Of a stretch of DNA of 64,000 bases, positions 1 through 64,000 are shown piece by piece. Numbering within the stretch: the stretch's first letter is position 1; the number at the start of each line of letters is the position of its first letter. Made by a program: the position numbers and the translations under genes. The stretch comes from Alphaproteobacteria bacterium (GTDB taxonomy: Bacteria > Pseudomonadota > Alphaproteobacteria > Rhodobacterales > Rhodobacteraceae), in the NCBI GenBank assembly GCA_030427145.1, contig JAUHWT010000004.1, positions 124,001-188,000 of the forward strand. The letters run 5' to 3'. The notes beneath the pieces are model-generated. The model searched no databases and had not been told where the DNA came from. It saw only the letters and a list, made by a program, of their open reading frames with translations.

Positions 1-1170
1 CTCTCCCTGACCCGCGAAGACAACGTCAATAATCTCCTCGCGATCCATCGCCAGCGACAATGCGACGCGGAAATCCTTTTCATTGTAAAGCTTGCGTTTT
101 TCCGGATCGTCGTGGGTCAGGTTCAGCTGGAAAATCGCGTGGTTCATTCGCGCGTCAGTAGTCGCTTTAAGCGTATAGCCACCGCTGTCCTGCCCGTCAT
201 AAATAACCGGTTTGTTGGTCACCGTCGCGAAATGCCGGTTGGAGAAATCAACTTCGCCATTCACGACCTTCAGAACGATGTCCTCGACATTTTCGGTCTG
301 AACCATCTGCACCTTGTCGATATAGGGAAGCTGCTGACCCTCGGTATCGACCTTGAAGAAATACGGGTTCCGCTCAAATTCGATCAGCTGGTTCAGGCCG
401 TCATAAGGCGTGACCTGCCTCCAGGCAAAGAGCAGCGGCCGGTCCTCATCCACGAAGTTGAAAAAACAGCTCTGTTCAATCGCCTGCGACCAGCCGTCAA
501 AACCCGCATCCTGCGCGGCCTGGTTGGCATCCGGGTTCACATCAGGGAAGTATTTCCCGCAGTAGTGCTTCGCCGCATTGACAATGAACTGCCCCTCAAC
601 CGTTGCCAGACGCTCCAGGAAAAGACCATTGGGATCTGAAAGGGTAACCTTAAACGTCAGCGGATCGATGACCTCGCCGCTGATCTTCTCCCATTCGAAA
701 CCGCCCGGCTTGCGACCGGCGTAGGCCGGGCTTGTCATGATATCGAGTGCGAATTTGAGGTCCTCGGCAGTAAACGGTTCTCCGTCCGACCATTTGTGCC
801 CCTCGCGCAGGTGGAACGTGAACTCGGTCGCATCCTCATTCACCTCAAACTTTTCCGCCACATTCGGAACGACCTTGGTCCACTCATAATCGTAGGCCAC
901 CAGCGGCTGATAACCCACCGTGCGGCGGATCCATCCCGTGTCATAGGTCCCCTTGAGAGCCGAGCGCCAGACACCACCATAGGTCCCCACAGACTCTATC
1001 GGCGTCAGGACCATCGGGTTGTCCGGCACACGCTCCGCAAGCGGCGGCAGGTTGCCCGCATCGACCTCAGCCTGCAGGGCCGGTGCCTGGGTATAGTCCT
1101 GCCCCAGGGCCGGGCCGGCCAGCGCCGCAAGCGCCGTCAGCGATATGGTCGTGAAATGGGTTCTCAGCAT
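1..1170 (-). CDS. ABC transporter substrate-binding protein, family 5 (3'-truncated by window edge)
   Basis: The reading frame is open for 390 codons from an ATG at 1170 to the window edge, so the C-terminus is missing. The start has a GGAGG ribosome site about 6 bases upstream. The N-terminus is a Sec signal peptide (MLRTHFTTISLTALAALAGP, cleavage probably near residue 22-24), so the protein is periplasmic. Downstream features fit SBP_bac_5 (DppA/OppA type): YGGVWRSAL near residue 63, a FHLREGHKWSDGEPFTAEDL block near 120-140 and DFRVALSLAMDREEI close to the edge. Members of this family bind peptides or, in some catabolic loci, oligosaccharides. It follows an isomerase and a hydroxyacid dehydrogenase on the same strand, so a sugar-derived ligand is an inference from context. 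The permease and ATPase genes would lie beyond position 1. Confidence 0.9.
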   Translation of the reverse strand, partial: MLRTHFTTISLTALAALAGPALGQDYTQAPALQAEVDAGNLPPLAERVPDNPMVLTPIESVGTYGGVWRSALKGTYDTGWIRRTVGYQPLVAYDYEWTKVVPNVAEKFEVNEDATEFTFHLREGHKWSDGEPFTAEDLKFALDIMTSPAYAGRKPGGFEWEKISGEVIDPLTFKVTLSDPNGLFLERLATVEGQFIVNAAKHYCGKYFPDVNPDANQAAQDAGFDGWSQAIEQSCFFNFVDEDRPLLFAWRQVTPYDGLNQLIEFERNPYFFKVDTEGQQLPYIDKVQMVQTENVEDIVLKVVNGEVDFSNRHFATVTNKPVIYDGQDSGGYTLKATTDARMNHAIFQLNLTHDDPEKRKLYNEKDFRVALSLAMDREEIIDVVFAGQGE

Positions 1171-1206
1171 TCGTCGTTCCTCCCGTGGGTTGCTGTATTT
1201 TTCGTT

Positions 1207-1992
1207 TCAGTCCCCGTCGGCGCCGCAAAGCGCGTGCAGGTCCTGAATGTCTGCGCGGTAGTTTTCCTCCGCATCGTCCCGCACGAATTCCAGAAACGCG
1301 CTGCGCGGATGCGGCCAGGGCCCGGCTGGTGTCCAGGCTTCAAACAGGGCGCGCCAGTCCTCCATCCCCTCGGACATCGGTCGGCGCTGCTGGCCCTGAT
1401 CGGTCATGATCCAGTAAAAGACGTGCAGATCCCCCAGCCAGGGCTGCAAAATCCGCATCTCCTCCAGCCAGCGTGCCCGCCCCCTCCCCGGGACCGGCTG
1501 CCAGTAGCTAAAAAGATTTGGATGATCGGCGGCGCGCATCAGATCACGCGCGTCCTCCGCCTCCTCCGTCAGGGTATTGCGGTGGTATTCGACACTGACC
1601 GTGATCTCCTGATCCGCGGCCATGCGGGCCATCCGGGCGAGATCCGCAGCGGTCTGCACAAAACCCGCCTCCCCGGCCTGTTCCCGGGTTTGCTCTCCCG
1701 CCCAGACCCTGATGTTGCCCGCGCCCAGTTTCGCCGCCGTATCAAGAACGGTCCCAAACGCTTCCATGCAGCCCGGCGTTCCCGCCCGCACGTAAGACCC
1801 GTATGAAACCGGAGCCACACCCCGCGTCTCACACATCTCACGAACCAGGGTCGCCAGTTCAAAGTCACCGGGCGGCACATGCCGATCCCCGCCCCATTCG
1901 ATAACCTGCACGCCGGTATCCGCAGCCAGGTCAATCAGCGTGGCCGGAGACAGCTCCCGAAACGTGACGGAACAAAGCCCGGTCCGGATCAT
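1207..1992 (-). CDS. Sugar phosphate isomerase/epimerase-like TIM-barrel protein
   Basis: A 261-residue protein of the xylose-isomerase-like TIM-barrel superfamily (AP_endonuc_2 fold). Recognition rests on the GLCSVTFRELSP start, an early VIEWGGDRHVP strand, VSVEYHRNTL with its metal-ligand type glutamate near mid-protein, and GDLHVFYW late in the chain, a usual metal-site arrangement. These enzymes isomerise or epimerise keto sugars, often inositol- or uronate-derived, with a divalent metal. The chosen ATG at 1992 overlaps the stop of the upstream dehydrogenase as ATGA, which argues for translational coupling; an in-frame ATG 15 bases upstream lies inside that gene and is less likely. The substrate cannot be assigned from sequence alone. 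Confidence 0.82.
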   Translation of the reverse strand: MIRTGLCSVTFRELSPATLIDLAADTGVQVIEWGGDRHVPPGDFELATLVREMCETRGVAPVSYGSYVRAGTPGCMEAFGTVLDTAAKLGAGNIRVWAGEQTREQAGEAGFVQTAADLARMARMAADQEITVSVEYHRNTLTEEAEDARDLMRAADHPNLFSYWQPVPGRGRARWLEEMRILQPWLGDLHVFYWIMTDQGQQRRPMSEGMEDWRALFEAWTPAGPWPHPRSAFLEFVRDDAEENYRADIQDLHALCGADGD

Positions 1993-3011
1993 GCCACGCG
2001 CTCCCAATCGGCAAACAGAACCTCGTGTCTCAGCGCCTCACCACGCGTGAATCGCTCAACATCGTCGAGTACCATTCCGGTCATGTCACAGACCTCGCAG
2101 CCAAATGACCCCGCGACATGTGGTGTAATCGTGACGTTCGGCATCCCCCAAAGCGGGGAGGAATCAGGCAGTGGTTCCGGGTCGGTCACATCCAGCACCG
2201 CGAACAGACGCCCGTCCGCCATCGCGTTCTCAAGAGCGGAACTGTCAATGATGCGTCCCCGTGCGGTGTTGATCAGAAGCGCGCCGTCCCGCATCTTCGC
2301 AAACTGCTTTGCGCCAAAGCTGCGCTCGGTCTCCGGCAACAGCGGCTGATGCAGGCTCACGACATCGCTTTCGCGCAACAGTTCATCCAGCGGAACCAGA
2401 CGCACGCCCATGACATTCGCATCCCGACCGCTGATGAAAGGGTCGTGAAGTAGGATCGTAATCCCGCGCTGCTGCAGATCCGCAATCACTCTACGCCCGA
2501 TCCGCGACGCTCCGATAATACCCACGGTCCGTCCGGTGTTCCCCACGGGACCGGCAAGCACCGCACTCCGTGTGGCGATGCCTGAGCGCTCCCTGCGATA
2601 GAGCTTCCGCCATTCCGGCACCCGCTTCAGGTGCAACAGGACATGGGCGATGGTGAATTCCGCAACCGGCTTGGCGTTCGCATCTGCCGCACTGATCACC
2701 GTCAGGCCCGTGCCATCAAAACTGGGGTTCAGCACGCCCTTCACCGTCCCTGCCAGATGCGCGACCAGTTTCAGCCGTGGCATACGGCGGCGTATCTCGG
2801 CATCAATGGCATTTGAGCGCCAGCCGGTGAAAAGGATCTCAACTTCCGAAAGATGAGGCGCCGCTTCCGGCCCACGTAAGTCAGCGACCGGCTCGGGATG
2901 CAGAAGGTTGGTCACATCCGAGAGACGCGACAGAGCATGGTCACGACAGGCCAGCGGAAAATGAATTTCAAACTGGGGCCGTTCCAGTTGAATGAGTGAT
3001 GAATACCGCAC
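1989..3011 (-). CDS. 2-hydroxyacid dehydrogenase, D-3-phosphoglycerate dehydrogenase-like
   Basis: A D-isomer-specific 2-hydroxyacid dehydrogenase of about 340 residues. It shows the NAD-binding turn VGIIGASRIGRRV and the catalytic set in order: arginine in INTARGRIIDSSAL, glutamate in DVTDPEPLP, histidine in ITPHVAGS. Enzymes of this fold reduce 2-keto acids or oxidise 2-hydroxy acids with NAD(P). I prefer a GTG start at 3011 because a strong GGGGAGG site lies 5 bases upstream. The longer ATG start at 3044 would put the coding sequence within 13 bases of a palindromic candidate operator. It is the first gene of an operon with the isomerase (ATGA overlap) and probably the solute-binding protein. 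A neighbouring LacI-type regulator is the likely controller. Confidence 0.85.
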   Translation of the reverse strand: MRYSSLIQLERPQFEIHFPLACRDHALSRLSDVTNLLHPEPVADLRGPEAAPHLSEVEILFTGWRSNAIDAEIRRRMPRLKLVAHLAGTVKGVLNPSFDGTGLTVISAADANAKPVAEFTIAHVLLHLKRVPEWRKLYRRERSGIATRSAVLAGPVGNTGRTVGIIGASRIGRRVIADLQQRGITILLHDPFISGRDANVMGVRLVPLDELLRESDVVSLHQPLLPETERSFGAKQFAKMRDGALLINTARGRIIDSSALENAMADGRLFAVLDVTDPEPLPDSSPLWGMPNVTITPHVAGSFGCEVCDMTGMVLDDVERFTRGEALRHEVLFADWERVA

Positions 3012-3056
3012 CTGTGCCTCCCCGCAACGGCCTGTCTTGCACAAATGCTTGCATCA

Positions 3057-3074
3057 CTTGCATTGTAATGCAAG
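3057..3074. promoter_or_regulatory. Candidate LacI-family operator (perfect palindrome)
   Basis: CTTGCATT-GT-AATGCAAG is a perfect 8+8 inverted repeat. It lies 46 bases upstream of the preferred GTG start of the hydroxyacid dehydrogenase. A direct partial copy (CTTGCAT) sits at 3048-3054 and a weaker GCAA/TTGC pair at 3090-3101. A related site occurs in front of the adjacent LacI gene at 4214-4230, which suggests one regulator acts on both. Confidence 0.6.
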
Positions 3075-3140
3075 TTTTTTCCTAATTACGCAATTTATTT
3101 GCATGACGCTCGGCGAAACGGTCAAGCCACTGAAAGGAAA

Positions 3141-4169
3141 CTAATTTTTCGAACGCCGCACAGAGTCGCCCGGCTTAAGCGTCACCTGTGTAAGAATTTG
3201 ATGGGTTGGAGATGCCGGCTCCAGGCTGCGCGAGATCAACAAACGAATCGCTTCTGTCCCCAGATGTTGCCAGTCCACATAAAGCGTACTCAGCAGCGGA
3301 GACGAGAATTCCGCAAGCGGAAGACCGTTGAAGCCGAGCAGCGACACATCACCGGGAACGTGATATCCACTCGTTCTCAAATCCTGCATCACGCTCAGTG
3401 CAACCACATCCGCGGCACAGAACACGGCGGAATACGGAAACGGCCCCTGGGACAGCAGATCCTTCATTGTCTCATGCGCCGACAGCTCGTTCACGTTTTC
3501 CATATCAATGTTGTCGCAGGAGACGTCTTCGAACCCGGGTTGCTTGACAGCCGCGAGGAAACCAGCCGTCCGCGCCGCAAGCGTCGGCCGCCGACGCGTG
3601 CCAAGCTGTAGGATGCGGCGATGCCCCATATCCATGAGATACTGCGCCGCCAGCCAACCGCCGAAATAATTGTTCGGAGCAACCTGATCATGGATCATCG
3701 TCGGATCAAGTCCATTGACCAGGACGGTCGGATGCCCCTGATCCCGCAGACTTTTCATCACATCAAGCCCCGGATCGACACCGGCAAAAAGCACACCGGT
3801 TTCCGGCTCTCCGAGTATCTGTTGCGGGATTGCACCATCGTCACCCAGCAGCGCCAGTTCAATTTTCAGCCCCGCCTCCGCGGCCGCCTTCTGCAAACCG
3901 GTCATGACGAAATGATAGATCGATCCCGACCCGGAATTCAGATCCCTTTGCATCTGAACCAGAAGCGCCCGCTTGATCCGGCCCTTTGCCGGTTCAGCAA
4001 TTCCCCCCGGCACCGCCAGTGGCGTGCCCAAATCTGACGCGGCCTGCAAAACCTTTTGCGTCGTCGCGCGACTGATCCCAGGCGCCCCGGATAATACCCG
4101 CGATACGGTCGACACGGAAACGCCAACCGCTCGCGCGATATCCTCCTGCCGTACTTTTGGTTGCCTCAT
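3141..4169 (-). CDS. LacI-family transcriptional repressor
   Basis: A 342-residue regulator. The N-terminal helix-turn-helix is clear: VRQEDIARAVGVSVSTVSRV, residues 5-24, followed by the hinge-helix region. The rest is a periplasmic-binding-protein-like effector domain (ALLVQMQRDLN, VLFAGVDPG, VSLLGFNGLPLAEF). LacI proteins bind palindromic operators as dimers and respond to a sugar or sugar phosphate. The gene lies just upstream of and co-oriented with the dehydrogenase/isomerase operon, separated by a 129-base gap that carries palindromes. A related AT-rich repeat in its own upstream region suggests autoregulation. The effector is unknown. Confidence 0.93.
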   Translation of the reverse strand: MRQPKVRQEDIARAVGVSVSTVSRVLSGAPGISRATTQKVLQAASDLGTPLAVPGGIAEPAKGRIKRALLVQMQRDLNSGSGSIYHFVMTGLQKAAAEAGLKIELALLGDDGAIPQQILGEPETGVLFAGVDPGLDVMKSLRDQGHPTVLVNGLDPTMIHDQVAPNNYFGGWLAAQYLMDMGHRRILQLGTRRRPTLAARTAGFLAAVKQPGFEDVSCDNIDMENVNELSAHETMKDLLSQGPFPYSAVFCAADVVALSVMQDLRTSGYHVPGDVSLLGFNGLPLAEFSSPLLSTLYVDWQHLGTEAIRLLISRSLEPASPTHQILTQVTLKPGDSVRRSKN

Positions 4170-4213
4170 GCCACACTTTCACAAAATCTCCGCCGATCCG
4201 TGTTGTCCAACGT

Positions 4214-4230
4214 TTGCAAAAATTATGCAA
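4214..4230. promoter_or_regulatory. Candidate operator upstream of LacI gene 1
   Basis: TTGCA-AAAATTA-TGCAA is an inverted repeat in an AT-rich patch 45-61 bases before the LacI start, followed by another TTGCAATTGC-like stretch at 4236-4245. The TTGCA/TGCAA half sites match those of the palindrome at 3057-3074. This supports shared control, but is not proof of binding. Confidence 0.45.
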
Positions 4231-4303
4231 GTTTTTTGCAATTGCGCACGCGATTGCCGACCGGCCCAGCCTTCCAGATAAGTGGCGCCTCAGACGTCCA
4301 GCG

Positions 4304-5329
4304 TCACGACCGGATACTCTTCTGCGCCGCCACAAGGCTTGCTACCTGCTCCCGGTTTGCCAGTTTCATCTGCCGCTCCGTGCGTCCGTCAAGAATCGCC
4401 TGAACGTCATGCAGCACCATCTCCCCAATCAACTGCCGCCCACCAGGAACGGCGGCGGCACGATGCGGTGAAAGGATAACATTCGACGCCTTCCGAAGCG
4501 GATCGTCGCGGCGCAGCGGTTCCCCGGGAAAGACATCCGTGGCCAGCGTGATGCGTCCTGCCTCGGCGGCTGCGACAAGCGCCGGGAAGTCGACACACCA
4601 GGCGCGGCTGATGACAATGACAAGCGCACCCTCCCGAAGTTTCCCGACAAGGTCCGCGTTCAGCAGGTTGCGGGTCTCTTCCGACGGCACCGCAGCCATA
4701 ACGACAACCCTGGCCCGCGCGACCAGAGTTTCAAGATCGCACAACTCGACGCCCGGCCCCGCCTCTCTCAGGAACGGATCAAAAGCGAGCACCTCCGGCG
4801 CGAACGGTGCCATCAGCCGCGCGCATTCGCGCGCGATCTGGCCAAAACCGATATATCCGACCGTGGCGCCATAAAGCGTGAAATCGGTCTCTGGCCGGTC
4901 GTCCAGCCAACGCTCGGCCCCACTGCGAAACGCCTCATGCTCGCGCACCAGTCCGCGCCCACCGGCCAGCGCCATGGCAAGCGTCATCTCGGCCACGGAC
5001 TGCCGGAACCCCGGAGCGCAGGACAGCACCTCAACCCCCCTGTCGAAACAGGCGTCATAGGCCAGCCCCTCATTGATCGCTCCGGCAACCTCCATCACCG
5101 CCCGCAGTTTTTTTGCGCGCCCAATCTGCCCGGCCGAAAGCTCCGGAAAAGCCGCCACATAAAATGCCGCCTCATCAATCAGTCCATCCACCCGCGCCGG
5201 GTCCATCGGCCAGTTGCGTCCGCCCTCAATGCGGCACAGTCCGGACAGCGCATCAAAAGTCTCACGCCCAAACAGCTCTTCCAGCTGGCGGAAGTGCTGA
5301 TCCAGGATCATCAGTGGTTTTTCCGTCAT
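4304..5329 (-). CDS. 2-hydroxyacid dehydrogenase (last gene of sugar ABC operon)
   Basis: A 341-residue D-2-hydroxyacid dehydrogenase. The cofactor motif is VGYIGFGQIAREC. The catalytic residues align with the family: arginine in VISRAWCVDF, glutamate in DVFPGEPLRRDDP and histidine in LSPHRAAAVPGG. Reaction type is NAD(P)-dependent interconversion of a 2-keto and a 2-hydroxy acid. The start overlaps the stop of the ABC ATPase gene as ATGA, so it is the distal gene of the operon that begins with LacI gene 2. It is only distantly similar to the dehydrogenase at 1989-3011, so the two probably act on different substrates. The physiological substrate is not evident. Confidence 0.87.
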   Translation of the reverse strand: MTEKPLMILDQHFRQLEELFGRETFDALSGLCRIEGGRNWPMDPARVDGLIDEAAFYVAAFPELSAGQIGRAKKLRAVMEVAGAINEGLAYDACFDRGVEVLSCAPGFRQSVAEMTLAMALAGGRGLVREHEAFRSGAERWLDDRPETDFTLYGATVGYIGFGQIARECARLMAPFAPEVLAFDPFLREAGPGVELCDLETLVARARVVVMAAVPSEETRNLLNADLVGKLREGALVIVISRAWCVDFPALVAAAEAGRITLATDVFPGEPLRRDDPLRKASNVILSPHRAAAVPGGRQLIGEMVLHDVQAILDGRTERQMKLANREQVASLVAAQKSIRS

Positions 5330-6426
5330 GCCGCCGACTGGGCCGCCTGCTTTTCCTGGTCGGTTGCGGGCGCAAAGAGATGCGCTTTCTCATGGTCAAA
5401 ATCGAGCCGGATATGCTCACCCGGCTCAAACACCCGGTCTTCGCCCAGCGAGGCCAAAACCCTGTGCCCGTGCGACAGCCGGATATCAACGATGGTCTCC
5501 GTCCCCAGCCGTTCAGCCAATGTGACCGTCCCTTCCAGTATCCCGCCCTCAGCCACCGGGCGCAGGTCCTGCGGCCGGATACCAAGCGTGGCTTTCGGCG
5601 TCTGCCCCACACCGTCCCGCCAAACCGGCGCGGCAAATTCAGCCACGACGGGCGAATTGACCTTCGCGGACGTACCGTCCTGCGACACGATGTCGACGTC
5701 GAGAAAATTCATCGACGGCGCACCGATAAAGCCCGCAACAAACAGATTGTTGGGCCGGTGATAGAGGTCCATCGGCGCTCCCATCTGCTGCACATATCCG
5801 TCCTTCAGAACCACGATTTTGTCGGCCAGCGTCATCGCCTCGACCTGGTCGTGGGTGACGTATATCATCGTGGCACCCAGAGACTTGTGGAGCTTGCCTA
5901 TCTCCATACGCATGTCGAGCCGCAGTGCCGCATCGAGGTTCGACAGCGGCTCATCGAACAGGAACACCTCGGGGTTGCGGGTGATGGCGCGACCGATGGC
6001 AACCCGCTGGCGCTGACCTCCAGAAAGCTGGCTGGGCCGCCGGTCGAGCAGGTTCTCCATCTGCAAAATGCGCGCGGCCTCCATCACCTTCTCGTCTTTT
6101 TCAGCTTTCGGCGTCTTTGCGATGGTCAGGCCAAACGCGATGTTCTCACGCACCGTCATATGCGGAAAGATGGCATATGACTGAAACACCATGGCAATAC
6201 CGCGCTCCGAAGCCGGCACCTCATTGACGACCCTTGTGCCGATTTCCAGCGTACCGCCGGTGATGTCCTCCAGGCCCGCAATCATCCGCAGAAGCGTGGA
6301 TTTGCCACAGCCGGAGGGACCAACGAAGACAACGAACTCGCCGTCGTTCACGTCGATGTCGACCCCCTTGATGACATCGACCGGGCCGTAGCTTTTCTTG
6401 ATGCCTTTCAGCTTTACGTCTGCCAT
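5326..6426 (-). CDS. ABC transporter ATP-binding protein, UgpC/MalK type
   Basis: A 366-residue carbohydrate-importer ATPase. It has Walker A GPSGCGKST near residue 37, Q-loop VFQSYAIFPHMTV, signature LSGGQRQRVAIGRA, Walker B VFLFDEPLSNLDA and the H-loop VTHDQVEAMTLAD. A C-terminal TOBE/OB regulatory domain follows (LGIRPQDLRPV, DFDHEKAHLF), as in MalK, UgpC and MsmK. The ATG at 6426 is preceded by GGAGG. A longer in-frame ORF upstream is rejected because it would run into the glycosidase gene, which ends 1 base upstream of this start. It energises the two permeases encoded upstream in the same operon. Confidence 0.95.
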   Translation of the reverse strand: MADVKLKGIKKSYGPVDVIKGVDIDVNDGEFVVFVGPSGCGKSTLLRMIAGLEDITGGTLEIGTRVVNEVPASERGIAMVFQSYAIFPHMTVRENIAFGLTIAKTPKAEKDEKVMEAARILQMENLLDRRPSQLSGGQRQRVAIGRAITRNPEVFLFDEPLSNLDAALRLDMRMEIGKLHKSLGATMIYVTHDQVEAMTLADKIVVLKDGYVQQMGAPMDLYHRPNNLFVAGFIGAPSMNFLDVDIVSQDGTSAKVNSPVVAEFAAPVWRDGVGQTPKATLGIRPQDLRPVAEGGILEGTVTLAERLGTETIVDIRLSHGHRVLASLGEDRVFEPGEHIRLDFDHEKAHLFAPATDQEKQAAQSAA

Positions 6427-6427
6427 T

Positions 6428-7408
6428 TCATTTCTCCTCCGCGGCAAGCAGCGCCAGGCGCAGCAGCCCGTCTTCCGAATTTTCAACCACGACCGGGTCG
6501 CTGATCTCCCCCAGGAACGGCCCGCCCTCTTCCGCAAACCAGTTGAAACCGAGCAGTTTCATGCCGGCGTCCGTTTGGACAATGCGCGCGGCATAGCGCT
6601 TCGGGAACGGCGCGCAGTCCAGCAACGGCGCCGGCGCAACACGCCATGGACCGCGCGGGCTCTCGCCAATCAGGCAATGGGTTCCGGTCATTGCTGGTCC
6701 CGCCATGTTTATCGTGCCTGGCGACCAGTACCGTGCCACGACGCAGAACAGACAGTACCAGCGTCCCCCGGCCTCAAAGACCTGCGGAACCTCAAGTTCC
6801 GCAAAACCGCCCGTGAAAACGGGTTCCTGCAGGGTCCATTCATAAAGATCCGGCGAGGTGGCAAATCCAATCGCGCCCGCCTCCATGCCATCATCGACCC
6901 GGCCATCACGGGCCGTGAAAAACATCAACCAGCCATCGCCGTCCGGGTCGCGAATTACATGGGGATCACGGCAGGCCCGCTCATGCCATCTGCCTTCGAC
7001 ATAATCTTCGTACGGCGGAGCGAGATCAAACATCCGCCCGTCGCCGACCCGCTCCCAGTTGTGCAGGTCGGCGCTGACCGCGTGGCCCAGATGCTGCCGC
7101 CGCGCGTTGTCCGCTCTCGCGACGCCGGTGTAGAACAGGTGCCATTTTCCGTCATCGCCGCGAACGACCGATCCGGTCCAGGTGGCAAGGTCATCCCAGG
7201 CCGGAGTGGGCGCCGGGGCAAAACATGTGCCCAGACTGTCCCAAACCGTCAGATCGCGGCTGGTTGCATGGTGATAGCTCACGTTCCAGTGCCGCTGCTC
7301 CGGGTCGCCAATGGATTTCGGCGCCTCCAGGAAGAAACCGTGCCACAGGTCTCCATCCTGAACGTACCAGCTGTCCCAGAGCCATTTATCCTCAAGAGCG
7401 AACCCCAT
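6428..7408 (-). CDS. Cytosolic five-bladed beta-propeller glycosidase (GH32/GH68/GH43-like)
   Basis: A 326-residue protein with no signal peptide, so probably cytoplasmic. The motif order matches the furanosidase beta-propeller clans: an early WLWDSWYV with the candidate nucleophile aspartate, WTGSVV, the ACRDPHVIRD block (RDP, transition-state aspartate) and ELEVPQVFE, which could supply the acid/base glutamate. This resembles fructan-active GH32/GH68 or arabinan-active GH43 enzymes, but I cannot choose between them. Its place between the permease and ATPase genes, overlapping the permease stop by one base, implies that it hydrolyses the imported oligosaccharide inside the cell. Confidence 0.75.
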   Translation of the reverse strand: MGFALEDKWLWDSWYVQDGDLWHGFFLEAPKSIGDPEQRHWNVSYHHATSRDLTVWDSLGTCFAPAPTPAWDDLATWTGSVVRGDDGKWHLFYTGVARADNARRQHLGHAVSADLHNWERVGDGRMFDLAPPYEDYVEGRWHERACRDPHVIRDPDGDGWLMFFTARDGRVDDGMEAGAIGFATSPDLYEWTLQEPVFTGGFAELEVPQVFEAGGRWYCLFCVVARYWSPGTINMAGPAMTGTHCLIGESPRGPWRVAPAPLLDCAPFPKRYAARIVQTDAGMKLLGFNWFAEEGGPFLGEISDPVVVENSEDGLLRLALLAAEEK

Positions 7409-8289
7409 CAGCCTTTGACCCCCGTTGACGCGACGGATGAGATGAACACCCGCTGCAGCGACAGGTAGAACGCGAGGACCGGGACAGTGATCACGGTCAG
7501 ATAGGCCATGACTTCCCCCCAGGGCACGTTGAGCTGATCAGTAAAATATCCCAGCCCCACCATCACCGGGCGGATCGCCTCTTCCTGCACCACCATCAGC
7601 GGCCAGAGGTACTGGTTGTACATGAACAGAAATTTCAGAATGGCGGCGGTGGCAATGACCGGCCCCGAAAGCGGCATGACCACCCGGCGGTAGATCGTCC
7701 ACCAGGACGCCCCCTCAACCCGGCTCGCCTCGATCAGCTCCTTGGGCAGGTCCTTGAAGAACTGCACGAAGAGGAAGATCGACAGCGCGTCGGCGATAAA
7801 CGGCGCGATCTGCACGCGGTAGGTGTTAAGCCAGCCAAGCTCAAAGCCTTCCAGGCCAACCCAGGGCAGTTGCGAGACCATCAGCAACAGCGGAATGAAG
7901 ATCGTCTCATAGGGGATGATCAGCGTCGCCAGCAGGATCGAGAAGATCACCGCCTTGCCACTCCAGTCGACGAAAACAAAAGCGAACGCCGCCAGCGAGC
8001 AGACGAAAAGGCAGAGCAGCACGGTAACCCCGGTGATTAGCACCGAGTTAAGCACAAACACCGCGATCGGCGCGCGCACAAAGGCGTCGGTGTAGTTCTG
8101 CAGTGACAGCTCGCCCACCGGCAGGAAGGCGCGCAGGCTCTTGGTGTCCAAAAGAAGTTGCGACGACGGCTTGAGCGACGACATCACCATGAACAGCAGC
8201 GGAAAAATGAAAATGATCGCAACGAGGATCAGGACGGCATAGCGCGATGCCAGTCGCAACCCACGATTGTCGGCTTTGACAACGGCCAT
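7408..8289 (-). CDS. Carbohydrate ABC transporter permease, MalG type
   Basis: A 293-residue inner-membrane permease with six predicted helices. The first is YAVLILVAIIFIFPLLFMVM after a short cytoplasmic N-terminus. The EAA loop that contacts the ATPase is EASRVEGASWWTIYRRVVMP. A large periplasmic loop follows TM1, as in MalG/UgpE. It pairs with the MalF-type permease encoded one base upstream and with the ATPase downstream to import the ligand delivered by the family-1 binding protein. Confidence 0.93.
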   Translation of the reverse strand: MAVVKADNRGLRLASRYAVLILVAIIFIFPLLFMVMSSLKPSSQLLLDTKSLRAFLPVGELSLQNYTDAFVRAPIAVFVLNSVLITGVTVLLCLFVCSLAAFAFVFVDWSGKAVIFSILLATLIIPYETIFIPLLLMVSQLPWVGLEGFELGWLNTYRVQIAPFIADALSIFLFVQFFKDLPKELIEASRVEGASWWTIYRRVVMPLSGPVIATAAILKFLFMYNQYLWPLMVVQEEAIRPVMVGLGYFTDQLNVPWGEVMAYLTVITVPVLAFYLSLQRVFISSVASTGVKG

Positions 8290-8290
8290 G

Positions 8291-9361
8291 TTACTTCTCC
8301 CTCGTCAGATAGCGCTGAACCAGCGAGATCGAAAGCACGATCACAAAGAGGATCACACTGATGGTCGATCCGCCCGAGATGTCCTGCTTGCCATAGCCGC
8401 GCTCCACGGCCTGGAAGACCAGAACCTGCGTGCTGTCGAGCGGCCCGCCCTGGGTCATCACGTCGATTTGGGCAAACAGTGCGAAGGCCTGCATGGTTAT
8501 GACGATCAGGATCAGAACCGCCGTGTTTCGAAGGCCAGGCCAGGTGATGTAGCGGAAGGTCTGCCATTTAGACGCACCCTCAATTTCGCCCGCCTCATAG
8601 AGCGTGGGCGAAATATTCTGAAGCCCGGCAAGCCAGATCACCATCTGAAACCCGACGCCCTGCCAGATCGACATCGCCATGATCGACGGCAGCGCGGTAT
8701 CGGTACGGCCGAGCCAGTCGATGCCCTCAAAGGCACCGAAGGTCAGCCAGCCGAGCACGTTGTTCAAAAGCCCGTCCCCGGGCGAGTAGATGAACCGCCA
8801 CAGGAGCGAGACAACCACGATCGAAACCACCACCGGCATGAAGTAGATCGTCCGGAAGATGTTGATCCCGTAGAGTTTTTGATTGATCAGCAGCGCCAGA
8901 CAAAGCGCGAGACCCGCCTGAATCGGCGCCACGAACAGCACGAAGGTAAAGGTATTGACCAGAGCCTTCATGAACACCACGTCGGACGCCAGAACCACAA
9001 CACGGTTCTCACCGCTCTGCCATGAAAACCATTCGCGCTTGCCGGCGAGGTTGGGATAGTCGGGATTGTTGCGGGTGAAGTTTCGCAGGCGGGGGTACTC
9101 GATTTCGCCATCCCCGTCGCGCACCACCGCGCCACTGTCATCACGTTCCGGTTCAAGAGTGAACACCGCCACCCCCAGAAGGTCGGAATAGTTTTCGAAC
9201 CCCACGTATTCGGCGGCATTTGGTGACGCAAGCCGCTGATTGGTCAGCGAAAAAGCGAAGGCCAGAAAGAACGGCACGATGATGAAAAGCGTCATCAAGG
9301 CCACTCCCGGAAACGCCATCAGCCAGCCGGTGCGGTTTGCCCGGGTCAATTTCGACGCCAT
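8291..9361 (-). CDS. Carbohydrate ABC transporter permease, MalF type
   Basis: A 356-residue permease. TM1 is WLMAFPGVALMTLFIIVPFF, followed by a long periplasmic segment of about 110 residues (roughly 30-140) and then the core helices. The EAA loop is EAGEIEGASKWQTFRYITWP. The ATG at 9361 has GGGGAGGGG immediately upstream; an ORF six codons longer lacks its own ribosome site. It forms the heterodimeric channel with the MalG-type partner. The extended first periplasmic loop resembles MalF and may dock the binding protein. Confidence 0.92.
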   Translation of the reverse strand: MASKLTRANRTGWLMAFPGVALMTLFIIVPFFLAFAFSLTNQRLASPNAAEYVGFENYSDLLGVAVFTLEPERDDSGAVVRDGDGEIEYPRLRNFTRNNPDYPNLAGKREWFSWQSGENRVVVLASDVVFMKALVNTFTFVLFVAPIQAGLALCLALLINQKLYGINIFRTIYFMPVVVSIVVVSLLWRFIYSPGDGLLNNVLGWLTFGAFEGIDWLGRTDTALPSIMAMSIWQGVGFQMVIWLAGLQNISPTLYEAGEIEGASKWQTFRYITWPGLRNTAVLILIVITMQAFALFAQIDVMTQGGPLDSTQVLVFQAVERGYGKQDISGGSTISVILFVIVLSISLVQRYLTREK

Positions 9362-9430
9362 TGTCCCCTCCCCCTGCAATGCTACGGTCAGACGGGCGCG
9401 GCGGACCGGCCGCCGCGCCGGACCTCAGGT

Positions 9431-10693
9431 TCAGTTGTGGCCGTAGCCCTGGTTGTTCTCGATGTCCTCGTTGATCTCATCCACCGCCGCATCGAGGGTA
9501 TCGACCACATCGGCACCATTGGCGATATCGGCCAGCGCTTTCTCAAACACCTTGGCCTGAACGATGTAGCCCGGTGTCACGGGGCGCAGCTTCGCCTGGT
9601 TTTCCGAGAGCTCATAAAACACTTCCAGAGCACCGCCCTCATTGTAGTTTTTGGTGTCCGTTGCCGCATCGGCCGTGGACGGGATCAGCCCCGTGCCATC
9701 GGAAAATGCCGAGAGGTACTTGGGCTGGATGGCAAATTCTATGAACTGCCGGGCGCCATCAGGATGCTCCGAGGTGGCCGAAACCCCAAACTGCCAGGAC
9801 GCGCCCCCGATCACCGGGCCATTGCCGAAATCGGGTGCCGGGAGGAACAGGGCGTCGTCGCCGAATTTCTCGACAACCGGTAGCGCCGCCCAGTTGCCAT
9901 TCCACGACAGCGCATATTTGCCTTCGACAAACCCGGTTTCCCGGTCAGCGGCGTCCTGGCTGGTACCGGGCGCCATGTCATTCTCAAACAGGCCCTGCCA
10001 CCATTCACCAAACTCAATGGCCGCATCCCCGTTCAGCGCGCCTTCGGCGGTTTGGTAGCCATCCCGGTCGACAATATCGCCCCCGAAACTCTGCAGGAAC
10101 GGCGAGAAGGCATAGGGATACCACTCCCCGGTCCAGGCCATACCAAGATCGAGCGGATACTCGAAATTTCCGGTATCCTTGAGCGTCTGCAGCGCCCCGT
10201 CAAATTCCTCGCGCGTCCAGGGCTCCTCGAGCGTCGGAATGCGAATGCCGTTCTCCTCAAGCACCGATTTACGGGCCATCATCGCCACGGCGGCATCCCA
10301 CAGACCCACCGAATAGACCTCACCATTCCAGCGACCGATTGCACCGGGCAGGAAGCCGTCGAGCTTCGCCTCATCAATGCCAAGCGGCTGCATGTACTCC
10401 GCCCAGGCCCAGTTTGGCATCACCGGGCCATCGACGTCGAGGATATCGGGCAGTTCGCCGGCCAGCGCCGCCGCGCCGACCGCGTCGTTATAGGCAAGCT
10501 GCGGGAAGGTCTCGAGCACTACTGTCCAGTCCGACTGGCTTGCGTTGAATTCATCCACCACCTGGTTGACCAGCGCTTCCTCGGCGTTGGCGCTGCCGGC
10601 CCCGTGATACCACAGGCTCAGCTCGGTCTGGGCCTGGGCCGTTCCGGCACAGGCAATCACCGCAAGCGCGGTTGCGTTTCTCAGGTGTTTCAA
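9431..10693 (-). CDS. Sugar ABC transporter substrate-binding protein, family 1 (TTG start)
   Basis: A 420-residue periplasmic binding protein (SBP_bac_1, MalE/UgpB type). The signal peptide is MKHLRNATALAVIACAGTAQ, cleaved around residue 21. LSLWYHGAGSANAEEALVNQ opens the mature domain, and SWNGNWAALP plus GGASWQFGVSA are typical ligand-cleft regions. The start codon is TTG, overlapping the LacI stop as TTGA. A GGAGG site lies inside the last codons of the LacI gene, so expression is likely coupled to the repressor gene. It is the ligand-specificity component for the downstream permeases and ATPase. Confidence 0.93.
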   Translation of the reverse strand: MKHLRNATALAVIACAGTAQAQTELSLWYHGAGSANAEEALVNQVVDEFNASQSDWTVVLETFPQLAYNDAVGAAALAGELPDILDVDGPVMPNWAWAEYMQPLGIDEAKLDGFLPGAIGRWNGEVYSVGLWDAAVAMMARKSVLEENGIRIPTLEEPWTREEFDGALQTLKDTGNFEYPLDLGMAWTGEWYPYAFSPFLQSFGGDIVDRDGYQTAEGALNGDAAIEFGEWWQGLFENDMAPGTSQDAADRETGFVEGKYALSWNGNWAALPVVEKFGDDALFLPAPDFGNGPVIGGASWQFGVSATSEHPDGARQFIEFAIQPKYLSAFSDGTGLIPSTADAATDTKNYNEGGALEVFYELSENQAKLRPVTPGYIVQAKVFEKALADIANGADVVDTLDAAVDEINEDIENNQGYGHN

Positions 10694-11778
10694 GGTTGGT
10701 TCCTCCCTCTCAGTTGATAGACATTTCCTTCAGCAGGCGGCGCCTTCAGCGACGCCCGCTCGACAACCTGCCCCCGAACGTGGATCGGCTGTGTGGCCGT
10801 CACGTTCCCGGGCTGTGCGATCATATTCAGAAGCAGATCCGCGGCGCGGACCCCCATGGCATTGTAGGGCAGCTCGGCCGTGGTCAGAGCCGGGTACAGC
10901 GTTTCCGAGACCAGCCTGTGATCATCGTAGCCCACCACCGAAATCTGGTCAGGCACGCTGACCCCGCGGTCGCGCAGGATACCGTAAACCGCCATCGCCA
11001 GCCGGTCATTGCCGCAACAGATCGCCGTCGGCGGGTTGGCATGGGTCAGAAACTTATCCAGCGCATCCCAGATCATCTGATGCTCGCCCATGGCTCCAAA
11101 AAGCTCCGACGCGGCCACCATATCGGCGTCAAAAGCAATACCCGCTTCTTCCAGCGCCGTTCTGTATCCCGCCACGCGGCGCTCGGTCGCCAGTACGGCG
11201 CGTGCCAGCGTCAGATAGGCGATCCGGCGATGTCCGGCCTTGATGACCCTACGCGTCAGTGCAAGTTGGCCGTCTTCGTCGTCCGGCACCACCGCGGGCG
11301 TTCCACGCTCATCAATGCAGTTCACCAGAACGAGTTTCATCGACCCTTCGGCAAGATCGAGATCGATCCGCTTGAAGTGATCGGCCACATAGACCAGGCC
11401 CTCGACCCGATGTTGACGAAAGGTGCGGATCAGGTGCGGCACCCGCTCCGAATTGCCGCCGGTGTCGGAAATAAGCAGCGTCTTGCCGGAGTTCTCAAAG
11501 ACCCGCTGCGCGCCCTGAACGATATGAATTTCCGGAAGCCCAGCCTCGGCGGGCGTGTCGGCGGCGGTGCTGATAGCGCCCGTGATCAGGCCAATAAGCC
11601 CCGATTTCTGCGACTTCATCGACCGTGCGGCCAGCGAGGGGATGTATTCGAGCTCGACCATCGCACGCTCGACCGCCGCGCGCGTTTTGTCCGCTACTGG
11701 GGCATCACGGTTGAGCACCCGGCTCACCGTCTTCGTCGAAACCCCGGCGCGTCTTGCGACGTCGTAGATCGTGGCCAA
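10690..11778 (-). CDS. LacI-family transcriptional repressor, first gene of sugar ABC operon
   Basis: A 362-residue repressor with an N-terminal helix-turn-helix (MATIYDVARRAGVSTKTVSR) and hinge (VERAMVELEYIPSLAARSM). The effector domain contains LIGLITGAIS, VEGLVYVADHF, ICCGNDRLAMAVY and ISVVGYDDHRLV. It heads the operon and its stop overlaps the TTG start of the binding protein. The upstream region has repeated TGTCATGTCA and ATGACA/TGTCAT half sites, consistent with operon autoregulation. The effector is probably the imported sugar or its derivative, an inference from context. Confidence 0.93.
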   Translation of the reverse strand: MATIYDVARRAGVSTKTVSRVLNRDAPVADKTRAAVERAMVELEYIPSLAARSMKSQKSGLIGLITGAISTAADTPAEAGLPEIHIVQGAQRVFENSGKTLLISDTGGNSERVPHLIRTFRQHRVEGLVYVADHFKRIDLDLAEGSMKLVLVNCIDERGTPAVVPDDEDGQLALTRRVIKAGHRRIAYLTLARAVLATERRVAGYRTALEEAGIAFDADMVAASELFGAMGEHQMIWDALDKFLTHANPPTAICCGNDRLAMAVYGILRDRGVSVPDQISVVGYDDHRLVSETLYPALTTAELPYNAMGVRAADLLLNMIAQPGNVTATQPIHVRGQVVERASLKAPPAEGNVYQLRGRNQP

Positions 11779-11817
11779 GACCCCCTCCCATTCCAGGGAT
11801 CCTGCGAATCCCCGTTT

Positions 11818-11851
11818 ATGACATCCGTGTCATGTCATCGGTGTCATGTCA
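11818..11851. promoter_or_regulatory. Candidate operator array for LacI gene 2
   Basis: ATGACA-TCCG-TGTCAT (11818-11833) is a perfect inverted repeat. It overlaps a direct repeat of TGTCATGTCA at 11828-11837 and 11842-11851 (14-base spacing). The array ends about 40 bases upstream of the LacI start codon, where a repressor would block the promoter of the entire sugar operon. Confidence 0.5.
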
Positions 11852-12029
11852 ATTTTGTGAGTGACGTGCGCAGCATTTCCGGCGGCTCAGGTACCGGAAA
11901 CGCCAGATACAGACTGAATACGGGGAACAGACGAGCACGGCATCGGGCGTGCACGCAAAAGCTTCCGCGCCTACCAAAAAGCAACCTTACTTAACAGCCA
12001 AGCGGCCAACTATTTGGAATTTATGGAGA

Positions 12030-12104
12030 TGGTGCCCGGGGGCGGATTTGAACCACCGACACGCGGATTTTCAATCCGCTGCTCTACCCCTGAGCTACCC
12101 GGGC
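12030..12104 (-). tRNA. tRNA-Phe (anticodon GAA)
   Basis: Read on the minus strand, the 75-base sequence folds as a cloverleaf. The acceptor stem is GCCCGGG/CCCGGGC with a templated CCA end, followed by D arm TAGCTCAGGGGTAGAGC. The anticodon stem GCGGA/TCCGC has loop TTGAAAA and anticodon GAA. The T arm loop is GGTTCAAATCC. Phenylalanine identity follows from the anticodon. Confidence 0.97.
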
Positions 12105-12204
12105 CCGCTACGGCTTGCCGTTGCGTCGGCGGACTGACTAGTCCAGGCGGCGCGGGCTGTCCAGTGGAAAATCGCAAAATTCGCCCGCAAATGTGACGAA
12201 AGGT

Positions 12205-13431
12205 TTACAGGGCCCTGCCCCGCAGCAGCAGTGGCAGATCTCCCGACAGGCCGGCGGCCTCACGGATCAGGCCACGGCGGAGCGACGGCATCCGGTTGAC
12301 CACCCCAAGTCCCACATCGCGGGCGGCACGGATCAGCGGATTGTCGTTCGAAAACAGCCGGTTCAGTCCATCCGTCGCCGCGACCAGCATGGCCGTGTCG
12401 AACCGGCGCCAGCGCTGGTATTCCTGCAGCACATCCAGAGCCCCGATATCCCGGCCAAGACGCGAGGCGGACACCACCGTTTCGGCGAGCGACGCCACGT
12501 CGCGCAGGCCGAGGTTCAGGCCCTGCCCGGCAAGAGGATGAATGCCGTGGGCGGCGTCACCGGCGAGGGCAACGCGGTCTGCGACGAAGGCATCGGCCAC
12601 CGACAGGGCCAGCGGATAGGAATAGCGTTTGCCCGCGAGACGGATTTCCCCAAGGAAATCACCGAACCTGGGGCGCAGCACCTCGATATACGCGGCCTCG
12701 TCCATCCCGTTGATCTGGCGTGCATTTTCTTTGCTCTCGGTCCAGACGATCGAGGACCGGTTTCCCTTCAGGGGCAGGATCGCGAGCGGGCCAGGCGGCA
12801 TGAAGAACTGGTGGGCGCGGCCCTCGTGCGGCAGATCGTGTTCAATGGCGCACACGAGCGAGGTCTGGCCGTAGTCCCAGCCCAGGCGCGAAATACCGGC
12901 ACGGTCAGCCACGCTGCTGTTGCGGCCGTCGCAGCCCACCAGCAGACGGGCTGACAGGGTCTCTCCGGTGTCCAGGGTGACGGTAACGCCGACGGGGGTC
13001 ACATTTTGGTCAGTGACGCGCACGCGCGACCGGGTCTGAACCGGATCGGTTTCCGCCAGCGCATCGAGGAGTGCGGGGCGCAGGTGCCGGTCCTCGACAA
13101 TGGCGCCCATCGGAGCCTCGTCGATCTCGGCCTGATCGAAATGAAGCGGCCACGGGGCCGCACCCTCACCGGCGCGTCCATCGGAAATCGTGATCGCCTC
13201 AATGGGCTGCGCCGTGTCCTCGATACGGTCGCGCAGACCCAAAACACCCAGCATTTTCAGGGACGTAAGCGACAGGGCATAGCCACGGCCATCGAAGTCC
13301 GCGTCCCGTCTTTCCGGTTCGGGCGCGGCATCCAGAACGATGCTCGACAGCCCCCCACCCGCGAGGGCCAGGGCCAATGCGGGGCCGTTGAGGCCGCCGC
13401 CCACGATCAGAACGTCACAGTCAAATTTCAT
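12205..13431 (-). CDS. UbiH/UbiF/VisC/COQ6-family FAD monooxygenase
   Basis: A 408-residue flavoprotein hydroxylase. The dinucleotide-binding motif is VLIVGGGLNGPALALALAGG at residues 6-25. The DG motif appears as LLVGCDGRNSS and the GD motif as VALAGDAAHGIHPLAGQGLN, the ordered trio of class-A aromatic hydroxylases. These enzymes hydroxylate the aromatic ring of ubiquinone precursors on the membrane. The ATG at 13431 is preceded by GGGGA; a longer ORF lacks the motif alignment. Which ring position it hydroxylates (UbiH, UbiF or UbiL-like) cannot be decided here. It ends 100 bases from the tRNA-Phe gene and is divergent from the amidase gene. Confidence 0.9.
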   Translation of the reverse strand: MKFDCDVLIVGGGLNGPALALALAGGGLSSIVLDAAPEPERRDADFDGRGYALSLTSLKMLGVLGLRDRIEDTAQPIEAITISDGRAGEGAAPWPLHFDQAEIDEAPMGAIVEDRHLRPALLDALAETDPVQTRSRVRVTDQNVTPVGVTVTLDTGETLSARLLVGCDGRNSSVADRAGISRLGWDYGQTSLVCAIEHDLPHEGRAHQFFMPPGPLAILPLKGNRSSIVWTESKENARQINGMDEAAYIEVLRPRFGDFLGEIRLAGKRYSYPLALSVADAFVADRVALAGDAAHGIHPLAGQGLNLGLRDVASLAETVVSASRLGRDIGALDVLQEYQRWRRFDTAMLVAATDGLNRLFSNDNPLIRAARDVGLGVVNRMPSLRRGLIREAAGLSGDLPLLLRGRAL

Positions 13432-13517
13432 GGATCCGATTATCCCCTGATCGCGGCAATTGTCCATCCCGGCCGGGCGGATTAGGCTGCGGGAAAAATG
13501 TCTCGACAGGAGCCCAC

Positions 13518-14852
13518 ATGAATACGGACTGGTTATGGATGACGGCGGCGGAACTGGGCCGGGGGCTCGGGGATGGGGCGATTGATGCGCGGGATCTGAC
13601 GGAGACCTATCTGACCGCGATTTCGGAGCATCCGGAGACCGGGCGGATATTTACGCATGTCACGGCGGATCGGGCGCGGGCGGAGGCGGCGGCGGCGCAG
13701 GAGCGCGCGGAGAAAGGTGTCCGGCGGGGGCCTTTGGATGGTATCCCGTTGAGTTGGAAGGATCTTTTCGACACGGCGGGCGTGCCGACGGAGAGCGGAA
13801 GCCTGTTGCTCAAGGGGCGCGTGCCGGAACGGGACGGGGCGGTCGTGGCGCGGGCGGCGCGGGCTGGAATGGTGTGTCTGGGCAAGACGCATCAGACGGA
13901 ACTGGCGTTTTCGGGGCTGGGTGTGAATCCAAAAACACGAACGCCGCCAAATGTTTACGACGCAAAACTGGCACCTGGCGGGTCGTCCTCGGGGGCGGCG
14001 ACGTCCGTGGCGTTTGGGCTGTCGGTGGCCGGGATCGGGTCGGATACCGGGGGATCGGTGCGGGTTCCGTCGGCGTGGAACGGGCTGGTGGGGCTGAAGA
14101 CCACGGAAAAAGTTGTTTCTTTGGAAGGAGTTGTGCCGCTCTGCCCGCGGTTTGACACGATCGGGCCGCTGTGCCGTTCGGTGGAGGATGCGGGGCTGAT
14201 CCTGGCGGCGCTGACCGATGGGAAGGTGGCTGATCTTGCGGAGATACCGGCGCGGGATCTGCGGGTTCTGGTGCTCGGGACGGAGGATATCGGGCCTACG
14301 GAGATGGAGGTGACCGAGAATTTTGGTAATGCCGTCAATATGTTGGAGGATGCGGACGTTCGGCTGACCTATGGCGGGCCGGATTATCTGAAGGATGTTC
14401 TCGACCTGAGTTCCCGCGTTTTCACCAGTGAGGCCTGGGCGACCTGGGGGGATGAGATTAACGCCAATCCGGGCGCGATGTCGGACCAGGTCCGGACGCG
14501 GTTTGAGATTGGACGGGAGTGGTCGGCATCCGATTTTATCAAGGCATGGCAACGACTTAACGAATACCGTGGGCGGTATGCGATGGATGTGGCGGGGTAT
14601 GACATGGTGATTTTGCCGACCGCGCCGGTGGCTCCACCGAATGTGGAGCGGCTTCTGGAGGATGGGGATTACTTCAGGGAGGTCAATCTTCAGGTTCTGA
14701 GGAACACGAGGATTGCTAACCTGTTGGGATTATGTGCGGTTTCACTGCCCGTGCGGGACATGCCGGGCTTTGGGGTCATGGCGATGGGCGCGGCGGGGCA
14801 GGATCGCAAGCTGCTGCGCGAGGCGCGGGTTTTGGAGCGGATACTGTCCTGA
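13518..14852 (+). CDS. Amidase (amidase-signature family)
   Basis: A 444-residue amidase. The Ser-cisSer-Lys triad is visible: Lys81 in IPLSWKDLFD, cis-serine near 157 in LAPGGSSSGAATS and nucleophile Ser180 in GSDTGGSVRVP. The family hydrolyses carboxamides; GatA and indoleacetamide hydrolase share the same core. At 444 residues and with no gatB/gatC alongside, it is more likely a stand-alone catabolic amidase than GatA. It has an AGGAG site 7 bases upstream of the ATG and no co-directional partner nearby. The substrate is unknown. Confidence 0.9.
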   Translation: MNTDWLWMTAAELGRGLGDGAIDARDLTETYLTAISEHPETGRIFTHVTADRARAEAAAAQERAEKGVRRGPLDGIPLSWKDLFDTAGVPTESGSLLLKGRVPERDGAVVARAARAGMVCLGKTHQTELAFSGLGVNPKTRTPPNVYDAKLAPGGSSSGAATSVAFGLSVAGIGSDTGGSVRVPSAWNGLVGLKTTEKVVSLEGVVPLCPRFDTIGPLCRSVEDAGLILAALTDGKVADLAEIPARDLRVLVLGTEDIGPTEMEVTENFGNAVNMLEDADVRLTYGGPDYLKDVLDLSSRVFTSEAWATWGDEINANPGAMSDQVRTRFEIGREWSASDFIKAWQRLNEYRGRYAMDVAGYDMVILPTAPVAPPNVERLLEDGDYFREVNLQVLRNTRIANLLGLCAVSLPVRDMPGFGVMAMGAAGQDRKLLREARVLERILS

Positions 14853-14865
14853 CAGGTGCGCGAAT

Positions 14866-14949
14866 TGGCACAAACTGGTCCCGAAGTGGCACAGATGTGC
14901 AGGGATTTGGCACAGATTGTGAGTCAAATGGCACAGATTGCACGGGGTT
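14866..14949. repeat. Four direct repeats with exact 21-base period
   Basis: TGGCACA units start at 14866, 14887, 14908 and 14929, i.e. exactly every 21 bases. The last three share TGGCACAGAT. The array begins 14 bases after the amidase stop. The 21-base step equals two helical turns (protein-binding iteron) and also seven codons. One forward frame reads LAQ-, VAQM-, LAQI-, MAQI- heptads, but no long protein follows. Confidence 0.75.
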
Positions 14950-15054
14950 TTGCCGAAAATGGCCGAAATTGGGAGTGGTTTGGGCTGAGTGGGCTGGCTT
15001 GGCGGGTGCGACTGATTAATTGCGATTTCCGCCCTCGCCCCGAGGGCTGCGCCT

Positions 15055-15127
15055 GACCCTGGGGGGTGCGGAGCGCCCTCCCGGAGGGAGGGTCGGGCGC
15101 TGCCCGGCGGTGCCGCCGGGCGGGAGG
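15055..15127 (+). repeat. Dispersed two-hairpin intergenic element, copy R1
   Basis: Stem 1 is AGCGCCC (15072-15078) with GGGCGCT (15095-15101). Stem 2 is GCCCGGCGG (15102-15110) with CCGCCGGGC (15113-15121), followed by GGGAGG. The 5' GACCCTGGGGGG block can alternatively pair with the middle of the element. It closely matches R2 at 15730. Confidence 0.75.
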
Positions 15128-15729
15128 CTTGAGAGGGGAGTGCTGCTGAGCAAGCTTAGTCTCGCGAAAGCGACGAACGCAAAAACCGCCGCCCCTGGGA
15201 CAGCGGTTTGGAGAATGACGAGTGATCCATCGGGACCGCAAACCACCCTTACTCAATCCTGAGTTCGGCTTGGGCCAAGGTCCATCCCGGAGCTTGACCA
15301 GGCTCGAGGCCAGTGCCTCTCACTTCATCACATCTTATGTGCCGGGTCGCCAAACCATTTTGTGTCACGCGGTGGCTTCCAAACGTTTGAGGCCCGGTTA
15401 ACAGCGCGATTTGAAGCTATTTGCACACCCATCGTTTGCCCAATGGGAATCCTTCGATGTTTTCTCAAACTCCTTCTGAAGCACTGAGGCGATAGGCAAA
15501 TATCATCACCCCAGGATCGGAGCAGCCAAAAAAGCTTCCAAGGAAACCTCCTTGTCAGGCGGCCGTCGATGGACCCCAATGAATATATAGCACCGCATTT
15601 TGATGCATCAAGACCCCTATATACAAAATGTGCTACAATTCTACGGTTCAGCCATCTGTCGACGTCCACCGCCGTTCCCGGCACTGCCCGGTCGCGATTG
15701 GGTCCGCCCTTCCTCTGAGGGCAGCGCCT

Positions 15730-15801
15730 GACCCTGGGGGGTGCGGAGCGCCCTCCTGGGGGAGGGTCGGGCGCTGCCCGGCGGTGCCGCCGGGCGGGAG
15801 G
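15730..15801 (+). repeat. Dispersed two-hairpin intergenic element, copy R2
   Basis: Stem 1 is AGCGCCC (15747-15753) with GGGCGCT (15769-15775); stem 2 is GCCCGGCGG (15776-15784) with CCGCCGGGC (15787-15795). Both stems are identical to R1. The GACCCTGGGGGGTGCGGAGC block is also identical, while the loop differs slightly. Confidence 0.75.
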
Positions 15802-15921
15802 GTTGAAAGGGGAGTGCCATGCTCCGGCCATCATCCGGTCAATTATCTGGACCGGGGGCGTTCGGGCATGTAGACTTGGACGCAACGGGGCGTGAATGAT
15901 CCCGGTAACGAGGCCAATGTT

Positions 15922-17124
15922 ATGCAGTTTCCAGACAGGTTTGCCGATCTGGCAGAATACCCGTTTCCGCGCCTGCGCGCACTTCTGACCGGGCAGACGC
16001 CTGGTGGCCCCGAATTCCTGATGACAATTGGTGAGCCGAAGCACGCCCTGCCCGATTTTGTGGGGCCGGTGGTGGCGGAGCATGCGGAGGGGTTTCGCGG
16101 CTACCCGCCCAATGAGGGCATACCGGAACTGCGTGAGGCGATCGCGGGCTGGCTGGAGCGGCGGTACGGTGTGAGTGTGTCGCCGGAGACGCAGGTGATC
16201 ACGCTTAATGGCACCCGTGAAGGACTTTTTAACGCAGCGCTCGCAGTGTCGCCGGAAAACAAAAACTCGAGGCGTCCGGCAATTATCATACCCAACCCCT
16301 ATTACCCCTGTTACGGCGCGGCAGCGCTGGCCAGTGGCGCGGAACCCGTGCCCGTTTCGGCCATGCCCGAGACGGGTTTCCTGCCGGATTTTGAGACGCT
16401 GGACCGGGAGATCCTCGACCGGACGACGCTGGCCTATGTCTGCTCGCCATCGAACCCGCAGGGGGGCGTGGCGGATGAGGCTTACTGGCGCAGGCTGTTT
16501 GCGCTGGCCGAAAAACATGACTTCATGGTGCTGGCCGACGAGTGCTATGCGGAGATCTACCGCGACACGCCGCCCATGGGGGCGTTGGAAGCGGCCAGGG
16601 CGTGCGGGTTCGATCCGGAGCGTCTGCTGGTTTTTCATTCGCTCTCGAAACGGTCGAACGCGGCGGGGCTGCGGTCGGGGTTTGTCGCGGGTGGCGAAAA
16701 GACCATTCAGGAGTTCAAACGGGTGCGCTCCTATTTCTGCGCACCCCAGCCGAAACCGCTGCAATACGCGGCGGCGGCCCTTTGGAACGATGAGGCCCAT
16801 GTGGAGGAAAACCGCAGGCTTTATCGGGAGAAATTCGAGATCGCGGACAGGGTTTTCGCAGGCTTTAAGGGCTATCAGCCGCCCCAGGCCGGCTTTTTCC
16901 TGTGGCTGCCCGTGTGGGACAGCGAGGTCGCGACGCTGGAGATTTACCGCAAAACGGGGATCCAGGTTCTGCCTGGGGCCTATCTTTCGCGGCAAAGCTG
17001 GGATGGCAGTGACCCCGGAGAGGGTTTCATCCGAGTGGCCCTGGTTTCCGGGGCAGACGAGGTCGAGCAGGGCCTTGAAAAAATCCGGTCCGTTCTGGAC
17101 GAAGGCATAAATGAGCAAGGTTGA
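15922..17124 (+). CDS. dapC: Class I/II PLP aminotransferase, probable succinyldiaminopimelate transaminase (DapC-like)
   Basis: A fold-type I aminotransferase of about 400 residues. Visible landmarks are MTIGEPKH near the N-terminus, NGTREGLF for cofactor phosphate contact, [12 protein letters not shown], the [10 protein letters not shown] aspartate/tyrosine pair and [16 protein letters not shown] with the Schiff-base lysine. The overall pattern matches DapC-type enzymes that convert N-succinyl-2-amino-6-ketopimelate in lysine/peptidoglycan synthesis, but aspartate-aminotransferase relatives are close, so the symbol is tentative. I prefer the ATG at 15922 (ACGAGG upstream); an in-frame GTG 30 bases earlier is possible. 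Its stop overlaps a possible TTG of ftsK. Confidence 0.85.
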
Positions 17125-17132
17125 GTAAGAAC

Positions 17133-19766
17133 ATGGCATCCCGTACCAAGGCGAAACGCCGCGCCCCCCTGATTGAAAGCGATACGGAAGAGGCTCTGCG
17201 AAAACGTGGTGCGGAACTGATCGGTCTGATCCTTCTGCTTCTGTCGGTTCTCGCCTTCACGCTGATCTGGACCTATTCGCCGGATGATCCGAGCCTGTTC
17301 AGCGCGACGGATGCGCCGCCCCAGAACGCGCTGGGGCTGATCGGGGCGTTTATCGCCGACCCGCTGCACCGGGCGATTGGCTGGGCCGCGTTTGGCGTGC
17401 CGCTGGCCCTGGGTGTCTGGGGTGTGCGGATGCTGCTCCATGCGGGGGACAACCGGGTTCTGACGAGGAATATTGCCACACCGATTGCCATTCTGGTCGG
17501 CGCGGCGTTTGCCTCCACCCATGTGCCGGGAGCGGCCTGGCCCCATGATTACGGGCTTGGCGGGCTTTTGGGCGATGCGGTGTCGAGTGAACTGGTGGCG
17601 GCCATTCCGTTGCCGGTGGAACATGCCCTGCTGGTGGCGTCGCTGGTTCTGGCGGTGCTGCTGGTTTTGACGGGTGGTTTTGCGCTGGGGATCAACCGGT
17701 TCGAGACGCTTGTGCTGATGGATTACCTGCGTCAGGGCGCGATTGTGGTTTCCGTGGCCGTGCGGTCGTTTTTGCGCATGGTCTGGATGACGGCGCTGAA
17801 GCTGACCGGTCATGCGGTGGATGGTGCGGCAAAAGGCGCGCGGTCGGCCCAGTCCTACGCAGCCGAGCGCCGGGCGCGGCGGCTTGAGGCGGCGGAGAGC
17901 GAGCCGGAAGTGGTCGCGAAACCACGCCGGGCGGAGCCGAAACCGGAGCCTGAGGTCCGGGACGAGGATGAGGCCGAGGACAGCATCATGGCCAAGATCA
18001 CGGCGGCGGTGAAAGCCCGCGCCGAGGCCGATGCGGCGGGGCGTGTGGCGCGCTCGCGGACCATTCCACCTCTGACCTCCGACGAGGCGGACGATGATGA
18101 CGACGTAATCGAACATGCGGAGCCGGTGATGCGGGCCACCCCCCCTGCCCCGGCGGCGGAGCCACGGGTGCAGAAAAGCCGCACGACGAAGCTGCGCAAG
18201 AGTGCGAAGGCACGGTCCGAGGAGCAGCCGGAACTGTTCGGCAAGGGCGATGCGGCGGAGTATGAGGAGCCTGGTCTGTCGCTGCTGGAAAGCCCCGATG
18301 CGATCGAGCGGCATCTGCTCTCGGATGAGGCGCTGGAAGAGAACGCGCGGATGCTGGAAACCGTGCTGGATGACTATGGCGTGCGCGGGGATATTGTGTC
18401 GATCCGGCCAGGTCCGGTGGTGACCATGTATGAGCTGGAGCCCGCGGCCGGGCTGAAGGCAAGCCGGGTCATGGGTCTGTCGGATGACATTGCGCGGTCG
18501 ATGTCGGCGCTGGCCTGTCGTGTGTCGACCATCCCGGGCCGCTCGGTGATCGGTATCGAACTGCCCAATGAGATGCGCGAGAAGGTTCTGCTGCGCGAGA
18601 TTTTGTCCGCGAAACAGTATGGCGACAGCCCACATTCGCTGCCCTTGGCTCTGGGCAAGGATATTGGCGGTGAGCCGGTGGTGGCGAACCTGGCGCGCAT
18701 GCCGCATCTTCTGATCGCGGGTACGACCGGTTCGGGCAAGTCGGTGGCCGTGAACACCATGATCCTGAGCCTGCTCTACAAGCTGGGGCCGAAGGACTGC
18801 CGACTGATCATGATCGACCCGAAGATGCTCGAACTGAGTGTTTATGACGGTATTCCGCATCTTCTGTCGCCCGTTGTGACCGACCCCAAAAAGGCCGTGG
18901 TGGCGCTGAAATGGACGGTTGCGGAGATGGAGGAACGCTACCGCAAGATGTCCAAGATGGGTGTGCGCAACATTGACGGGTACAACCAGCGGGTGCGCGA
19001 TGCCCTGGCCAAGGGTGAGGATTTCACCCGCACGGTTCAGACCGGGTTTGACGAGGATACGGGCGAGCCGATTTTCGAGACCGAGGAGTTCACCCCCGAG
19101 ACGATGCCGTTCATTGTGGTGATCGTCGATGAGATGGCCGACCTGATGATGGTGGCGGGCAAGGAGATTGAGGCCTGCATCCAGCGTCTGGCGCAGATGG
19201 CGCGTGCCTCGGGTATTCACCTGATCATGGCGACGCAGCGGCCGTCGGTGGATGTTATCACCGGTACGATCAAGGCGAACTTCCCCACGCGTATCTCGTT
19301 CCAGGTGACGTCGAAAATCGACAGCCGCACCATTCTGGGTGAGATGGGGGCCGAGCAGCTTCTGGGCATGGGTGACATGCTCTATATGGCCGGCGGTGGC
19401 CGGATCACCCGCGTTCACGGGCCGTTTGTCTCCGATGAGGAGGTCGAGGACGTGGTGCGGCATCTCAAGGAACTGGGCCCGCCGGAATATGACAGCGGCG
19501 TGGTTGACGGGCCGGAAGCGGAGCAGCAGTCGGAGATCGACGCGGTTCTGGGGCTCGGTGGCAACACCAATGGCGAGGACGCGCTCTACGACCAGGCCGT
19601 GGCGATCGTGGCCCAGGACCGGAAGTGCTCGACGTCCTACATTCAGCGCAAGCTGTCCATCGGTTACAACAAGGCCGCGAAGCTGGTTGAGCAGATGGAG
19701 GACGAGGGCGTCGTCAGCCAGGCGAACCACGTGGGCAAGCGCGAGGTTCTGATCCCGGAGCGGTGA
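17133..19766 (+). CDS. ftsK: DNA translocase FtsK
   Basis: An 877-residue FtsK/SpoIIIE protein that couples septum formation to chromosome segregation. The first 200 residues hold four hydrophobic segments (for example [20 protein letters not shown]). A charged, low-complexity Glu/Ala/Pro/Arg linker of roughly 200 residues follows. The motor domain has Walker [14 protein letters not shown] near residue 529 and Walker [13 protein letters not shown] near 660. The C-terminal gamma winged helix (about 816-877: [20 protein letters not shown]) reads KOPS-type polar sequences. The ATG at 17133 is chosen; a TTG at 17121 overlapping the preceding stop would add four residues. The aminotransferase lies immediately upstream in the same direction. 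Confidence 0.97.
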
Positions 19767-19891
19767 GCATTTCGCTGTAAGGATCGCAAAGGGCGGGGCT
19801 CCGGGGGAGCGCCGCGCGATCCGTTTGGCCGCAGCGCTGGCGCGGAGTTCAAGGGGGGTTGGGTTGAGCCCGGTCGACTGGATCAGGACGG

Positions 19892-19939
19892 GACTGCCCT
19901 GGTGGTCGCGGGATAGCGACCGCCCCCGGCAGGGCAGTC
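19892..19939. other. Long stem-loop downstream of ftsK
   Basis: GACTGCCCTG (19892-19901) pairs perfectly with CAGGGCAGTC (19930-19939). Inside it GGTCGC and GCGACC form a second helix around GGGATA. No T-run follows, so this is not a standard intrinsic terminator. It may act in mRNA 3'-end protection or be another palindromic repeat. The rest of the 294-base gap between ftsK and the LolA-like gene shows no gene. Confidence 0.6.
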
Positions 19940-20060
19940 GCGGCCCGATTTGCCAAGCGTCAAATCAGGCTGAATGGAACCGCCCCCTCCCCTGCCCCGT
20001 TCCCCAAAGCGTGATCGGAAATGTGGTGCGCGGCATGGGGATTGGGATTAGGTAGTGAGC

Positions 20061-20660
20061 ATGAAAAGACGTGATTTCATTCTGGGCGCGGGCGCCCTGG
20101 CGGGTGTGGCGGCGGTGCCGGCATGGGCTGCCGTTAATGTGGCGGATATCGACGCCTATCTGCGAAACCTGCACACGGCGACGGGGCGGTTCACGCAGAC
20201 CAATCCCAATGGCTCGGTGCAGACCGGGCAGTTCATGCTGGCGAAGCCGGGGCGCATCCGGTTTGAGTATGACAGCCCGAAAGGTGCGATGGTGGTATCG
20301 GACGGGTCCTGGGTGGGGGTGTTTGATCCCAAGTCGAACCGTAACCCGACGCGCTATCCGCTGAGGCGCACGCCGCTTTACATGCTGCTGCGCGATGATG
20401 TGAGCCTCGCGGAACCGGGGCTGGTGCTGGGGGCCACGGAGGATGCGGCGGGGACGCATATCACGGTGGTCGATCCGCGCGCGCCCGATGAGGGGCGGCT
20501 GGTCATGACCTTTGGCACGGGGCCGGTGGAGTTGCGGCAATGGGTCGTGCAGATGAAAAACGGCCAGCGCACGAAGATTGAGGTGGAGAGCATGACCGAG
20601 GGCGCCCAGGTGTCGCGGTCCCTGTTCAACCTGGAGCTTGAGGCCACGAAGTACCGGTAG
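20061..20660 (+). CDS. lolA: Outer-membrane lipoprotein carrier protein LolA family
   Basis: A 199-residue periplasmic protein. The N-terminus MKRRDFILGAGALAGVAAVP has a twin-arginine and short hydrophobic stretch, so Tat export is plausible, with cleavage after AWA. The mature part has the LolA half-barrel pattern: LHTATGRFTQTNPNG, GQFMLAKPGRIRFEYDSP, VVSDGSWVGVFDP and NPTRYPLRRTPLYMLL. LolA ferries lipoproteins from LolCDE to LolB. The ATG at 20061 is preferred over a GTG two codons upstream. Location after ftsK matches a common alphaproteobacterial order. A general LolA-like domain protein remains possible. Confidence 0.88.
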   Translation: MKRRDFILGAGALAGVAAVPAWAAVNVADIDAYLRNLHTATGRFTQTNPNGSVQTGQFMLAKPGRIRFEYDSPKGAMVVSDGSWVGVFDPKSNRNPTRYPLRRTPLYMLLRDDVSLAEPGLVLGATEDAAGTHITVVDPRAPDEGRLVMTFGTGPVELRQWVVQMKNGQRTKIEVESMTEGAQVSRSLFNLELEATKYR

Positions 20661-20755
20661 GGTGCGCCGTGGCCGGGCGGTGCGTCTGTCATCGTGCCAA
20701 TTGATATGGAGCCCCGGTTTTCCCTACCCTCCGATCATGGCCGGAGGGCAGCGCT

Positions 20756-20826
20756 GACCCTGGGGGCGCGAATGCGCCTCCTGGGGGAGGGTTGGCGCAG
20801 CCCGGCGTTGCCGCCGGGCGGGACGG
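20756..20826 (+). repeat. Dispersed two-hairpin intergenic element, copy R3
   Basis: Stem 1 is TGCGCC (20773-20778) with GGCGCA (20794-20799), and stem 2 is GCCCGGCG (20800-20807) with CGCCGGGC (20812-20819). The outer pair of stem 1 is T-A where R1, R2 and R5 have A-T, a compensatory change. The loop CTCCTGGGGGAGGGT is conserved. Confidence 0.72.
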
Positions 20827-20983
20827 TTGAAGCCTCCTGGTCCAATTGAACAGCGGTCCGTGTTAGATTTAGCGGGAACTCTTTACCCTGACCCGAGGCA
20901 CGGCGCGCCATGACCGACTTTGGGAGGGCTTCGTCCCGGGTGTTCAGCGCGGGTCGGTTAAGTTACTGAGGCCATTGAGTTAA

Positions 20984-21052
20984 GGCCGACGACGGGGATG
21001 CCCTCCTGGGGGGAAAGTCGGGCATGGCGTGTCGTGCCGACACGCCGGGAGG
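20984..21052 (+). repeat. Dispersed two-hairpin intergenic element, divergent copy R4
   Basis: Stem 1 is ATGCCC (20998-21003) with GGGCAT (21020-21025). Stem 2 is GGCGTGTCG (21026-21034) with CGACACGCC (21038-21046). The stem sequences differ almost entirely from R1 but pairing is complete. The CTCCTGGGGGG loop, the GTC before the 3' arm and the GGGAGG tail are kept. Confidence 0.65.
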
Positions 21053-21116
21053 ATTGCGGGGGCTTGTCAAATACCCGGCGACGGAGTGGTCTGCGATGCC
21101 CTAAACCGTAAGTTTG

Positions 21117-22757
21117 TCAGCCGCCCTCACCCGCGCGCCAGGCGGCCCAGGCTTCGGGGGTGTCGAGGTCGATGGTGGCGGAGCGGCCGGGGGTTGGGAC
21201 ATCGTGGACGAAGCCGGGCGAGGCGCGCAGGACCTCGCGGGCGCCAATGTCGCCGGTCACGGCGCCGAGAGCCTCGAAGAAGCGGGAGCCGAACAGTACC
21301 GGGTGGCCAGGGGTGCCGTCGGTGGTGACGGCGCGGCAGATCTCGCGGGATTTGGCCGGGTTGTAGGCGGCGATAAGGCTGTCGATGGCGGCGGGGTTCA
21401 ATTCGGGCATGTCGGCAAGGAGCACGATGGCGGCGTCGGTGCCGGGGCCGAGCCGGACGGCGGCGGTGGCGAGCGAGGCGGACATGCCCTCAGTGGCGTT
21501 GGTGGCGGTGATGGTCCGGACGGGTTTTGTGCCGGTGTCCGCGCCCTCGACCTCCGCAAGACGTTTTCCGGGATCGGGGGGCAGGACGACCATGACCTGA
21601 TCGGCGCGGGAGGCGCAGGCGGTCTCGACCGTGCGGCGCAGGATGGAGCGGCCGTCGACCTGTTCCAGAAGCTTGTCGGTGCCGCGCATGCGGCGGCTGG
21701 CCCCGGCGGCGAGGATGATGGCGGTGGTTTGGGGCTTTTTTGCGGGTCGGGCCTCGCGGGCGGCGCGGGGCTGCGGGCGGGCCGGGATTTCCTTGAGCAG
21801 ACCACCGACGCCCATGGCGGCGATGTCATCGAAGCCCACCTCCATACCCGCCGCGAGGCGTTCGAGTACCCAGTCGGCTCCGTTGAGCGCGGGCGAGCGG
21901 GCGCAGCCGGGCAGGCCGATGACGGGACGGGTGTTGTACGTGCCGAGGAAGAGCAGGTTGCCGGGGTCGACGGGCATGCCGAACCGGGTAAGCGTGCCGC
22001 CCGCCGCGACGAGGCCCGCCGGACAGGTGTCGGCGGCGTCGGAAGTGGCGGAGGCCCCGAGGATCAGGATCATGTCGCCTTTGGCCTCCGCGACCGCCCT
22101 GGCCACGTCGGCGGTTTCGTGGGGGACGGTGACGGTCTCGATGAGGCTGGCATCGAGGGCCGTGAGGCGGGTTTCGAGGGTGCGGATGGACTTGTCGAGG
22201 ATTTTGTCGGGGGTGTCCGGCGTACGGGTCAGGATGAGCGTGGCCGTGCCGGGTTTGAAGGCGCGGACGGAAAACGGCGCAGGTACCGTGCGGGCGAGAA
22301 CCGTATCGATGGCGGCGCGGTTCACGGCGTAGGGGATGATCTTGATGGTCGCGGTCATCTGGCCCTCGCGGACGCGGGCATGGTTGGGCAGCGTCGCGAT
22401 GGTGATGGCGGGATCGACCGTGTTGAAGGCCTGGATGGCGGCGGGGTCGACGGTGAAGAGGCCGGAGGTGTTCGACTTGAAATTGACACGACCCGCGAAG
22501 GCCCCGGTCATGGTCAGGCCATGCGTCTGCGGGTCGGGAAAGAGGCCGTGGCCGAGGGTTTCGGCGGCGGCGTTCTCAATGACATCCTCCGCGTCGGGGC
22601 GGGCGATCCAGACGGTTGTGGTGCCCTGGTCGGTCAGGGTTTTGAGGTCGTCACCGCCGAGGATGTGGCCCTTTTTGAGTTTGGTGGATCCTGCCTGCAT
22701 GGAATGGGCGAGGATGGCGCCCTCCGCCTCGGCGACGGGGACCGGACCGAAGCGCAT
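21117..22757 (-). CDS. Molybdopterin-binding / MobA-like nucleotidyltransferase fusion
   Basis: A 546-residue two-domain protein. The first about 340 residues hold a MoaB/MoeA-like molybdopterin-binding domain (KGDMILILGASATSDAADT, VDPGNLLFLGTYNTRPVIGL). The C-terminal 190 residues are a MobA/MocA-type nucleotidyltransferase starting AIILAAGASRRMRGTDKLLE, with LLADMPEL as the metal-binding region and GHPVLFGSRFF. Such fusions probably add CMP or GMP to the molybdenum cofactor for xanthine-oxidase-family enzymes. ATG at 22757 is chosen because the upstream extension lies inside the xdhC-like gene, which ends 1 base before. Co-directional with xdhC, moxR and coxE. Confidence 0.9.
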   Translation of the reverse strand: MRFGPVPVAEAEGAILAHSMQAGSTKLKKGHILGGDDLKTLTDQGTTTVWIARPDAEDVIENAAAETLGHGLFPDPQTHGLTMTGAFAGRVNFKSNTSGLFTVDPAAIQAFNTVDPAITIATLPNHARVREGQMTATIKIIPYAVNRAAIDTVLARTVPAPFSVRAFKPGTATLILTRTPDTPDKILDKSIRTLETRLTALDASLIETVTVPHETADVARAVAEAKGDMILILGASATSDAADTCPAGLVAAGGTLTRFGMPVDPGNLLFLGTYNTRPVIGLPGCARSPALNGADWVLERLAAGMEVGFDDIAAMGVGGLLKEIPARPQPRAAREARPAKKPQTTAIILAAGASRRMRGTDKLLEQVDGRSILRRTVETACASRADQVMVVLPPDPGKRLAEVEGADTGTKPVRTITATNATEGMSASLATAAVRLGPGTDAAIVLLADMPELNPAAIDSLIAAYNPAKSREICRAVTTDGTPGHPVLFGSRFFEALGAVTGDIGAREVLRASPGFVHDVPTPGRSATIDLDTPEAWAAWRAGEGG

Positions 22758-22758
22758 G

Positions 22759-23754
22759 TCAGGGCCTCGTGTCCGGGCGGCGCAGGCGCTCGGTGATCTG
22801 GGCGAGGATGGAGACGGCGATTTCCGCGGTCGAGGAGGAGCCAATATCCGCGCCGATGGGGGCGTGGATGCGGGCGATGTCGTCGCGGGTGAAACCGGCC
22901 TCCAGCAGGCGGTCGACGCGTTTGGCATGGGTGCGGGTGGAGCCAAGGCAGCCCAGGTAGAATATGTCGGATTTCAGGGCGGCATTGATGGCCGGATCGT
23001 CGAGCTTGGGGTCGTGGGTGAGCGTGACCACGGCGGTACGGGTGTCGAGACCCCAGGCCTGGAGCGCCTCGTCAGGCCAGTCCTCGAGCAGGTTGGTGTC
23101 GGGGAAACGTTCCTCGCTGGCGAAGGCCCCGCGCGGGTCGATCACCACGACATCGTAGCCCGCGATGCGGGCCATGGGCACGAGCGCCTGGGCGATGTGG
23201 ACCGCGCCGACAATGGCCATGCGCAGCGGCGGGTTGTGGGTGCCGAGGAACCAGTCGCCCTCGAAGCCGGAGCGGTCGCGCAGGAGTGCGGCCTCCACGG
23301 CTTGGCCAAGGTCAGCATCGCTGGCGTCGGCCAGGCGGCGTTCCCAGGTTTCGGTGTTCACGCAGTAGACGACCGCGCGGCGGGCGGCGCGGGCGGCGAC
23401 GAGATCCGCGAGAAGCTGGCGGTCGGGTCCCTGCCCCACGCCCACGGGTTCCACGAGCACGCGGATGCGGCCGCCACAGGCGAGACCAACGGCGAAGGCC
23501 TCATCGTCACTGACGCCGAATTCCAGAATGGTGGGTTCGCCGTTTTCAATTACGTCGAGCGCCTCGGCCACCACGGCGCCCTCGACGCAGCCGCCGGAGA
23601 CCGAGCCGGCCATGGTGCCGCCCGCGCTGATGGCAAGCTGGGAGCCACGGGGGCGCGGGGCGGAGCCCCAGGTTTCCACCACGGTTGCAATCGCCACGCC
23701 CTGGCCCTCATCCAGCCAGGCCAGTGCCGTTTCGGGAATATCATCGTGACCCAT
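22759..23754 (-). CDS. XdhC/CoxI-family molybdenum cofactor insertion protein
   Basis: A 331-residue two-domain XdhC protein. The N-terminal XdhC_CoxI domain has VVETWGSAPRPRGSQLA, GSVSGGCVEGAVV and VGLACGG with the conserved cysteines. The C-terminal Rossmann domain has IVGAVHIAQALVPMA, VVVIDPRGAFA, LGCLGSTRTHAKRV and IHAPIGADIGSSSTAEIA. XdhC binds mature or sulfurated molybdenum cofactor and passes it to xanthine/CO dehydrogenase-type apoenzymes. It is followed after 1 base by the cofactor-nucleotidyltransferase fusion, so the two likely work together. No molybdoenzyme structural gene is in the window. Confidence 0.93.
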   Translation of the reverse strand: MGHDDIPETALAWLDEGQGVAIATVVETWGSAPRPRGSQLAISAGGTMAGSVSGGCVEGAVVAEALDVIENGEPTILEFGVSDDEAFAVGLACGGRIRVLVEPVGVGQGPDRQLLADLVAARAARRAVVYCVNTETWERRLADASDADLGQAVEAALLRDRSGFEGDWFLGTHNPPLRMAIVGAVHIAQALVPMARIAGYDVVVIDPRGAFASEERFPDTNLLEDWPDEALQAWGLDTRTAVVTLTHDPKLDDPAINAALKSDIFYLGCLGSTRTHAKRVDRLLEAGFTRDDIARIHAPIGADIGSSSTAEIAVSILAQITERLRRPDTRP

Positions 23755-23968
23755 TTTCTACCCGCATCCCCCGGTTTTGTTCATGGCATGAGATATAGGC
23801 CCGTTGGATGAGAAATGCGAGGTCGGCATGGGCCCCAGGAGGACGGGCGGGCATGTGGGATGAGGACATCCGGTGGCACTGGCAACAGCCCCCTGCGGAC
23901 ACCAGGGTATCAGAGCCCAGGGTCGCGTGCCATACTCCGGATCCACCCATTTAAACCGGAGTGATACC

Positions 23969-25576
23969 ATGATTCGTTTAGCTGCCGCGGGCACGTTTTT
24001 TGCCGTCGCGGTTGTGGGTCCCGTGCAGGCTGAGGTGCCTGATAGCACCATTACATCCCTGTCCGCACCGGCCCAAATAGAGACACGCATTGGTAGATTG
24101 GAATTTAAGGATGGCGCACCGGGCAAGGACACCGCCGCGCTGATTTTCGAGACACTGGATTTCACCAACGCGCTCAATGTTTACAACAACAGTTTTCGGG
24201 GTGCCTCGGCCTACGGCCTGCGCAAGGGCATGGAGGAGGTGGCGGGGCCGAATGGTGTCGTCATTTTCTCCGAACTGATGGACTCGGAATCGCTGTTTCT
24301 GACCGCGAATGCCGACACCGTTTACTACCTTTCGGCCGTTGATCTGAGCAGCGGTCCAATGGTGATCGAGCAGCCGTCGAATGCGGTCGGCGCGATCAAC
24401 GACATGTGGTTCTCGTGGATCACCGACATTGGCGCGCCCGGCCCGGACCGCGGATTGGGCGGCAAATACCTTATCGTCCCGCCCGGTTATGACGGCCCCC
24501 TGCCTGAAGGTGGATATTTCGTTGCACATTCGAAGACCAACCACGTTCTCTATGCCGCGCGGGCCTATCTGGTGGACAACGATCCCAAACCCGCCGTCGA
24601 CAACATAAAGGCCAACCTGAAGATCTACCCCTATGTGCCGGGCAGCTACGGGACCAGTATCGCGCAGGCGTTGCAAGGAACCGTTGCCCTGGCGGGAGAG
24701 CCGGATGTGCCGGACGTAAAATTTGTTGAGGGAACGGGTCTGGCCTTCAACACCATACCGCCGAGCGATGCGGGCTTCTTTGACATGATCAATGAAAACG
24801 TTCAGGCGGAACCGGCCACGAGCTATGATGTCGAACTGGCCGGGCAGCTTGCCGCGATTGGTATTGTGCATGGTCAGGAATTTGCCCCCGACGACCGCAT
24901 GAAGTCCATTCTGGATGATGCGGCGGCCGCGGGCCAGGCGGCTGGACGGGCATTGCAGTGGCAGTATGCGATGCAGCATCCCGACTGGGCGTATTATGAG
25001 GGGTCGCAATGGGGCAGCATGCTCTGGGAGGGCGGCGCGCACTTCGAGACACCGCCGCCACTCTACAAGGATGGCAAGTTTGAACCTCTGCCATCCACCG
25101 GTGCGCGCACGCTCGATTCCCGAACGGCCTTTTACTATGCCTACACGCTCGACAGCCCCGGCATGATCATGCGTATCCCCGAGGTCGGCTCACAGTATCT
25201 GATGGGATTTCTCGACGCGAACGGAGACCCGTTCGATGGCGCGAAGACCTATAAGGTGACACTGCCCAAGGACATTCCGGCGAAAGCTTTCTGGTCGTTC
25301 ACGCTCTATGACAACCAGACCCGGTCGATGCTGGCAACGCCGCAGAAATACCCGCGCGCGGGCAGCCAGAGTTATCCGTCACCGGCGGCTGAAGCGGCGG
25401 AGGATGGAACCACGACCGTCTGGTTCAGTCCGGAGCAGCCAGCAGACGTGGCCCGCGGGAACTGGATCCAGACCGATTCCGAGAAGGGCTGGTTTACCAT
25501 TCTGCGCCTTTACAGGCCCCTGCCGGCGTTTTTCGACAAATCCTGGCAGCCCAGTGAGATTGAACCTGTGGAATAA
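23969..25576 (+). CDS. Secreted DUF1254/DUF1214 domain protein
   Basis: A 535-residue exported protein. The signal peptide MIRLAAAGTFFAVAVVGPVQ ends about residue 21. The N-terminal DUF1254 is recognised by FTNALNVYNNSFRGAS, NADTVYYLSAVDLSSGPMVI and the GGKYLIVPPGYDGPLPEG block. The C-terminal DUF1214 is recognised by FYYAYTLDSPGMIMRI, FWSFTLYDNQTRSML and WFTILRLYRPLPAFFD. Biochemical role is not established for this pair. The ATG at 23969 follows GGAG at a short distance. It lies on the opposite strand between two halves of the cox-type accessory set and has its own terminator at 25630-25660. Confidence 0.88.
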   Translation: MIRLAAAGTFFAVAVVGPVQAEVPDSTITSLSAPAQIETRIGRLEFKDGAPGKDTAALIFETLDFTNALNVYNNSFRGASAYGLRKGMEEVAGPNGVVIFSELMDSESLFLTANADTVYYLSAVDLSSGPMVIEQPSNAVGAINDMWFSWITDIGAPGPDRGLGGKYLIVPPGYDGPLPEGGYFVAHSKTNHVLYAARAYLVDNDPKPAVDNIKANLKIYPYVPGSYGTSIAQALQGTVALAGEPDVPDVKFVEGTGLAFNTIPPSDAGFFDMINENVQAEPATSYDVELAGQLAAIGIVHGQEFAPDDRMKSILDDAAAAGQAAGRALQWQYAMQHPDWAYYEGSQWGSMLWEGGAHFETPPPLYKDGKFEPLPSTGARTLDSRTAFYYAYTLDSPGMIMRIPEVGSQYLMGFLDANGDPFDGAKTYKVTLPKDIPAKAFWSFTLYDNQTRSMLATPQKYPRAGSQSYPSPAAEAAEDGTTTVWFSPEQPADVARGNWIQTDSEKGWFTILRLYRPLPAFFDKSWQPSEIEPVE

Positions 25577-25629
25577 TCCATAAAGTCAATCGCTGCCGGC
25601 GGACATGTCGGCGCAGGGAAATTTTCTGA

Positions 25630-25660
25630 CCAGCCGGTTTTACCGCCGGCTGGTTTTTTT
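25630..25660 (+). terminator. Rho-independent terminator of the DUF1254 gene
   Basis: CCAGCCGG (25630-25637) and CCGGCTGG (25646-25653) form an 8-bp stem with an 8-base loop, followed by seven T residues. Confidence 0.9.
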
Positions 25661-25812
25661 GGCCGTGGTGAAGGAAAGGTTAAAACTAAATTTACTTTCA
25701 GGGGGTCTATTGCCGGATGCTGGACGGAGGACCCGTTCGGACCGTGGAGCCACGCGTTTATGCGGGCTTCGGTGGCTGTAAATGGTTTGCCCGGGAGTGA
25801 CAGGAATTGCAT

Positions 25813-26361
25813 TTGAACTCAGTCAGGCTGTTGGCCGCCGCCGCTTTGGTTCTTCCGGTCTGGACCGCACCCGCCGATGCGCTGACCTGGCATTTGCGGG
25901 AATGGGTGTTTGACGATGGTGGCACGGCCCAGGGGCTGTTCGACTATGATTTCACCTCCCGCCAGTTCAGCAATGTGGACGTGACGACCTTCAGCGACAC
26001 GGGCTCGGTCAACCGGGTTTATTCCGCGATGGCGCCGCGCTCGGGCGCGAGCCTGCTTTACATGATTGAGGAGCCTGCGGCGGATCTGACCGGCACCGGG
26101 ACCATGTGGTCCCAGCTCTGGGGCGTGATGTATGCGGAAGGTACGATCGACGCGGTTGGCGGGCTGAAATACGAGACGACCTGCGGCAATGCGGCCTGTT
26201 CCGCGATTGGTCCGATTGAGCGCACGCTGGTGAGTGGCGTGATTACGACCGACCCGGATTACGGCACGGCCGTGCCGGAGATTGACGCGTCGGCGGGGCT
26301 GGGTGCCCTGGCCGCTTTGGGCGGTATGCTGGCGTTTCTGCGGGGCCGTCGCCGCGTTTGA
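25813..26361 (+). CDS. VPEID-CTERM (PEP-CTERM-like) exported protein 1, TTG start
   Basis: A small exported protein of about 182 residues. After a signal peptide (LLAAAALVLPVWTAPADA), the mature part starts LTWHLREWVFDDGGTAQGLF, a domain seen in many PEP-CTERM-type proteins. The C-terminus is VPEIDASAGLGALAAL, a hydrophobic helix and the basic tail RGRRRV, the sorting-signal architecture processed by exosortase-type enzymes. No ATG fits; TTG at 25813 has AGGA seven bases upstream, with TTG at 25807 as alternative. A second protein with the same tail is at 34827-35465. No exosortase is visible in the window. Confidence 0.78.
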   Translation: MNSVRLLAAAALVLPVWTAPADALTWHLREWVFDDGGTAQGLFDYDFTSRQFSNVDVTTFSDTGSVNRVYSAMAPRSGASLLYMIEEPAADLTGTGTMWSQLWGVMYAEGTIDAVGGLKYETTCGNAACSAIGPIERTLVSGVITTDPDYGTAVPEIDASAGLGALAALGGMLAFLRGRRRV

Positions 26362-26423
26362 CCTGACAGTTTTTTGAGGCCAAGCCGGAAGCGGGGTGAC
26401 CGCCTCCGGTGGTGTTGGCGTGT

Positions 26424-27128
26424 TCAGACGGCGCGGGTGAGGCCGCCGTCGATGCGCCAGTTCTGGCCGGTGACGTAGCCACCATCGTCAGAGGCGAGCC
26501 AGCCGATCAGCGACGACACCTCCTCTTCCCGCCCGTAGCGGCCCATTGGGATGCGGGCGCGGCGGTCCTCCGTTTCGGGCAGGCTGTCGATAAAGCCGGG
26601 CAGAACATTGTTCATGCGGATGTTTTGCGCGGCGTATTTGTCGGCGTAGAGTTTGGTGAAGCCCGCGAGACCTGCGCGGAAGACGCCCGAGGTCGGGAAA
26701 AGCGGGTCGGGTTCGAAGGCGGCGAAGGTTGAGATGTTGATGATCGCGCCGCCGCCCTGCCCGGCCATAATCGGGGTCACGAGGCGGGTCGGGCGGATGA
26801 CGTTCATCAGGTAGACGTCGAGGCCCGCGTGCCAGTCGTCGTCCGTCATTTCAAGAATGTCGCCCTTGGGGCCGTGACCGGCGGAGTTGACCAGAACGTC
26901 GACGCGGCCCCATCTTTCCATCGCGCCGTCGACGAGGCGGGCGAGATCATCGACCGACTGGTTTGATCCGGTGACGCCGAAGCCGCCGAGGCTTTCGCCG
27001 AGCGCCTCGCCCTTGCCCGAGGAGGACAGGACGCCGACCTTAAAGCCGTCGGCGGCCAGGCGTTTTGCGGCGCCCGCGCCCATGCCGCTGCCGCCTGCGG
27101 TGATCAGGGCTGTTTTTTCTGCTGTCAT
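26424..27128 (-). CDS. SDR-family protein with atypical active site
   Basis: A 234-residue short-chain dehydrogenase/reductase-fold protein. The Rossmann motif TAGGSGMGAGAA, the VLVNSAGHGPKG block (NSAG in place of NNAG) and the C-terminal GYVTGQNWRIDGGLT are normal. The catalytic YxxxK is not: where most SDRs read YSASKAAVITLTK, this one reads SGVFRAGLAGFTK, so tyrosine and lysine appear replaced by Ser/Phe and Arg. It may bind a nucleotide without standard oxidoreductase activity, or use other residues. ATG at 27128 has GGAGACACC upstream. It lies just downstream of the original coxE 3' end (copy A of the direct repeat). Confidence 0.85.
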   Translation of the reverse strand: MTAEKTALITAGGSGMGAGAAKRLAADGFKVGVLSSSGKGEALGESLGGFGVTGSNQSVDDLARLVDGAMERWGRVDVLVNSAGHGPKGDILEMTDDDWHAGLDVYLMNVIRPTRLVTPIMAGQGGGAIINISTFAAFEPDPLFPTSGVFRAGLAGFTKLYADKYAAQNIRMNNVLPGFIDSLPETEDRRARIPMGRYGREEEVSSLIGWLASDDGGYVTGQNWRIDGGLTRAV

Positions 27129-27275
27129 GGTGGTGTCTCCTCACTGGCCGGAATGTGTTTTCGGTCTGTTGTTGAGAAGATAGGGGCCAGGGGAGTGTCG
27201 GGCCAGCCAGATGGGCTGTTGCCTGCGTGTAGATTTTCTATTGCACCCGTGAGGCCGCGATGCCGGATCAGGCGG

Positions 27276-27341
27276 CGGTTGAGGGGGCGTCGAGCATCCG
27301 TTTCAGGCGGTGCCGTTCGACGGCGTTTTCCGGTGCGGTCA
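27276..27341. repeat. 66-base direct repeat, left copy (displaced coxE 3' end)
   Basis: It is identical to 28661-28726 except position 27334 (T versus G at 28719), which is a synonymous change in an alanine codon when read as coxE. Reading on the minus strand gives TAPENAVERHRLKRMLDAPS, then TAA-stop in protein terms, so it is probably the original chromosomal end of coxE. Confidence 0.9.
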
Positions 27342-27390
27342 TCCGTTCAACGAAGAGACATCCGTTTGCCGAAAGTTGTTTGCGAGCTTT

Positions 27391-28491
27391 TCACTGCTCC
27401 GGATCGTTATCTTCCAAATCTTCATCGTCGAATTCTATCTCGTCCTCACTCTGGTCCGCCAATAGACGGATTTGTTCGCGTGTATTGCGAAGCTCGTCAT
27501 GGTTTTTCCGGACGTTTCTGGCATCTTCAATTTCATCCTTCGAAAGCGGCGGGTCATACTCTCCGTCTTCCGGGTCGGGTGGCGGCAAAATGTCGACTTC
27601 ACCACCTTTCTTAGTGAACTTGTTCATTTTTTCGATAGATTTTTTCAGAGCATTTACTTTTTCACCATCGTAGGGTTTAGGAAGAGTTTCTACAGCGGCA
27701 TCAAGTAGTTCTTTTAATCCGTCCTGTTCTAAGTCCTCAATACTCTTCTCAAGACCTTTCATAACACTTTTGTTGAGTTTAACCTTATGCTTAAAATCTT
27801 CTACAGCATTGGCCAATTCGAGAGCGTTGAGACCGATCTTAGTAACGTGGTTGCTGATCAGGAGTAGCAGTGCTGTAGCTGTTGCGGTTGTTCCAAGTAC
27901 GAGGATAACGGACCCTTGATGCGCGCCTAAAACTTTGACTGTTTCGGGTGCCTCATCAACGCAAATTGCTATCCCGCGCATAATGTCAAACCACTCTTGA
28001 GACCATTCCTTAAGTTCCGTGATATCATTGATCGCGGCATTGTCTCGAAAATGAACACGGACAGCGATTTGGTCTATATACGACTCTTCCTCTTCGACAA
28101 ACTTGAGGGACGCGAGACGATCAGCCACCTCCGAAAAGTTATTCTGGAGTTTGCCCAACGCTTGTTGAATTTCAGAAATTTCTTGAGCCGCAGTCGCAGC
28201 ATCAAAACGAGCACTTTTAACTATGCTCTCAATATGTCGAGCACCTTGATTACCGACGAACTGGAGCACATCCTCGCGCTCTAGAACTGATATCTGTTCG
28301 CGCGTCAGAAGGTGCAATGGCATCGCTCGGAGCGATCCAAGCAGAAGTTTCAGATCATCTTTCACTGGCTGTTTTGTCGGCTGTGTAGCGTTTTGGTTCA
28401 GTTTCTTATGCAGTACTCTAAGTTGTCCAACCACAGGCCGCCCGTAAGTATCAAACCAAATGCAAAGATTTATAAGCTCACGTATTTCCAA
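27391..28491 (-). CDS. Unrecognised acidic membrane-associated protein, cargo of the integrated element
   Basis: A 366-residue protein from a TTG start at 28491 with an excellent AGGAGG site 6 bases upstream. I do not recognise a named family. Visible parts are a helical N-terminal half with coiled-coil tendency (about 75-135: EISEIQQALGKLQNNFSEVA), then a compact segment VRVHFRDNAAINDITELKEW and EWFDIMRGIAICVDEAPETV (about 145-185). A GAHQGSVILVLG turn leads into a single hydrophobic helix (about 193-216). The C-terminal half is charged helical and ends in a very acidic tail (SEDEIEFDDEDLEDNDPE). AT-rich codon use differs sharply from its neighbours, indicating recent transfer. A defence or selfish role is conceivable from context only. 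Confidence 0.8.
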   Translation of the reverse strand: MEIRELINLCIWFDTYGRPVVGQLRVLHKKLNQNATQPTKQPVKDDLKLLLGSLRAMPLHLLTREQISVLEREDVLQFVGNQGARHIESIVKSARFDAATAAQEISEIQQALGKLQNNFSEVADRLASLKFVEEEESYIDQIAVRVHFRDNAAINDITELKEWSQEWFDIMRGIAICVDEAPETVKVLGAHQGSVILVLGTTATATALLLLISNHVTKIGLNALELANAVEDFKHKVKLNKSVMKGLEKSIEDLEQDGLKELLDAAVETLPKPYDGEKVNALKKSIEKMNKFTKKGGEVDILPPPDPEDGEYDPPLSKDEIEDARNVRKNHDELRNTREQIRLLADQSEDEIEFDDEDLEDNDPEQ

Positions 28492-28652
28492 ATTATCCTC
28501 CTTTTATCGGCTAAAAAATACTTTGATGCTTGGCACGGTAAGGTAAAATGCCGCGCTCAAATCGTCATTAGATTTTTGTGTCTTTGTTTTACCAGCATAG
28601 TCTAGTCGCTTGCTCTAGGGAACGAAACAGTCCAGCCGCGTTCGCGATGACC

Positions 28653-29915
28653 TTAAGTGCCGGTTGAGGGGGCGTCGAGCATCCGTTTCAGGCGGTGCCG
28701 TTCGACGGCGTTTTCCGGGGCGGTCAGCACATTGGTGAGGTCCGAGAGCGAGGCGAGGCTGTGGCAGGCGCGGAAGCTGTCCACATGGGGCAGCATGGCG
28801 CGGACGCCGCGGGCGCGGGCGGAGAAGCCGTCCCAGCGCAGCAGGGGATTGAGCCAGATGACGCGGCGGGCGGAGAGGTGGAGGCGTTCCATTTCAAGGC
28901 CGAGGCGGTCGGGGTCGTCGCGGTCGAGGCCGTCGGTGATGAGCAGGATCACCGCGCCCTGCCCAAGAACGCGGCGGGACCAGTCGCGGTTGAAGTCATG
29001 CAGGCAGGCGCCGATGCGGGTGCCGCCTTCCCAGTCGCGGGCTTCACGGCCGGCGGCCTCCAGGGCCATGTCCACGTCGCGGCGGCGCAGGTGGCGGGTG
29101 ATGTTGGTGAGCCTGGTGCCGAAGGTGAAGGCGTGAACCTGGGCCCAGCCCGCGCCTTTGGCGTTCGAGACGGCGTGCAGGAAGTGGAGCAGCATGCGCG
29201 AATAGGAGGACATGGAGCCGGAGATGTCGCAAAGCGCCACGAGATTGGGCGGGCGCGTGCGGCGGGCGCGGAAGCGGGGCTGGCGCATTTCGCCGCCCGC
29301 GCGCAGGGTGGCGCGCATGGTGCCCTGCCAGTCGGGGACGTGGCCGCGCGGATCGGGCGCGGTACGGCGGCTGGTCAGGGGTTTGATGGCGAGATCGAGC
29401 CGGGCGATGGCGCGTTTGGCATCCGCGGTTTCCGCCGCCGACATCTGCTCAAAATCCATTTTTTTGAGGGTTTCGTCGGTGGAGGCTGTGAGGCTCGCGT
29501 CGATCTGGATTTCCTCGCCCTCCTCCGCTTTGGGCGGCGGGGGTGGCTCATCGGCGCCGTCGAGCAGGGCTTCCGCCGCCCGGCGGTCGGCGGCCTTGGG
29601 GGCCTCGGGCTCGTGGACGCCGCGCACCATGGGCAGGAGCATGGACATCATGTGCTCAAGGAACTGCGGGTCGCGCCAGTAGAGCTGGAAGATGCGGGAG
29701 AAGACCTCGCGGTGTTCGGGGCGGCTGACGAAGCAGGCCTGGAGGGTGTGGTAGAAATCGGTGCGGTTGGTGAAGCCCGCGGTTTCCACGGCGCGAATGG
29801 CGTCCACCACGCGGCCGGTGCCAACGGGGAGACCTGCGCGGCGCAGGGCGCGGGCGAAATGGGTGATGTTTTGCGCGAGGTGGCCGTTTTCGGGGATGGG
29901 GATGGGGTCAGGCAT
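28653..29915 (-). CDS. coxE: CoxE-like VWA-domain protein
   Basis: A 420-residue VWA protein of the CoxE family. The C-terminal von Willebrand A domain carries the MIDAS motif LCDISGSMSSYSRMLL, then GGTRIGACLHDFNRDW and LLITDGLDRDDPDRLG. The N-terminal half is helical (HFARALRRAGLPVGTGRVVD). With the MoxR ATPase encoded 135 bases upstream on the same strand, it probably forms a chaperone/insertase pair for maturing a molybdenum or copper enzyme. ATG at 29915 is used; a longer ORF has no support and would enter the R5 element. Its final 22 codons are the repeat copy B, so the present C-terminus STGT seems supplied by the inserted element. Confidence 0.9.
   Translation of the reverse strand: MPDPIPIPENGHLAQNITHFARALRRAGLPVGTGRVVDAIRAVETAGFTNRTDFYHTLQACFVSRPEHREVFSRIFQLYWRDPQFLEHMMSMLLPMVRGVHEPEAPKAADRRAAEALLDGADEPPPPPKAEEGEEIQIDASLTASTDETLKKMDFEQMSAAETADAKRAIARLDLAIKPLTSRRTAPDPRGHVPDWQGTMRATLRAGGEMRQPRFRARRTRPPNLVALCDISGSMSSYSRMLLHFLHAVSNAKGAGWAQVHAFTFGTRLTNITRHLRRRDVDMALEAAGREARDWEGGTRIGACLHDFNRDWSRRVLGQGAVILLITDGLDRDDPDRLGLEMERLHLSARRVIWLNPLLRWDGFSARARGVRAMLPHVDSFRACHSLASLSDLTNVLTAPENAVERHRLKRMLDAPSTGT
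28661..28726. repeat. 66-base direct repeat, right copy (present coxE 3' end)
   Basis: This copy encodes the last 22 codons of the coxE-type gene and matches 27276-27341 at 65 of 66 positions. Identity stops abruptly at both ends, marking the presumed exchange boundaries. Confidence 0.9.
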
Positions 29916-29960
29916 TCCGGGAACACCTGATGGTTGTGCTCCTAGACGGAGGGGAGTGCG

Positions 29961-30026
29961 GACCTCGGGGGGCGCGATAGCGCCTCCCATGGGGGAGGTC
30001 GGCGCTGCCCGGTGTGGCCACCGGGC
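29961..30026 (+). repeat. Dispersed two-hairpin intergenic element, copy R5
   Basis: Stem 1 is AGCGCC (29979-29984) with GGCGCT (30001-30006); stem 2 is GCCCGGTG (30007-30014) with CACCGGGC (30019-30026). Stem 2 has T-A where the R1-R3 copies have C-G, another compensatory change. It lies between moxR- and coxE-type genes in the antisense orientation to them. Confidence 0.68.
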
Positions 30027-30050
30027 AATACGGGTGATTTGCCCCCCGGG

Positions 30051-30962
30051 TCACGCCACGGCCGGGTCGGCCTGGACGCCGTCGAGGATGCGTTTGACCT
30101 CCGACGACTGCATTTTGGCGATGTCGTCCTGGTATTTCAGCACCGCGCCAAGCGTGTCGGCGATGACCTGCGGCGAGAGCTGCACCGCGTCGAGGGCGAC
30201 GAGACATTTGGCCCAGTCGATGGTCTCGGCCACGCCGGGATGCTTGAAGAGATCCTCGTCGCGCAGGCGCTGAACGAAGGCCACCACCTCGCGGCTGAGG
30301 GTTTCCGTGGCTTCCGGGGCGCGGGCCAGGAGAATGGCCAGTTCCCGGTCGAAGCCGGGATAATCGACCCAGTGGTAGAGACAGCGGCGTTTGAGCGCGT
30401 CATGGACCTCACGTGTGCGGTTGGAGGTGATGATGACAATGGGCGGCTCCTTCGCCGCGACGGTGCCGAGCTCGGGGATGGTGACCTGGAAGTCGGACAG
30501 GGCCTCGAGCAGAAACGCCTCGAAAGGCTCGTCGGTGCGGTCAAGCTCGTCGATCAGCAGCACGGGCGGGCCGCCGTCCTGGTCCTGCATGGCTTCCAGC
30601 AGGGGGCGGCGGATGAGGAATTCCTCTGAGAAAAGCTCGGAGTTCAGCTGCGACCGGTCGGTCTGGCCCGCGGCCTCAGCGGTGCGGATGGCGACCATCT
30701 GGGCGGGGAAGTTCCACTCGTAGACCGCGCCGGAGACGTCGAGACCCTCGTAGCACTGGAGCCGGATCAGGCGACGGCCGAGGGCACGGGAGAGCGCCTT
30801 GGCGATCTCGGTTTTGCCCACTCCGGCCTCGCCTTCCAGGAACAGGGGCCTTCCGAGTTTGAGGGAGAGGAAAACCACGGTCGAGAGGCCGCGTCCGGCA
30901 ACGTATCCCACATCGGCCAGCATTTTGGCGGTGGCGTCTATGGATTGTGGCAGTTCGGTCAT
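30051..30962 (-). CDS. MoxR-family AAA+ ATPase (CoxD-like)
   Basis: A 303-residue MoxR-type AAA+ protein. Walker A is FLEGEAGVGKTEIAKALSR (residues about 41-59), Walker B is PPVLLIDELDRTDEPFEAFL, and sensor-1 is PIVIITSNRTREVHDALKRR with the arginine finger. MoxR ATPases act with VWA-domain partners as chaperones in metalloenzyme assembly, and the CoxE-like partner follows at 135 bases. The ATG at 30962 has GGAGGAGGGG directly upstream. It is divergent from the SDR at 31149. The target enzyme is not in the window. Confidence 0.93.
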   Translation of the reverse strand: MTELPQSIDATAKMLADVGYVAGRGLSTVVFLSLKLGRPLFLEGEAGVGKTEIAKALSRALGRRLIRLQCYEGLDVSGAVYEWNFPAQMVAIRTAEAAGQTDRSQLNSELFSEEFLIRRPLLEAMQDQDGGPPVLLIDELDRTDEPFEAFLLEALSDFQVTIPELGTVAAKEPPIVIITSNRTREVHDALKRRCLYHWVDYPGFDRELAILLARAPEATETLSREVVAFVQRLRDEDLFKHPGVAETIDWAKCLVALDAVQLSPQVIADTLGAVLKYQDDIAKMQSSEVKRILDGVQADPAVA

Positions 30963-31148
30963 GTCCCCTCCTCCGTATGCCCGCGCGGCCTCATGCGGCC
31001 CGGAACACAGACCGCATAAGGACAGGCTCGGGGATTGAAAATCAACCCGTCATTTGGGCGCGGTCGGGCGCGGGCCGGTTGCGCTTGCCGCGCCGCGCTC
31101 CGCCATGCTTTGATGCCCGCCGGTACTCAGGGAGCGGGAAAACGACGC

Positions 31149-31898
31149 ATGAACAAATACGATTTTAGTGGCCGGAACGCGGTGGTGACCGGCGGAGCGA
31201 ACGGGATCGGGGCCGCGGTTGTGGAACTGCTGGTCCGGTCCGGGGCGCGGGTGTCGATCTGGGACATTGAGCCGGATGCGCCGGAGCCGCGGGTGGCGGA
31301 CCTGGACCAGGCGATGCTGGCCCATGAGGTTGTGGATGTCGCCAATATTGCCAGCGTGGAGGTGGCGGCCAAAGCGACGGAGGAGAAATTCGGCTCCATC
31401 GACGTGCTGGTGAACAGTGCGGGGATCGCGGGGCCGAATGCGAAGACCTGGGAATATCCGCTCGACGCCTGGAAACAAGTTCAGGCGGTGAATGTGGAAG
31501 GCACGCTGCACACCATTCGAACGGTTGTGCCGGGCATGATCGAGCGGGATTACGGGCGGATCGTGAATATTGCCTCGATTGCCGGGAAGGAAGGCAACCC
31601 GATGGCGAGCGCCTATTCGGCGTCCAAGGCTGCGGTGATCACGCTGACGAAATCCCTGGGCAAGGAACTGGCCGATAATGATATTGCGGTGAACTGCATC
31701 ACACCGGTGACGGCGAACACGCGCATTCTGGATCAGCTGAGTCAGGAGTTTATTGAGTATATGCGCTCGAAAATTCCGCGGGGCCGGTTTGTGAAGGTCG
31801 AGGAGATCGCGTCGCTGGTCGCCTGGCTGGCCTGCGAGGAGAATTCGTTCAGCACGGGCGCGACGTTTGATATCTCCGGCGGGCGCGCGACGTACTGA
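31149..31898 (+). CDS. SDR-family NAD(P)-dependent oxidoreductase
   Basis: A 249-residue classical SDR. It has TGGANGIGAAV at residues 13-23, VLVNSAGIAGP, the catalytic serine in IVNIASIAGKEG and the intact YSASKAAVITLTKSLGKEL with Tyr and Lys. The C-terminal STGATFDISGGRATY is standard. It resembles sugar or 3-oxoacyl-type dehydrogenases (FabG superfamily), substrate uncertain. ATG at 31149 is chosen because the Rossmann motif begins 13 residues later and GGGA lies upstream; the longer ORF has no ribosome site. It is a single-gene unit followed by a long gap. Confidence 0.9.
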   Translation: MNKYDFSGRNAVVTGGANGIGAAVVELLVRSGARVSIWDIEPDAPEPRVADLDQAMLAHEVVDVANIASVEVAAKATEEKFGSIDVLVNSAGIAGPNAKTWEYPLDAWKQVQAVNVEGTLHTIRTVVPGMIERDYGRIVNIASIAGKEGNPMASAYSASKAAVITLTKSLGKELADNDIAVNCITPVTANTRILDQLSQEFIEYMRSKIPRGRFVKVEEIASLVAWLACEENSFSTGATFDISGGRATY

Positions 31899-32739
31899 CG
31901 CGGGCGTGGTTTTGTGATGAGCGGTGCCGCGGGTCTTTTTGACAGTTTTTGGTCTGAGGGCTCCCGCTCCCCGCGCCTACGCGCCTCACGATTCGGGTGA
32001 TCCGGGCGCTTTGAGTGTATGCGGCGGGCGGAGTTCGGGTGTGGGCGAGTGCAGGCGGGAATCTGCCTGCGAATTGACCAGTTTGCTGTGGATAAACGGG
32101 GGCTGGATATCGTCGCGCGAGTATCGGCGGAAATTTGCCTATGCGTCGGATCGGGCGGAACCGAAAATGTCTCGGAAATTTCGGCCCCGTAGGCACCTGA
32201 AATTGTTAACCTTTTCGCGAACCAATTGGTCAGAAATGGAAATTGCGTACCATTTGAGGTGGAAAACGCCGGGCCAGGGCGTCGGGCATTGGCGGAATAC
32301 AGCCAATAAGACTATTGCAGGACGTGTCTGGAATAAGGTTAATGGCCCCATGATCTTAGATCACGGGGCCCTGATGACCACCCCACCCCTCAACATTCGG
32401 TCGTCACGGTCACCAATTGTGAGGCGGGTGTTTCAGAAATTCTGAACACCCGCCCGCTCCTTCCGCCCCCGGGTAAGGGCGAACGCGATCCCTGCTGAAC
32501 CCACTCGCTGAACGGTCGGCAATACTGTTTGCCGGTACTCGTTACCCACCCCTGGATAAACGCGGTTCAACACTGATCAGTATGGTTGATCGTTGATGAA
32601 TTGCGCTGGATCAACCCGGAATCCGGGTCTGCCACCGATTCAGCCGCTCACGTTGTGTTGCAATTGCAACAGTTTTACCGAAAAATAACGATTTTTTCGG
32701 GATGGGCGAAAATCCGCCCAAGCCGTTTGCCGCAGGTAT
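31899..32739. other. 841-base gene-free gap rich in hairpins
   Basis: No reading frame here has a credible start, codon pattern or domain. The right half holds a series of inverted repeats, listed separately at 32288-32719, and there is a 10-base palindrome ACCAATTGGT at 32221-32230. Composition is more AT-rich than the flanks. An unrecognised structured RNA or decayed DNA is possible. Confidence 0.55.
32288..32719. other. Cluster of inverted repeats, candidate structured non-coding locus
   Basis: Inverted repeats in order: ATTGGC/GCCAAT (32288-32307), GGCCCCaTGATC/GATCAcGGGGCC (32344-32370), and GCGGGTGTTTCAGA/TCTGAACACCCGC (32424-32453, one bulge). Then come CGGCAA/TTGCCG (32517-32534), ACCCGG/CCGGGT (32614-32628), palindrome GTTGCAATTGCAAC (32657-32670), CCGAAAAA/TTTTTCGG (32678-32700) and TGGGCG/CGCCCA (32703-32720). 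The last ones could terminate the kinase mRNA on the minus strand. The density argues for a structured transcript. Confidence 0.45.
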
Positions 32740-33369
32740 TCACGAATTGTTCCAGACAACGTCGGCTTTCGCCGAATCCCTCAGCACGGTTTCGGCATTT
32801 GGCAGATCGTTATCGCCCGCTTTCGTTTTGGCCGATTCGCGGTCAAAACCGAAACCGAGCCAGCGGTCCATGAGCCGGGCCTCCAGCACCTCCATCGGGG
32901 CGGACACCATGATGGTGTGGTCGAAAAGCGGCCGGAGCCGGTCCCAGGGTGGGGTTGTCAAAAGCAGATAGTTGCCCTCGACGAGAATGATTCGCGTATC
33001 AGCCGCAACAATGCGGGCTCCGGCGCGCGCAAGTTCAAGAGACCGGTCGAAAACCGGCACGGCGACCGGGTCCCGCGCGGCGCGGATGCGTTCGAGAGTT
33101 GCGAGGAAGCCGAGCGCGTCGAAGGTCCAGGGTGCGCCCTTGCGTGGCAGGTCACCGGAGGCGGTGAGCACCGCATCGTCGTAGTGGTAGCCGTCCATGG
33201 GCACCAGAGTGGAAGAGCCGGGATCGAGACGCTCCAGTTCAGCCCAGAGTTGTTCGGAAAGGGTAGATTTGCCGCCCGCGGGCGGTCCGGCGATGGCGAC
33301 CATGTATCTGTCGCGGCCCCCGGCCTTCTCCAGCACGTCCCTTGCCAGTGCGGTCACGTCGCCGGTCAT
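32740..33369 (-). CDS. Nucleoside/nucleotide kinase family protein (FrcK/PanK/uridine-kinase-like)
   Basis: A 209-residue P-loop kinase. Walker A is AIAGPPAGGKSTLSEQ (about residues 25-40), followed by VPMDGYHYDDAVL with the catalytic DGYH-type motif and IILVEGNYLLL as a Walker-B-like strand. This pattern belongs to the COG1072-type group that includes pantothenate kinase, uridine kinase relatives and the FrcK protein of rhizobial fructose uptake operons. The divergent ROK-type regulator next door supports a sugar kinase or fructose-system role, but this is inference. The predicted product is short compared with pantothenate kinase. Confidence 0.83.
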   Translation of the reverse strand: MTGDVTALARDVLEKAGGRDRYMVAIAGPPAGGKSTLSEQLWAELERLDPGSSTLVPMDGYHYDDAVLTASGDLPRKGAPWTFDALGFLATLERIRAARDPVAVPVFDRSLELARAGARIVAADTRIILVEGNYLLLTTPPWDRLRPLFDHTIMVSAPMEVLEARLMDRWLGFGFDRESAKTKAGDNDLPNAETVLRDSAKADVVWNNS

Positions 33370-33439
33370 GCCATGTCCCTCCTCCGATGCGCAGGCTGAG
33401 GATCATTTCCATCACGCCGGGGATGTCAACGGAGCGGGT

Positions 33440-33526
33440 TTGTCCGGTCGGGGGGAATTGGTCAGGTGGTGTGAATTACCGTTTGTCCTGGGGGGGCGAT
33501 TGACGGTAAGCCGCTGTGACGGACAA
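33440..33526. promoter_or_regulatory. Nested inverted repeats between kinase and ROK regulator
   Basis: An outer pair TTGTCCG (33440-33446)/CGGACAA (33520-33526) encloses an inner pair TTACCGT (33476-33482)/ACGGTAA (33503-33509). The region lies in the 177-base divergent promoter gap, ending 21 bases before the ROK start. This symmetry suggests an operator for the ROK protein, possibly controlling both genes. Confidence 0.5.
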
Positions 33527-33546
33527 CTCCGGAGTACGGAAGCGGT

Positions 33547-34773
33547 ATGGCGAAAGACGAACCGGGCACCACGGCGACGGGACCAGTGCAGCGCGGCACC
33601 AACCAGGCGGGCATGCGGGCGTTTAACGAACGGCTCGTTCTGTCCCTGGTGCGGCGGCACCGGGCGCTGGCGAAGTCCGCGATTGCGGGCATGACCGGGC
33701 TGTCGGTGCAGACGGTGTCGGTGATCATGCGGCAGCTGGAAGCGGATGACCTGCTGCTGCGCGGTGAGCCGCAGCGGGGCAAGGTCGGGCAGCCGCGGGT
33801 GCCGATGTCGATCAATCCCGAAGGCGCGTTTTTCGTGGGCGTGAAGATCGGGCGGCGCAGTCTTCAGATCATGCTGGTGGATTTTGAGGGGGGCGTGCGG
33901 CATTCGGTGACGCACGGCTATGACTTCCCCAAAACCCGGGAGAGTCTCGACCAGGTGCGGTCGCAGGTGGCGGAATATGCCGCGATGCTGGGGCCGAAAG
34001 CGGACCGTCTGGCGGGTCTGGGGCTCGCGATGCCGTCGCGCATCTGGGAATGGGCCGATGAGATTGGCGCGGATCAGGCCGAGTTGGCCCGGTGGGCGGA
34101 TATCGACATTGCCGCGGAACTGGCGCTCGATCCCGCCCTGCCCGTTTACGTGCAGGATGACGCGACCGCGGCCTGTGGTGCGGAACTGGCCTTTGGCAAT
34201 CCGAACGGGCTGATGGATTTTCTGCATGTGCATGTGGGGGCGTTCATTGGCGGGGGGATTGTTCTCAACGGGGCGCTGCATACCGGGCGGACGGGCAAGG
34301 CGGCGGCGCTTTGGCCGTTGCCGGTGAGTGACGGGCATGGCGGGACGGTGCCTCTGCTGGACCGGGCGTCGCTGATTTTGCTGGAGCGGCGTGTTCTGGC
34401 GGCGGGGCTGCCGGTGGAGCTTCTGCACGATCTGTCAGGGGACTGGGAGAGCCTGGGCGATGTACTGGAAGCCTGGCTCGACGGAGCGGGACCGGCGATT
34501 GCGCAGGCGGTGGTCGCGGCGGCTTCGGTGCTGGAACTGGGGACGGTTGTGGTGGATGGTGCCCTGCCCGATCCGGTGCGCGACCGGCTGGTGGCGCGGG
34601 TCCGGGACGAGCTTGAGCGGTATGACATGCGCGGGTTCGAACGGCCGGAGGTGCGGACGGGTACGGTCGGGCCGGATGCGCGGGCGATTGGCGGTGCGAG
34701 CCTGCCGCTCTTTGACCGGTATCTGGTCGATCCGGGGACGCTGGCCGTGAGCGGTGGCCGGCAGGCGTCGTAG
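33547..34773 (+). CDS. ROK-family transcriptional regulator
   Basis: A 408-residue NagC/XylR-type regulator. The N-terminal winged helix (NERLVLSLVRRHRALAKSAI, residues about 27-46, and VQTVSVIMRQLEADDLLL) precedes a ROK sugar-binding domain with VGVKIGRRSLQIMLVDFEGG, YVQDDATAACGAELAFGN and VHVGAFIGGGIVLNG. The usual ROK zinc motif (CxCGxxGC) is not apparent, so it may be a metal-free, non-kinase ROK. It probably senses a sugar or sugar phosphate and controls the divergent kinase gene through the nested repeats. Confidence 0.9.
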   Translation: MAKDEPGTTATGPVQRGTNQAGMRAFNERLVLSLVRRHRALAKSAIAGMTGLSVQTVSVIMRQLEADDLLLRGEPQRGKVGQPRVPMSINPEGAFFVGVKIGRRSLQIMLVDFEGGVRHSVTHGYDFPKTRESLDQVRSQVAEYAAMLGPKADRLAGLGLAMPSRIWEWADEIGADQAELARWADIDIAAELALDPALPVYVQDDATAACGAELAFGNPNGLMDFLHVHVGAFIGGGIVLNGALHTGRTGKAAALWPLPVSDGHGGTVPLLDRASLILLERRVLAAGLPVELLHDLSGDWESLGDVLEAWLDGAGPAIAQAVVAAASVLELGTVVVDGALPDPVRDRLVARVRDELERYDMRGFERPEVRTGTVGPDARAIGGASLPLFDRYLVDPGTLAVSGGRQAS

Positions 34774-34826
34774 GCCGTTAACGCTCACTTCAAGGAAACC
34801 CGGTTTAACGGCGGGAGGCTCCACCA

Positions 34827-35465
34827 TTGGGATTTTCCGCCGTGTGTATTTGTACTCTTTCGTCCTTTGTCCGCGTTTCCGCCCTGGCGGGGTTTGGTCT
34901 GTTTGCAGCGGGGCCCGTGGCCGCCGTGACGGCGGTGTTCGATTTTGACTGGTCGGGGGATTACCTGGACCACTCCTACTGGGCCACGGGCAGTGTGGAA
35001 ATTGACGGTGTTGCGCCCGGCGGGAGCTTTGGGGCGGCGGATATTTCCGAGAGCCGGATTGAGGTGGACGGGTCCGCCTGGTTCGAGCCCTTCACCTTTA
35101 CCAAATGGAATGCGGGTGTGAGCGGCTGGATCAGCGCGGATGGCCGAAGCGCGGTGTTCGACGGGCTGTCGGGGCCGTTTTCAGCGGATGGCGTGGGCTT
35201 TTTCGGCTGTGACCTGGCAGGGTGTGCCGAGGGCACGACGCCCGGATTTCTGAGCCCGCCGGAGACGTATCGGGTGTACCTCAATGACGGGTATTTCAAC
35301 GAGGCGTATTTCGACTATGCCAGTGCGGCGGATGCGGGTGCGGCGATGCGCATGGAACTGCGTGAGAGCGCGGTGCCGGAGATTGATGCGGGCGCGGGGT
35401 TTGGTGCGCTGACCGGGATTGGGGCGGTCGTGGCGTTTTTACGCGGGCGGCGGCGCCCGGCCTGA
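34827..35465 (+). CDS. VPEID-CTERM (PEP-CTERM-like) exported protein 2, TTG start
   Basis: A 212-residue exported protein from a TTG start with GGGAGG eight bases upstream. The signal segment runs to about residue 33 (VRVSALAGFGLFAAGPVAA). The mature part begins VTAVFDFDWSGDYLDHSYWA, a beta-rich pattern typical of surface proteins. The tail VPEIDAGAGFGALTGI, hydrophobic helix and RGRRRPA match the protein at 25813-26361, so both should use the same sorting/processing enzyme. Two cysteines (FGCDLAGC) may form a disulfide. A terminator overlaps the stop codon. Confidence 0.8.
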   Translation: MGFSAVCICTLSSFVRVSALAGFGLFAAGPVAAVTAVFDFDWSGDYLDHSYWATGSVEIDGVAPGGSFGAADISESRIEVDGSAWFEPFTFTKWNAGVSGWISADGRSAVFDGLSGPFSADGVGFFGCDLAGCAEGTTPGFLSPPETYRVYLNDGYFNEAYFDYASAADAGAAMRMELRESAVPEIDAGAGFGALTGIGAVVAFLRGRRRPA

Positions 35466-35490
35466 GGCCGGACGGCGCCTTTTGGTTTTG
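35453..35490 (+). terminator. Intrinsic terminator overlapping the end of VPEID-CTERM gene 2
   Basis: GGCGCC (35453-35458) pairs with GGCGCC (35475-35480), with an inner CGGCC/GGCCG helix around the stop codon, followed by TTTTGGTTTT. It also covers the 3' end of the convergent universal stress protein gene. Confidence 0.7.
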
Positions 35491-35491
35491 A

Positions 35492-36328
35492 TCAGTGCGC
35501 CATGAAGATCGGCAGGTCGGCGTTTTTCAACATGTTGGTTGTGGTGCCGCCGAAGATGCGCTGACGCAGGCGGGAATGGCCGAAGCCGCCCATGATGATC
35601 AGTTCCGAGCCGAGATCCCTGGCCGTGGCGAGAAGCGCGTCACCGGTTTCGCGCCCCTGTCGCGGGATGCAGTGAACGGTGGCGGAGATGCCATGCCGGT
35701 TGAGATAGCGGGCGAGATCCGAGCCGGGCTCCGGGCCGTGGCCGTCGAAGGATGGCACCGGGTCGATCAGCACGATGTCGGTTGCCTCCGCGCGCTTCAT
35801 GATGCCGATACCGTCGCGCACGGCCTTGGAGGCCTCCACGCTGGCGTCCCAGGCGACCATGACCTTTTTGATGTTGGGGAAGACGGTGTCATCCTCGGGC
35901 AACAGCAGGACCGGACGGCCGGATTCGAACAGCGCCCCATCGACGGTGCAGCCGTGGAAAACGGAGGTCTCGTCGCGGGCGGGCGGAATGAGCGTGAGGT
36001 CGGCGTAGCGGGCGAAACGGGCGGCGAGCGTGGGCAGGGTTGCGCGGTCGACGAACTGCGCCTCCACCACGAGGCCGGGGACTTTTTCGGACAGCTCGGC
36101 CTTGAGTTCGTCGGCGCGGGCCTTGACCTCCTGCTGGCCCTGGCTGATTTCCTCGGCCCAGTGCTCGTTCCCGATCACGCCATAGGGTGACGTCGGCGGC
36201 GGTACGGAGAGGCCGGCCACGAGGACCATGAGGTGGGCGTCCAGGTCACGGCAGATGCGGGCGACGTGCAGCGCGTCGTCATTGCCGGTCCCGATCCCCG
36301 TGAGATAAAATACGGTTTTGAATCCCAT
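35492..36328 (-). CDS. Tandem-domain universal stress protein
   Basis: A 278-residue protein with two UspA folds. The first (residues about 1-140) starts MGFKTVFYLTGIGTGNDDAL. The second ends with the ATP-binding-type loop IMGGFGHSRLRQRIFGGTT near residue 255. UspA proteins are cytoplasmic and help survival under starvation or oxidative stress. ATG at 36328 is preceded by AAGGAG; the longer ORF lacks a site. The region is convergent with the VPEID-CTERM gene and divergent from a 70-residue protein gene. Confidence 0.9.
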   Translation of the reverse strand: MGFKTVFYLTGIGTGNDDALHVARICRDLDAHLMVLVAGLSVPPPTSPYGVIGNEHWAEEISQGQQEVKARADELKAELSEKVPGLVVEAQFVDRATLPTLAARFARYADLTLIPPARDETSVFHGCTVDGALFESGRPVLLLPEDDTVFPNIKKVMVAWDASVEASKAVRDGIGIMKRAEATDIVLIDPVPSFDGHGPEPGSDLARYLNRHGISATVHCIPRQGRETGDALLATARDLGSELIIMGGFGHSRLRQRIFGGTTTNMLKNADLPIFMAH

Positions 36329-36471
36329 GTTGCTGCTCCTTGTTCGTTTAACCGAATCTAACATCATTTTAACGGGATGTCCTTGTTCCATATCAACCAC
36401 CCCTTGCGGCAACGGGCTGGATACACCTAGACTTGGTGCAATCTTTCCATGTTTGACCAGGAGGTGTGGGG

Positions 36472-36684
36472 ATGGCGATGGAGGAGTTCAGGATCCAGCT
36501 GGCGATGCTGCTGGACCAGATTACGAACCAGCCCGAGGACATGCACGAGGCGCAGGAAAGCCTGCGTGAGAAGCTGGCGGAGATGCAGGCTCTGGGCCTG
36601 CCCCTGCCCGATGATCTGGTGGGGCTGGAGAAGTATCTCGACGAGCGGTTTATCCGCGATGGCGTGGTGCCGGAACCGAAGTAA
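36472..36684 (+). CDS. Small conserved-looking protein of unknown function
   Basis: A 70-residue acidic, fully helical soluble protein: EEFRIQLAMLLDQITNQ, then EDMHEAQESLREKLAEMQAL and GLPLPDDLVGLEKYLDERF. The ATG at 36472 has AGGAGG seven bases upstream; ATG at 36478 and GTG at 36466 are alternatives. Codon use agrees with neighbours, so it is probably a real gene. No known motif is recognised. It sits alone between the universal stress protein and znuB, which points the other way. Confidence 0.75.
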   Translation: MAMEEFRIQLAMLLDQITNQPEDMHEAQESLREKLAEMQALGLPLPDDLVGLEKYLDERFIRDGVVPEPK

Positions 36685-36704
36685 TTTTGCCGGGCCGGAC
36701 GGCG

Positions 36705-37508
36705 TCAGGCTTTCCGGCCGCGGATTGCGCCAATCATCGACGTCAGCACGAGAGCCACGACCGACGCGGTGACGATGGACGGGCCGGTGGGCGTGTCGAG
36801 GTGGTATGACGCCTCAAGGCCCGCGAGGACGGAGAGGACCCCCACGAGAACGGCGAGACGGGCCATGGCCTCGGGGCTGCCGGTGACCGCGCGGGCGGCG
36901 GCGGCGGGGATGATGAGCATGGCGGTGATGAGCAGCGCGCCCACGACCTGGAGCGCCACGGCGACAAGAAGGGCCAGCGCGACCGTCAGGACGATCTTCT
37001 CAAAATGCGTGTTAACTCCAGTGGATACGGCCAGGTCCTCGTTCAATGTCGCAAGCAGGAGGCGCGACCAGCGCCAGAGCAGGATGCCCACGATTATGGC
37101 TGCGCCGCCCCAGATGGTGACGAGATCGGCCCGGCTGACGGAGAGGATGTCGCCGAAGAGATAGCCGGAGAGGTCGACGCGCACGTTGGGCATGAGCGAG
37201 AGGGCCACGAGGCCGAGGGCCAGGGCCGCGTGGGCGGCGACGCCGAGCATGGTGTCGGCACCGTAGCGTTCGCCGGAGGCCAGCGACACGGTAAGGGCCA
37301 TGGCCACGGCGGCGATGGCGACGCCGGGCAGGATGGGCATTTCGACGGCCAGGGCCAGAACCACGCCCAGCAGGGCCGCGTGGGAGGTGGCGTCCCCGAA
37401 ATAGGCCATGCGGCGCCAGACGACGAAGCACCCAAGCGGGCCTGCGGCCATGGCAACACCGATGCCCGCGATCACGGCGCGGACGAGAAAGTCATCCAGA
37501 AAGCTCAA
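36705..37508 (-). CDS. znuB: Zinc ABC transporter permease ZnuB
   Basis: A 267-residue ABC-3 family permease with about eight hydrophobic helices. MSFLDDFLVRAVIAGIGVAM begins TM1, GCFVVWRRMAYFGDATSHAA is the characteristic ABC-3 cytoplasmic loop, and VVGALLITAMLIIPAAAARA a core helix. It forms the channel of the high-affinity zinc importer. The start overlaps the znuC stop as ATGA, so it is the last gene of zur-znuC-znuB. Confidence 0.96.
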   Translation of the reverse strand: MSFLDDFLVRAVIAGIGVAMAAGPLGCFVVWRRMAYFGDATSHAALLGVVLALAVEMPILPGVAIAAVAMALTVSLASGERYGADTMLGVAAHAALALGLVALSLMPNVRVDLSGYLFGDILSVSRADLVTIWGGAAIIVGILLWRWSRLLLATLNEDLAVSTGVNTHFEKIVLTVALALLVAVALQVVGALLITAMLIIPAAAARAVTGSPEAMARLAVLVGVLSVLAGLEASYHLDTPTGPSIVTASVVALVLTSMIGAIRGRKA

Positions 37509-38245
37509 TGGTGGTGGTCCCCGGCATGGTCGTGGTGGTGGGAATGGTCGTGGTCGTGACGGTAGAGCGCCAGGGCGCCCTCGGTCCCGTAGCCGAAGAG
37601 CGCGCGGTATTCGGGGGTTGCGGAGACAACCGTTGGCGTGCCCTCGCAGCAGACATGGCCGTTGAGGCAGATCACGCGGTCGCTGGAGGCCATGACCACG
37701 TGGAGGTCGTGGCTGACCATCAGGACGCAGCAGCCAAGCTCGTCGCGGAGTTCCCCGATCAGCTGATAGAACCGGGCCTCTCCGGGCTGGTCGAGGCCCT
37801 GGGCGGCCTCGTCGAGGACGAGAAGATTTGGTTTGCGCAGGAGGGCCTGGGCGAGCAGCGCCCGCTGGAACTGGCCGCCGGAGAGGCTCGACATCTGGCG
37901 TTTTTCCAGTCCGGGGAGATTGACGCGCTCGAGGGCGTGCGACCGGGCTTTCCTGGAGGTGTCGGCGAGCGACAGGAAGCGGTCGACGGAGAGCGGCAGG
38001 GTGCGGTCGATGGTGAGTTTCTGCGGCACGTATCCGATGCGCAGGTTGGCGGCGCGGGTGATCGTGCCCTCGGTCGGTTTGCGCGCGCCGATCAGCAGGC
38101 GCAGAAGCGTGGTCTTCCCCGAGCCGTTTGGCCCAACAATCGTCACGATTTCATTGGGTTGAAGCTCGATATTGATGTCGGACAGGATGCGGTTCCCGGT
38201 GAGCGTCACGCCCATCCGGTCGGTTTTCAAAAGCGGTGCGTTCAT
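37505..38245 (-). CDS. znuC: Zinc ABC transporter ATP-binding protein ZnuC with His-rich tail
   Basis: A 246-residue ATPase. Walker A is VGPNGSGKTTLL (about residues 38-49), signature LSGGQFQRALLAQAL, Walker B NLLVLDEAAQGLD and H-loop VSHDLHVV. The extreme C-terminus HDHDHSHHHDHAGDHHH is a cytoplasmic histidine tail that could sense or buffer zinc. Gene overlaps of 4 bases on both sides (zur before, znuB after) point to a single transcript under Zur control. Confidence 0.96.
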   Translation of the reverse strand: MNAPLLKTDRMGVTLTGNRILSDINIELQPNEIVTIVGPNGSGKTTLLRLLIGARKPTEGTITRAANLRIGYVPQKLTIDRTLPLSVDRFLSLADTSRKARSHALERVNLPGLEKRQMSSLSGGQFQRALLAQALLRKPNLLVLDEAAQGLDQPGEARFYQLIGELRDELGCCVLMVSHDLHVVMASSDRVICLNGHVCCEGTPTVVSATPEYRALFGYGTEGALALYRHDHDHSHHHDHAGDHHH

Positions 38246-38757
38246 GGGGTGTCGGTTCCGGCTTCGGCACAGGCGGCGCAGAGACCCTCGGCTTCGACGA
38301 CCAGACGTTCGACGGTGAAGGATTCCCTGGACATGGTTTCCTCGATACCCCGGATGGGCGCGGGCAGTTTGCTCTCCGCGACCGTGCGGCAGCCGCGGCA
38401 GACGAGGAAGGCCGCGGCGTGGTGGTCCGACCCGTGGGTGCAGGCCACGAAGGCGGACAGCCGTTCGATGCGGTGGGCAAAGCCGTGTTCCACGAGGAAG
38501 TCGAGCGCGCGGTAGGCCACGGGGGGCTGATGGGGCAGCCCCTCGTCGCGCAGACGGTCGAGAAGCTCATAGGCGGTCATGGCCCGGTGTGCCTCAAGAA
38601 GGGCGTTGAGGACGCATTCGCGCGCCGGTGTCAGGCGCAGCTTTTCCTCCTCGCAGCGCGCGCGCACCTCGGCCATGGCGGTGGCGCGGCACCGGCGGTG
38701 ATCATGCGGCTGGAATGCGTCGACCTTTGGAGCGACGGGTTTTTGGCTTGCGGGCAT
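38242..38757 (-). CDS. zur: Zinc-uptake regulator Zur (Fur family)
   Basis: A 171-residue Fur-family repressor. The winged helix is LRLTPARECVLNALLEAHRA and PPVAYRALDFLVEHGFAHRI. Metal-site features are VACTHGSDHHAAAFLVCRGC and a second CxxC (GLCAACAEAG) for the structural zinc. It represses zinc importers when zinc is sufficient. It heads zur-znuC-znuB, divergent from znuA, with the palindrome TGTTATAACA between them. The context of a complete ZnuABC set makes Zur much more likely than Fur. Confidence 0.94.
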   Translation of the reverse strand: MPASQKPVAPKVDAFQPHDHRRCRATAMAEVRARCEEEKLRLTPARECVLNALLEAHRAMTAYELLDRLRDEGLPHQPPVAYRALDFLVEHGFAHRIERLSAFVACTHGSDHHAAAFLVCRGCRTVAESKLPAPIRGIEETMSRESFTVERLVVEAEGLCAACAEAGTDTP

Positions 38758-38765
38758 AATTGTAA

Positions 38766-38775
38766 TGTTATAACA
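38766..38775. promoter_or_regulatory. Candidate Zur box in the zur/znuA divergent promoter
   Basis: TGTTATAACA is a perfect 10-base palindrome 9 bases from the zur start and 62 bases from the znuA start. A-T-rich GTTATAAC cores of this kind are known alphaproteobacterial Zur targets. Its position allows control of both transcripts. Confidence 0.72.
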
Positions 38776-38836
38776 GTTCGGCTCCGGAAGTACCTAGCAA
38801 CTTCCCGTTCTAAACACAAGTCTGTCTGGATTTTCG

Positions 38837-39907
38837 ATGAAACCGGTAAAACTGTTCTCCGCCCTGTTGTTTTCCTCCCTGCCCGCTCTGGCGGCGGCCG
38901 CTCCCAAGGTGGTGACGGATATTGCACCGGTGCATTCCATTGTGGCCCGTATCATGGAGGGTGTGGGCGAGCCGGACCTGATGGTGCCGCCGGGCGTTTC
39001 CCCCCATGACTACAGCATGAGGCCGTCGACCGCCGGTGCGTTGCAGGATGCGGACCTGGTGTTTGAGGTCGGCCCGGAGCTTCTGCCGTGGTTTGCGGAC
39101 ACGATTTCCTCCCTGAACCAGGACGCGAAAGTTGTTGTTCTGACGGCGGTTCCGGACATGCAGGTCCTGGAGTTCGATGAGGAGGCGCATGATCACGGGC
39201 ATGATGACGACCACGATCATGACCATGAGCAGCATGGGCATGCAGATCACGACCATGACCCCGATCATGAGGAACATGCGGAAGACGGGCACGAGGAGCA
39301 TGAGCATGACGACCATGATCATGAGGACCATGCCGAGGCGGAGCATGACGATCATGGCCATGACGACCACGGGCATGATCATGGACCGGTTGACCCGCAT
39401 ATCTGGCTGAACCCGGATAACGGTCTGGAAATCGGACGTGCCGCGGCGGATGCGCTGTCTGAGATTGACCCGGACAATGCGGATGCCTATGCGGCGAACC
39501 TTGAGGCTTTTGCGTCTGAAATCAGCACCCTGTCACAGGAGATTGAGGCAAAAATTGAGCCGGTTGCGGGTGCGGGCTATCTCGTTTTCCATGATGCCTA
39601 TGGCTATTTTGAGGACCGGTTCGGCATCGACAGTGCGGGCTGGCTCAGCGCGTCGGATGCGTCGAAACCCGGTGCCGGGCGCCTGACCGAGGTGCGGGAA
39701 ATGGTGCGGAGCGGTGAGGTTGTCTGCATCTTCTCCGAGCCGCAGTTTGACGCCAAGCTGGTCGAGACCGTGCGTGAGGGCAGCGGGCTTCGGACCGGTG
39801 TGCTGGATCCGGTTGGATTTGATCTGGAACCGGGGCCGGAGCTTTATGGGCAACTGCTCAACGGTATTGCGGATGGCCTGGCCGGCTGTCTCGCGGACGA
39901 GGGCTGA
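38837..39907 (+). CDS. znuA: Zinc ABC transporter substrate-binding protein ZnuA
   Basis: A 356-residue cluster A-I binding protein. The signal peptide MKPVKLFSALLFSSLPALAA ends near residue 21. Zinc ligands appear as histidine in DIAPVHSIVARI, PHIWLNP and VFHDAYGYFEDRF. A long His/Asp/Glu-rich loop from about residue 115 to 185 is typical of ZnuA and may collect zinc. It delivers zinc to ZnuBC. Transcribed divergently from zur-znuCB and followed by a strong terminator. Confidence 0.96.
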   Translation: MKPVKLFSALLFSSLPALAAAAPKVVTDIAPVHSIVARIMEGVGEPDLMVPPGVSPHDYSMRPSTAGALQDADLVFEVGPELLPWFADTISSLNQDAKVVVLTAVPDMQVLEFDEEAHDHGHDDDHDHDHEQHGHADHDHDPDHEEHAEDGHEEHEHDDHDHEDHAEAEHDDHGHDDHGHDHGPVDPHIWLNPDNGLEIGRAAADALSEIDPDNADAYAANLEAFASEISTLSQEIEAKIEPVAGAGYLVFHDAYGYFEDRFGIDSAGWLSASDASKPGAGRLTEVREMVRSGEVVCIFSEPQFDAKLVETVREGSGLRTGVLDPVGFDLEPGPELYGQLLNGIADGLAGCLADEG

Positions 39908-39919
39908 GGGACCTGTCAG

Positions 39920-39963
39920 GGCGACCTGGCTGTCCCCCCGCCGCCGGGTCGCCTTTTTTTTTT
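39920..39963 (+). terminator. Rho-independent terminator of znuA
   Basis: GGCGACC (39920-39926) and GGTCGCC (39947-39953) form a stem closed by a GC-rich loop and followed by ten T residues. Confidence 0.9.
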
Positions 39964-40135
39964 GAGTGAGGACGGAGTGGTCCGGACCCGGTGGGGTTCG
40001 GGCCTTTTTTGTTTGTGGGATGGTCCGAAAGGGCCGGAGCAAATAACGCGACATTTATTTCAAAAACGTAGGATTTTGTTTAGCAGCGCCATTTATTCTG
40101 TCCGGCGAAAATCGATTTTTGGAGCGGACAGCATT

Positions 40136-40576
40136 ATGGCGCGAGATTTTTTTAGTACGCCGCACGTTATTATCGCGGATGACGAGCGCGGGCTTTTGAC
40201 CATGATGGGTGAGTTTTGCCGTGAACAGGGCTGGTCCGTGGAGACCTGCGTCAACGGCAATGAACTGGTTGATGCCGTGATGGCCGGGACCGCGCCAGCG
40301 CTGCTGCTCATTGACATCATGATGCCGGAACTTGATGGGATTGAGGTGATTGACCGGATCCACCATCAGGACCGGCCGCTGCGCGTGCGGTTTATGTCGG
40401 GCGGGGTTGAGGCGCAGATCAGGGCGGCCAATCTGATCGCGACGGCCAAAAACATGAATGTCGGTCCCAACATCAAAAAACCCATCACCTCCGAGAAGCT
40501 GCGGGCGATCCTTGACGAGGAGGAAAGCATCGTCGCGGGACTTGCCCGGCCGCAGCAGCGACGGGCGATGCCGTGA
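40136..40576 (+). CDS. Single-domain response regulator
   Basis: A 146-residue receiver-only protein. The acidic pocket is in IIADDERGLL, the phospho-acceptor aspartate in LLLIDIMMPELDG, the switch Ser in VRFMSGG and the conserved lysine in GPNIKKPITSEKL. No output domain follows, as in CheY- or DivK-like proteins. No sensor kinase gene is adjacent. The ATG at 40136 matches the domain start; a 58-residue upstream extension reads through the znuA terminator region and is rejected. A hairpin with four T's follows at 40614. Confidence 0.9.
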   Translation: MARDFFSTPHVIIADDERGLLTMMGEFCREQGWSVETCVNGNELVDAVMAGTAPALLLIDIMMPELDGIEVIDRIHHQDRPLRVRFMSGGVEAQIRAANLIATAKNMNVGPNIKKPITSEKLRAILDEEESIVAGLARPQQRRAMP

Positions 40577-40613
40577 TCGCCTATTACGTGTATTGAGCGC
40601 AAGAACTGGCGTT

Positions 40614-42055
<1,442 letters not shown>

Positions 42056-42064
42056 TTTGACCGC

Positions 42065-42688
42065 ATGACGGACGCTGCCGCCCCGCGCCCTTATCTGATT
42101 GCGCCGACCCATCCGCGGCTGGCGCAGTTTCCCGAGATACTGGCGCGGTTACTCGACGATCACGACATTGCCTGCGTTCGCATGGGACATGCGGGCGAGA
42201 CCGAGGACGAGTTGTCGCGTATGGCCGACACGCTGCGCCCGATCTGTCACGAGCGGGACGTGCCGCTGGTGATCACGGGGCATTTCCGCATGGTCACGCC
42301 GCTGGGACTGGACGGTGTGCATCTGCCGGACGGGGCGAAACAGGTGCGTGCGGCGCGCAAGGAGCTGCCTTCCGACAGCATCGTTGGTGCGTATTCCCAG
42401 GCCTCGCGGCATGACGGGATGAACGCGGGCGAGATTGGCGCGGATTACGTGAGCTTCGGCCCCGTGTCGCCGTCGAGCTTGGGCGATGGCACTTTGGCGC
42501 CGATGGACCTGTTTTCCTGGTGGTCGGAAATGATTGAGGTCCCGGTTGTGGCCGAGGGCGGCATTTCGGTCCAGCAGGCCCAGGACCTGGCGTCGATCTG
42601 TGACTTCATTGCTCTGGGTGAGGAGCTGTGGTCGCACCCTGAAGGCCCGGACATGGCCATGAAGGAATACGCACCGTATTTGGGGTGA
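42065..42688 (+). CDS. ThiE-like thiamine phosphate synthase (divergent)
   Basis: A 207-residue TMP synthase/TenI-family TIM barrel. Recognisable parts are VPLVITGHFRMV, LDGVHLPDGAKQVRAARKEL, GADYVSFGPVSPSSLGDG and VPVVAEGGIS with the phosphate-binding glycine loop. The canonical NDR motif after strand 2 reads GHF here, and the GPxFxTxTK loop reads GPVSPSSLGDG, so catalysis of thiazole-pyrimidine joining is not assured. TenI-type proteins are the alternative. It is coupled to eno with a 10-base gap. Confidence 0.78.
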   Translation: MTDAAAPRPYLIAPTHPRLAQFPEILARLLDDHDIACVRMGHAGETEDELSRMADTLRPICHERDVPLVITGHFRMVTPLGLDGVHLPDGAKQVRAARKELPSDSIVGAYSQASRHDGMNAGEIGADYVSFGPVSPSSLGDGTLAPMDLFSWWSEMIEVPVVAEGGISVQQAQDLASICDFIALGEELWSHPEGPDMAMKEYAPYLG

Positions 42689-42708
42689 CGCCGTCTGGCG
42701 TCAGCCCC
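42682..42708 (+). other. Intercistronic hairpin at the end of the ThiE-like gene
   Basis: GGGG-TGACGCC (from 42682) pairs with GGCGTCA-G-CCCC (to 42708) around GTCT, with the stop codon inside the stem. No T-run follows, so it may stabilise the eno-thiE mRNA end or partly separate it from gltS. Confidence 0.5.
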
Positions 42709-42731
42709 GGTCACGACAGGGGTGCCATGGA

Positions 42732-43937
42732 ATGGAAGTGACGGTTCCGGCCTTTATTGCGGTCACGCTTGGCATGGTCGTGTTTTTCATCGGCGCCCTG
42801 CTGACCCGCGAGGTCGCGTTTCTCAAGGATTACAACATTCCCGAACCGGTTTCCGGGGGGATTGCCGTCGCCCTGGTGACCTGGGGTTTCTACGCACTGA
42901 CCGACCGGCGGATCGTGTTTGATCTGTCGGTGCGGGATTACCTGCTGGTGCTGTTTTTCTCGACGATTGGGCTCAATGCGCGGATTGCCGACCTCTTTAA
43001 GGGTGGCAGGCTGCTGGTTGTGCTGTTGTGTCTGACCATTGGTTTCATGATTTTGCAGAACCTGGTGGGCCTGGTGGGCACGCTTCTGTTTGGGCTGGAC
43101 CGGCCGCTTGCGGTGCTTCTGGGGTCGGCCGCGCTGATCGGGGGGCATGGGACCGCGATTGCATGGGGGCCGCAGATCGAGGCGATCACCGGGTTTGCTG
43201 CGGCGGATGAGGTTGGCATTGCCTCCGCGACGCTGGGGCTTGTGCTTGCGGCACTGATTGGCGGACCGATTGGGAAGTGGCTTATCGACCGGAACGGGCT
43301 GGAAGGGGACCGGGACGCGCCGCCGGTGGTGGGTCTGGAATTTCCGGAGAAGGGCGAACCGGCGGAGGTCGTCAACCATATCAGCCTGATGCGGGCGACG
43401 CTGGCGGCGCATGTGGCGATTTTGCTGGGCTGGTTTGCCCATCAGGCGATCGCGCAGATGGGGCTGATGCTGCCACTGTTTGTGCCGTGTCTGCTGGTGG
43501 GGATCGTGATGTCGAACACGGTGCCGTATGTGTTGCCGCATATTTCATGGCCGACGGGCAGCCGGGCGCTGGCGGTGATCTCCGATTTCAGCCTGTCGAT
43601 CTTTCTGGCGATGTCGCTGATGAGCATGCAGCTCTGGACGCTGGCGGAACTGGGCGGGCCCATTCTCGGGGTGCTGGCGATGCAGGTGGTAATGACCGTG
43701 TGTTTCGCGCTGTCCGTGGTGTTCCGCACGGCGGGGCGGGATTATCAGGCGGCGGTGCTGAGCTCGGGATTCGCCGGATTTACCCTCGGCGCGACGCCAA
43801 CGGCGATTGCAAACATGTCGGCGGTGACCAAACGCTATGGCGCGGCACCGCTGGCGTTTGTGGTCCTGCCACTGGTGTCGGCGTTTTTCGTGGACCTGGC
43901 GAACGCGTTTATCATTCGGTTTTTTGTAGGGCTTTAG
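42732..43937 (+). CDS. gltS: Sodium/glutamate symporter GltS
   Basis: A 401-residue inner-membrane transporter with about ten helices. The GltS pattern is clear: FLKDYNIPEPVSGGIAVALV near residue 33, FFSTIGLNARIADL, then LIGGHGTAIAWGPQIE and the pseudo-symmetric second half ending GFAGFTLGATPTAIANMSAV. It imports glutamate with sodium. The ATG at 42732 has AGGGG upstream. It follows the ThiE-like gene at 43 bases. Confidence 0.95.
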   Translation: MEVTVPAFIAVTLGMVVFFIGALLTREVAFLKDYNIPEPVSGGIAVALVTWGFYALTDRRIVFDLSVRDYLLVLFFSTIGLNARIADLFKGGRLLVVLLCLTIGFMILQNLVGLVGTLLFGLDRPLAVLLGSAALIGGHGTAIAWGPQIEAITGFAAADEVGIASATLGLVLAALIGGPIGKWLIDRNGLEGDRDAPPVVGLEFPEKGEPAEVVNHISLMRATLAAHVAILLGWFAHQAIAQMGLMLPLFVPCLLVGIVMSNTVPYVLPHISWPTGSRALAVISDFSLSIFLAMSLMSMQLWTLAELGGPILGVLAMQVVMTVCFALSVVFRTAGRDYQAAVLSSGFAGFTLGATPTAIANMSAVTKRYGAAPLAFVVLPLVSAFFVDLANAFIIRFFVGL

Positions 43938-44024
43938 GTCACCCGTATTCTATTTGAACGGAGGGGGTTCTCCCCTGCCGTCTGCCCGGGTTTTCCAGGC
44001 GTCGCCAACTTGGATGTTTTGTGA

Positions 44025-46400
44025 TCAGCCCGCCCTGTTGAGGCCGGGGGATACCGGTGTTTCCGTGGGGCCCCGGCCGGTGCCGCGGGTGACGGAAATG
44101 GGTTCGGGTTTGCCGTAGTAGTAGCCCTGGACCAGGTTGCAGCCCTGCGAGCGGAGGTATGCGAGCTGTTCGGCGCTCTCCACGCCCTCGGCCAGAATGG
44201 GCACGGACAGGGCGTCGCCGAGGGAGAGCACCGCGCGGAACACGCCCTTGGATGTCTGGCTTTCCGCGATGGTGTCCACCAGCGACTTGTCGAGTTTGAT
44301 CTTGTCGAACGGGAAGGCCTGGAGCATGGCGAGCGAGGAATAGCCGGTGCCGAAATCGTCGATGGAAACCGACACGCCCACTTCCTTGATCTTTTGGAGC
44401 ACGGCGATGGCTTTGGCCTGGTCGGCGATGAAGCAGGTTTCCGTCACCTCAAGTTCAAGACGGCCGGGTTCGAGCCGGGACATCCAGAGAATGTCGAGCA
44501 GCATCTCGCAAAAGTTCGGATCGACGAGCTGGGCCGGGGAGACGTTGACCGAAACGGGTGTTCCCGTGGTCCAGCTTGCGGCTTCCTGACAGGCGGTGCG
44601 GAGGACCCATTCGCCAAGTTTAACGATTAAACCGGTCTGTTCGGCCAAAGGAATAAACTGGCCCGGCGGGATCAGGCCGCGCTCGGGGTGGTTCCAGCGC
44701 ACCAGCGCCTCGTAGCCTGCGATTTCCTCCTCGGTCACATTCATCTGAACCTGATAGTGCAGTTCCAGTTCGTCACTCTGAATGGCGTGGCGCAGTTCCC
44801 CGACCATGCGGCGATGGGCGCGCACGGTGTCGTCCATGGACTTGTCATAGAGACAGATATGGGCGGTTTCCGAGGATTTGGCGCGGTACATGGCGAGGTC
44901 GGCATTGTTCAGAAGCGTGGTAATGTCGTTGCCATCGGCCGGAGCCAGGGCCACGCCAATGCTGGCGCCGCACTGAAGGGTGATGCCCTCGTGGTCGATC
45001 CCGCGGGAGAACATTTCCTCAAGGCGTTCGGCGAACTGGACCGCGTCCTCCCGGTTTTGGATCTCGGAGAAGATCACGAACTCGTCGCCGCCAATACGGG
45101 CGGCCATCTGGCTGCCGTTCAGCAGGGACTTGAGGCGGTCGCCGGTCTCGGAAAGCACGCGGTCGCCGGCGGCGTGGCCGTGGGTGTCGTTGACCTCCTT
45201 GAAGCGGTTGAGGTCGATGGCCATTACGGCGTACTGCGCCCTGCCCCGGTTCCAGTCGAGGATGTTTGCGGTCTGCTCAAGAAATGACGTACGGTTGCGC
45301 AGGCCGGTGAGGCTGTCGAACTGGGCGAGAAACGAGATGCGTTTTTCGTGCGCCAGACGCTGGCTGATGTCGCGAAGGGCATAAATTGTCAGCGGGTTGT
45401 CGTCATCCGTGACCGTTTCCGTGCGGATGGTCAGTTCGACCTGGATTAGTGCACCCTCCAGTGTGCGGACCTCGGCGCGGACGAGTTTGTTGCGCGGGTG
45501 GCTGTCATGTTCCCGGAGGAACTTCGAGACGTGTTTGCCAACGACGTCCCGCGAGGAAGCACCGGTCATGCGCAGGAATTCGGTGTTGGCCTCCACCACG
45601 GTTTCGTCGCGCACAACGACCATGCCGTCCACCGCGCTTTCGGCCAGGTGGCGCAGGCGGATGGCGGCATAGGAGCGGGCCTGACCGTCGAGGAAGTAGC
45701 TGACCGCGCCGGTGCCGAGCACCAGAAGGGCCACACCCGCCACGGCGACAGCGATCATGCTGCGTGCGGCGTCGTCGGTGTAGTCTGCGGGGAAATAGGC
45801 GTAGGGGTTGATGGCGATTGCGGTCATGCCGGTGAAATGCAGCATGACGATGGCGAGCACGAGGAAGCCGGTGCCGCCGATCAGGGCTTTGGTGCCCGAC
45901 CACAGGCGGATGCTCTCGAAAGCGCAGATGCTAATGGAGACGGCGAGAATGACGGAAGCGATGAGATATGGCACCTCCCAGGTGAAAATGGCGTGGGTCG
46001 CGAAGGCCATCATGCCGGTGTAGTGCATGGCCGAGACACTCAGGCCGAAGATCGCGCCGCCGATTTTGGCCGCGTGGCGGATGTTCTCGCCCACCACCGC
46101 GAAGGAAATGCCGCAGCCGACGATGCCGACCATGAGCGAGGCGAAGGTGGGGCCGAATTCGTAGGTGATGGGGATCCCGGGCTGATAGGCGAGCATGGCC
46201 ACGAAATGCGTACACCAGATGGTCGAGCCGCCGGCAATGGCACCGATGAACCCCCAGGCAAAGCGCGCGTTGGAGCGGATCGTCATTGTCTTGCCCAGCA
46301 GATGCGTGGAGACCAGCGCGCCCAGCGAACAGATCAGAGCCGCCAACCCGACCAGAGTCAAATCATGGTCGTACGCAATACACGAAACCAGTCGCAGCAT
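44025..46400 (-). CDS. MHYT-GGDEF-EAL cyclic-di-GMP signalling protein
   Basis: A 791-residue membrane protein. Seven-helix MHYT sensor (about 1-240) is marked by WCTHFVAMLAY, SAMHYTGMMAFA and MLHFTGMTAIA, the repeated copper-type ligand motif. A PAS-like domain follows (VVRDETVVEANTEFLRMTGA). The diguanylate cyclase has an intact ARIGGDEFVIFSE (about 436-440). The phosphodiesterase has YEALVRWNHPERGLIPP (564-566) and DDFGTGYSSLAML. Both active sites look intact, so synthesis or degradation is set by regulation. ATG at 46400 with GGGGG upstream is chosen over a GTG 15 bases earlier. Confidence 0.94.
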   Translation of the reverse strand: MLRLVSCIAYDHDLTLVGLAALICSLGALVSTHLLGKTMTIRSNARFAWGFIGAIAGGSTIWCTHFVAMLAYQPGIPITYEFGPTFASLMVGIVGCGISFAVVGENIRHAAKIGGAIFGLSVSAMHYTGMMAFATHAIFTWEVPYLIASVILAVSISICAFESIRLWSGTKALIGGTGFLVLAIVMLHFTGMTAIAINPYAYFPADYTDDAARSMIAVAVAGVALLVLGTGAVSYFLDGQARSYAAIRLRHLAESAVDGMVVVRDETVVEANTEFLRMTGASSRDVVGKHVSKFLREHDSHPRNKLVRAEVRTLEGALIQVELTIRTETVTDDDNPLTIYALRDISQRLAHEKRISFLAQFDSLTGLRNRTSFLEQTANILDWNRGRAQYAVMAIDLNRFKEVNDTHGHAAGDRVLSETGDRLKSLLNGSQMAARIGGDEFVIFSEIQNREDAVQFAERLEEMFSRGIDHEGITLQCGASIGVALAPADGNDITTLLNNADLAMYRAKSSETAHICLYDKSMDDTVRAHRRMVGELRHAIQSDELELHYQVQMNVTEEEIAGYEALVRWNHPERGLIPPGQFIPLAEQTGLIVKLGEWVLRTACQEAASWTTGTPVSVNVSPAQLVDPNFCEMLLDILWMSRLEPGRLELEVTETCFIADQAKAIAVLQKIKEVGVSVSIDDFGTGYSSLAMLQAFPFDKIKLDKSLVDTIAESQTSKGVFRAVLSLGDALSVPILAEGVESAEQLAYLRSQGCNLVQGYYYGKPEPISVTRGTGRGPTETPVSPGLNRAG

Positions 46401-46572
46401 GTTTATGGCCCCCACTTCAGCCGCCCCAAATGCAGGGAGCAGCGTTAGGGGGCAATTCCGCCCAAAGTGTTAACGGCGGCGATTTAGCGCATTTTTGAGA
46501 CCGGCAAAATGTGTACGATTTTCGTATTATTGGGAGCGGACCGGTGCCGCTCCCGCCGTCGTCAGGGTCCTG

Positions 46573-48552
46573 TCAGGCCTGTTTCGCCGCGGCCAGATCG
46601 GGTGGCGTGGCCTCGTCACCGAGGCTTTCCACGATCTCGTCCAGCGAGACGACCTTCGACTGTTTTTCACCGAGGCGGCGCACGGAGACGGTTTTTTCCT
46701 CAACCTCGCGCATGCCGACGGCGAGGATGACCGGCACCTTGGCCATGGAGTGCTCACGGACCTTGTAGTTGATCTTCTCGTTGCGCAGGTCGGCCTCGGC
46801 GCGGAGGCCTGCGGCGGTGAGTTTGGCGAGAATTTCCTCAGCGTACTCATTGGCGTCGGACACGATGGGTGCGACGACGACCTGGCGCGGAGCGAGCCAG
46901 AGCGGGAATTTACCGGCGTGCTGTTCGATCAGAATGCCGATGAAACGCTCGAAGCTGCCCAGCACGGCGCGGTGAAGCATGATGGGGCGGTGTTTTTCGC
47001 CGTCCTGGCCGATGTAGGTGGCGTCGAGACGTTCCGGCAGGTTCGGATCCACCTGGAGCGTGCCGCACTGCCACTCACGGCCGATTGCGTCGGTCAGGGT
47101 GAATTCCAGTTTGGGGCCGTAAAACGCGCCCTCGCCTTCCTGGATTTCGTAGTCATACCCGGCGGCGCGGCAGGCATTGCCGAGCGCGGCCTCAACACGG
47201 TCCCAGCTTTCCTCTGAACCGATGCGTTTTTCCGGCCGGGTGGAGAGCTTGATGGTCCAGTCGTTGAATTCCAGGTCGGCATAAATGCCCGCGAGGAAGG
47301 AAATGAACTTCGCGGTTTCCTCCTCGATCTGGTCCTCGGTGCAGAAAATGTGCGCGTCGTCCTGGGTGAAGCCGCGCACGCGCATGATGCCGTGCAGGGC
47401 GCCGGAGGGCTCGTAGCGGTTGCAGGAGCCAAACTCGGCCATGCGCAGCGGCAGGTCGCGGTAGGATTTCAGGCCGTGGTTGAACACCTGAACGTGGCAG
47501 GGGCAGTTCATGGGCTTAAGGGCGTTGATCGCCTTTTCCCGTGCGTGCTCCTCGTCGACCTCGACGATGAACATGTGCTCCTGGTAGTTGTCCCAGTGGC
47601 CCGAGGCCTCCCACAGCTTGCGGTTCACGACCTGGGGGGTGTTGACCTCCACATAGCCGTCGGCGCGCTGTTTGCGGCGCATGTAGTCCTGAAGGATGGT
47701 GTAGATGTTCCAGCCGTTGGGGTGCCAGAAAATCTGGCCCGGGGCCTCCTCCTGCATGTGGAAGAGGTCCATTTCCCGGGCGAGTTTGCGGTGGTCGCGT
47801 TTCGCGGCCTCCTCCAGCATCGTCAGGTGGGCCTTGAGGTCCTGACGGTTGCGGAAGCCGACGCCGTAGATGCGCTGAAGCATTGGACGCGACGAGTCAC
47901 CGCGCCAGTAGGCACCGGCGATGGACATGAGTTTGAAGGCGTCGCCGGGGACCTGGCCGGTATGGGCGAGGTGCGGACCGCGGCAGAGATCCTGCCAGTC
48001 GCCATGCCAGTACATGCGCACCGGTTCGCCCTCGGGGATCATGCCCACGAGTTCAACCTTGTAGGGCTCGTTCAGGGCCTCGTAGTGGGAGATGGCCTTT
48101 TCGCGGGGCCAGATTTCGGTGCGGACGCCGTCTTTTGCCGCGATGATCTGCTTCATGCGGGCCTCGATTTTCTCGAGATCCTCGGGCGTGAAGGGGTCCT
48201 TGCGGTCGAAATCGTAGTACCAGCCGTTGTCGATGACCGGGCCGATGGTGACCTGCACGTCGGGCCAGAGCTCCTGCACGGCGCGGGCCATGATATGGGC
48301 GCAGTCGTGGCGGAACAGTTCAAGCGCCTCGTCATCCTTTGAGGTGACGATGGCGAGTGAGGCGTCTGCCTCGATGGGCTGGGAAAGGTCCGAGAGTTTG
48401 CCGTCGATTTTCACGGCAAGTGCGGATTTGGCAAGGGATTTGGAAATACCTGCGGCGATGTCCGCGCCGGTGACGCCCTGGGGGTAGTTTCGCCGTGCCC
48501 CGTCGGGCAGCGTGATCACAACCTCATTCGCGGCTGCACTCATGTCGTTCAT
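46573..48552 (-). CDS. thrS: Threonine-tRNA ligase
   Basis: A 659-residue class II aminoacyl-tRNA synthetase that charges tRNA-Thr. An N-terminal TGS domain (about 1-75), the editing domain with [16 protein letters not shown], motif 2 region [20 protein letters not shown], zinc-binding [12 protein letters not shown] and motif 3 [15 protein letters not shown] are all in order. The C-terminal anticodon-binding domain includes [17 protein letters not shown]. Length is full. GGGAGAT lies seven bases before ATG 48552. Divergent from the alpha/beta hydrolase gene. Confidence 0.98.
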
Positions 48553-48674
48553 CGCATATCTCCCATGCTTTGGCGCCCACCAAACGCCCGGTTCCTGGAT
48601 GCCACTCCTTTATACCCGTTTACGCATGTGTCAAGCACGTTGCCGCGCCGGTTTCCCGCTGGTATCGAACGGGT

Positions 48675-49427
48675 ATGGAAAACAGTTATTTCGACACGCC
48701 GCAGGGTCGGCGGATTGCGTATCGCCGGAGCCCCGGAAGCGGGCCAGGCGTGGTGTTTCTTGGCGGGCTGCGGTCGGACATGACCGGCACGAAAGCGGAA
48801 TTCCTGGAGCGGGAGATCACCGCGCGGGGCCAGGCGTTTTTGCGCTTTGACTACAGCGGGCATGGCGCGTCGTCCGGCACGTTCGAGGAAGGCTGCATCG
48901 GGGAATGGGCCGAGGACGCGTTTCAGGCGATCTCGACGCTGACCGAGGGGCCGCAGATCCTGGTGGGGTCGAGCATGGGCGGGTGGATGTCGCTCCTGAT
49001 GTCGAAGCGCCTTTCCACACGTATAGCGGGTATTGTGGGAATCGCGGCGGCACCGGATTTCACGGAGGATTCCATGTGGGCGGGGTTCAGCCCGGAACAG
49101 AAAAAACAGTTGGTTGACGCCGGTCGAGTGGAGGTTCCATCGGACTATTCAGACGAGCCCTATGTCATCACGAAGCACTTCATTGAGGAGGGGCGGAACA
49201 ACCTGGTGCTGCGGGAACCCCTGCCCCTGGCGTATCCGGTTCGGCTTCTGCACGGGACCGATGACACGGATGTGGACCTGTCGGTGGCGCTGCGTATCGT
49301 GGATCATGCGGCGTGTGAGGACCTGCAGCTGACCGTTGTGAAGGGTGCGGATCACCGGTTCAGCACCGATGCCTGCCTCGCCATGATACTGGAGAAAGTG
49401 GCGGAGGTGAGCGCGCTATCCGGCTGA
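48675..49427 (+). CDS. Alpha/beta-fold hydrolase (ABHD10-like)
   Basis: A 250-residue cytoplasmic hydrolase. The nucleophile elbow is LVGSSMGGWMSLL with the serine near residue 98; acid in LHGTDDTDVDLS; histidine in KGADHRFST near the C-terminus. The early VVFLGGLRSDMTGTKAEFLE and RFDYSGHGASSG resemble the ABHD10/acyl-glucuronidase type group. It probably hydrolyses an ester or thioester, substrate unknown. ATG at 48675 is where homology-like sequence begins; a longer ORF is antisense to the thrS promoter region. Confidence 0.88.
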   Translation: MENSYFDTPQGRRIAYRRSPGSGPGVVFLGGLRSDMTGTKAEFLEREITARGQAFLRFDYSGHGASSGTFEEGCIGEWAEDAFQAISTLTEGPQILVGSSMGGWMSLLMSKRLSTRIAGIVGIAAAPDFTEDSMWAGFSPEQKKQLVDAGRVEVPSDYSDEPYVITKHFIEEGRNNLVLREPLPLAYPVRLLHGTDDTDVDLSVALRIVDHAACEDLQLTVVKGADHRFSTDACLAMILEKVAEVSALSG

Positions 49428-49505
49428 TTTAGCAGCCAAATGTCGGATCCGGTGTGGATGACGGCGGGATCGGCAATTGCGGGAAAACGAGCCGCAAAAA
49501 TAAAT

Positions 49506-49537
49506 GGACCGGCTCCGCGAGGCGCGCGGGCCGGTCC
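49506..49537. terminator. Bidirectional terminator between hydrolase and DUF465 genes
   Basis: GGACCGGC (49506-49513) pairs with GCCGGTCC (49530-49537). TGTTTTCTT follows on the plus strand, and ATTTATTTTTGC on the minus strand, serving both convergent genes. Confidence 0.75.
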
Positions 49538-49562
49538 TGTTTTCTTCAGAAGGGGGTCAGTG

Positions 49563-49736
49563 TCAGGCTGTGGCTTCCGCCAGCTTTTCGATTTCCTGTT
49601 TCAGCTGTAGTTTCTGGAGTTTCATTCGTTTGATGGTGAGGTCGTCTGAGGCCGGGTGCCTCTGTTCGCGTTCAATGGTTTCGGAAAGAACCCTGTGCTT
49701 CTTGCGAAGCTCGGACAGGTGAGAAGTCATAGTCAT
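49563..49736 (-). CDS. YdcH/DUF465 small coiled-coil protein
   Basis: A 57-residue helical protein: HLSELRKKHRVLSETIEREQ, then KRMKLQKLQLKQEIEKLAEA. The pattern of a short helical hairpin with LKQEIEKL near the end is characteristic of DUF465. Function is unknown in the family. The ATG at 49736 has GGAGG six bases upstream; an ATG two codons later is possible. An upstream extension lacks support. Confidence 0.87.
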   Translation of the reverse strand: MTMTSHLSELRKKHRVLSETIEREQRHPASDDLTIKRMKLQKLQLKQEIEKLAEATA

Positions 49737-49796
49737 ATGGTTCCTCCATGTAGCACTTTTACGACACATGGAGTTAAGCACGGATTTTTTGACTTG

Positions 49797-50678
49797 TCAC
49801 GCAACTCTTGGTGACCATTTGCGAACAATTGCCGGTAGAGTCATGCCCGGAGTGATCAGGGTCGTCATCCCGCCGAGCGCGATGGCCGTCACGCCGAGCA
49901 GCGCGGACGGGGCGAGCGTCTCACCGAACCAGAAATATCCCACCGCCACGGCGGTCAGAAGATTGAAATACAGGAAGGGCGCGAGAGCCGAGGCGTCGGC
50001 CCGCTGGTAGGCGGCGACGGTCAGGAAGTGGCAGATCGCGGAGACGCCGCCGAGGGTGAGCGCACCAAAGAGCAGACCCATGGACAGAGCGGGCAAACCA
50101 CCCGAGATGGCGAAAGGCAGAAGCATCATCGAGCCGAGCAGCGACTGAACCGCGAGGGTGGACAGGGCGTCGGTCTGGGTGGTGGCTCCACGGGTGGCGG
50201 CGAGGTAGGTGCCGAGCAACGCACCGCCCAGGAGCGAGAAGAGGCAACCGGCCTCGAGACCGGCCTCGGGGCGCAGCAGAAGTGCGGCTCCGGCGAAGCT
50301 GATAAGCGAGCCAACGAGACGCGGGGCGGTGAGCTGTTCGCGCCAGACGATGACGCCGAGCAGGCCCGAGACTATGGGGGCAATCAGGAAGCCGCCAACG
50401 GCCTTGGCCATGGGGACCATGCCAAGGGCTGCGATCAGGGCGGTCATGGCGCTCATGATCAGGGCGGTGCGGGCGACCTGGCCGATGCGGTCGTTACGGG
50501 GGATGCTGATTTTGCGGCCCGTCATGTTGGCGATGGCCAGAGCGATCAGGCCCGCCATCAGGTAGCGGATAAAGGCGATCATCATTGGGGAGACATCGGC
50601 GGAAAGTGTTTTGGCCGCACCATCAACTGCAGGTGTGAACAGCATTGCGAGGATGAGAAAACAAATTCCGGACTGCAC
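49797..50678 (-). CDS. DMT/EamA-family transporter
   Basis: A 293-residue inner-membrane protein made of two EamA repeats of five helices each. Typical segments are FIRYLMAGLIALAIANMTGR, APIVSGLLGVIVWREQLTAP and the second-repeat LLTAVAVGYFWFGETLAPSA followed by LGVTAIALGGMTTLITPG. Members export metabolites such as amino acids, but no substrate can be inferred. No neighbour shares its direction closely. AT-rich DNA upstream (50700-50750) probably carries the promoter. Confidence 0.9.
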   Translation of the reverse strand: MQSGICFLILAMLFTPAVDGAAKTLSADVSPMMIAFIRYLMAGLIALAIANMTGRKISIPRNDRIGQVARTALIMSAMTALIAALGMVPMAKAVGGFLIAPIVSGLLGVIVWREQLTAPRLVGSLISFAGAALLLRPEAGLEAGCLFSLLGGALLGTYLAATRGATTQTDALSTLAVQSLLGSMMLLPFAISGGLPALSMGLLFGALTLGGVSAICHFLTVAAYQRADASALAPFLYFNLLTAVAVGYFWFGETLAPSALLGVTAIALGGMTTLITPGMTLPAIVRKWSPRVA

Positions 50679-50753
50679 GTCGATACTCCCTGTGTTGATC
50701 GTCGTTTAACGGAAATTGATTTTAAAAAAATAAACGTTTTCTTAAATTTTGAG

Positions 50754-51533
50754 TCAAATCGACCCGGTATTGGGATTTAGCTCGGAAGAAAAGGCCAAAA
50801 TCGCCTTAACCGTGTCTGTAAAATCACCACTTTTTCCCTCCTGATGGGTGTCGGAGGCATGAACAATAAGGGGCGCGTGGAGAATTAGCGGTGCGCGGCC
50901 GGATTTGACGGCGCGGACCAGCACCCGGGATGCGGGCCGGTTGCGGCGGGAGGCGATGGGCAGAACCTCGATCCCGCCCGCGCCGTTCTGAACCGCGGTC
51001 AGGATGTCGCCGAGGCGTTCAGCCCGGTGGACAATGACCACGCGGCCACCCTGGGCGGTGCGGCGCAGGCCTGCGGCGATCCAGTCGGAGAGTTCGGCCT
51101 CCCCTTCCCGGTTGGCACGGTCGCGGCCGGCATCGGTGGCGGCACTGGCATCCCTTCTACGGTAATAGGGCGGATTCATGATGACGTGGTCGAAAACCCG
51201 CTGGCGCAGGTCGGACGGGGGCGCGAGGATGTCGCCCTGGTGGACCGTCAGGGATATGCCGTTTTCACGGGCGTTACGTGCGGCGAGGTCCGCGTAGTCG
51301 GGCTGGATTTCGAGGCCATGGAGGTCGATCCCGCCCACGCGGCTTGCAAGGCAGAGTCCTGCGGTGGCGACCCCGCAGCCGAGGTCAAGAACGGATTGTC
51401 CAGGCCGGGCCGGTGTGAAGGCCGCAAGGAACACCGGGTCGGTGGCGGCGCGGTAGCCGTTCAGGGGCTGAAAAATGTGCAGAGCACCGCCGAGAAACCC
51501 GTCGCGCGAGAGCTGATCCGGCGAAAAACCCAT
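50754..51533 (-). CDS. SAM-dependent tRNA1(Val) N6-adenine methyltransferase-like (TrmN6 family)
   Basis: A 259-residue methyltransferase. Motif I is SVLDLGCGVATAGLCLASRV (about 45-64), and the catalytic NPPY-type motif appears as DHVIMNPPYYRRRDA near residue 118. A conserved N-terminal GALHIFQPLNGYRAATDPVF and NPPY are typical of the TrmN6/YfiC group modifying A37 of tRNA-Val. A general N6-adenine or HemK-type target is the alternative. It lies 2 bases downstream of the DUF2007 gene. Confidence 0.87.
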   Translation of the reverse strand: MGFSPDQLSRDGFLGGALHIFQPLNGYRAATDPVFLAAFTPARPGQSVLDLGCGVATAGLCLASRVGGIDLHGLEIQPDYADLAARNARENGISLTVHQGDILAPPSDLRQRVFDHVIMNPPYYRRRDASAATDAGRDRANREGEAELSDWIAAGLRRTAQGGRVVIVHRAERLGDILTAVQNGAGGIEVLPIASRRNRPASRVLVRAVKSGRAPLILHAPLIVHASDTHQEGKSGDFTDTVKAILAFSSELNPNTGSI

Positions 51534-51535
51534 TG

Positions 51536-51754
51536 TCAGTCCAGCACATCCGGAACATCATTGTCCCTGAGCACCGCGCGCGCCATAAAGACATCACGCT
51601 GCGCGACAACAAGCCGTTTGGGGAACAGCCCGATGCCGCCTTCCAGAACGCTCATATGGACGTCCAGGACAAAGCAGTCTATATCCTCCGCGCGCAGAAG
51701 CGCGGTACAGAATGCGATTATCGTCGGGTCGGTTGTCCGGATTATTTCCTTCAT
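51536..51754 (-). CDS. DUF2007 small protein
   Basis: A 72-residue protein, MKEIIRTTDPTIIAFCTALL followed by VLDVHMSVLEGGIGLFPKRL, matching the DUF2007 (putative signal-transducing) pattern. Function is unknown. It directly precedes the methyltransferase and is divergent from the polyprenyl diphosphate synthase; this trio is a frequent order in alphaproteobacteria as I recall it. The ATG at 51754 is preferred over a longer start with an unmatched N-terminus. Confidence 0.82.
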   Translation of the reverse strand: MKEIIRTTDPTIIAFCTALLRAEDIDCFVLDVHMSVLEGGIGLFPKRLVVAQRDVFMARAVLRDNDVPDVLD

Positions 51755-51802
51755 TCCGGGGAGCCTAGTATCCGCCCGCCACAAGGTCGAGAGCCAAGAG
51801 CC

Positions 51803-52804
51803 ATGAATACGCAGACGCGGGTCAAAACACCGGTCCAGAACCTTCAGGACATTCTGTCAGACGACATGGAGGCCGTGAACGGTCTGATCCGTGAGCGGAT
51901 GGCGAGCGAGCAGGCCCCGCGCATCCCGGAGGTCACGGCGCACCTGGTCGAAGCCGGGGGCAAACGCATCCGGCCGCTGCTGACCCTGGCGACGGCGCGG
52001 ATGAGCGGTTATGACGGCACGCTGCATCAGAACCTGGCGGCGGCGGTGGAGTTTATCCACACCGCGACACTGCTGCATGATGATGTGGTGGATGAAAGCT
52101 CGAAACGACGGGGGCGGCCGACGGCCAACCTGCTTTGGGACAACAAGTCCAGCGTTCTGGTGGGCGATTACCTGTTCGCGCGGGCGTTCCGGATGATGGT
52201 GGATACCGGGTCGATCCGGGTTCTGGAGATCCTGTCGAACGCGTCGGCCGTGATTGCCGAGGGTGAGGTGTTGCAGCTGACCGTGGCGGGCGACATTTCG
52301 ACCGGAGAAGAGACGTATCTGAACGTGATCCGGGGTAAGACGGCCGCGCTGTTTTCCGCGGCGACGGAAGCGGGTGCGGTTCTGGCCGGGGCGCCGGAGG
52401 AGCATGTGGACGCGGTGCGGGGCTATGGCGACGCGCTGGGGATCAGCTTTCAGATTACGGATGATCTGCTGGATTATGGCGGACTGACAGCCGAGCTGGG
52501 CAAAAATGTCGGGGATGATTTCCGTGAGGGTAAGATGTCCATGCCTGTGATCAAGGCGATTGCCGGTGCGGATGAGACCGAGCGCGAGTTCTGGCAGCGG
52601 ACGATTGGGAAGAACCGTCAGTTGGACGGGGATCTGGAACATGCGCTGGAACTAATGGCGAAGCACGGGGCGCTGGAAAGCACCCGGGCGGCGGCCCTGG
52701 ATCATGCGGCGCGGGCGCGGGAGTATCTGAGCATCCTGCCGGAACATCCCATTCGGGACGAGTTGCACGCGCTGGCCGATTTTGTGGTTGAGCGGATCGT
52801 CTGA
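51803..52804 (+). CDS. Trans-polyprenyl (octa/decaprenyl) diphosphate synthase
   Basis: A 333-residue prenyltransferase of the IspB type. The first aspartate-rich motif is LLHDDVVDESSKRRGRPT (DDxxD), the second is QITDDLLDYGG, and GGKRIRPLLTL is the substrate-binding start. It makes the long isoprenoid side chain of ubiquinone; octa- versus decaprenyl length cannot be read reliably, though decaprenyl (Q10) is usual in alphaproteobacteria. The ATG at 51803 is chosen because the upstream ORF extension overlaps DUF2007 in antisense. Convergent with ispE. Confidence 0.94.
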   Translation: MNTQTRVKTPVQNLQDILSDDMEAVNGLIRERMASEQAPRIPEVTAHLVEAGGKRIRPLLTLATARMSGYDGTLHQNLAAAVEFIHTATLLHDDVVDESSKRRGRPTANLLWDNKSSVLVGDYLFARAFRMMVDTGSIRVLEILSNASAVIAEGEVLQLTVAGDISTGEETYLNVIRGKTAALFSAATEAGAVLAGAPEEHVDAVRGYGDALGISFQITDDLLDYGGLTAELGKNVGDDFREGKMSMPVIKAIAGADETEREFWQRTIGKNRQLDGDLEHALELMAKHGALESTRAAALDHAARAREYLSILPEHPIRDELHALADFVVERIV

Positions 52805-52808
52805 CGGG

Positions 52809-53636
52809 TTAGGCGACGCGGCCTGTTGAGACCCACCAGTTGGGGTGGGAGGAGCGCAGGGCGCTGACGGCGGTTTCCGCCTCGGCTGCGGTTTTGAACA
52901 CTCCAAAACATGTGGCGCCGGAGCCCGACATGCGGGCGAGGTGGCAACCGGTTGTGTCGGCGAGGGTCGCGATGGCATCAGCGATGACCGGTTGGACGGC
53001 TATCGCGGGCTGTTCGAGGTCGTTGCGGCAGGTGCGCAGGAATTCCACGAAGGTGTTGAGATCGGCAAATTCCGGCAGGTCGCCCATGGGCGGGTTGTCG
53101 CGGGATACGAGGCCGCGGAAGACGGCTCCGGTCATGACGGCGACGCGCGGGTTGACCAGTACGAGGTGAAATTCCGGCAGTGTGACCGGGTCGATGACCT
53201 CCCCTATTCCGCTCATGCGGCAGGAGCGGCCGTCGAGGCAGACCGGAATGTCGGCGCCAAGGGCCAAAATTTCATTGCGGCCGGGAAGTGTGGCGCCGAT
53301 GAGGCGCGTCAGAAGGCGCAGGGTTGCGGCGGCGTCGGCAGACCCTCCACCGATGCCGCTGGCGACGGGCAGGTTTTTGGTCAGTTTGAGTGCTTGGGGT
53401 GGCGCATCGCATAAAGCGGCGGCGCGCAGGACGAGGTTGTCCGGGCCGGATTCGAGACCTTCCGCGAAGGGGCCGGTGATGGTGAGGGAAGGCTCGGACG
53501 CGGGTGTGGCGCTGACGCTGTCACCGGTCTGCGGGAAGACCACCAGGCTGTCGAGCAGGTGATAGCCGTCGGCGCGGCGGCCGGTAACGTGCAGGGTCAG
53601 GTTGACCTTGGCGGGTGCGAATTCGGTGGCGGTCAA
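52809..53636 (-). CDS. ispE: 4-(cytidine 5'-diphospho)-2-C-methyl-D-erythritol kinase
   Basis: A 275-residue GHMP kinase of the MEP isoprenoid pathway. The N-terminal FAPAKVNLTLHVTGRRADGY with the active-site lysine, the ATP loop LPVASGIGGGSADAAATLRL (about 88-107) and the C-terminal motif LARMSGSGATCFGVF are diagnostic. It supplies isoprenoid precursors, functionally related to the polyprenyl synthase that faces it. It follows the TPR gene by 5 bases, a gap that suggests one transcript. Confidence 0.95.
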   Translation of the reverse strand: MTATEFAPAKVNLTLHVTGRRADGYHLLDSLVVFPQTGDSVSATPASEPSLTITGPFAEGLESGPDNLVLRAAALCDAPPQALKLTKNLPVASGIGGGSADAAATLRLLTRLIGATLPGRNEILALGADIPVCLDGRSCRMSGIGEVIDPVTLPEFHLVLVNPRVAVMTGAVFRGLVSRDNPPMGDLPEFADLNTFVEFLRTCRNDLEQPAIAVQPVIADAIATLADTTGCHLARMSGSGATCFGVFKTAAEAETAVSALRSSHPNWWVSTGRVA

Positions 53637-53641
53637 GGGCG

Positions 53642-55342
53642 TCAGAGATCCGTACCGGACCCGTGTTCCTCAATGACCCTGTCGAGGCCCATTTCGATTT
53701 TTTTGCGCACGCGGTCCATGTCGAGATCCTCGGCCGGGCCGAAGGACAACGCGCGGCGCCACTGGAATTCAGCCTCGCGTTTGCGACCGGCCTTCCACAG
53801 AACATCGCCGAGATGGTCGTTGATGATCGGGTCGTCAGGCGTGAGTTCCACCGCCCGGAGCATGTGCGGCACGGCTTCCTCAACGCGGCCAAGGCGGTAG
53901 AGCACCCAGCCGAGCGAGTCGGTGATGTAACCGTCATCGGGACGGGCGGCGACGGCGGCCTCAATCAGTTCGAGCGCCTCGTCGAGTTCCTCGCCCTCCT
54001 CAACCATGGAATAGCCGAGGTAGTTCAGGACCAGGGGCTGGTTGGGTTCGAGTTCGAGCGCCTTGCGGAAATCGGCTTTCGCGGCGGGCCAGTCGTCGGC
54101 CCGTTCATTGGAGATGCCGCGGGTGTAAAAAATGACCCAGTGCGAGCGGACCGGATTTTCCACGAGGTCGATGGCGTCGGTATAGGCGGTGACGGCCTCC
54201 TCATAGCGCTCGGCGCTGCGCAGGGCGTCGCCAAGGGCGGAGTGAACCTCAACGCGGTCGGGTTCCGTGGCAGCCACTTCCTGAAGGATTTCGATGCCCC
54301 GGTCGGGGTTGCCGGCGGAGTTCTCGATTGTCGCGCGGCGAATTTGCGACGTCACGAACCACGGCGAGCTGGGCGGGATTTCCGCGAGGGCCGCGCCCGC
54401 GAGATCGAACTGGCCCTGCTCTTCCAGCAGTTCGGCGGAGAGCATCCGCGCTTCTGTCAGTTCGGGATCGATATGGGCGGCAAGCTGGGCGTGGATCAGC
54501 GACACGCGGCTGGATTCGCGACCGTCCATGGCCTCGGCGAGCGTCAGGTAGGCTTCGGCAGCCCCGCGGGCGGCGCTGGTGATGTGGGTGAAGACCACCT
54601 CCTCGCCGGACGCAAGACGGTCGCGCAGGCTCACGAGGGCTGCATCCGGTACGCCGTTGGCGAGCGCGCCGTCGAGAGCCGCGAGGGCCTCGTCGGTCTG
54701 GCCAACCTGGGCCATGACCTGTGCGTGGGCCAGCAGGGAGGAGCGGTTGAGGTGCAGCGGGCCGTTGGCGTCGCCATCCATGATGCGGTCGGCGGAATTG
54801 AAGTCACCGGCCAGAGCCAGGACCAAGGCCTTGTGGTACTGGCCGTAGGCTTCCAACGCATCGCTGGCGGTCATGCTGTCGAACTGTTCCTGCGCGGCGG
54901 TGAAGTCACCCATGCCGGCGTGGATCCAGCCCTCGAGCAGTCCCTCAAGCAGGGGGTTCACCGTGTTGCCGGAGGCGTTCAGAATTTCGAGCGCGCCCTC
55001 AAAATCCTTGTTAGCAATGGCGTCGGACAGGCGCACCAGAATGGCGACCTGGTTTTCGGGCATCAGTTCGGAGAGACGGTCGGCCTGTTCGCGGGCGTCA
55101 CCGATTCGGCCCATGGCGGCGAGCATGACAACCGAGTTCTGCAAAAGGCCCGCATTCTCGGGGTCCTTGCGCAGCGCGCGTTCGTAATATTCCGCCGCCG
55201 GTGCGTAGTCGTCGCGGAAGTCGGCCTGCATTGCCGCGAGATATGCCCCGGAAAGATTGAGTGCCGAAGCCGGTGCCGCAACTCCAGTGAGTGCAACGGC
55301 CAGGAACGCGGCCCGCGTCAGATTAGCCAATGTTTTCGGCAA
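53642..55342 (-). CDS. Exported tetratricopeptide-repeat protein
   Basis: A TPR protein of about 566 residues. From a TTG at 55342 (GGGAG nine bases upstream) it begins with a signal peptide LPKTLANLTRAAFLAVALTG and cleavage near SALN. An ATG 20 codons earlier would bury this signal, so the TTG is preferred. Some 10-12 helical repeats follow, for example YAPAAEYYERALRKDPENAG, AERYEEAVTAYTDAIDLVEN and RVEEAVPHMLRAVELTPDDP. It is probably a periplasmic scaffold; its partner is unknown. Co-directional with ispE downstream. Confidence 0.87.
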   Translation of the reverse strand: MPKTLANLTRAAFLAVALTGVAAPASALNLSGAYLAAMQADFRDDYAPAAEYYERALRKDPENAGLLQNSVVMLAAMGRIGDAREQADRLSELMPENQVAILVRLSDAIANKDFEGALEILNASGNTVNPLLEGLLEGWIHAGMGDFTAAQEQFDSMTASDALEAYGQYHKALVLALAGDFNSADRIMDGDANGPLHLNRSSLLAHAQVMAQVGQTDEALAALDGALANGVPDAALVSLRDRLASGEEVVFTHITSAARGAAEAYLTLAEAMDGRESSRVSLIHAQLAAHIDPELTEARMLSAELLEEQGQFDLAGAALAEIPPSSPWFVTSQIRRATIENSAGNPDRGIEILQEVAATEPDRVEVHSALGDALRSAERYEEAVTAYTDAIDLVENPVRSHWVIFYTRGISNERADDWPAAKADFRKALELEPNQPLVLNYLGYSMVEEGEELDEALELIEAAVAARPDDGYITDSLGWVLYRLGRVEEAVPHMLRAVELTPDDPIINDHLGDVLWKAGRKREAEFQWRRALSFGPAEDLDMDRVRKKIEMGLDRVIEEHGSGTDL

Positions 55343-55444
55343 TGTGGACTTCTCCCGGATCAGGTCGGATGCGACTTTAGGCCGCACCCGCCAATGTTGC
55401 AATGCGAGTGGTTAATCAGACACTCACGTCCGGTCACATATTGG

Positions 55445-57103
55445 TCACATGTTGGGATAATTCGGCCCGTCCCCGCCCTGCGGCGTGACCCAGTTGATGT
55501 TCTGCGCCGGATCCTTGATGTCACAGGTCTTGCAGTGGACGCAGTTCTGGAAGTTGATCTGGAACCGCGGGTTTGAGCCGTCATCGTCGCGCAGGATCTC
55601 ATACACGCCGGCCGGGCAGTAACGCTGCGCCGGTTCGGCATAGGCCGGGAGGTTGAAACCCACGGGGATGTCGTCGTTTTCGAGCGTGAGATGGGCGGGC
55701 TGGTCCTCGTCGTGATTGGTGAAGGAATAGGCCACATTGGTCAGGCGGTCGAAGGACAGGACACCGTCGGGTTTCGGGTAGTCGATCGGCTCAAAGTGAT
55801 CGGCGCGCTGGGTTGCCTTGGCGTCGGACTTGCCATGCTTCATGGTGCCGAACAGGGATTTGTTGGCGAAGACCGAGTTCCACCACATGTCGAAGCCGCC
55901 AAATACCAGCGAAGCGGTGAGGCCGTATTCGCTCCAGAGCGGTTTGACGTTGCGCACGGGTTTGAGGTCCTCGGCGATGGGGCCGGACAGGACGTCCTCG
56001 CCATAGGCGATGAGTTCATCCCCCTCGCGACCGGCGGCGATGGCCGGGACCACAGCTTCGGCCGCCGCGATGCCGGAGAGCATGGCGTTGTGATTTCCCT
56101 TGATTCTCGGGACGTTAACGAAGCCGGCTGAACAACCGAGCAAAGCGCCGCCGGGGAATGTGAGTTTCGGGATCGACTGCCAGCCACCCTCGGAGATGGC
56201 GCGTGCACCGTAAGCCACACGCTTGCCGCCGCGCAGGGTTTCCTCGATCAGCGGGTGGTGTTTGAACCGCTGGAATTCCATGTAGGGGAAAAGGTAGGGG
56301 TTTTTGTAGTTCAGGTGAACCACAAAGCCCACGTAAACCTGATTGTTTTCAATGTGGTACATGAAGGAGCCACCACCGGCGCGGTCATCAAGCGGCCAGC
56401 CCATGGTGTGGACGACCTTGCCCTCCTGGTGTTTGGCCGGGTCGATTTCCCAAATTTCCTTCATGCCCAGACCGTATTTCTGGGGGTCGCTGTTGGCGGA
56501 GAGGTCGTAGCGGGAAATCGCCTGTTTTGAGAGACTTCCGCGCACACCTTCAGACAGGAACACGTATTTGCCGTGCAGTTCCATGCCCGGCTCGTAGTTC
56601 GGCCCGGGGGTGCGGTCGGGCGCGAGGCCAAACTCACCGGCGACCACGCCTTTGACCTCGCCCCTGTCACCGTAGACCAGTTCGCTGGCGGCCATGCCGG
56701 GGAAGATTTCCACGCCCAGTTCCTCGGCCTGTTCCGCCATCCAGCGGCAGACATTGCCCATGGAAACAATGTAGTTGCCGTGGTTGCTCATGAGCTTCGG
56801 CATGGGGAAGTTCGGGACGCGGACCTGGCCGTGTTCGCTGAGGTAGTAGAAGCTGTCGGAGGTCACTTCGGTCTTGATGGGCGAGCCCATGTTGCGCCAG
56901 TCGGGCAGGAGTTTGTCGAGACCTACGGGGTCCAGCACGGCACCGGAGAGAATGTGCGCGCCGACCTCGGACCCTTTTTCCAGAACGACGACATTCATGT
57001 CCGCATCGAGCTGTTTGATGCGGATCGCGGCCGAGAGCCCGGCAGGTCCCGCCCCCACGATCACAACATCGTATTCCATGACTTCGCGTTCGATATCGGA
57101 CAT
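55445..57103 (-). CDS. Electron transfer flavoprotein-ubiquinone oxidoreductase
   Basis: A 552-residue ETF-QO. The FAD motif is DVVIVGAGPAGLSAAIRI near residues 12-29, with HILSGAVLDPVGLD and the quinone-binding/membrane region. The single 4Fe-4S cluster is in QNCVHCKTCDIKDPAQNIN near the C-terminus (cysteines of CVHCKTC). It passes electrons from ETF (fatty-acid and amino-acid oxidation) to ubiquinone at the inner membrane. ATG at 57103 with AGGAG 11 bases upstream is chosen; a TTG 9 bases earlier is less likely. Divergent from greA. Confidence 0.97.
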   Translation of the reverse strand: MSDIEREVMEYDVVIVGAGPAGLSAAIRIKQLDADMNVVVLEKGSEVGAHILSGAVLDPVGLDKLLPDWRNMGSPIKTEVTSDSFYYLSEHGQVRVPNFPMPKLMSNHGNYIVSMGNVCRWMAEQAEELGVEIFPGMAASELVYGDRGEVKGVVAGEFGLAPDRTPGPNYEPGMELHGKYVFLSEGVRGSLSKQAISRYDLSANSDPQKYGLGMKEIWEIDPAKHQEGKVVHTMGWPLDDRAGGGSFMYHIENNQVYVGFVVHLNYKNPYLFPYMEFQRFKHHPLIEETLRGGKRVAYGARAISEGGWQSIPKLTFPGGALLGCSAGFVNVPRIKGNHNAMLSGIAAAEAVVPAIAAGREGDELIAYGEDVLSGPIAEDLKPVRNVKPLWSEYGLTASLVFGGFDMWWNSVFANKSLFGTMKHGKSDAKATQRADHFEPIDYPKPDGVLSFDRLTNVAYSFTNHDEDQPAHLTLENDDIPVGFNLPAYAEPAQRYCPAGVYEILRDDDGSNPRFQINFQNCVHCKTCDIKDPAQNINWVTPQGGDGPNYPNM

Positions 57104-57369
57104 GCCTGACAACTCTCCTGGTTAGGTACCGGTTATTCCCTTTTTTCTGGGTATCCCAAGCTTTGCAATCCCGTCAAACGAAACGGACGCGGGGGCCTGC
57201 GGAAAAGCCATGTGACCGGTTGATGGATTAGAGTCCTTGCGAAGGCGGAATGCACCTCATAAGATTGTGTTCAGCGCTCAGAACGATCGCGCAATGAGGG
57301 CCGGGGCAGCAGCCAACGGCCCGTTGTTGTATTTGGCGCTGGGGAAACAGGCGCGACAGGAAAGACAGA

Positions 57370-57840
57370 ATGGAAAAAATTCCGCTTACCTCGAAAGGTT
57401 TTGCAAGGCTGGATTCGGAGCTGAAGCAGCTGAAATCCGTGGAACGGCCCGCGGTGATCAAGGCGATCGCCGAGGCCCGCGAGCATGGCGACCTGAGTGA
57501 GAACGCAGAATACCACGCCGCCCGTGAGAAACAGAGTTTCATTGAGGGTCGTGTGCGTGAGCTTGAGGGCATTCTCGGCCGTGCGGATGTGATTGACCCG
57601 TCGAAGCTGTCGGGTACCGTGAAATTCGGGGCGACCGTGACGATTGCCGATGAGGACACCGACGAGGAAAAGAAATATCAGATCGTTGGTGAGCATGAGG
57701 CCAATATCGAACAGGGTCTGCTCAACATGAAATCCCCCATTGCCCGTGCCCTGATCGGCAAGGAGGAAGGGGACAGCGTCGAGGTGAAAACACCTGGAGG
57801 GGTCCGTTCCTATGAAATTGTGGCTGTCGAGTTTATCTGA
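57370..57840 (+). CDS. greA: Transcription elongation factor GreA
   Basis: A 156-residue Gre factor that rescues backtracked RNA polymerase by inducing transcript cleavage. The N-terminal coiled coil (about 1-75) starts [20 protein letters not shown] and carries acidic tip residues in [19 protein letters not shown]. The C-terminal FKBP-like domain includes [20 protein letters not shown] and [18 protein letters not shown]. Length is exactly typical. AGGAAAG precedes the ATG. Confidence 0.97.
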
Positions 57841-57864
57841 CCGGTTCCCAGGAGGGGTCGCGTC

Positions 57865-58998
57865 ATGCTGAGTCGGAGCGCTCCCCTGTTTGCCCGGGGT
57901 GCCGGGCTCGTGAACGGATGGCCGGGAAACACGTCACGCTTTGTGGCCGTGGCCGCGTCGATCGTGTGGGCCGTCATTGTGGCGGGCTACGGGATCGGCT
58001 TTGTGTCGGTGGTTTCCGGAAGCCAACCGCGCGGGACGGTTGTGCTCGACGTGCTGTTTTTCCTCGTGGTTCTGGTGTTGCCGCTGCTTCTCATCTGGCT
58101 GGCGGCCTGGATTGGCGAGGAGTTGCAGCGGCAGAGGCAGTTGATTGCGGCGCTGAGCGGCCAGATCGAGCCGCTGGCGGGGGCGCTGGAAGAGACGCGC
58201 AAAGCGATTGAGACCGGCCCGATCCTGACGCAGGAGGATCTGGTGCGGGCGCTTGACACGCGCGGGCCGCAGGCCGGTCTGCCCAACGAGATTGCAGTGG
58301 CGATGGCCGATATGGCCGCGGGGCAGAAACAGATGCGCGATGCCCTCGAAGGTTTGATGGGGAGTGTTCCGGCGGAACAGCCGCAGGCGGCCCCTGCCCC
58401 CGCGCCGGTGTTGGCGCCTGAACCGGTGGAGCCGGCAAGGTCTGAATCCCCGGCCCCGCCACCGGTCAGTGAGCCAAAGCCCGAACCGGCCGGTTTGCCG
58501 CTTCTTCCCGATGAGGAGGAACCGCAGAAGCCGGACTGGCCGGACCTGGTCCGGGCGCTTGATTTCCCGAAGGACGCGCAGGATTTCGAAGGCTTCCGCG
58601 CCCTTCAGACGGTGCTGAAATACCGGCCGCTGGCACAGATGCTGCAGTCGGCGGAGGACGTTCTGACCCTGCTCTCGCAGGAGGGCGTTTACATGGATGA
58701 CCTGCCCATTGAGATGGGCAGCGCGGATGACTGGCGGCGGTTCATGAACGGACAGCGCGGGCCGTCGGTGGGCAGCGTTTTTGGCGTTCGCGATGACAAT
58801 GCCATGGAACTGACCCGGTCGCTTTTGAAATCGGACACGATCTTCCGGGACACGGCGCTGTTCTTCCAGCGTCGGTTTGACCGGGTCCTTTCGGAGTTCG
58901 CGAAAGACGCGAGCGATGAGCGTATTCTGGAGCTGGCGGATACGCGGTCGGGCCGGGCTTACATGATGATGACGAAGCTGAACGGAACCTTCGACTGA
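57865..58998 (+). CDS. Membrane-anchored protein of unknown function with Ala/Pro-rich linker
   Basis: A 377-residue protein. Two N-terminal helices (about 30-52: VAAASIVWAVIVAGYGIGFV, and 60-84: LDVLFFLVVLVLPLLLIWLA) are followed by a helical segment EELQRQRQLIAALSGQIEPL, a Pro/Ala-rich linker (about 170-215), and a compact helical C-terminal domain (DLVRALDFPKDAQDFEGFRA to RSGRAYMMMTKLNG). I recognise no named family. It is co-oriented with greA and cobS, and codon use is native, so it is probably a conserved local gene. Confidence 0.85.
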   Translation: MLSRSAPLFARGAGLVNGWPGNTSRFVAVAASIVWAVIVAGYGIGFVSVVSGSQPRGTVVLDVLFFLVVLVLPLLLIWLAAWIGEELQRQRQLIAALSGQIEPLAGALEETRKAIETGPILTQEDLVRALDTRGPQAGLPNEIAVAMADMAAGQKQMRDALEGLMGSVPAEQPQAAPAPAPVLAPEPVEPARSESPAPPPVSEPKPEPAGLPLLPDEEEPQKPDWPDLVRALDFPKDAQDFEGFRALQTVLKYRPLAQMLQSAEDVLTLLSQEGVYMDDLPIEMGSADDWRRFMNGQRGPSVGSVFGVRDDNAMELTRSLLKSDTIFRDTALFFQRRFDRVLSEFAKDASDERILELADTRSGRAYMMMTKLNGTFD

Positions 58999-59126
58999 AC
59001 GAGGCGTTCCGGATTGAGGCCTGACGGGCGCGGCCGGTTTGCCGCGCTTGCATCAGGTCGGCATTTACGACACATAAGCCCCATGTGGGTGCCGCCGGTG
59101 TACGGGCGGGTGACTTAATCTGATTA

Positions 59127-60113
59127 ATGGCGGAATACGGTATGGAACAAGGCGTCGAACCGACAAAGGATTTTAGCGTTCGGGAAGAGTTTGGGATTGA
59201 CCTGGACATGACCGTGCGCGGCTTCGCGGACGGCTCCGACCGTGTTCCGGACCGTGACAGCACCTACCGGTTTGACCGTGACACCACGCTCGCCATTCTG
59301 GCCGGTTTTGCCCATAACCGTCGTGTCATGGTGCAGGGCTATCACGGCACGGGCAAATCCACGCATATTGAACAGGTTGCGGCGCGGCTCAACTGGCCCT
59401 GCGTGCGTATCAACCTGGACAGCCACATCAGCCGTATCGACCTGATCGGCAAGGACGCCATCAAGCTGGTGGACGGGATGCAGGTCACGGAATTCCAGGA
59501 AGGTATTCTTCCCTGGGCGCTGCGCAATCCGGTCGCAATCGTGTTTGATGAGTACGATGCGGGCCGTCCGGACGTGATGTTCGTGATCCAGCGCGTACTG
59601 GAGGTCGACGGCAAGCTGACGCTGCTCGACCAGAACAAGGTGATTCATCCGAACCCGTATTTTCGCCTGTTTGCCACGGCGAACACCGTGGGCCTCGGAG
59701 ACACGACCGGTCTCTATCACGGCACTCAGCAGATCAACCAGGGTCAGATGGACCGCTGGAACCTCGTGGTCACGCTCAACTACCTGGAGCACGATGCGGA
59801 GGCCGATATTATTCTGGCGAAGAACCCGACCTATGACACCGAGGAAGGCCGCAAGACCATCAGCCGCATGGTTACGGTTGCGGACCTGAGCCGGGCCGCG
59901 TTCATGAACGGCGATCTGTCGACGGTCATGAGCCCGCGGACGGTTCTGTCCTGGGCGGAAAACACGCGCATCTTTGGCGATGTGGGCTTTGCGTTCCGCG
60001 TGACCTTCCTTAACAAGTGTGACGAACTGGAACGCCAGACCGTTGCCGAGTTTTATCAGCGCTGCTTTGACGCGGAACTGCCGGAGAGTGCCGCCAGCGT
60101 CAGCCTGGGTTAG
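59127..60113 (+). CDS. cobS: Aerobic cobaltochelatase subunit CobS
   Basis: A 328-residue AAA+ subunit. Walker A is [20 protein letters not shown] (about residues 68-87), Walker [17 protein letters not shown], with sensor region [15 protein letters not shown]. With CobT and CobN it inserts cobalt into hydrogenobyrinate a,c-diamide, using ATP. The ATG has no strong ribosome site in the near upstream, though another in-frame ATG five codons later exists. cobT follows after 11 bases. cobN is not in the window. Confidence 0.96.
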
Positions 60114-60124
60114 GCGGGTCGCGC

Positions 60125-61996
60125 GTGAGCAACAAACCATCGGACAATCCGGCCGATCCGTTCAAGAAAGCCCTGACTGAAGCCACACGGGCGATGTCGG
60201 GCGATGCGGAACTGCAGGTCGCGTTCTCGGTTGATCCCCCGGGGATGCGCAACGACGGGATGCGTCTGCCACAGGTGACGCGCCGCATGACCAAATCGGA
60301 GGTCATGCTGGCACGTGGTACGGCTGATGCCTACGCGCTGCGGCTGCGCTACCACGACGACGCGACGCACAGACTCTACGCGCCGCAGGGGCAGATTGCC
60401 CACGACCTGTTTGAGGCGATGGAAACGGCCCGTTGCGAAGCCGTTGGCGCGCGGGCGATGCCCGGGACCGCCGGGAATATCGACGCGAAGATTGAGGATG
60501 AGGCCCGCAAGGGCGGCTATGCCGACATCACGGAGACCTCGCAGGCGCCCTTGGCGGCGGCGGCGGGGTACCTTGTGCGCCAGATGGCCACGGGGCGGCA
60601 GCTTCCGGAGGGTGCGCAGAACGTGCTCGATCTGTGGCGCGGATTTCTGGAGAAGAACACCGGCGAAACGCTCTCGGACCTCGACAGTGTTTTGGAGGAT
60701 CAGGCCTCTTTCGCGAAATTTGCCCGTCAGGTGATCGACGATCTGGGCTATGGCGACCAGCTTGGCGATGATCCGGACGACGAGAGCGAGGACGACGAGG
60801 AAAACGAGGAGCAGACCGAGGACGGTCAGGACGAGGACGACACCGGCGGCGGCGATGACGATCAGGCCGAGCAGGAACAGTCCGAACAGGATACGCCGCA
60901 GGATCAGAGCAGCGATCCGCAGCAGATGCAGACCTCGATGGACAGTTCGGATGACGCGGACATGGCTGAGGATGCGGACATGCCGGATGGGGAGATGCCC
61001 GAGGAGCGCCCCGCCCCGCCACATTCCGAAGCGGATCCGGGCTACAATGTTTTCGAGACGAAGTTCGATGAGGAAATCGCCGCCGAGGATCTGGCGGAAC
61101 CGGCCGAACTGGAACGCCTGCGAACCTATCTGGACCAGCAGCTGGAGCCCTTGAAGGGCGCGGTGTCGCGGCTCGCCAACAAGTTGCAACGGCGGCTTCA
61201 GGCGCAACAGAACCGGGCCTGGGATTTCGACCTCGAGGAAGGTACGCTCGATGCGGGGCGTCTGGCGCGGGTTGTGGCCAATCCGCTGACGCCGCTGTCG
61301 TTCAAGCAGGAACAGGACACGGATTTCCGTGATACGGTGGTCACACTTCTGCTCGACAATTCCGGGTCGATGCGCGGACGGCCAATTTCGATTGCGGCGA
61401 TTTCCGCGGATGTGATGGCGCGGACGCTGGAACGCTGTCAGGTGAAGGTCGAGATTTTGGGCTTCACCACGCGGGCCTGGAAAGGCGGGCAGTCGCGGGA
61501 GAAATGGCTGGCTGACGGGCGTGAGCCCCTGCCCGGCCGTCTGAATGATCTGCGCCACATCGTCTACAAGAAGGCGGATGCGCCGTGGCGTCGGGCACGG
61601 CCCAATCTTGGTCTGATGATGAAGGAAGGCCTGCTGAAGGAAAACATCGACGGTGAGGCCCTGGAATGGGCGCACCGGCGGATGCTGAACCGGCCGGAGG
61701 CGCGCAAGGTGCTGATGGTAATCTCCGACGGGGCGCCGGTTGATGACTCGACTCTGTCGGTCAATCCGGCCAACTATCTGGAGAAGCACCTGCGGGATGT
61801 GATCGAAATGGTTGAACGCCGGCGTGCGGTGGAACTGGTGGCCATTGGTATCGGCCATGACGTGACCCGCTACTACCAGCGGGCGGTGACGATTACGGAT
61901 GTGGAACAGCTTGCCGGTGCGATGACGGAACAGCTTGCCAGCCTCTTTGACAATGATCCAGGAGGTCCGGCGAGGAAACGGCGCACCGGCACCTGA
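60125..61996 (+). CDS. cobT: Aerobic cobaltochelatase subunit CobT
   Basis: A 623-residue CobT from a GTG start. The middle (about 215-310) is a very acidic Glu/Asp/Gln-rich linker ([19 protein letters not shown]). The C-terminal VWA domain has [25 protein letters not shown] near residue 408, then [15 protein letters not shown]. It binds the AAA+ ring of CobS. Both genes are adjacent and co-directional. The GTG has no strong ribosome site visible, so it may depend on coupling from cobS. Confidence 0.96.
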
Positions 61997-62019
61997 GATT
62001 TTGAACTGGAGGATGGAAG

Positions 62020-62211
62020 ATGAGGGTTGAGGTCACTGGGATCGGCGGGCTCATACTGCTCGCGCTCGCCATCTGGGCTATTGTGTCCGTGGTTGGCTCA
62101 AATTCGGGCATGGGAAAGAAAATCATCTGGATCATGGTGATTTTGCTACTGCCTCTGGTCGGATTCATTGCATGGCTGTTTTTTGGGCCGCGGGCGGCCA
62201 AAAACGGGTGA
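62020..62211 (+). CDS. Small two-helix membrane protein (PLDc_N domain)
   Basis: A 63-residue protein with helices LILLALAIWAIVSVVGS and KIIWIMVILLLPLVGFIAWL and the terminal WLFFGPRAAK. This is the phospholipase-D-nuclease N-terminal (PLDc_N) pattern, common in short membrane proteins. It occurs 23 bases after cobT. Function is unknown. Confidence 0.87.
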   Translation: MRVEVTGIGGLILLALAIWAIVSVVGSNSGMGKKIIWIMVILLLPLVGFIAWLFFGPRAAKNG

Positions 62212-62216
62212 CGTGA

Positions 62217-63272
62217 TTGAGGGTATTCTCCTGCCAAAATTGCGGGCAGCTGCTGCATTTTGAAAATACGTTATGTCTGCAGTGCCATTCCGAGCTGGGG
62301 TTTGTGCCCGGGCTGCTGACACTGAGTACCCTTGCCAAAAACGATGACGGCACGCTGACGGCCGCGGTTCAGCGTGACCGGTCGATGAAACGTTGTGCGA
62401 ATTATTCGAAGATCGCCTGCAACTGGCTGGTTTCGGCGGATTCGGAGACGGATTTCTGTCTGGCCTGCGATCTGAACCGGACGATCCCGGACCTGGACAT
62501 TTCGGGCAACCTCAAAAAGTGGAACGAGATCGAGGCCGCGAAACGCCGGGTGGTATATACGCTGCGTCGGCTGGGTTTGAAGACCGGACCGCCGCCGGGA
62601 GAGGATGACAATCCGGGGCTTCAGTTTGATTTCCTGGCGGATGAGCCCGGCGAACCGGTTACGACCGGTCATTTCAACGGTCTGGTGACGATCAATATTG
62701 CCGAAGCCGACTCAGCGGAGCGGGAGAGGCGGCGCCAGGAGCTGGGGGAGCTGTACCGCACCATGCTTGGCCATATGCGGCATGAGGTGGGGCATTATTA
62801 CTGGGACCTGCTGGTGCGCAATGGCGATCGCATTGAAAAATGCCGCGCGGTTTTTGGTGATGAGAGCGAGAGTTACGCTGCTGCGCTGAAGCGACATTAT
62901 GCCAAGGGGCCGCCGGATAACTGGCAGGAGGAGTATGTCAGCGCCTATGCCACGATGCATCCCTGGGAGGATTTCGCGGAGACCTGGAGCCATTACCTGC
63001 ACATGGTCGATACGCTCGACACGGCGGCGAGCTTTGGGATGATCGTCGATCCGCTGGTGAGCAACGACATTAAATTCAACGCGAAAATCGAGTTTGATCC
63101 CTATGGCACGGCGAGGTTTTTCGATCTGATAAGGGCCTGGATTCCGATGACGGTGGCCATGAACAGCCTGAACCGCAGCATGGGGCAGCGGGATTTATAC
63201 CCGTTCGCACTGAGCAATACGGCAATCCGCAAACTGTGTTTTATCCACGACCTCGTCCGCGGCTTCGTGTGA
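62217..63272 (+). CDS. Putative zinc-binding metallopeptidase with N-terminal zinc ribbon, TTG start
   Basis: A 351-residue protein. The N-terminus has two CxxC pairs (FSCQNCGQ, LCLQCHSEL) that form a zinc-ribbon. The central motif GHMRHEVGHYYWDLLVRNG near residue 190 contains HEVGH, matching HExxH metallopeptidases, and HPWEDFAETWSHYLHMVDTL near 248 may carry the third ligand. It fits the putative zinc-binding peptidase family. The TTG at 62217 gives the N-terminus expected for the ribbon; no ATG or GTG fits better. It lies 5 bases after the previous gene. Confidence 0.87.
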   Translation: MRVFSCQNCGQLLHFENTLCLQCHSELGFVPGLLTLSTLAKNDDGTLTAAVQRDRSMKRCANYSKIACNWLVSADSETDFCLACDLNRTIPDLDISGNLKKWNEIEAAKRRVVYTLRRLGLKTGPPPGEDDNPGLQFDFLADEPGEPVTTGHFNGLVTINIAEADSAERERRRQELGELYRTMLGHMRHEVGHYYWDLLVRNGDRIEKCRAVFGDESESYAAALKRHYAKGPPDNWQEEYVSAYATMHPWEDFAETWSHYLHMVDTLDTAASFGMIVDPLVSNDIKFNAKIEFDPYGTARFFDLIRAWIPMTVAMNSLNRSMGQRDLYPFALSNTAIRKLCFIHDLVRGFV

Positions 63273-63537
63273 GCCACAGGATAAGCGCGGGGACGGCCAA
63301 GACAAGGCTCAGGGGCAGCCAGAGAATGGTGGTGCCGACCGGGTCCCAGAGCCATGAAATGCCGGTGGACTGCAGGAATTTCACAAGACCGTCATGGACG
63401 GTGGGGAAACTGTCGGACAGGACCGCGCCAATGGATTTGGGACGGAAGGCGTAGCCTTCACCGATGGTGGCCTGCCAGTCGAGAACCGCCCGCCACAGGG
63501 CGGCCAACAAGAAAAAAACCATGAAAATAAAACGCAT
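63241..63537 (-). CDS. Small membrane protein, convergent with zinc peptidase
   Basis: A 98-residue protein with two hydrophobic helices: MRFIFMVFFLLAALWRAVLD at the N-terminus and TTILWLPLSLVLAVPALILW near the C-terminus, ending in a basic RSRGRGRG tail. I see no known family. Its 3' end overlaps the 3' end of the metallopeptidase gene by 32 bases. Codon use is native. Confidence 0.75.
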   Translation of the reverse strand: MRFIFMVFFLLAALWRAVLDWQATIGEGYAFRPKSIGAVLSDSFPTVHDGLVKFLQSTGISWLWDPVGTTILWLPLSLVLAVPALILWLTRSRGRGRG

Positions 63538-63646
63538 GGCGACCTCAACCCTAACGCGATTCCACTGTTCGATTCCTATCGCTCATTGACCCGTTACGCA
63601 AACCGCCGTTAAGGATCGGGGGCGCGCAAAAAGAGAGAAAAACAGT

Positions 63647-64000
63647 ATGTTGCAGGATTTCCGCAGACGCACCGTACCCGAGACGGGCGCAGCCCGGCTG
63701 GCACTTCTTCGTGAGGCGATGCGGCAGGAGGGCATTGACGCGTTTCTGGTGCCCCGCTCCGATGCGCATCAGGGCGAGAATGTGGCCGAACGGGACGAGC
63801 GACTGGCCTGGCTGACCGGGTTTACGGGCTCGGCGGGCTTTGCGGTGATCGCCCTGGAGCGGGCCGCGATTTTCGTTGACGGGCGCTATACCATTCAGGT
63901 GCGCGATGAGGTGGATACGGATCTCTACGATATTCGCAGCATTCCCGGGGACAGGGCCGAGGACTATCTTCGTGAGGTTCTGCCCAGTGGTGGGCGGGTT
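63647..64000 (+). CDS. Xaa-Pro aminopeptidase (aminopeptidase P), 5' portion
   Basis: Only the first 118 codons are inside the window. The start MLQDFRRRTVPETGAARLAL, then LREAMRQEGIDAFLVPRSDA, HQGENVAERDERLAWLTGFT and AIFVDGRYTIQVRDEVD match the N-terminal creatinase-like domain of large aminopeptidase P proteins (about 600 residues). The enzyme removes the N-terminal residue before proline using two metals, bound by the missing C-terminal domain. AGAGAG precedes the ATG. Confidence 0.93.
   Translation, partial: MLQDFRRRTVPETGAARLALLREAMRQEGIDAFLVPRSDAHQGENVAERDERLAWLTGFTGSAGFAVIALERAAIFVDGRYTIQVRDEVDTDLYDIRSIPGDRAEDYLREVLPSGGRV

Follow-up and report, generated by a model that had tools for sequence, protein, structure and literature searches.

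Organization of the locus

The window, i.e. the whole stretch of 64,000 nucleotides of alphaproteobacterial DNA analyzed here, carries an intact coxE-like gene (28653..29990, minus strand; 445 aa; VWA_CoxE, Pfam PF05762, E 9e-65) and, downstream of it, a gene for a short-chain dehydrogenase (26424..27128, minus strand), which forms the right flank of the insertion described below. A 66-bp stretch close to the 3' end of coxE (28661..28726, minus strand) recurs in detached form at 27276..27341 on the same strand; the copies are identical at 65 of 66 positions, and the sole mismatch (GCC vs GCA) encodes Ala in both. The repeat was recovered with an E value of about 1e-31 when the flanks of the insert were compared by BLAST, and the 66-mer found only these two sites at E <= 0.001 in the genome to which the window belongs (4.54 Mb, 97.7% complete).

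An earlier note on this DNA had reported the two copies, their common strand and the synonymous mismatch, all of which were confirmed; its description of the repeat as the last 22 codons of coxE holds for the location near the 3' end but not for the exact end, as the repeat stops two codons before the stop codon. Each copy runs into a stop codon of its own, as the note had stated, and both reach it at the same codon position: the coxE-joined copy ends in ...PST-G-T-TAA (stop at 28653-28655) and the detached copy in ...PST-A-A-TGA (stop at 27268-27270). The latter ending resembles the coxE end of one congener (...MLAAA-stop; locus L023). The Ala-Ala-TGA behind the detached copy is presumed to be the native coxE end, and the last two codons and the stop of the present coxE are read as derived from inserted DNA. 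No similarity was seen outside the 66 bp on either side when flanks of 30, 45 and 60 bp were compared (p = 0.41, 0.94 and 0.86 on the right; 0.16, 0.31 and 0.89 on the left); a foreign coxE end brought in by the element, for which homology past the repeat would have spoken, was rejected. The predicted fold of the repeat is weakly better than that of shuffled sequences (z -1.5 and -1.6).

The inserted, foreign DNA between the copies comprises 1,319 bp (27342..28660) with a GC content of about 45%, compared with 66% in the 2 kb on either side. The only open reading frame in it that yielded relatives is the cargo gene (27391..28491, minus strand), and the remaining open reading frames of at least 50 aa lie inside or across this gene in other frames; the AT-rich DNA with a single gene that had been noted earlier is thus borne out. 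The cargo gene is preceded by a 169-bp leader inside the insert (28492..28660, minus strand) with a strong Shine-Dalgarno sequence, in which no match to a sigma-70-like promoter was obtained. No recombinase was found in the insert, by Pfam scan of the cargo protein and by position for the other reading frames, in agreement with the earlier description of a small element that lacks an integrase.

A survey of 621 kb of the same genome, the window included, for repeats of 28 bp or more with 90% identity or more gave five pairs: the one described here, one in the window at 15022 and one each at loci L163, L113 and L117. Two pairs did not fit as similar inserts when inspected by eye: the pair at window position 15022 overlaps a long open reading frame, and the pair at locus L163 lies inside a long, repetitive one. 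The former is a repeat of about 120 bp (15022-15143 and 15694-15817; 79% GC; copies 90% identical and 672 bp apart), of which a weaker third copy is located at 20779-20841. The L113 pair, a 226-bp direct repeat (98% identity, spacing 695 bp) that duplicates a small gene, is located on another contig (G000:C11, L113:13909-14829), in a region that looks like a prophage beside a tRNA-Met gene. Also in the window, a small exported-looking protein (25807-26361), with a C-terminus that we take to be a VPEID-type sorting signal, is encoded beside a DUF1254/DUF1214 protein.

The cargo gene and its family

The cargo gene starts with TTG, preceded by AAAGGAGG, and encodes a 366-aa protein whose family is undescribed. 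One membrane segment is predicted in it (residues 195-213), and its C-terminus is acidic; a single hydrophobic segment (about residues 195-216) is present in all seven aligned family proteins. The dN/dS ratios of two close family pairs (0.09 and 0.06) point to purifying selection, and the cargo gene is therefore probably functional. Searches against Pfam, NCBIfam, PHROGs and PADLOC gave no accepted match and only weak partial ones: with PADLOC, the window protein matched PDC-S32 at E 0.0037 over 45 residues and, of seven family members searched, one matched a SAVED model (E 0.0026), with nothing else at E <= 0.1, so that the family does not fall into a known defence family by this search. An AlphaFold2 model of the cargo protein reached a mean pLDDT of 72 and a pTM of 0.49; of 184 fold matches in the PDB with E <= 10, none had E <= 0.001, and no solved relative was found by sequence. 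In Gemmobacter, an open reading frame that overlaps the end of the cargo relative matches Abi_C (abortive infection). Judged by its genomic context, the cargo probably belongs among accessory membrane proteins with an anti-phage or element-competition function; a role in defence or conflict is plausible. No description of the family or of the locus was found in the literature searched, the family being nameless and hence not searchable by name.

The family is patchily distributed. A profile search found it in five of 394 genomes of the taxonomic family, the own genome included, and a search with the single sequence returned the same five; the own genome was the only positive one among 11 of the genus. 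Among 385 genomes of the class, three were positive including the own, and one of the others is weak (E 9e-4 over 119 positions). A pattern scan of 84,980 species genomes gave six loci, all in genera placed in Rhodobacterales, two of which apparently coincide with contigs of G281 and G062; a single-sequence scan of the same genomes, and likewise of viral contigs, gave no match. Two plasmids encode more distant relatives. The relative in Photobacterium (24% over 82%, E 5e-12) has a type II restriction-modification pair at a distance of about 3 kb; the one in Vibrio is a weak match (16% covered, E 4e-4). The earlier note had named a stable core gene always found at this place as the finding that would speak against an insertion; the counts in the genus and the family are far from that.

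Relatives of the cargo gene at other sites

At four loci (L018 to L021) the cargo relative is a lone insert of lower GC content, with neighbours (some of which were scanned) that comprise gcrA and rimO, soxG, NAD synthase and a MORN-repeat protein, and a YdcZ exporter. The relative between gcrA and rimO (L018, genome G077) contains an internal stop codon and shows no target duplication; in all four other genomes of that genus gcrA and rimO are 72 to 372 bp apart and no insert is present. A dispersed repeat of about 55-70 bp lies at the edge of this insert (L018:8838-8911); G077 and G403 contain dozens of matches to it.

Other relatives were found after polA, beside an HNH gene (G681), and in the company of integrases. 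An uncultured Aliiroseovarius carries one in a 9.2-kb tRNA-Asn element (L029:3473-12725). The tRNA-Asn repeat that bounds this element is exact over 48 bp, and the element encodes an Arm-DNA-bind_3 integrase as well as a DUF3987 protein; it has the appearance of a satellite or integrative element of small size. In Celeribacter (L030), the relative lies by a tRNA-Thr gene, a tyrosine integrase and a serine recombinase. Between L019 and L029, 1,283 bp align at 90% identity, starting 192 bp before the gene and ending just past its stop codon; the 3-kb flanks give no further match. Because only the gene and its 192-bp leader are shared, these two together seem to form the moving unit, and the window is much the same in this respect. 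No direct repeat of more than 16 exact bp was found within 1.2 kb of eight other loci with cargo relatives; long target duplication is therefore no habit of the cargo gene.

The coxE target and candidate integrases

The 66-bp stretch is poorly conserved. In coxE of 44 relatives (40 from among the best-ranked coxE matches in the 394 family genomes, and four congeners) its identity averages 60% and reaches 74% at most, compared with a mean of 75% for the preceding 300 bp. In all 40 of those family genomes (best-ranked coxE matches; up to 12 kb of downstream DNA, under 4 kb in five of them) the best downstream repeat of the coxE 3' end is 20 bp or shorter, and the coxE genes of five congeners, whose CoxE proteins are only 70-75% identical, also lack the repeat. 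Conservation of both repeat copies in most relatives, which the earlier note had named as a contrary result, was hence seen in none of the 40, and coxE as a general attachment site was rejected on the same count. No coxE joined to this dehydrogenase was found among the matches listed for the 394 family genomes (one or two candidates scored in each) or at any of six congener loci.

The own genome contains eight Phage_integrase matches, seven of them over the cut-off, and its integrases are spread over contigs C1, C11, C12, C20, C31 and C32; of six loci scanned for tRNA genes, two have one adjoining the integrase. The 66-mer gave only short matches, of at most 16 bp, at the eight integrase loci, and these integrases were rejected as owners of the coxE site. 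The search that the earlier note had proposed for other elements ending in the 66 bp was thus positive for the two sites of the own genome only: a 25-bp core of the repeat had no exact match in viral contigs, and no matches were found in plasmid, phage or viral DNA. Nor was a Ku gene found in the own genome; end-joining capture via Ku was rejected for this reason, and classical end-joining capture is unlikely.

Origin of the insert

The cargo was most likely acquired by horizontal transfer, as a single gene, in view of the foreign-looking insert, the patchy family, the empty gcrA-rimO sites and the carriage of relatives on integrase elements. The earlier note had proposed a small foreign element integrated by reuse of the coxE 3' end. 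The foreign insertion at this site stands, with the GC shift, the patchy orphan gene, the coxE of relatives without the repeat and the empty sites of the homologous insert; reuse of coxE by a recombinase as attachment site found no support in the poorly conserved target, the lack of repeats above 20 bp behind 40 other coxE genes, the short matches at integrase loci and the lack of a viral match.

The geometry of the repeat fits an integrase site and a long target duplication equally. Given their poor conservation among relatives, the second copy of the 66 bp probably stems from this very lineage, and this favours a long target duplication over a carried integrase site. Our preferred reading, held tentatively, is an insertion with long target duplication, through a process for which the unit need not encode an enzyme. 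A small foreign unit, made up of one gene and about 170 bp of leader, would have entered the coxE 3' end, 66 bp of the target would have been duplicated at insertion, and coxE would have remained whole except for its last two residues; the duplication may have arisen, e.g., through staggered breakage or through repair synthesis capturing the incoming DNA, and not through site-specific recombination. The sharp repeat with no detectable homology beyond it argues for this reading, as do the lack of an integrase in the insert and the lone homologous inserts by gcrA-rimO, soxG and other genes. Furthermore, the 66 bp are far closer to the own coxE (a 98.5% copy) than to any of the 44 relatives, and with such poor conservation a copy of this quality is unlikely to have come in on a donor element from another species. 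Against it, the insert supplies a stop at the exact native codon position, for which the chance in random DNA is about 3 in 64 before selection; selection for an intact coxE makes the coincidence less surprising, and an evolved attachment site would explain it. The relatives that ride on integrase elements (L029, L030) and the missing coxE-dehydrogenase junction in the matches listed and the congener loci also count against it, as do the eight other loci without a long flanking repeat and the failure to find a Ku gene.

A close rival, which we consider quite possible, is that a tyrosine integrase used the coxE 3' end, that the repeats are attL and attR, and that the enzyme either worked in trans or has been deleted, so that the element would now be non-autonomous or a remnant. 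The attachment geometry at a gene 3' end and the stops at the same codon position speak for it, as do the homologous cargo genes in the tRNA-Asn element and beside tRNA-Thr with a tyrosine integrase, and the integrases present in the own genome, some beside tRNA genes; moreover, an attachment site adapted to the species might show 65/66 identity as well, so that conservation alone is not decisive. The insert has no integrase, however, the target is poorly conserved, and the observations on coxE in 40 other genomes, on the own integrase loci and on viral contigs, plasmids and phages weigh against this reading as well. Neither the duplication nor the integrase reading gains support from a further example of the same type, given the eight other loci without a nearby repeat. 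An improbable third reading is a single homologous crossover, in which a small circle or short fragment with the cargo and 66 bp of the own coxE (e.g. from a sister strain) was joined by RecA to an empty coxE. The near-identity to the host's own coxE would agree with this, and the repeat, at 66 bp, is longer than the 30 bp cited in PMC2884548 as the threshold for RecA-dependent recombination in E. coli; however, such a crossover accounts for spread within the species and not for the first joining of the cargo to a coxE end, and no plasmid form was found in the plasmid collection. That the cargo is an ordinary core gene, or the locus an assembly artefact, with a chance or ancient repeat is very improbable: nothing direct speaks for it beyond the reliance on a single assembly, and the rarity of the cargo in genus and family, the coxE of relatives without a comparable repeat and the E value of the repeat contradict it.

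Relation to known systems and significance

Insertion with long target duplication is a known kind of event. It is ascribed for restriction-modification genes to Nobusato 2000, as cited in PMC3874152, PMC3031569 and PMC1643837, and further to Furuta 2010, as cited in PMC3031569; illegitimate recombination is estimated in PMC2884548 to underlie 41 to 56% of the microdiversity in E. coli alignments. In the literature available on integrase-less elements, foreign-DNA insertion and coxE as an integration site, no matching case was found beyond these papers. The locus shares with the restriction-modification cases, as these citing papers present them, a compact gene unit, no linked known mobile element and a cargo that is likely of a conflict type; a long direct duplication of host sequence and a unit without transposase or integrase were both found here. 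The duplications in those cases are on the order of 100 bp, compared with 66 bp here, and the present case differs from them in its cargo, an undescribed membrane protein family, and in its alphaproteobacterial host.

Tyrosine-integrase elements at gene 3' ends (tRNA islands, phage satellites, the tRNA-Asn element at L029) resemble the locus in that a direct repeat rebuilds the gene end and its stop, and the L029 element also in its cargo family. The 1.3-kb insert without an integrase and the protein-coding, poorly conserved target set the locus apart from them, and no reuse of the site was found in relatives (0/40). A DDE transposon was rejected, as there are no inverted repeats at the insert ends. 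Integron gene cassettes are single-gene mobile units moved by an enzyme supplied elsewhere, and the locus would resemble them in both respects; an integron cassette was nevertheless rejected because the repeat is coxE coding sequence and not attC, the core-site motif having been compared by eye.

The entry of single accessory genes into bacterial chromosomes without mobile-element enzymes is largely unexplained, and the locus offers a case that is clean and seemingly recent: its 66-bp duplication is near-perfect, its cargo is other than restriction genes, and relatives occur elsewhere. It is a concrete test ground for two questions, namely whether insertion itself creates the duplication and whether the insert can be precisely lost again. 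More broadly, though this is rather unlikely, the cargo family may consist of selfish or defence modules of one gene each, which move into genomes together with their leader but with no recombinase, in some cases leaving a long target duplication and in others travelling on integrase satellites; if so, mobility with long target duplication would extend from restriction-modification systems to an unrelated protein family.
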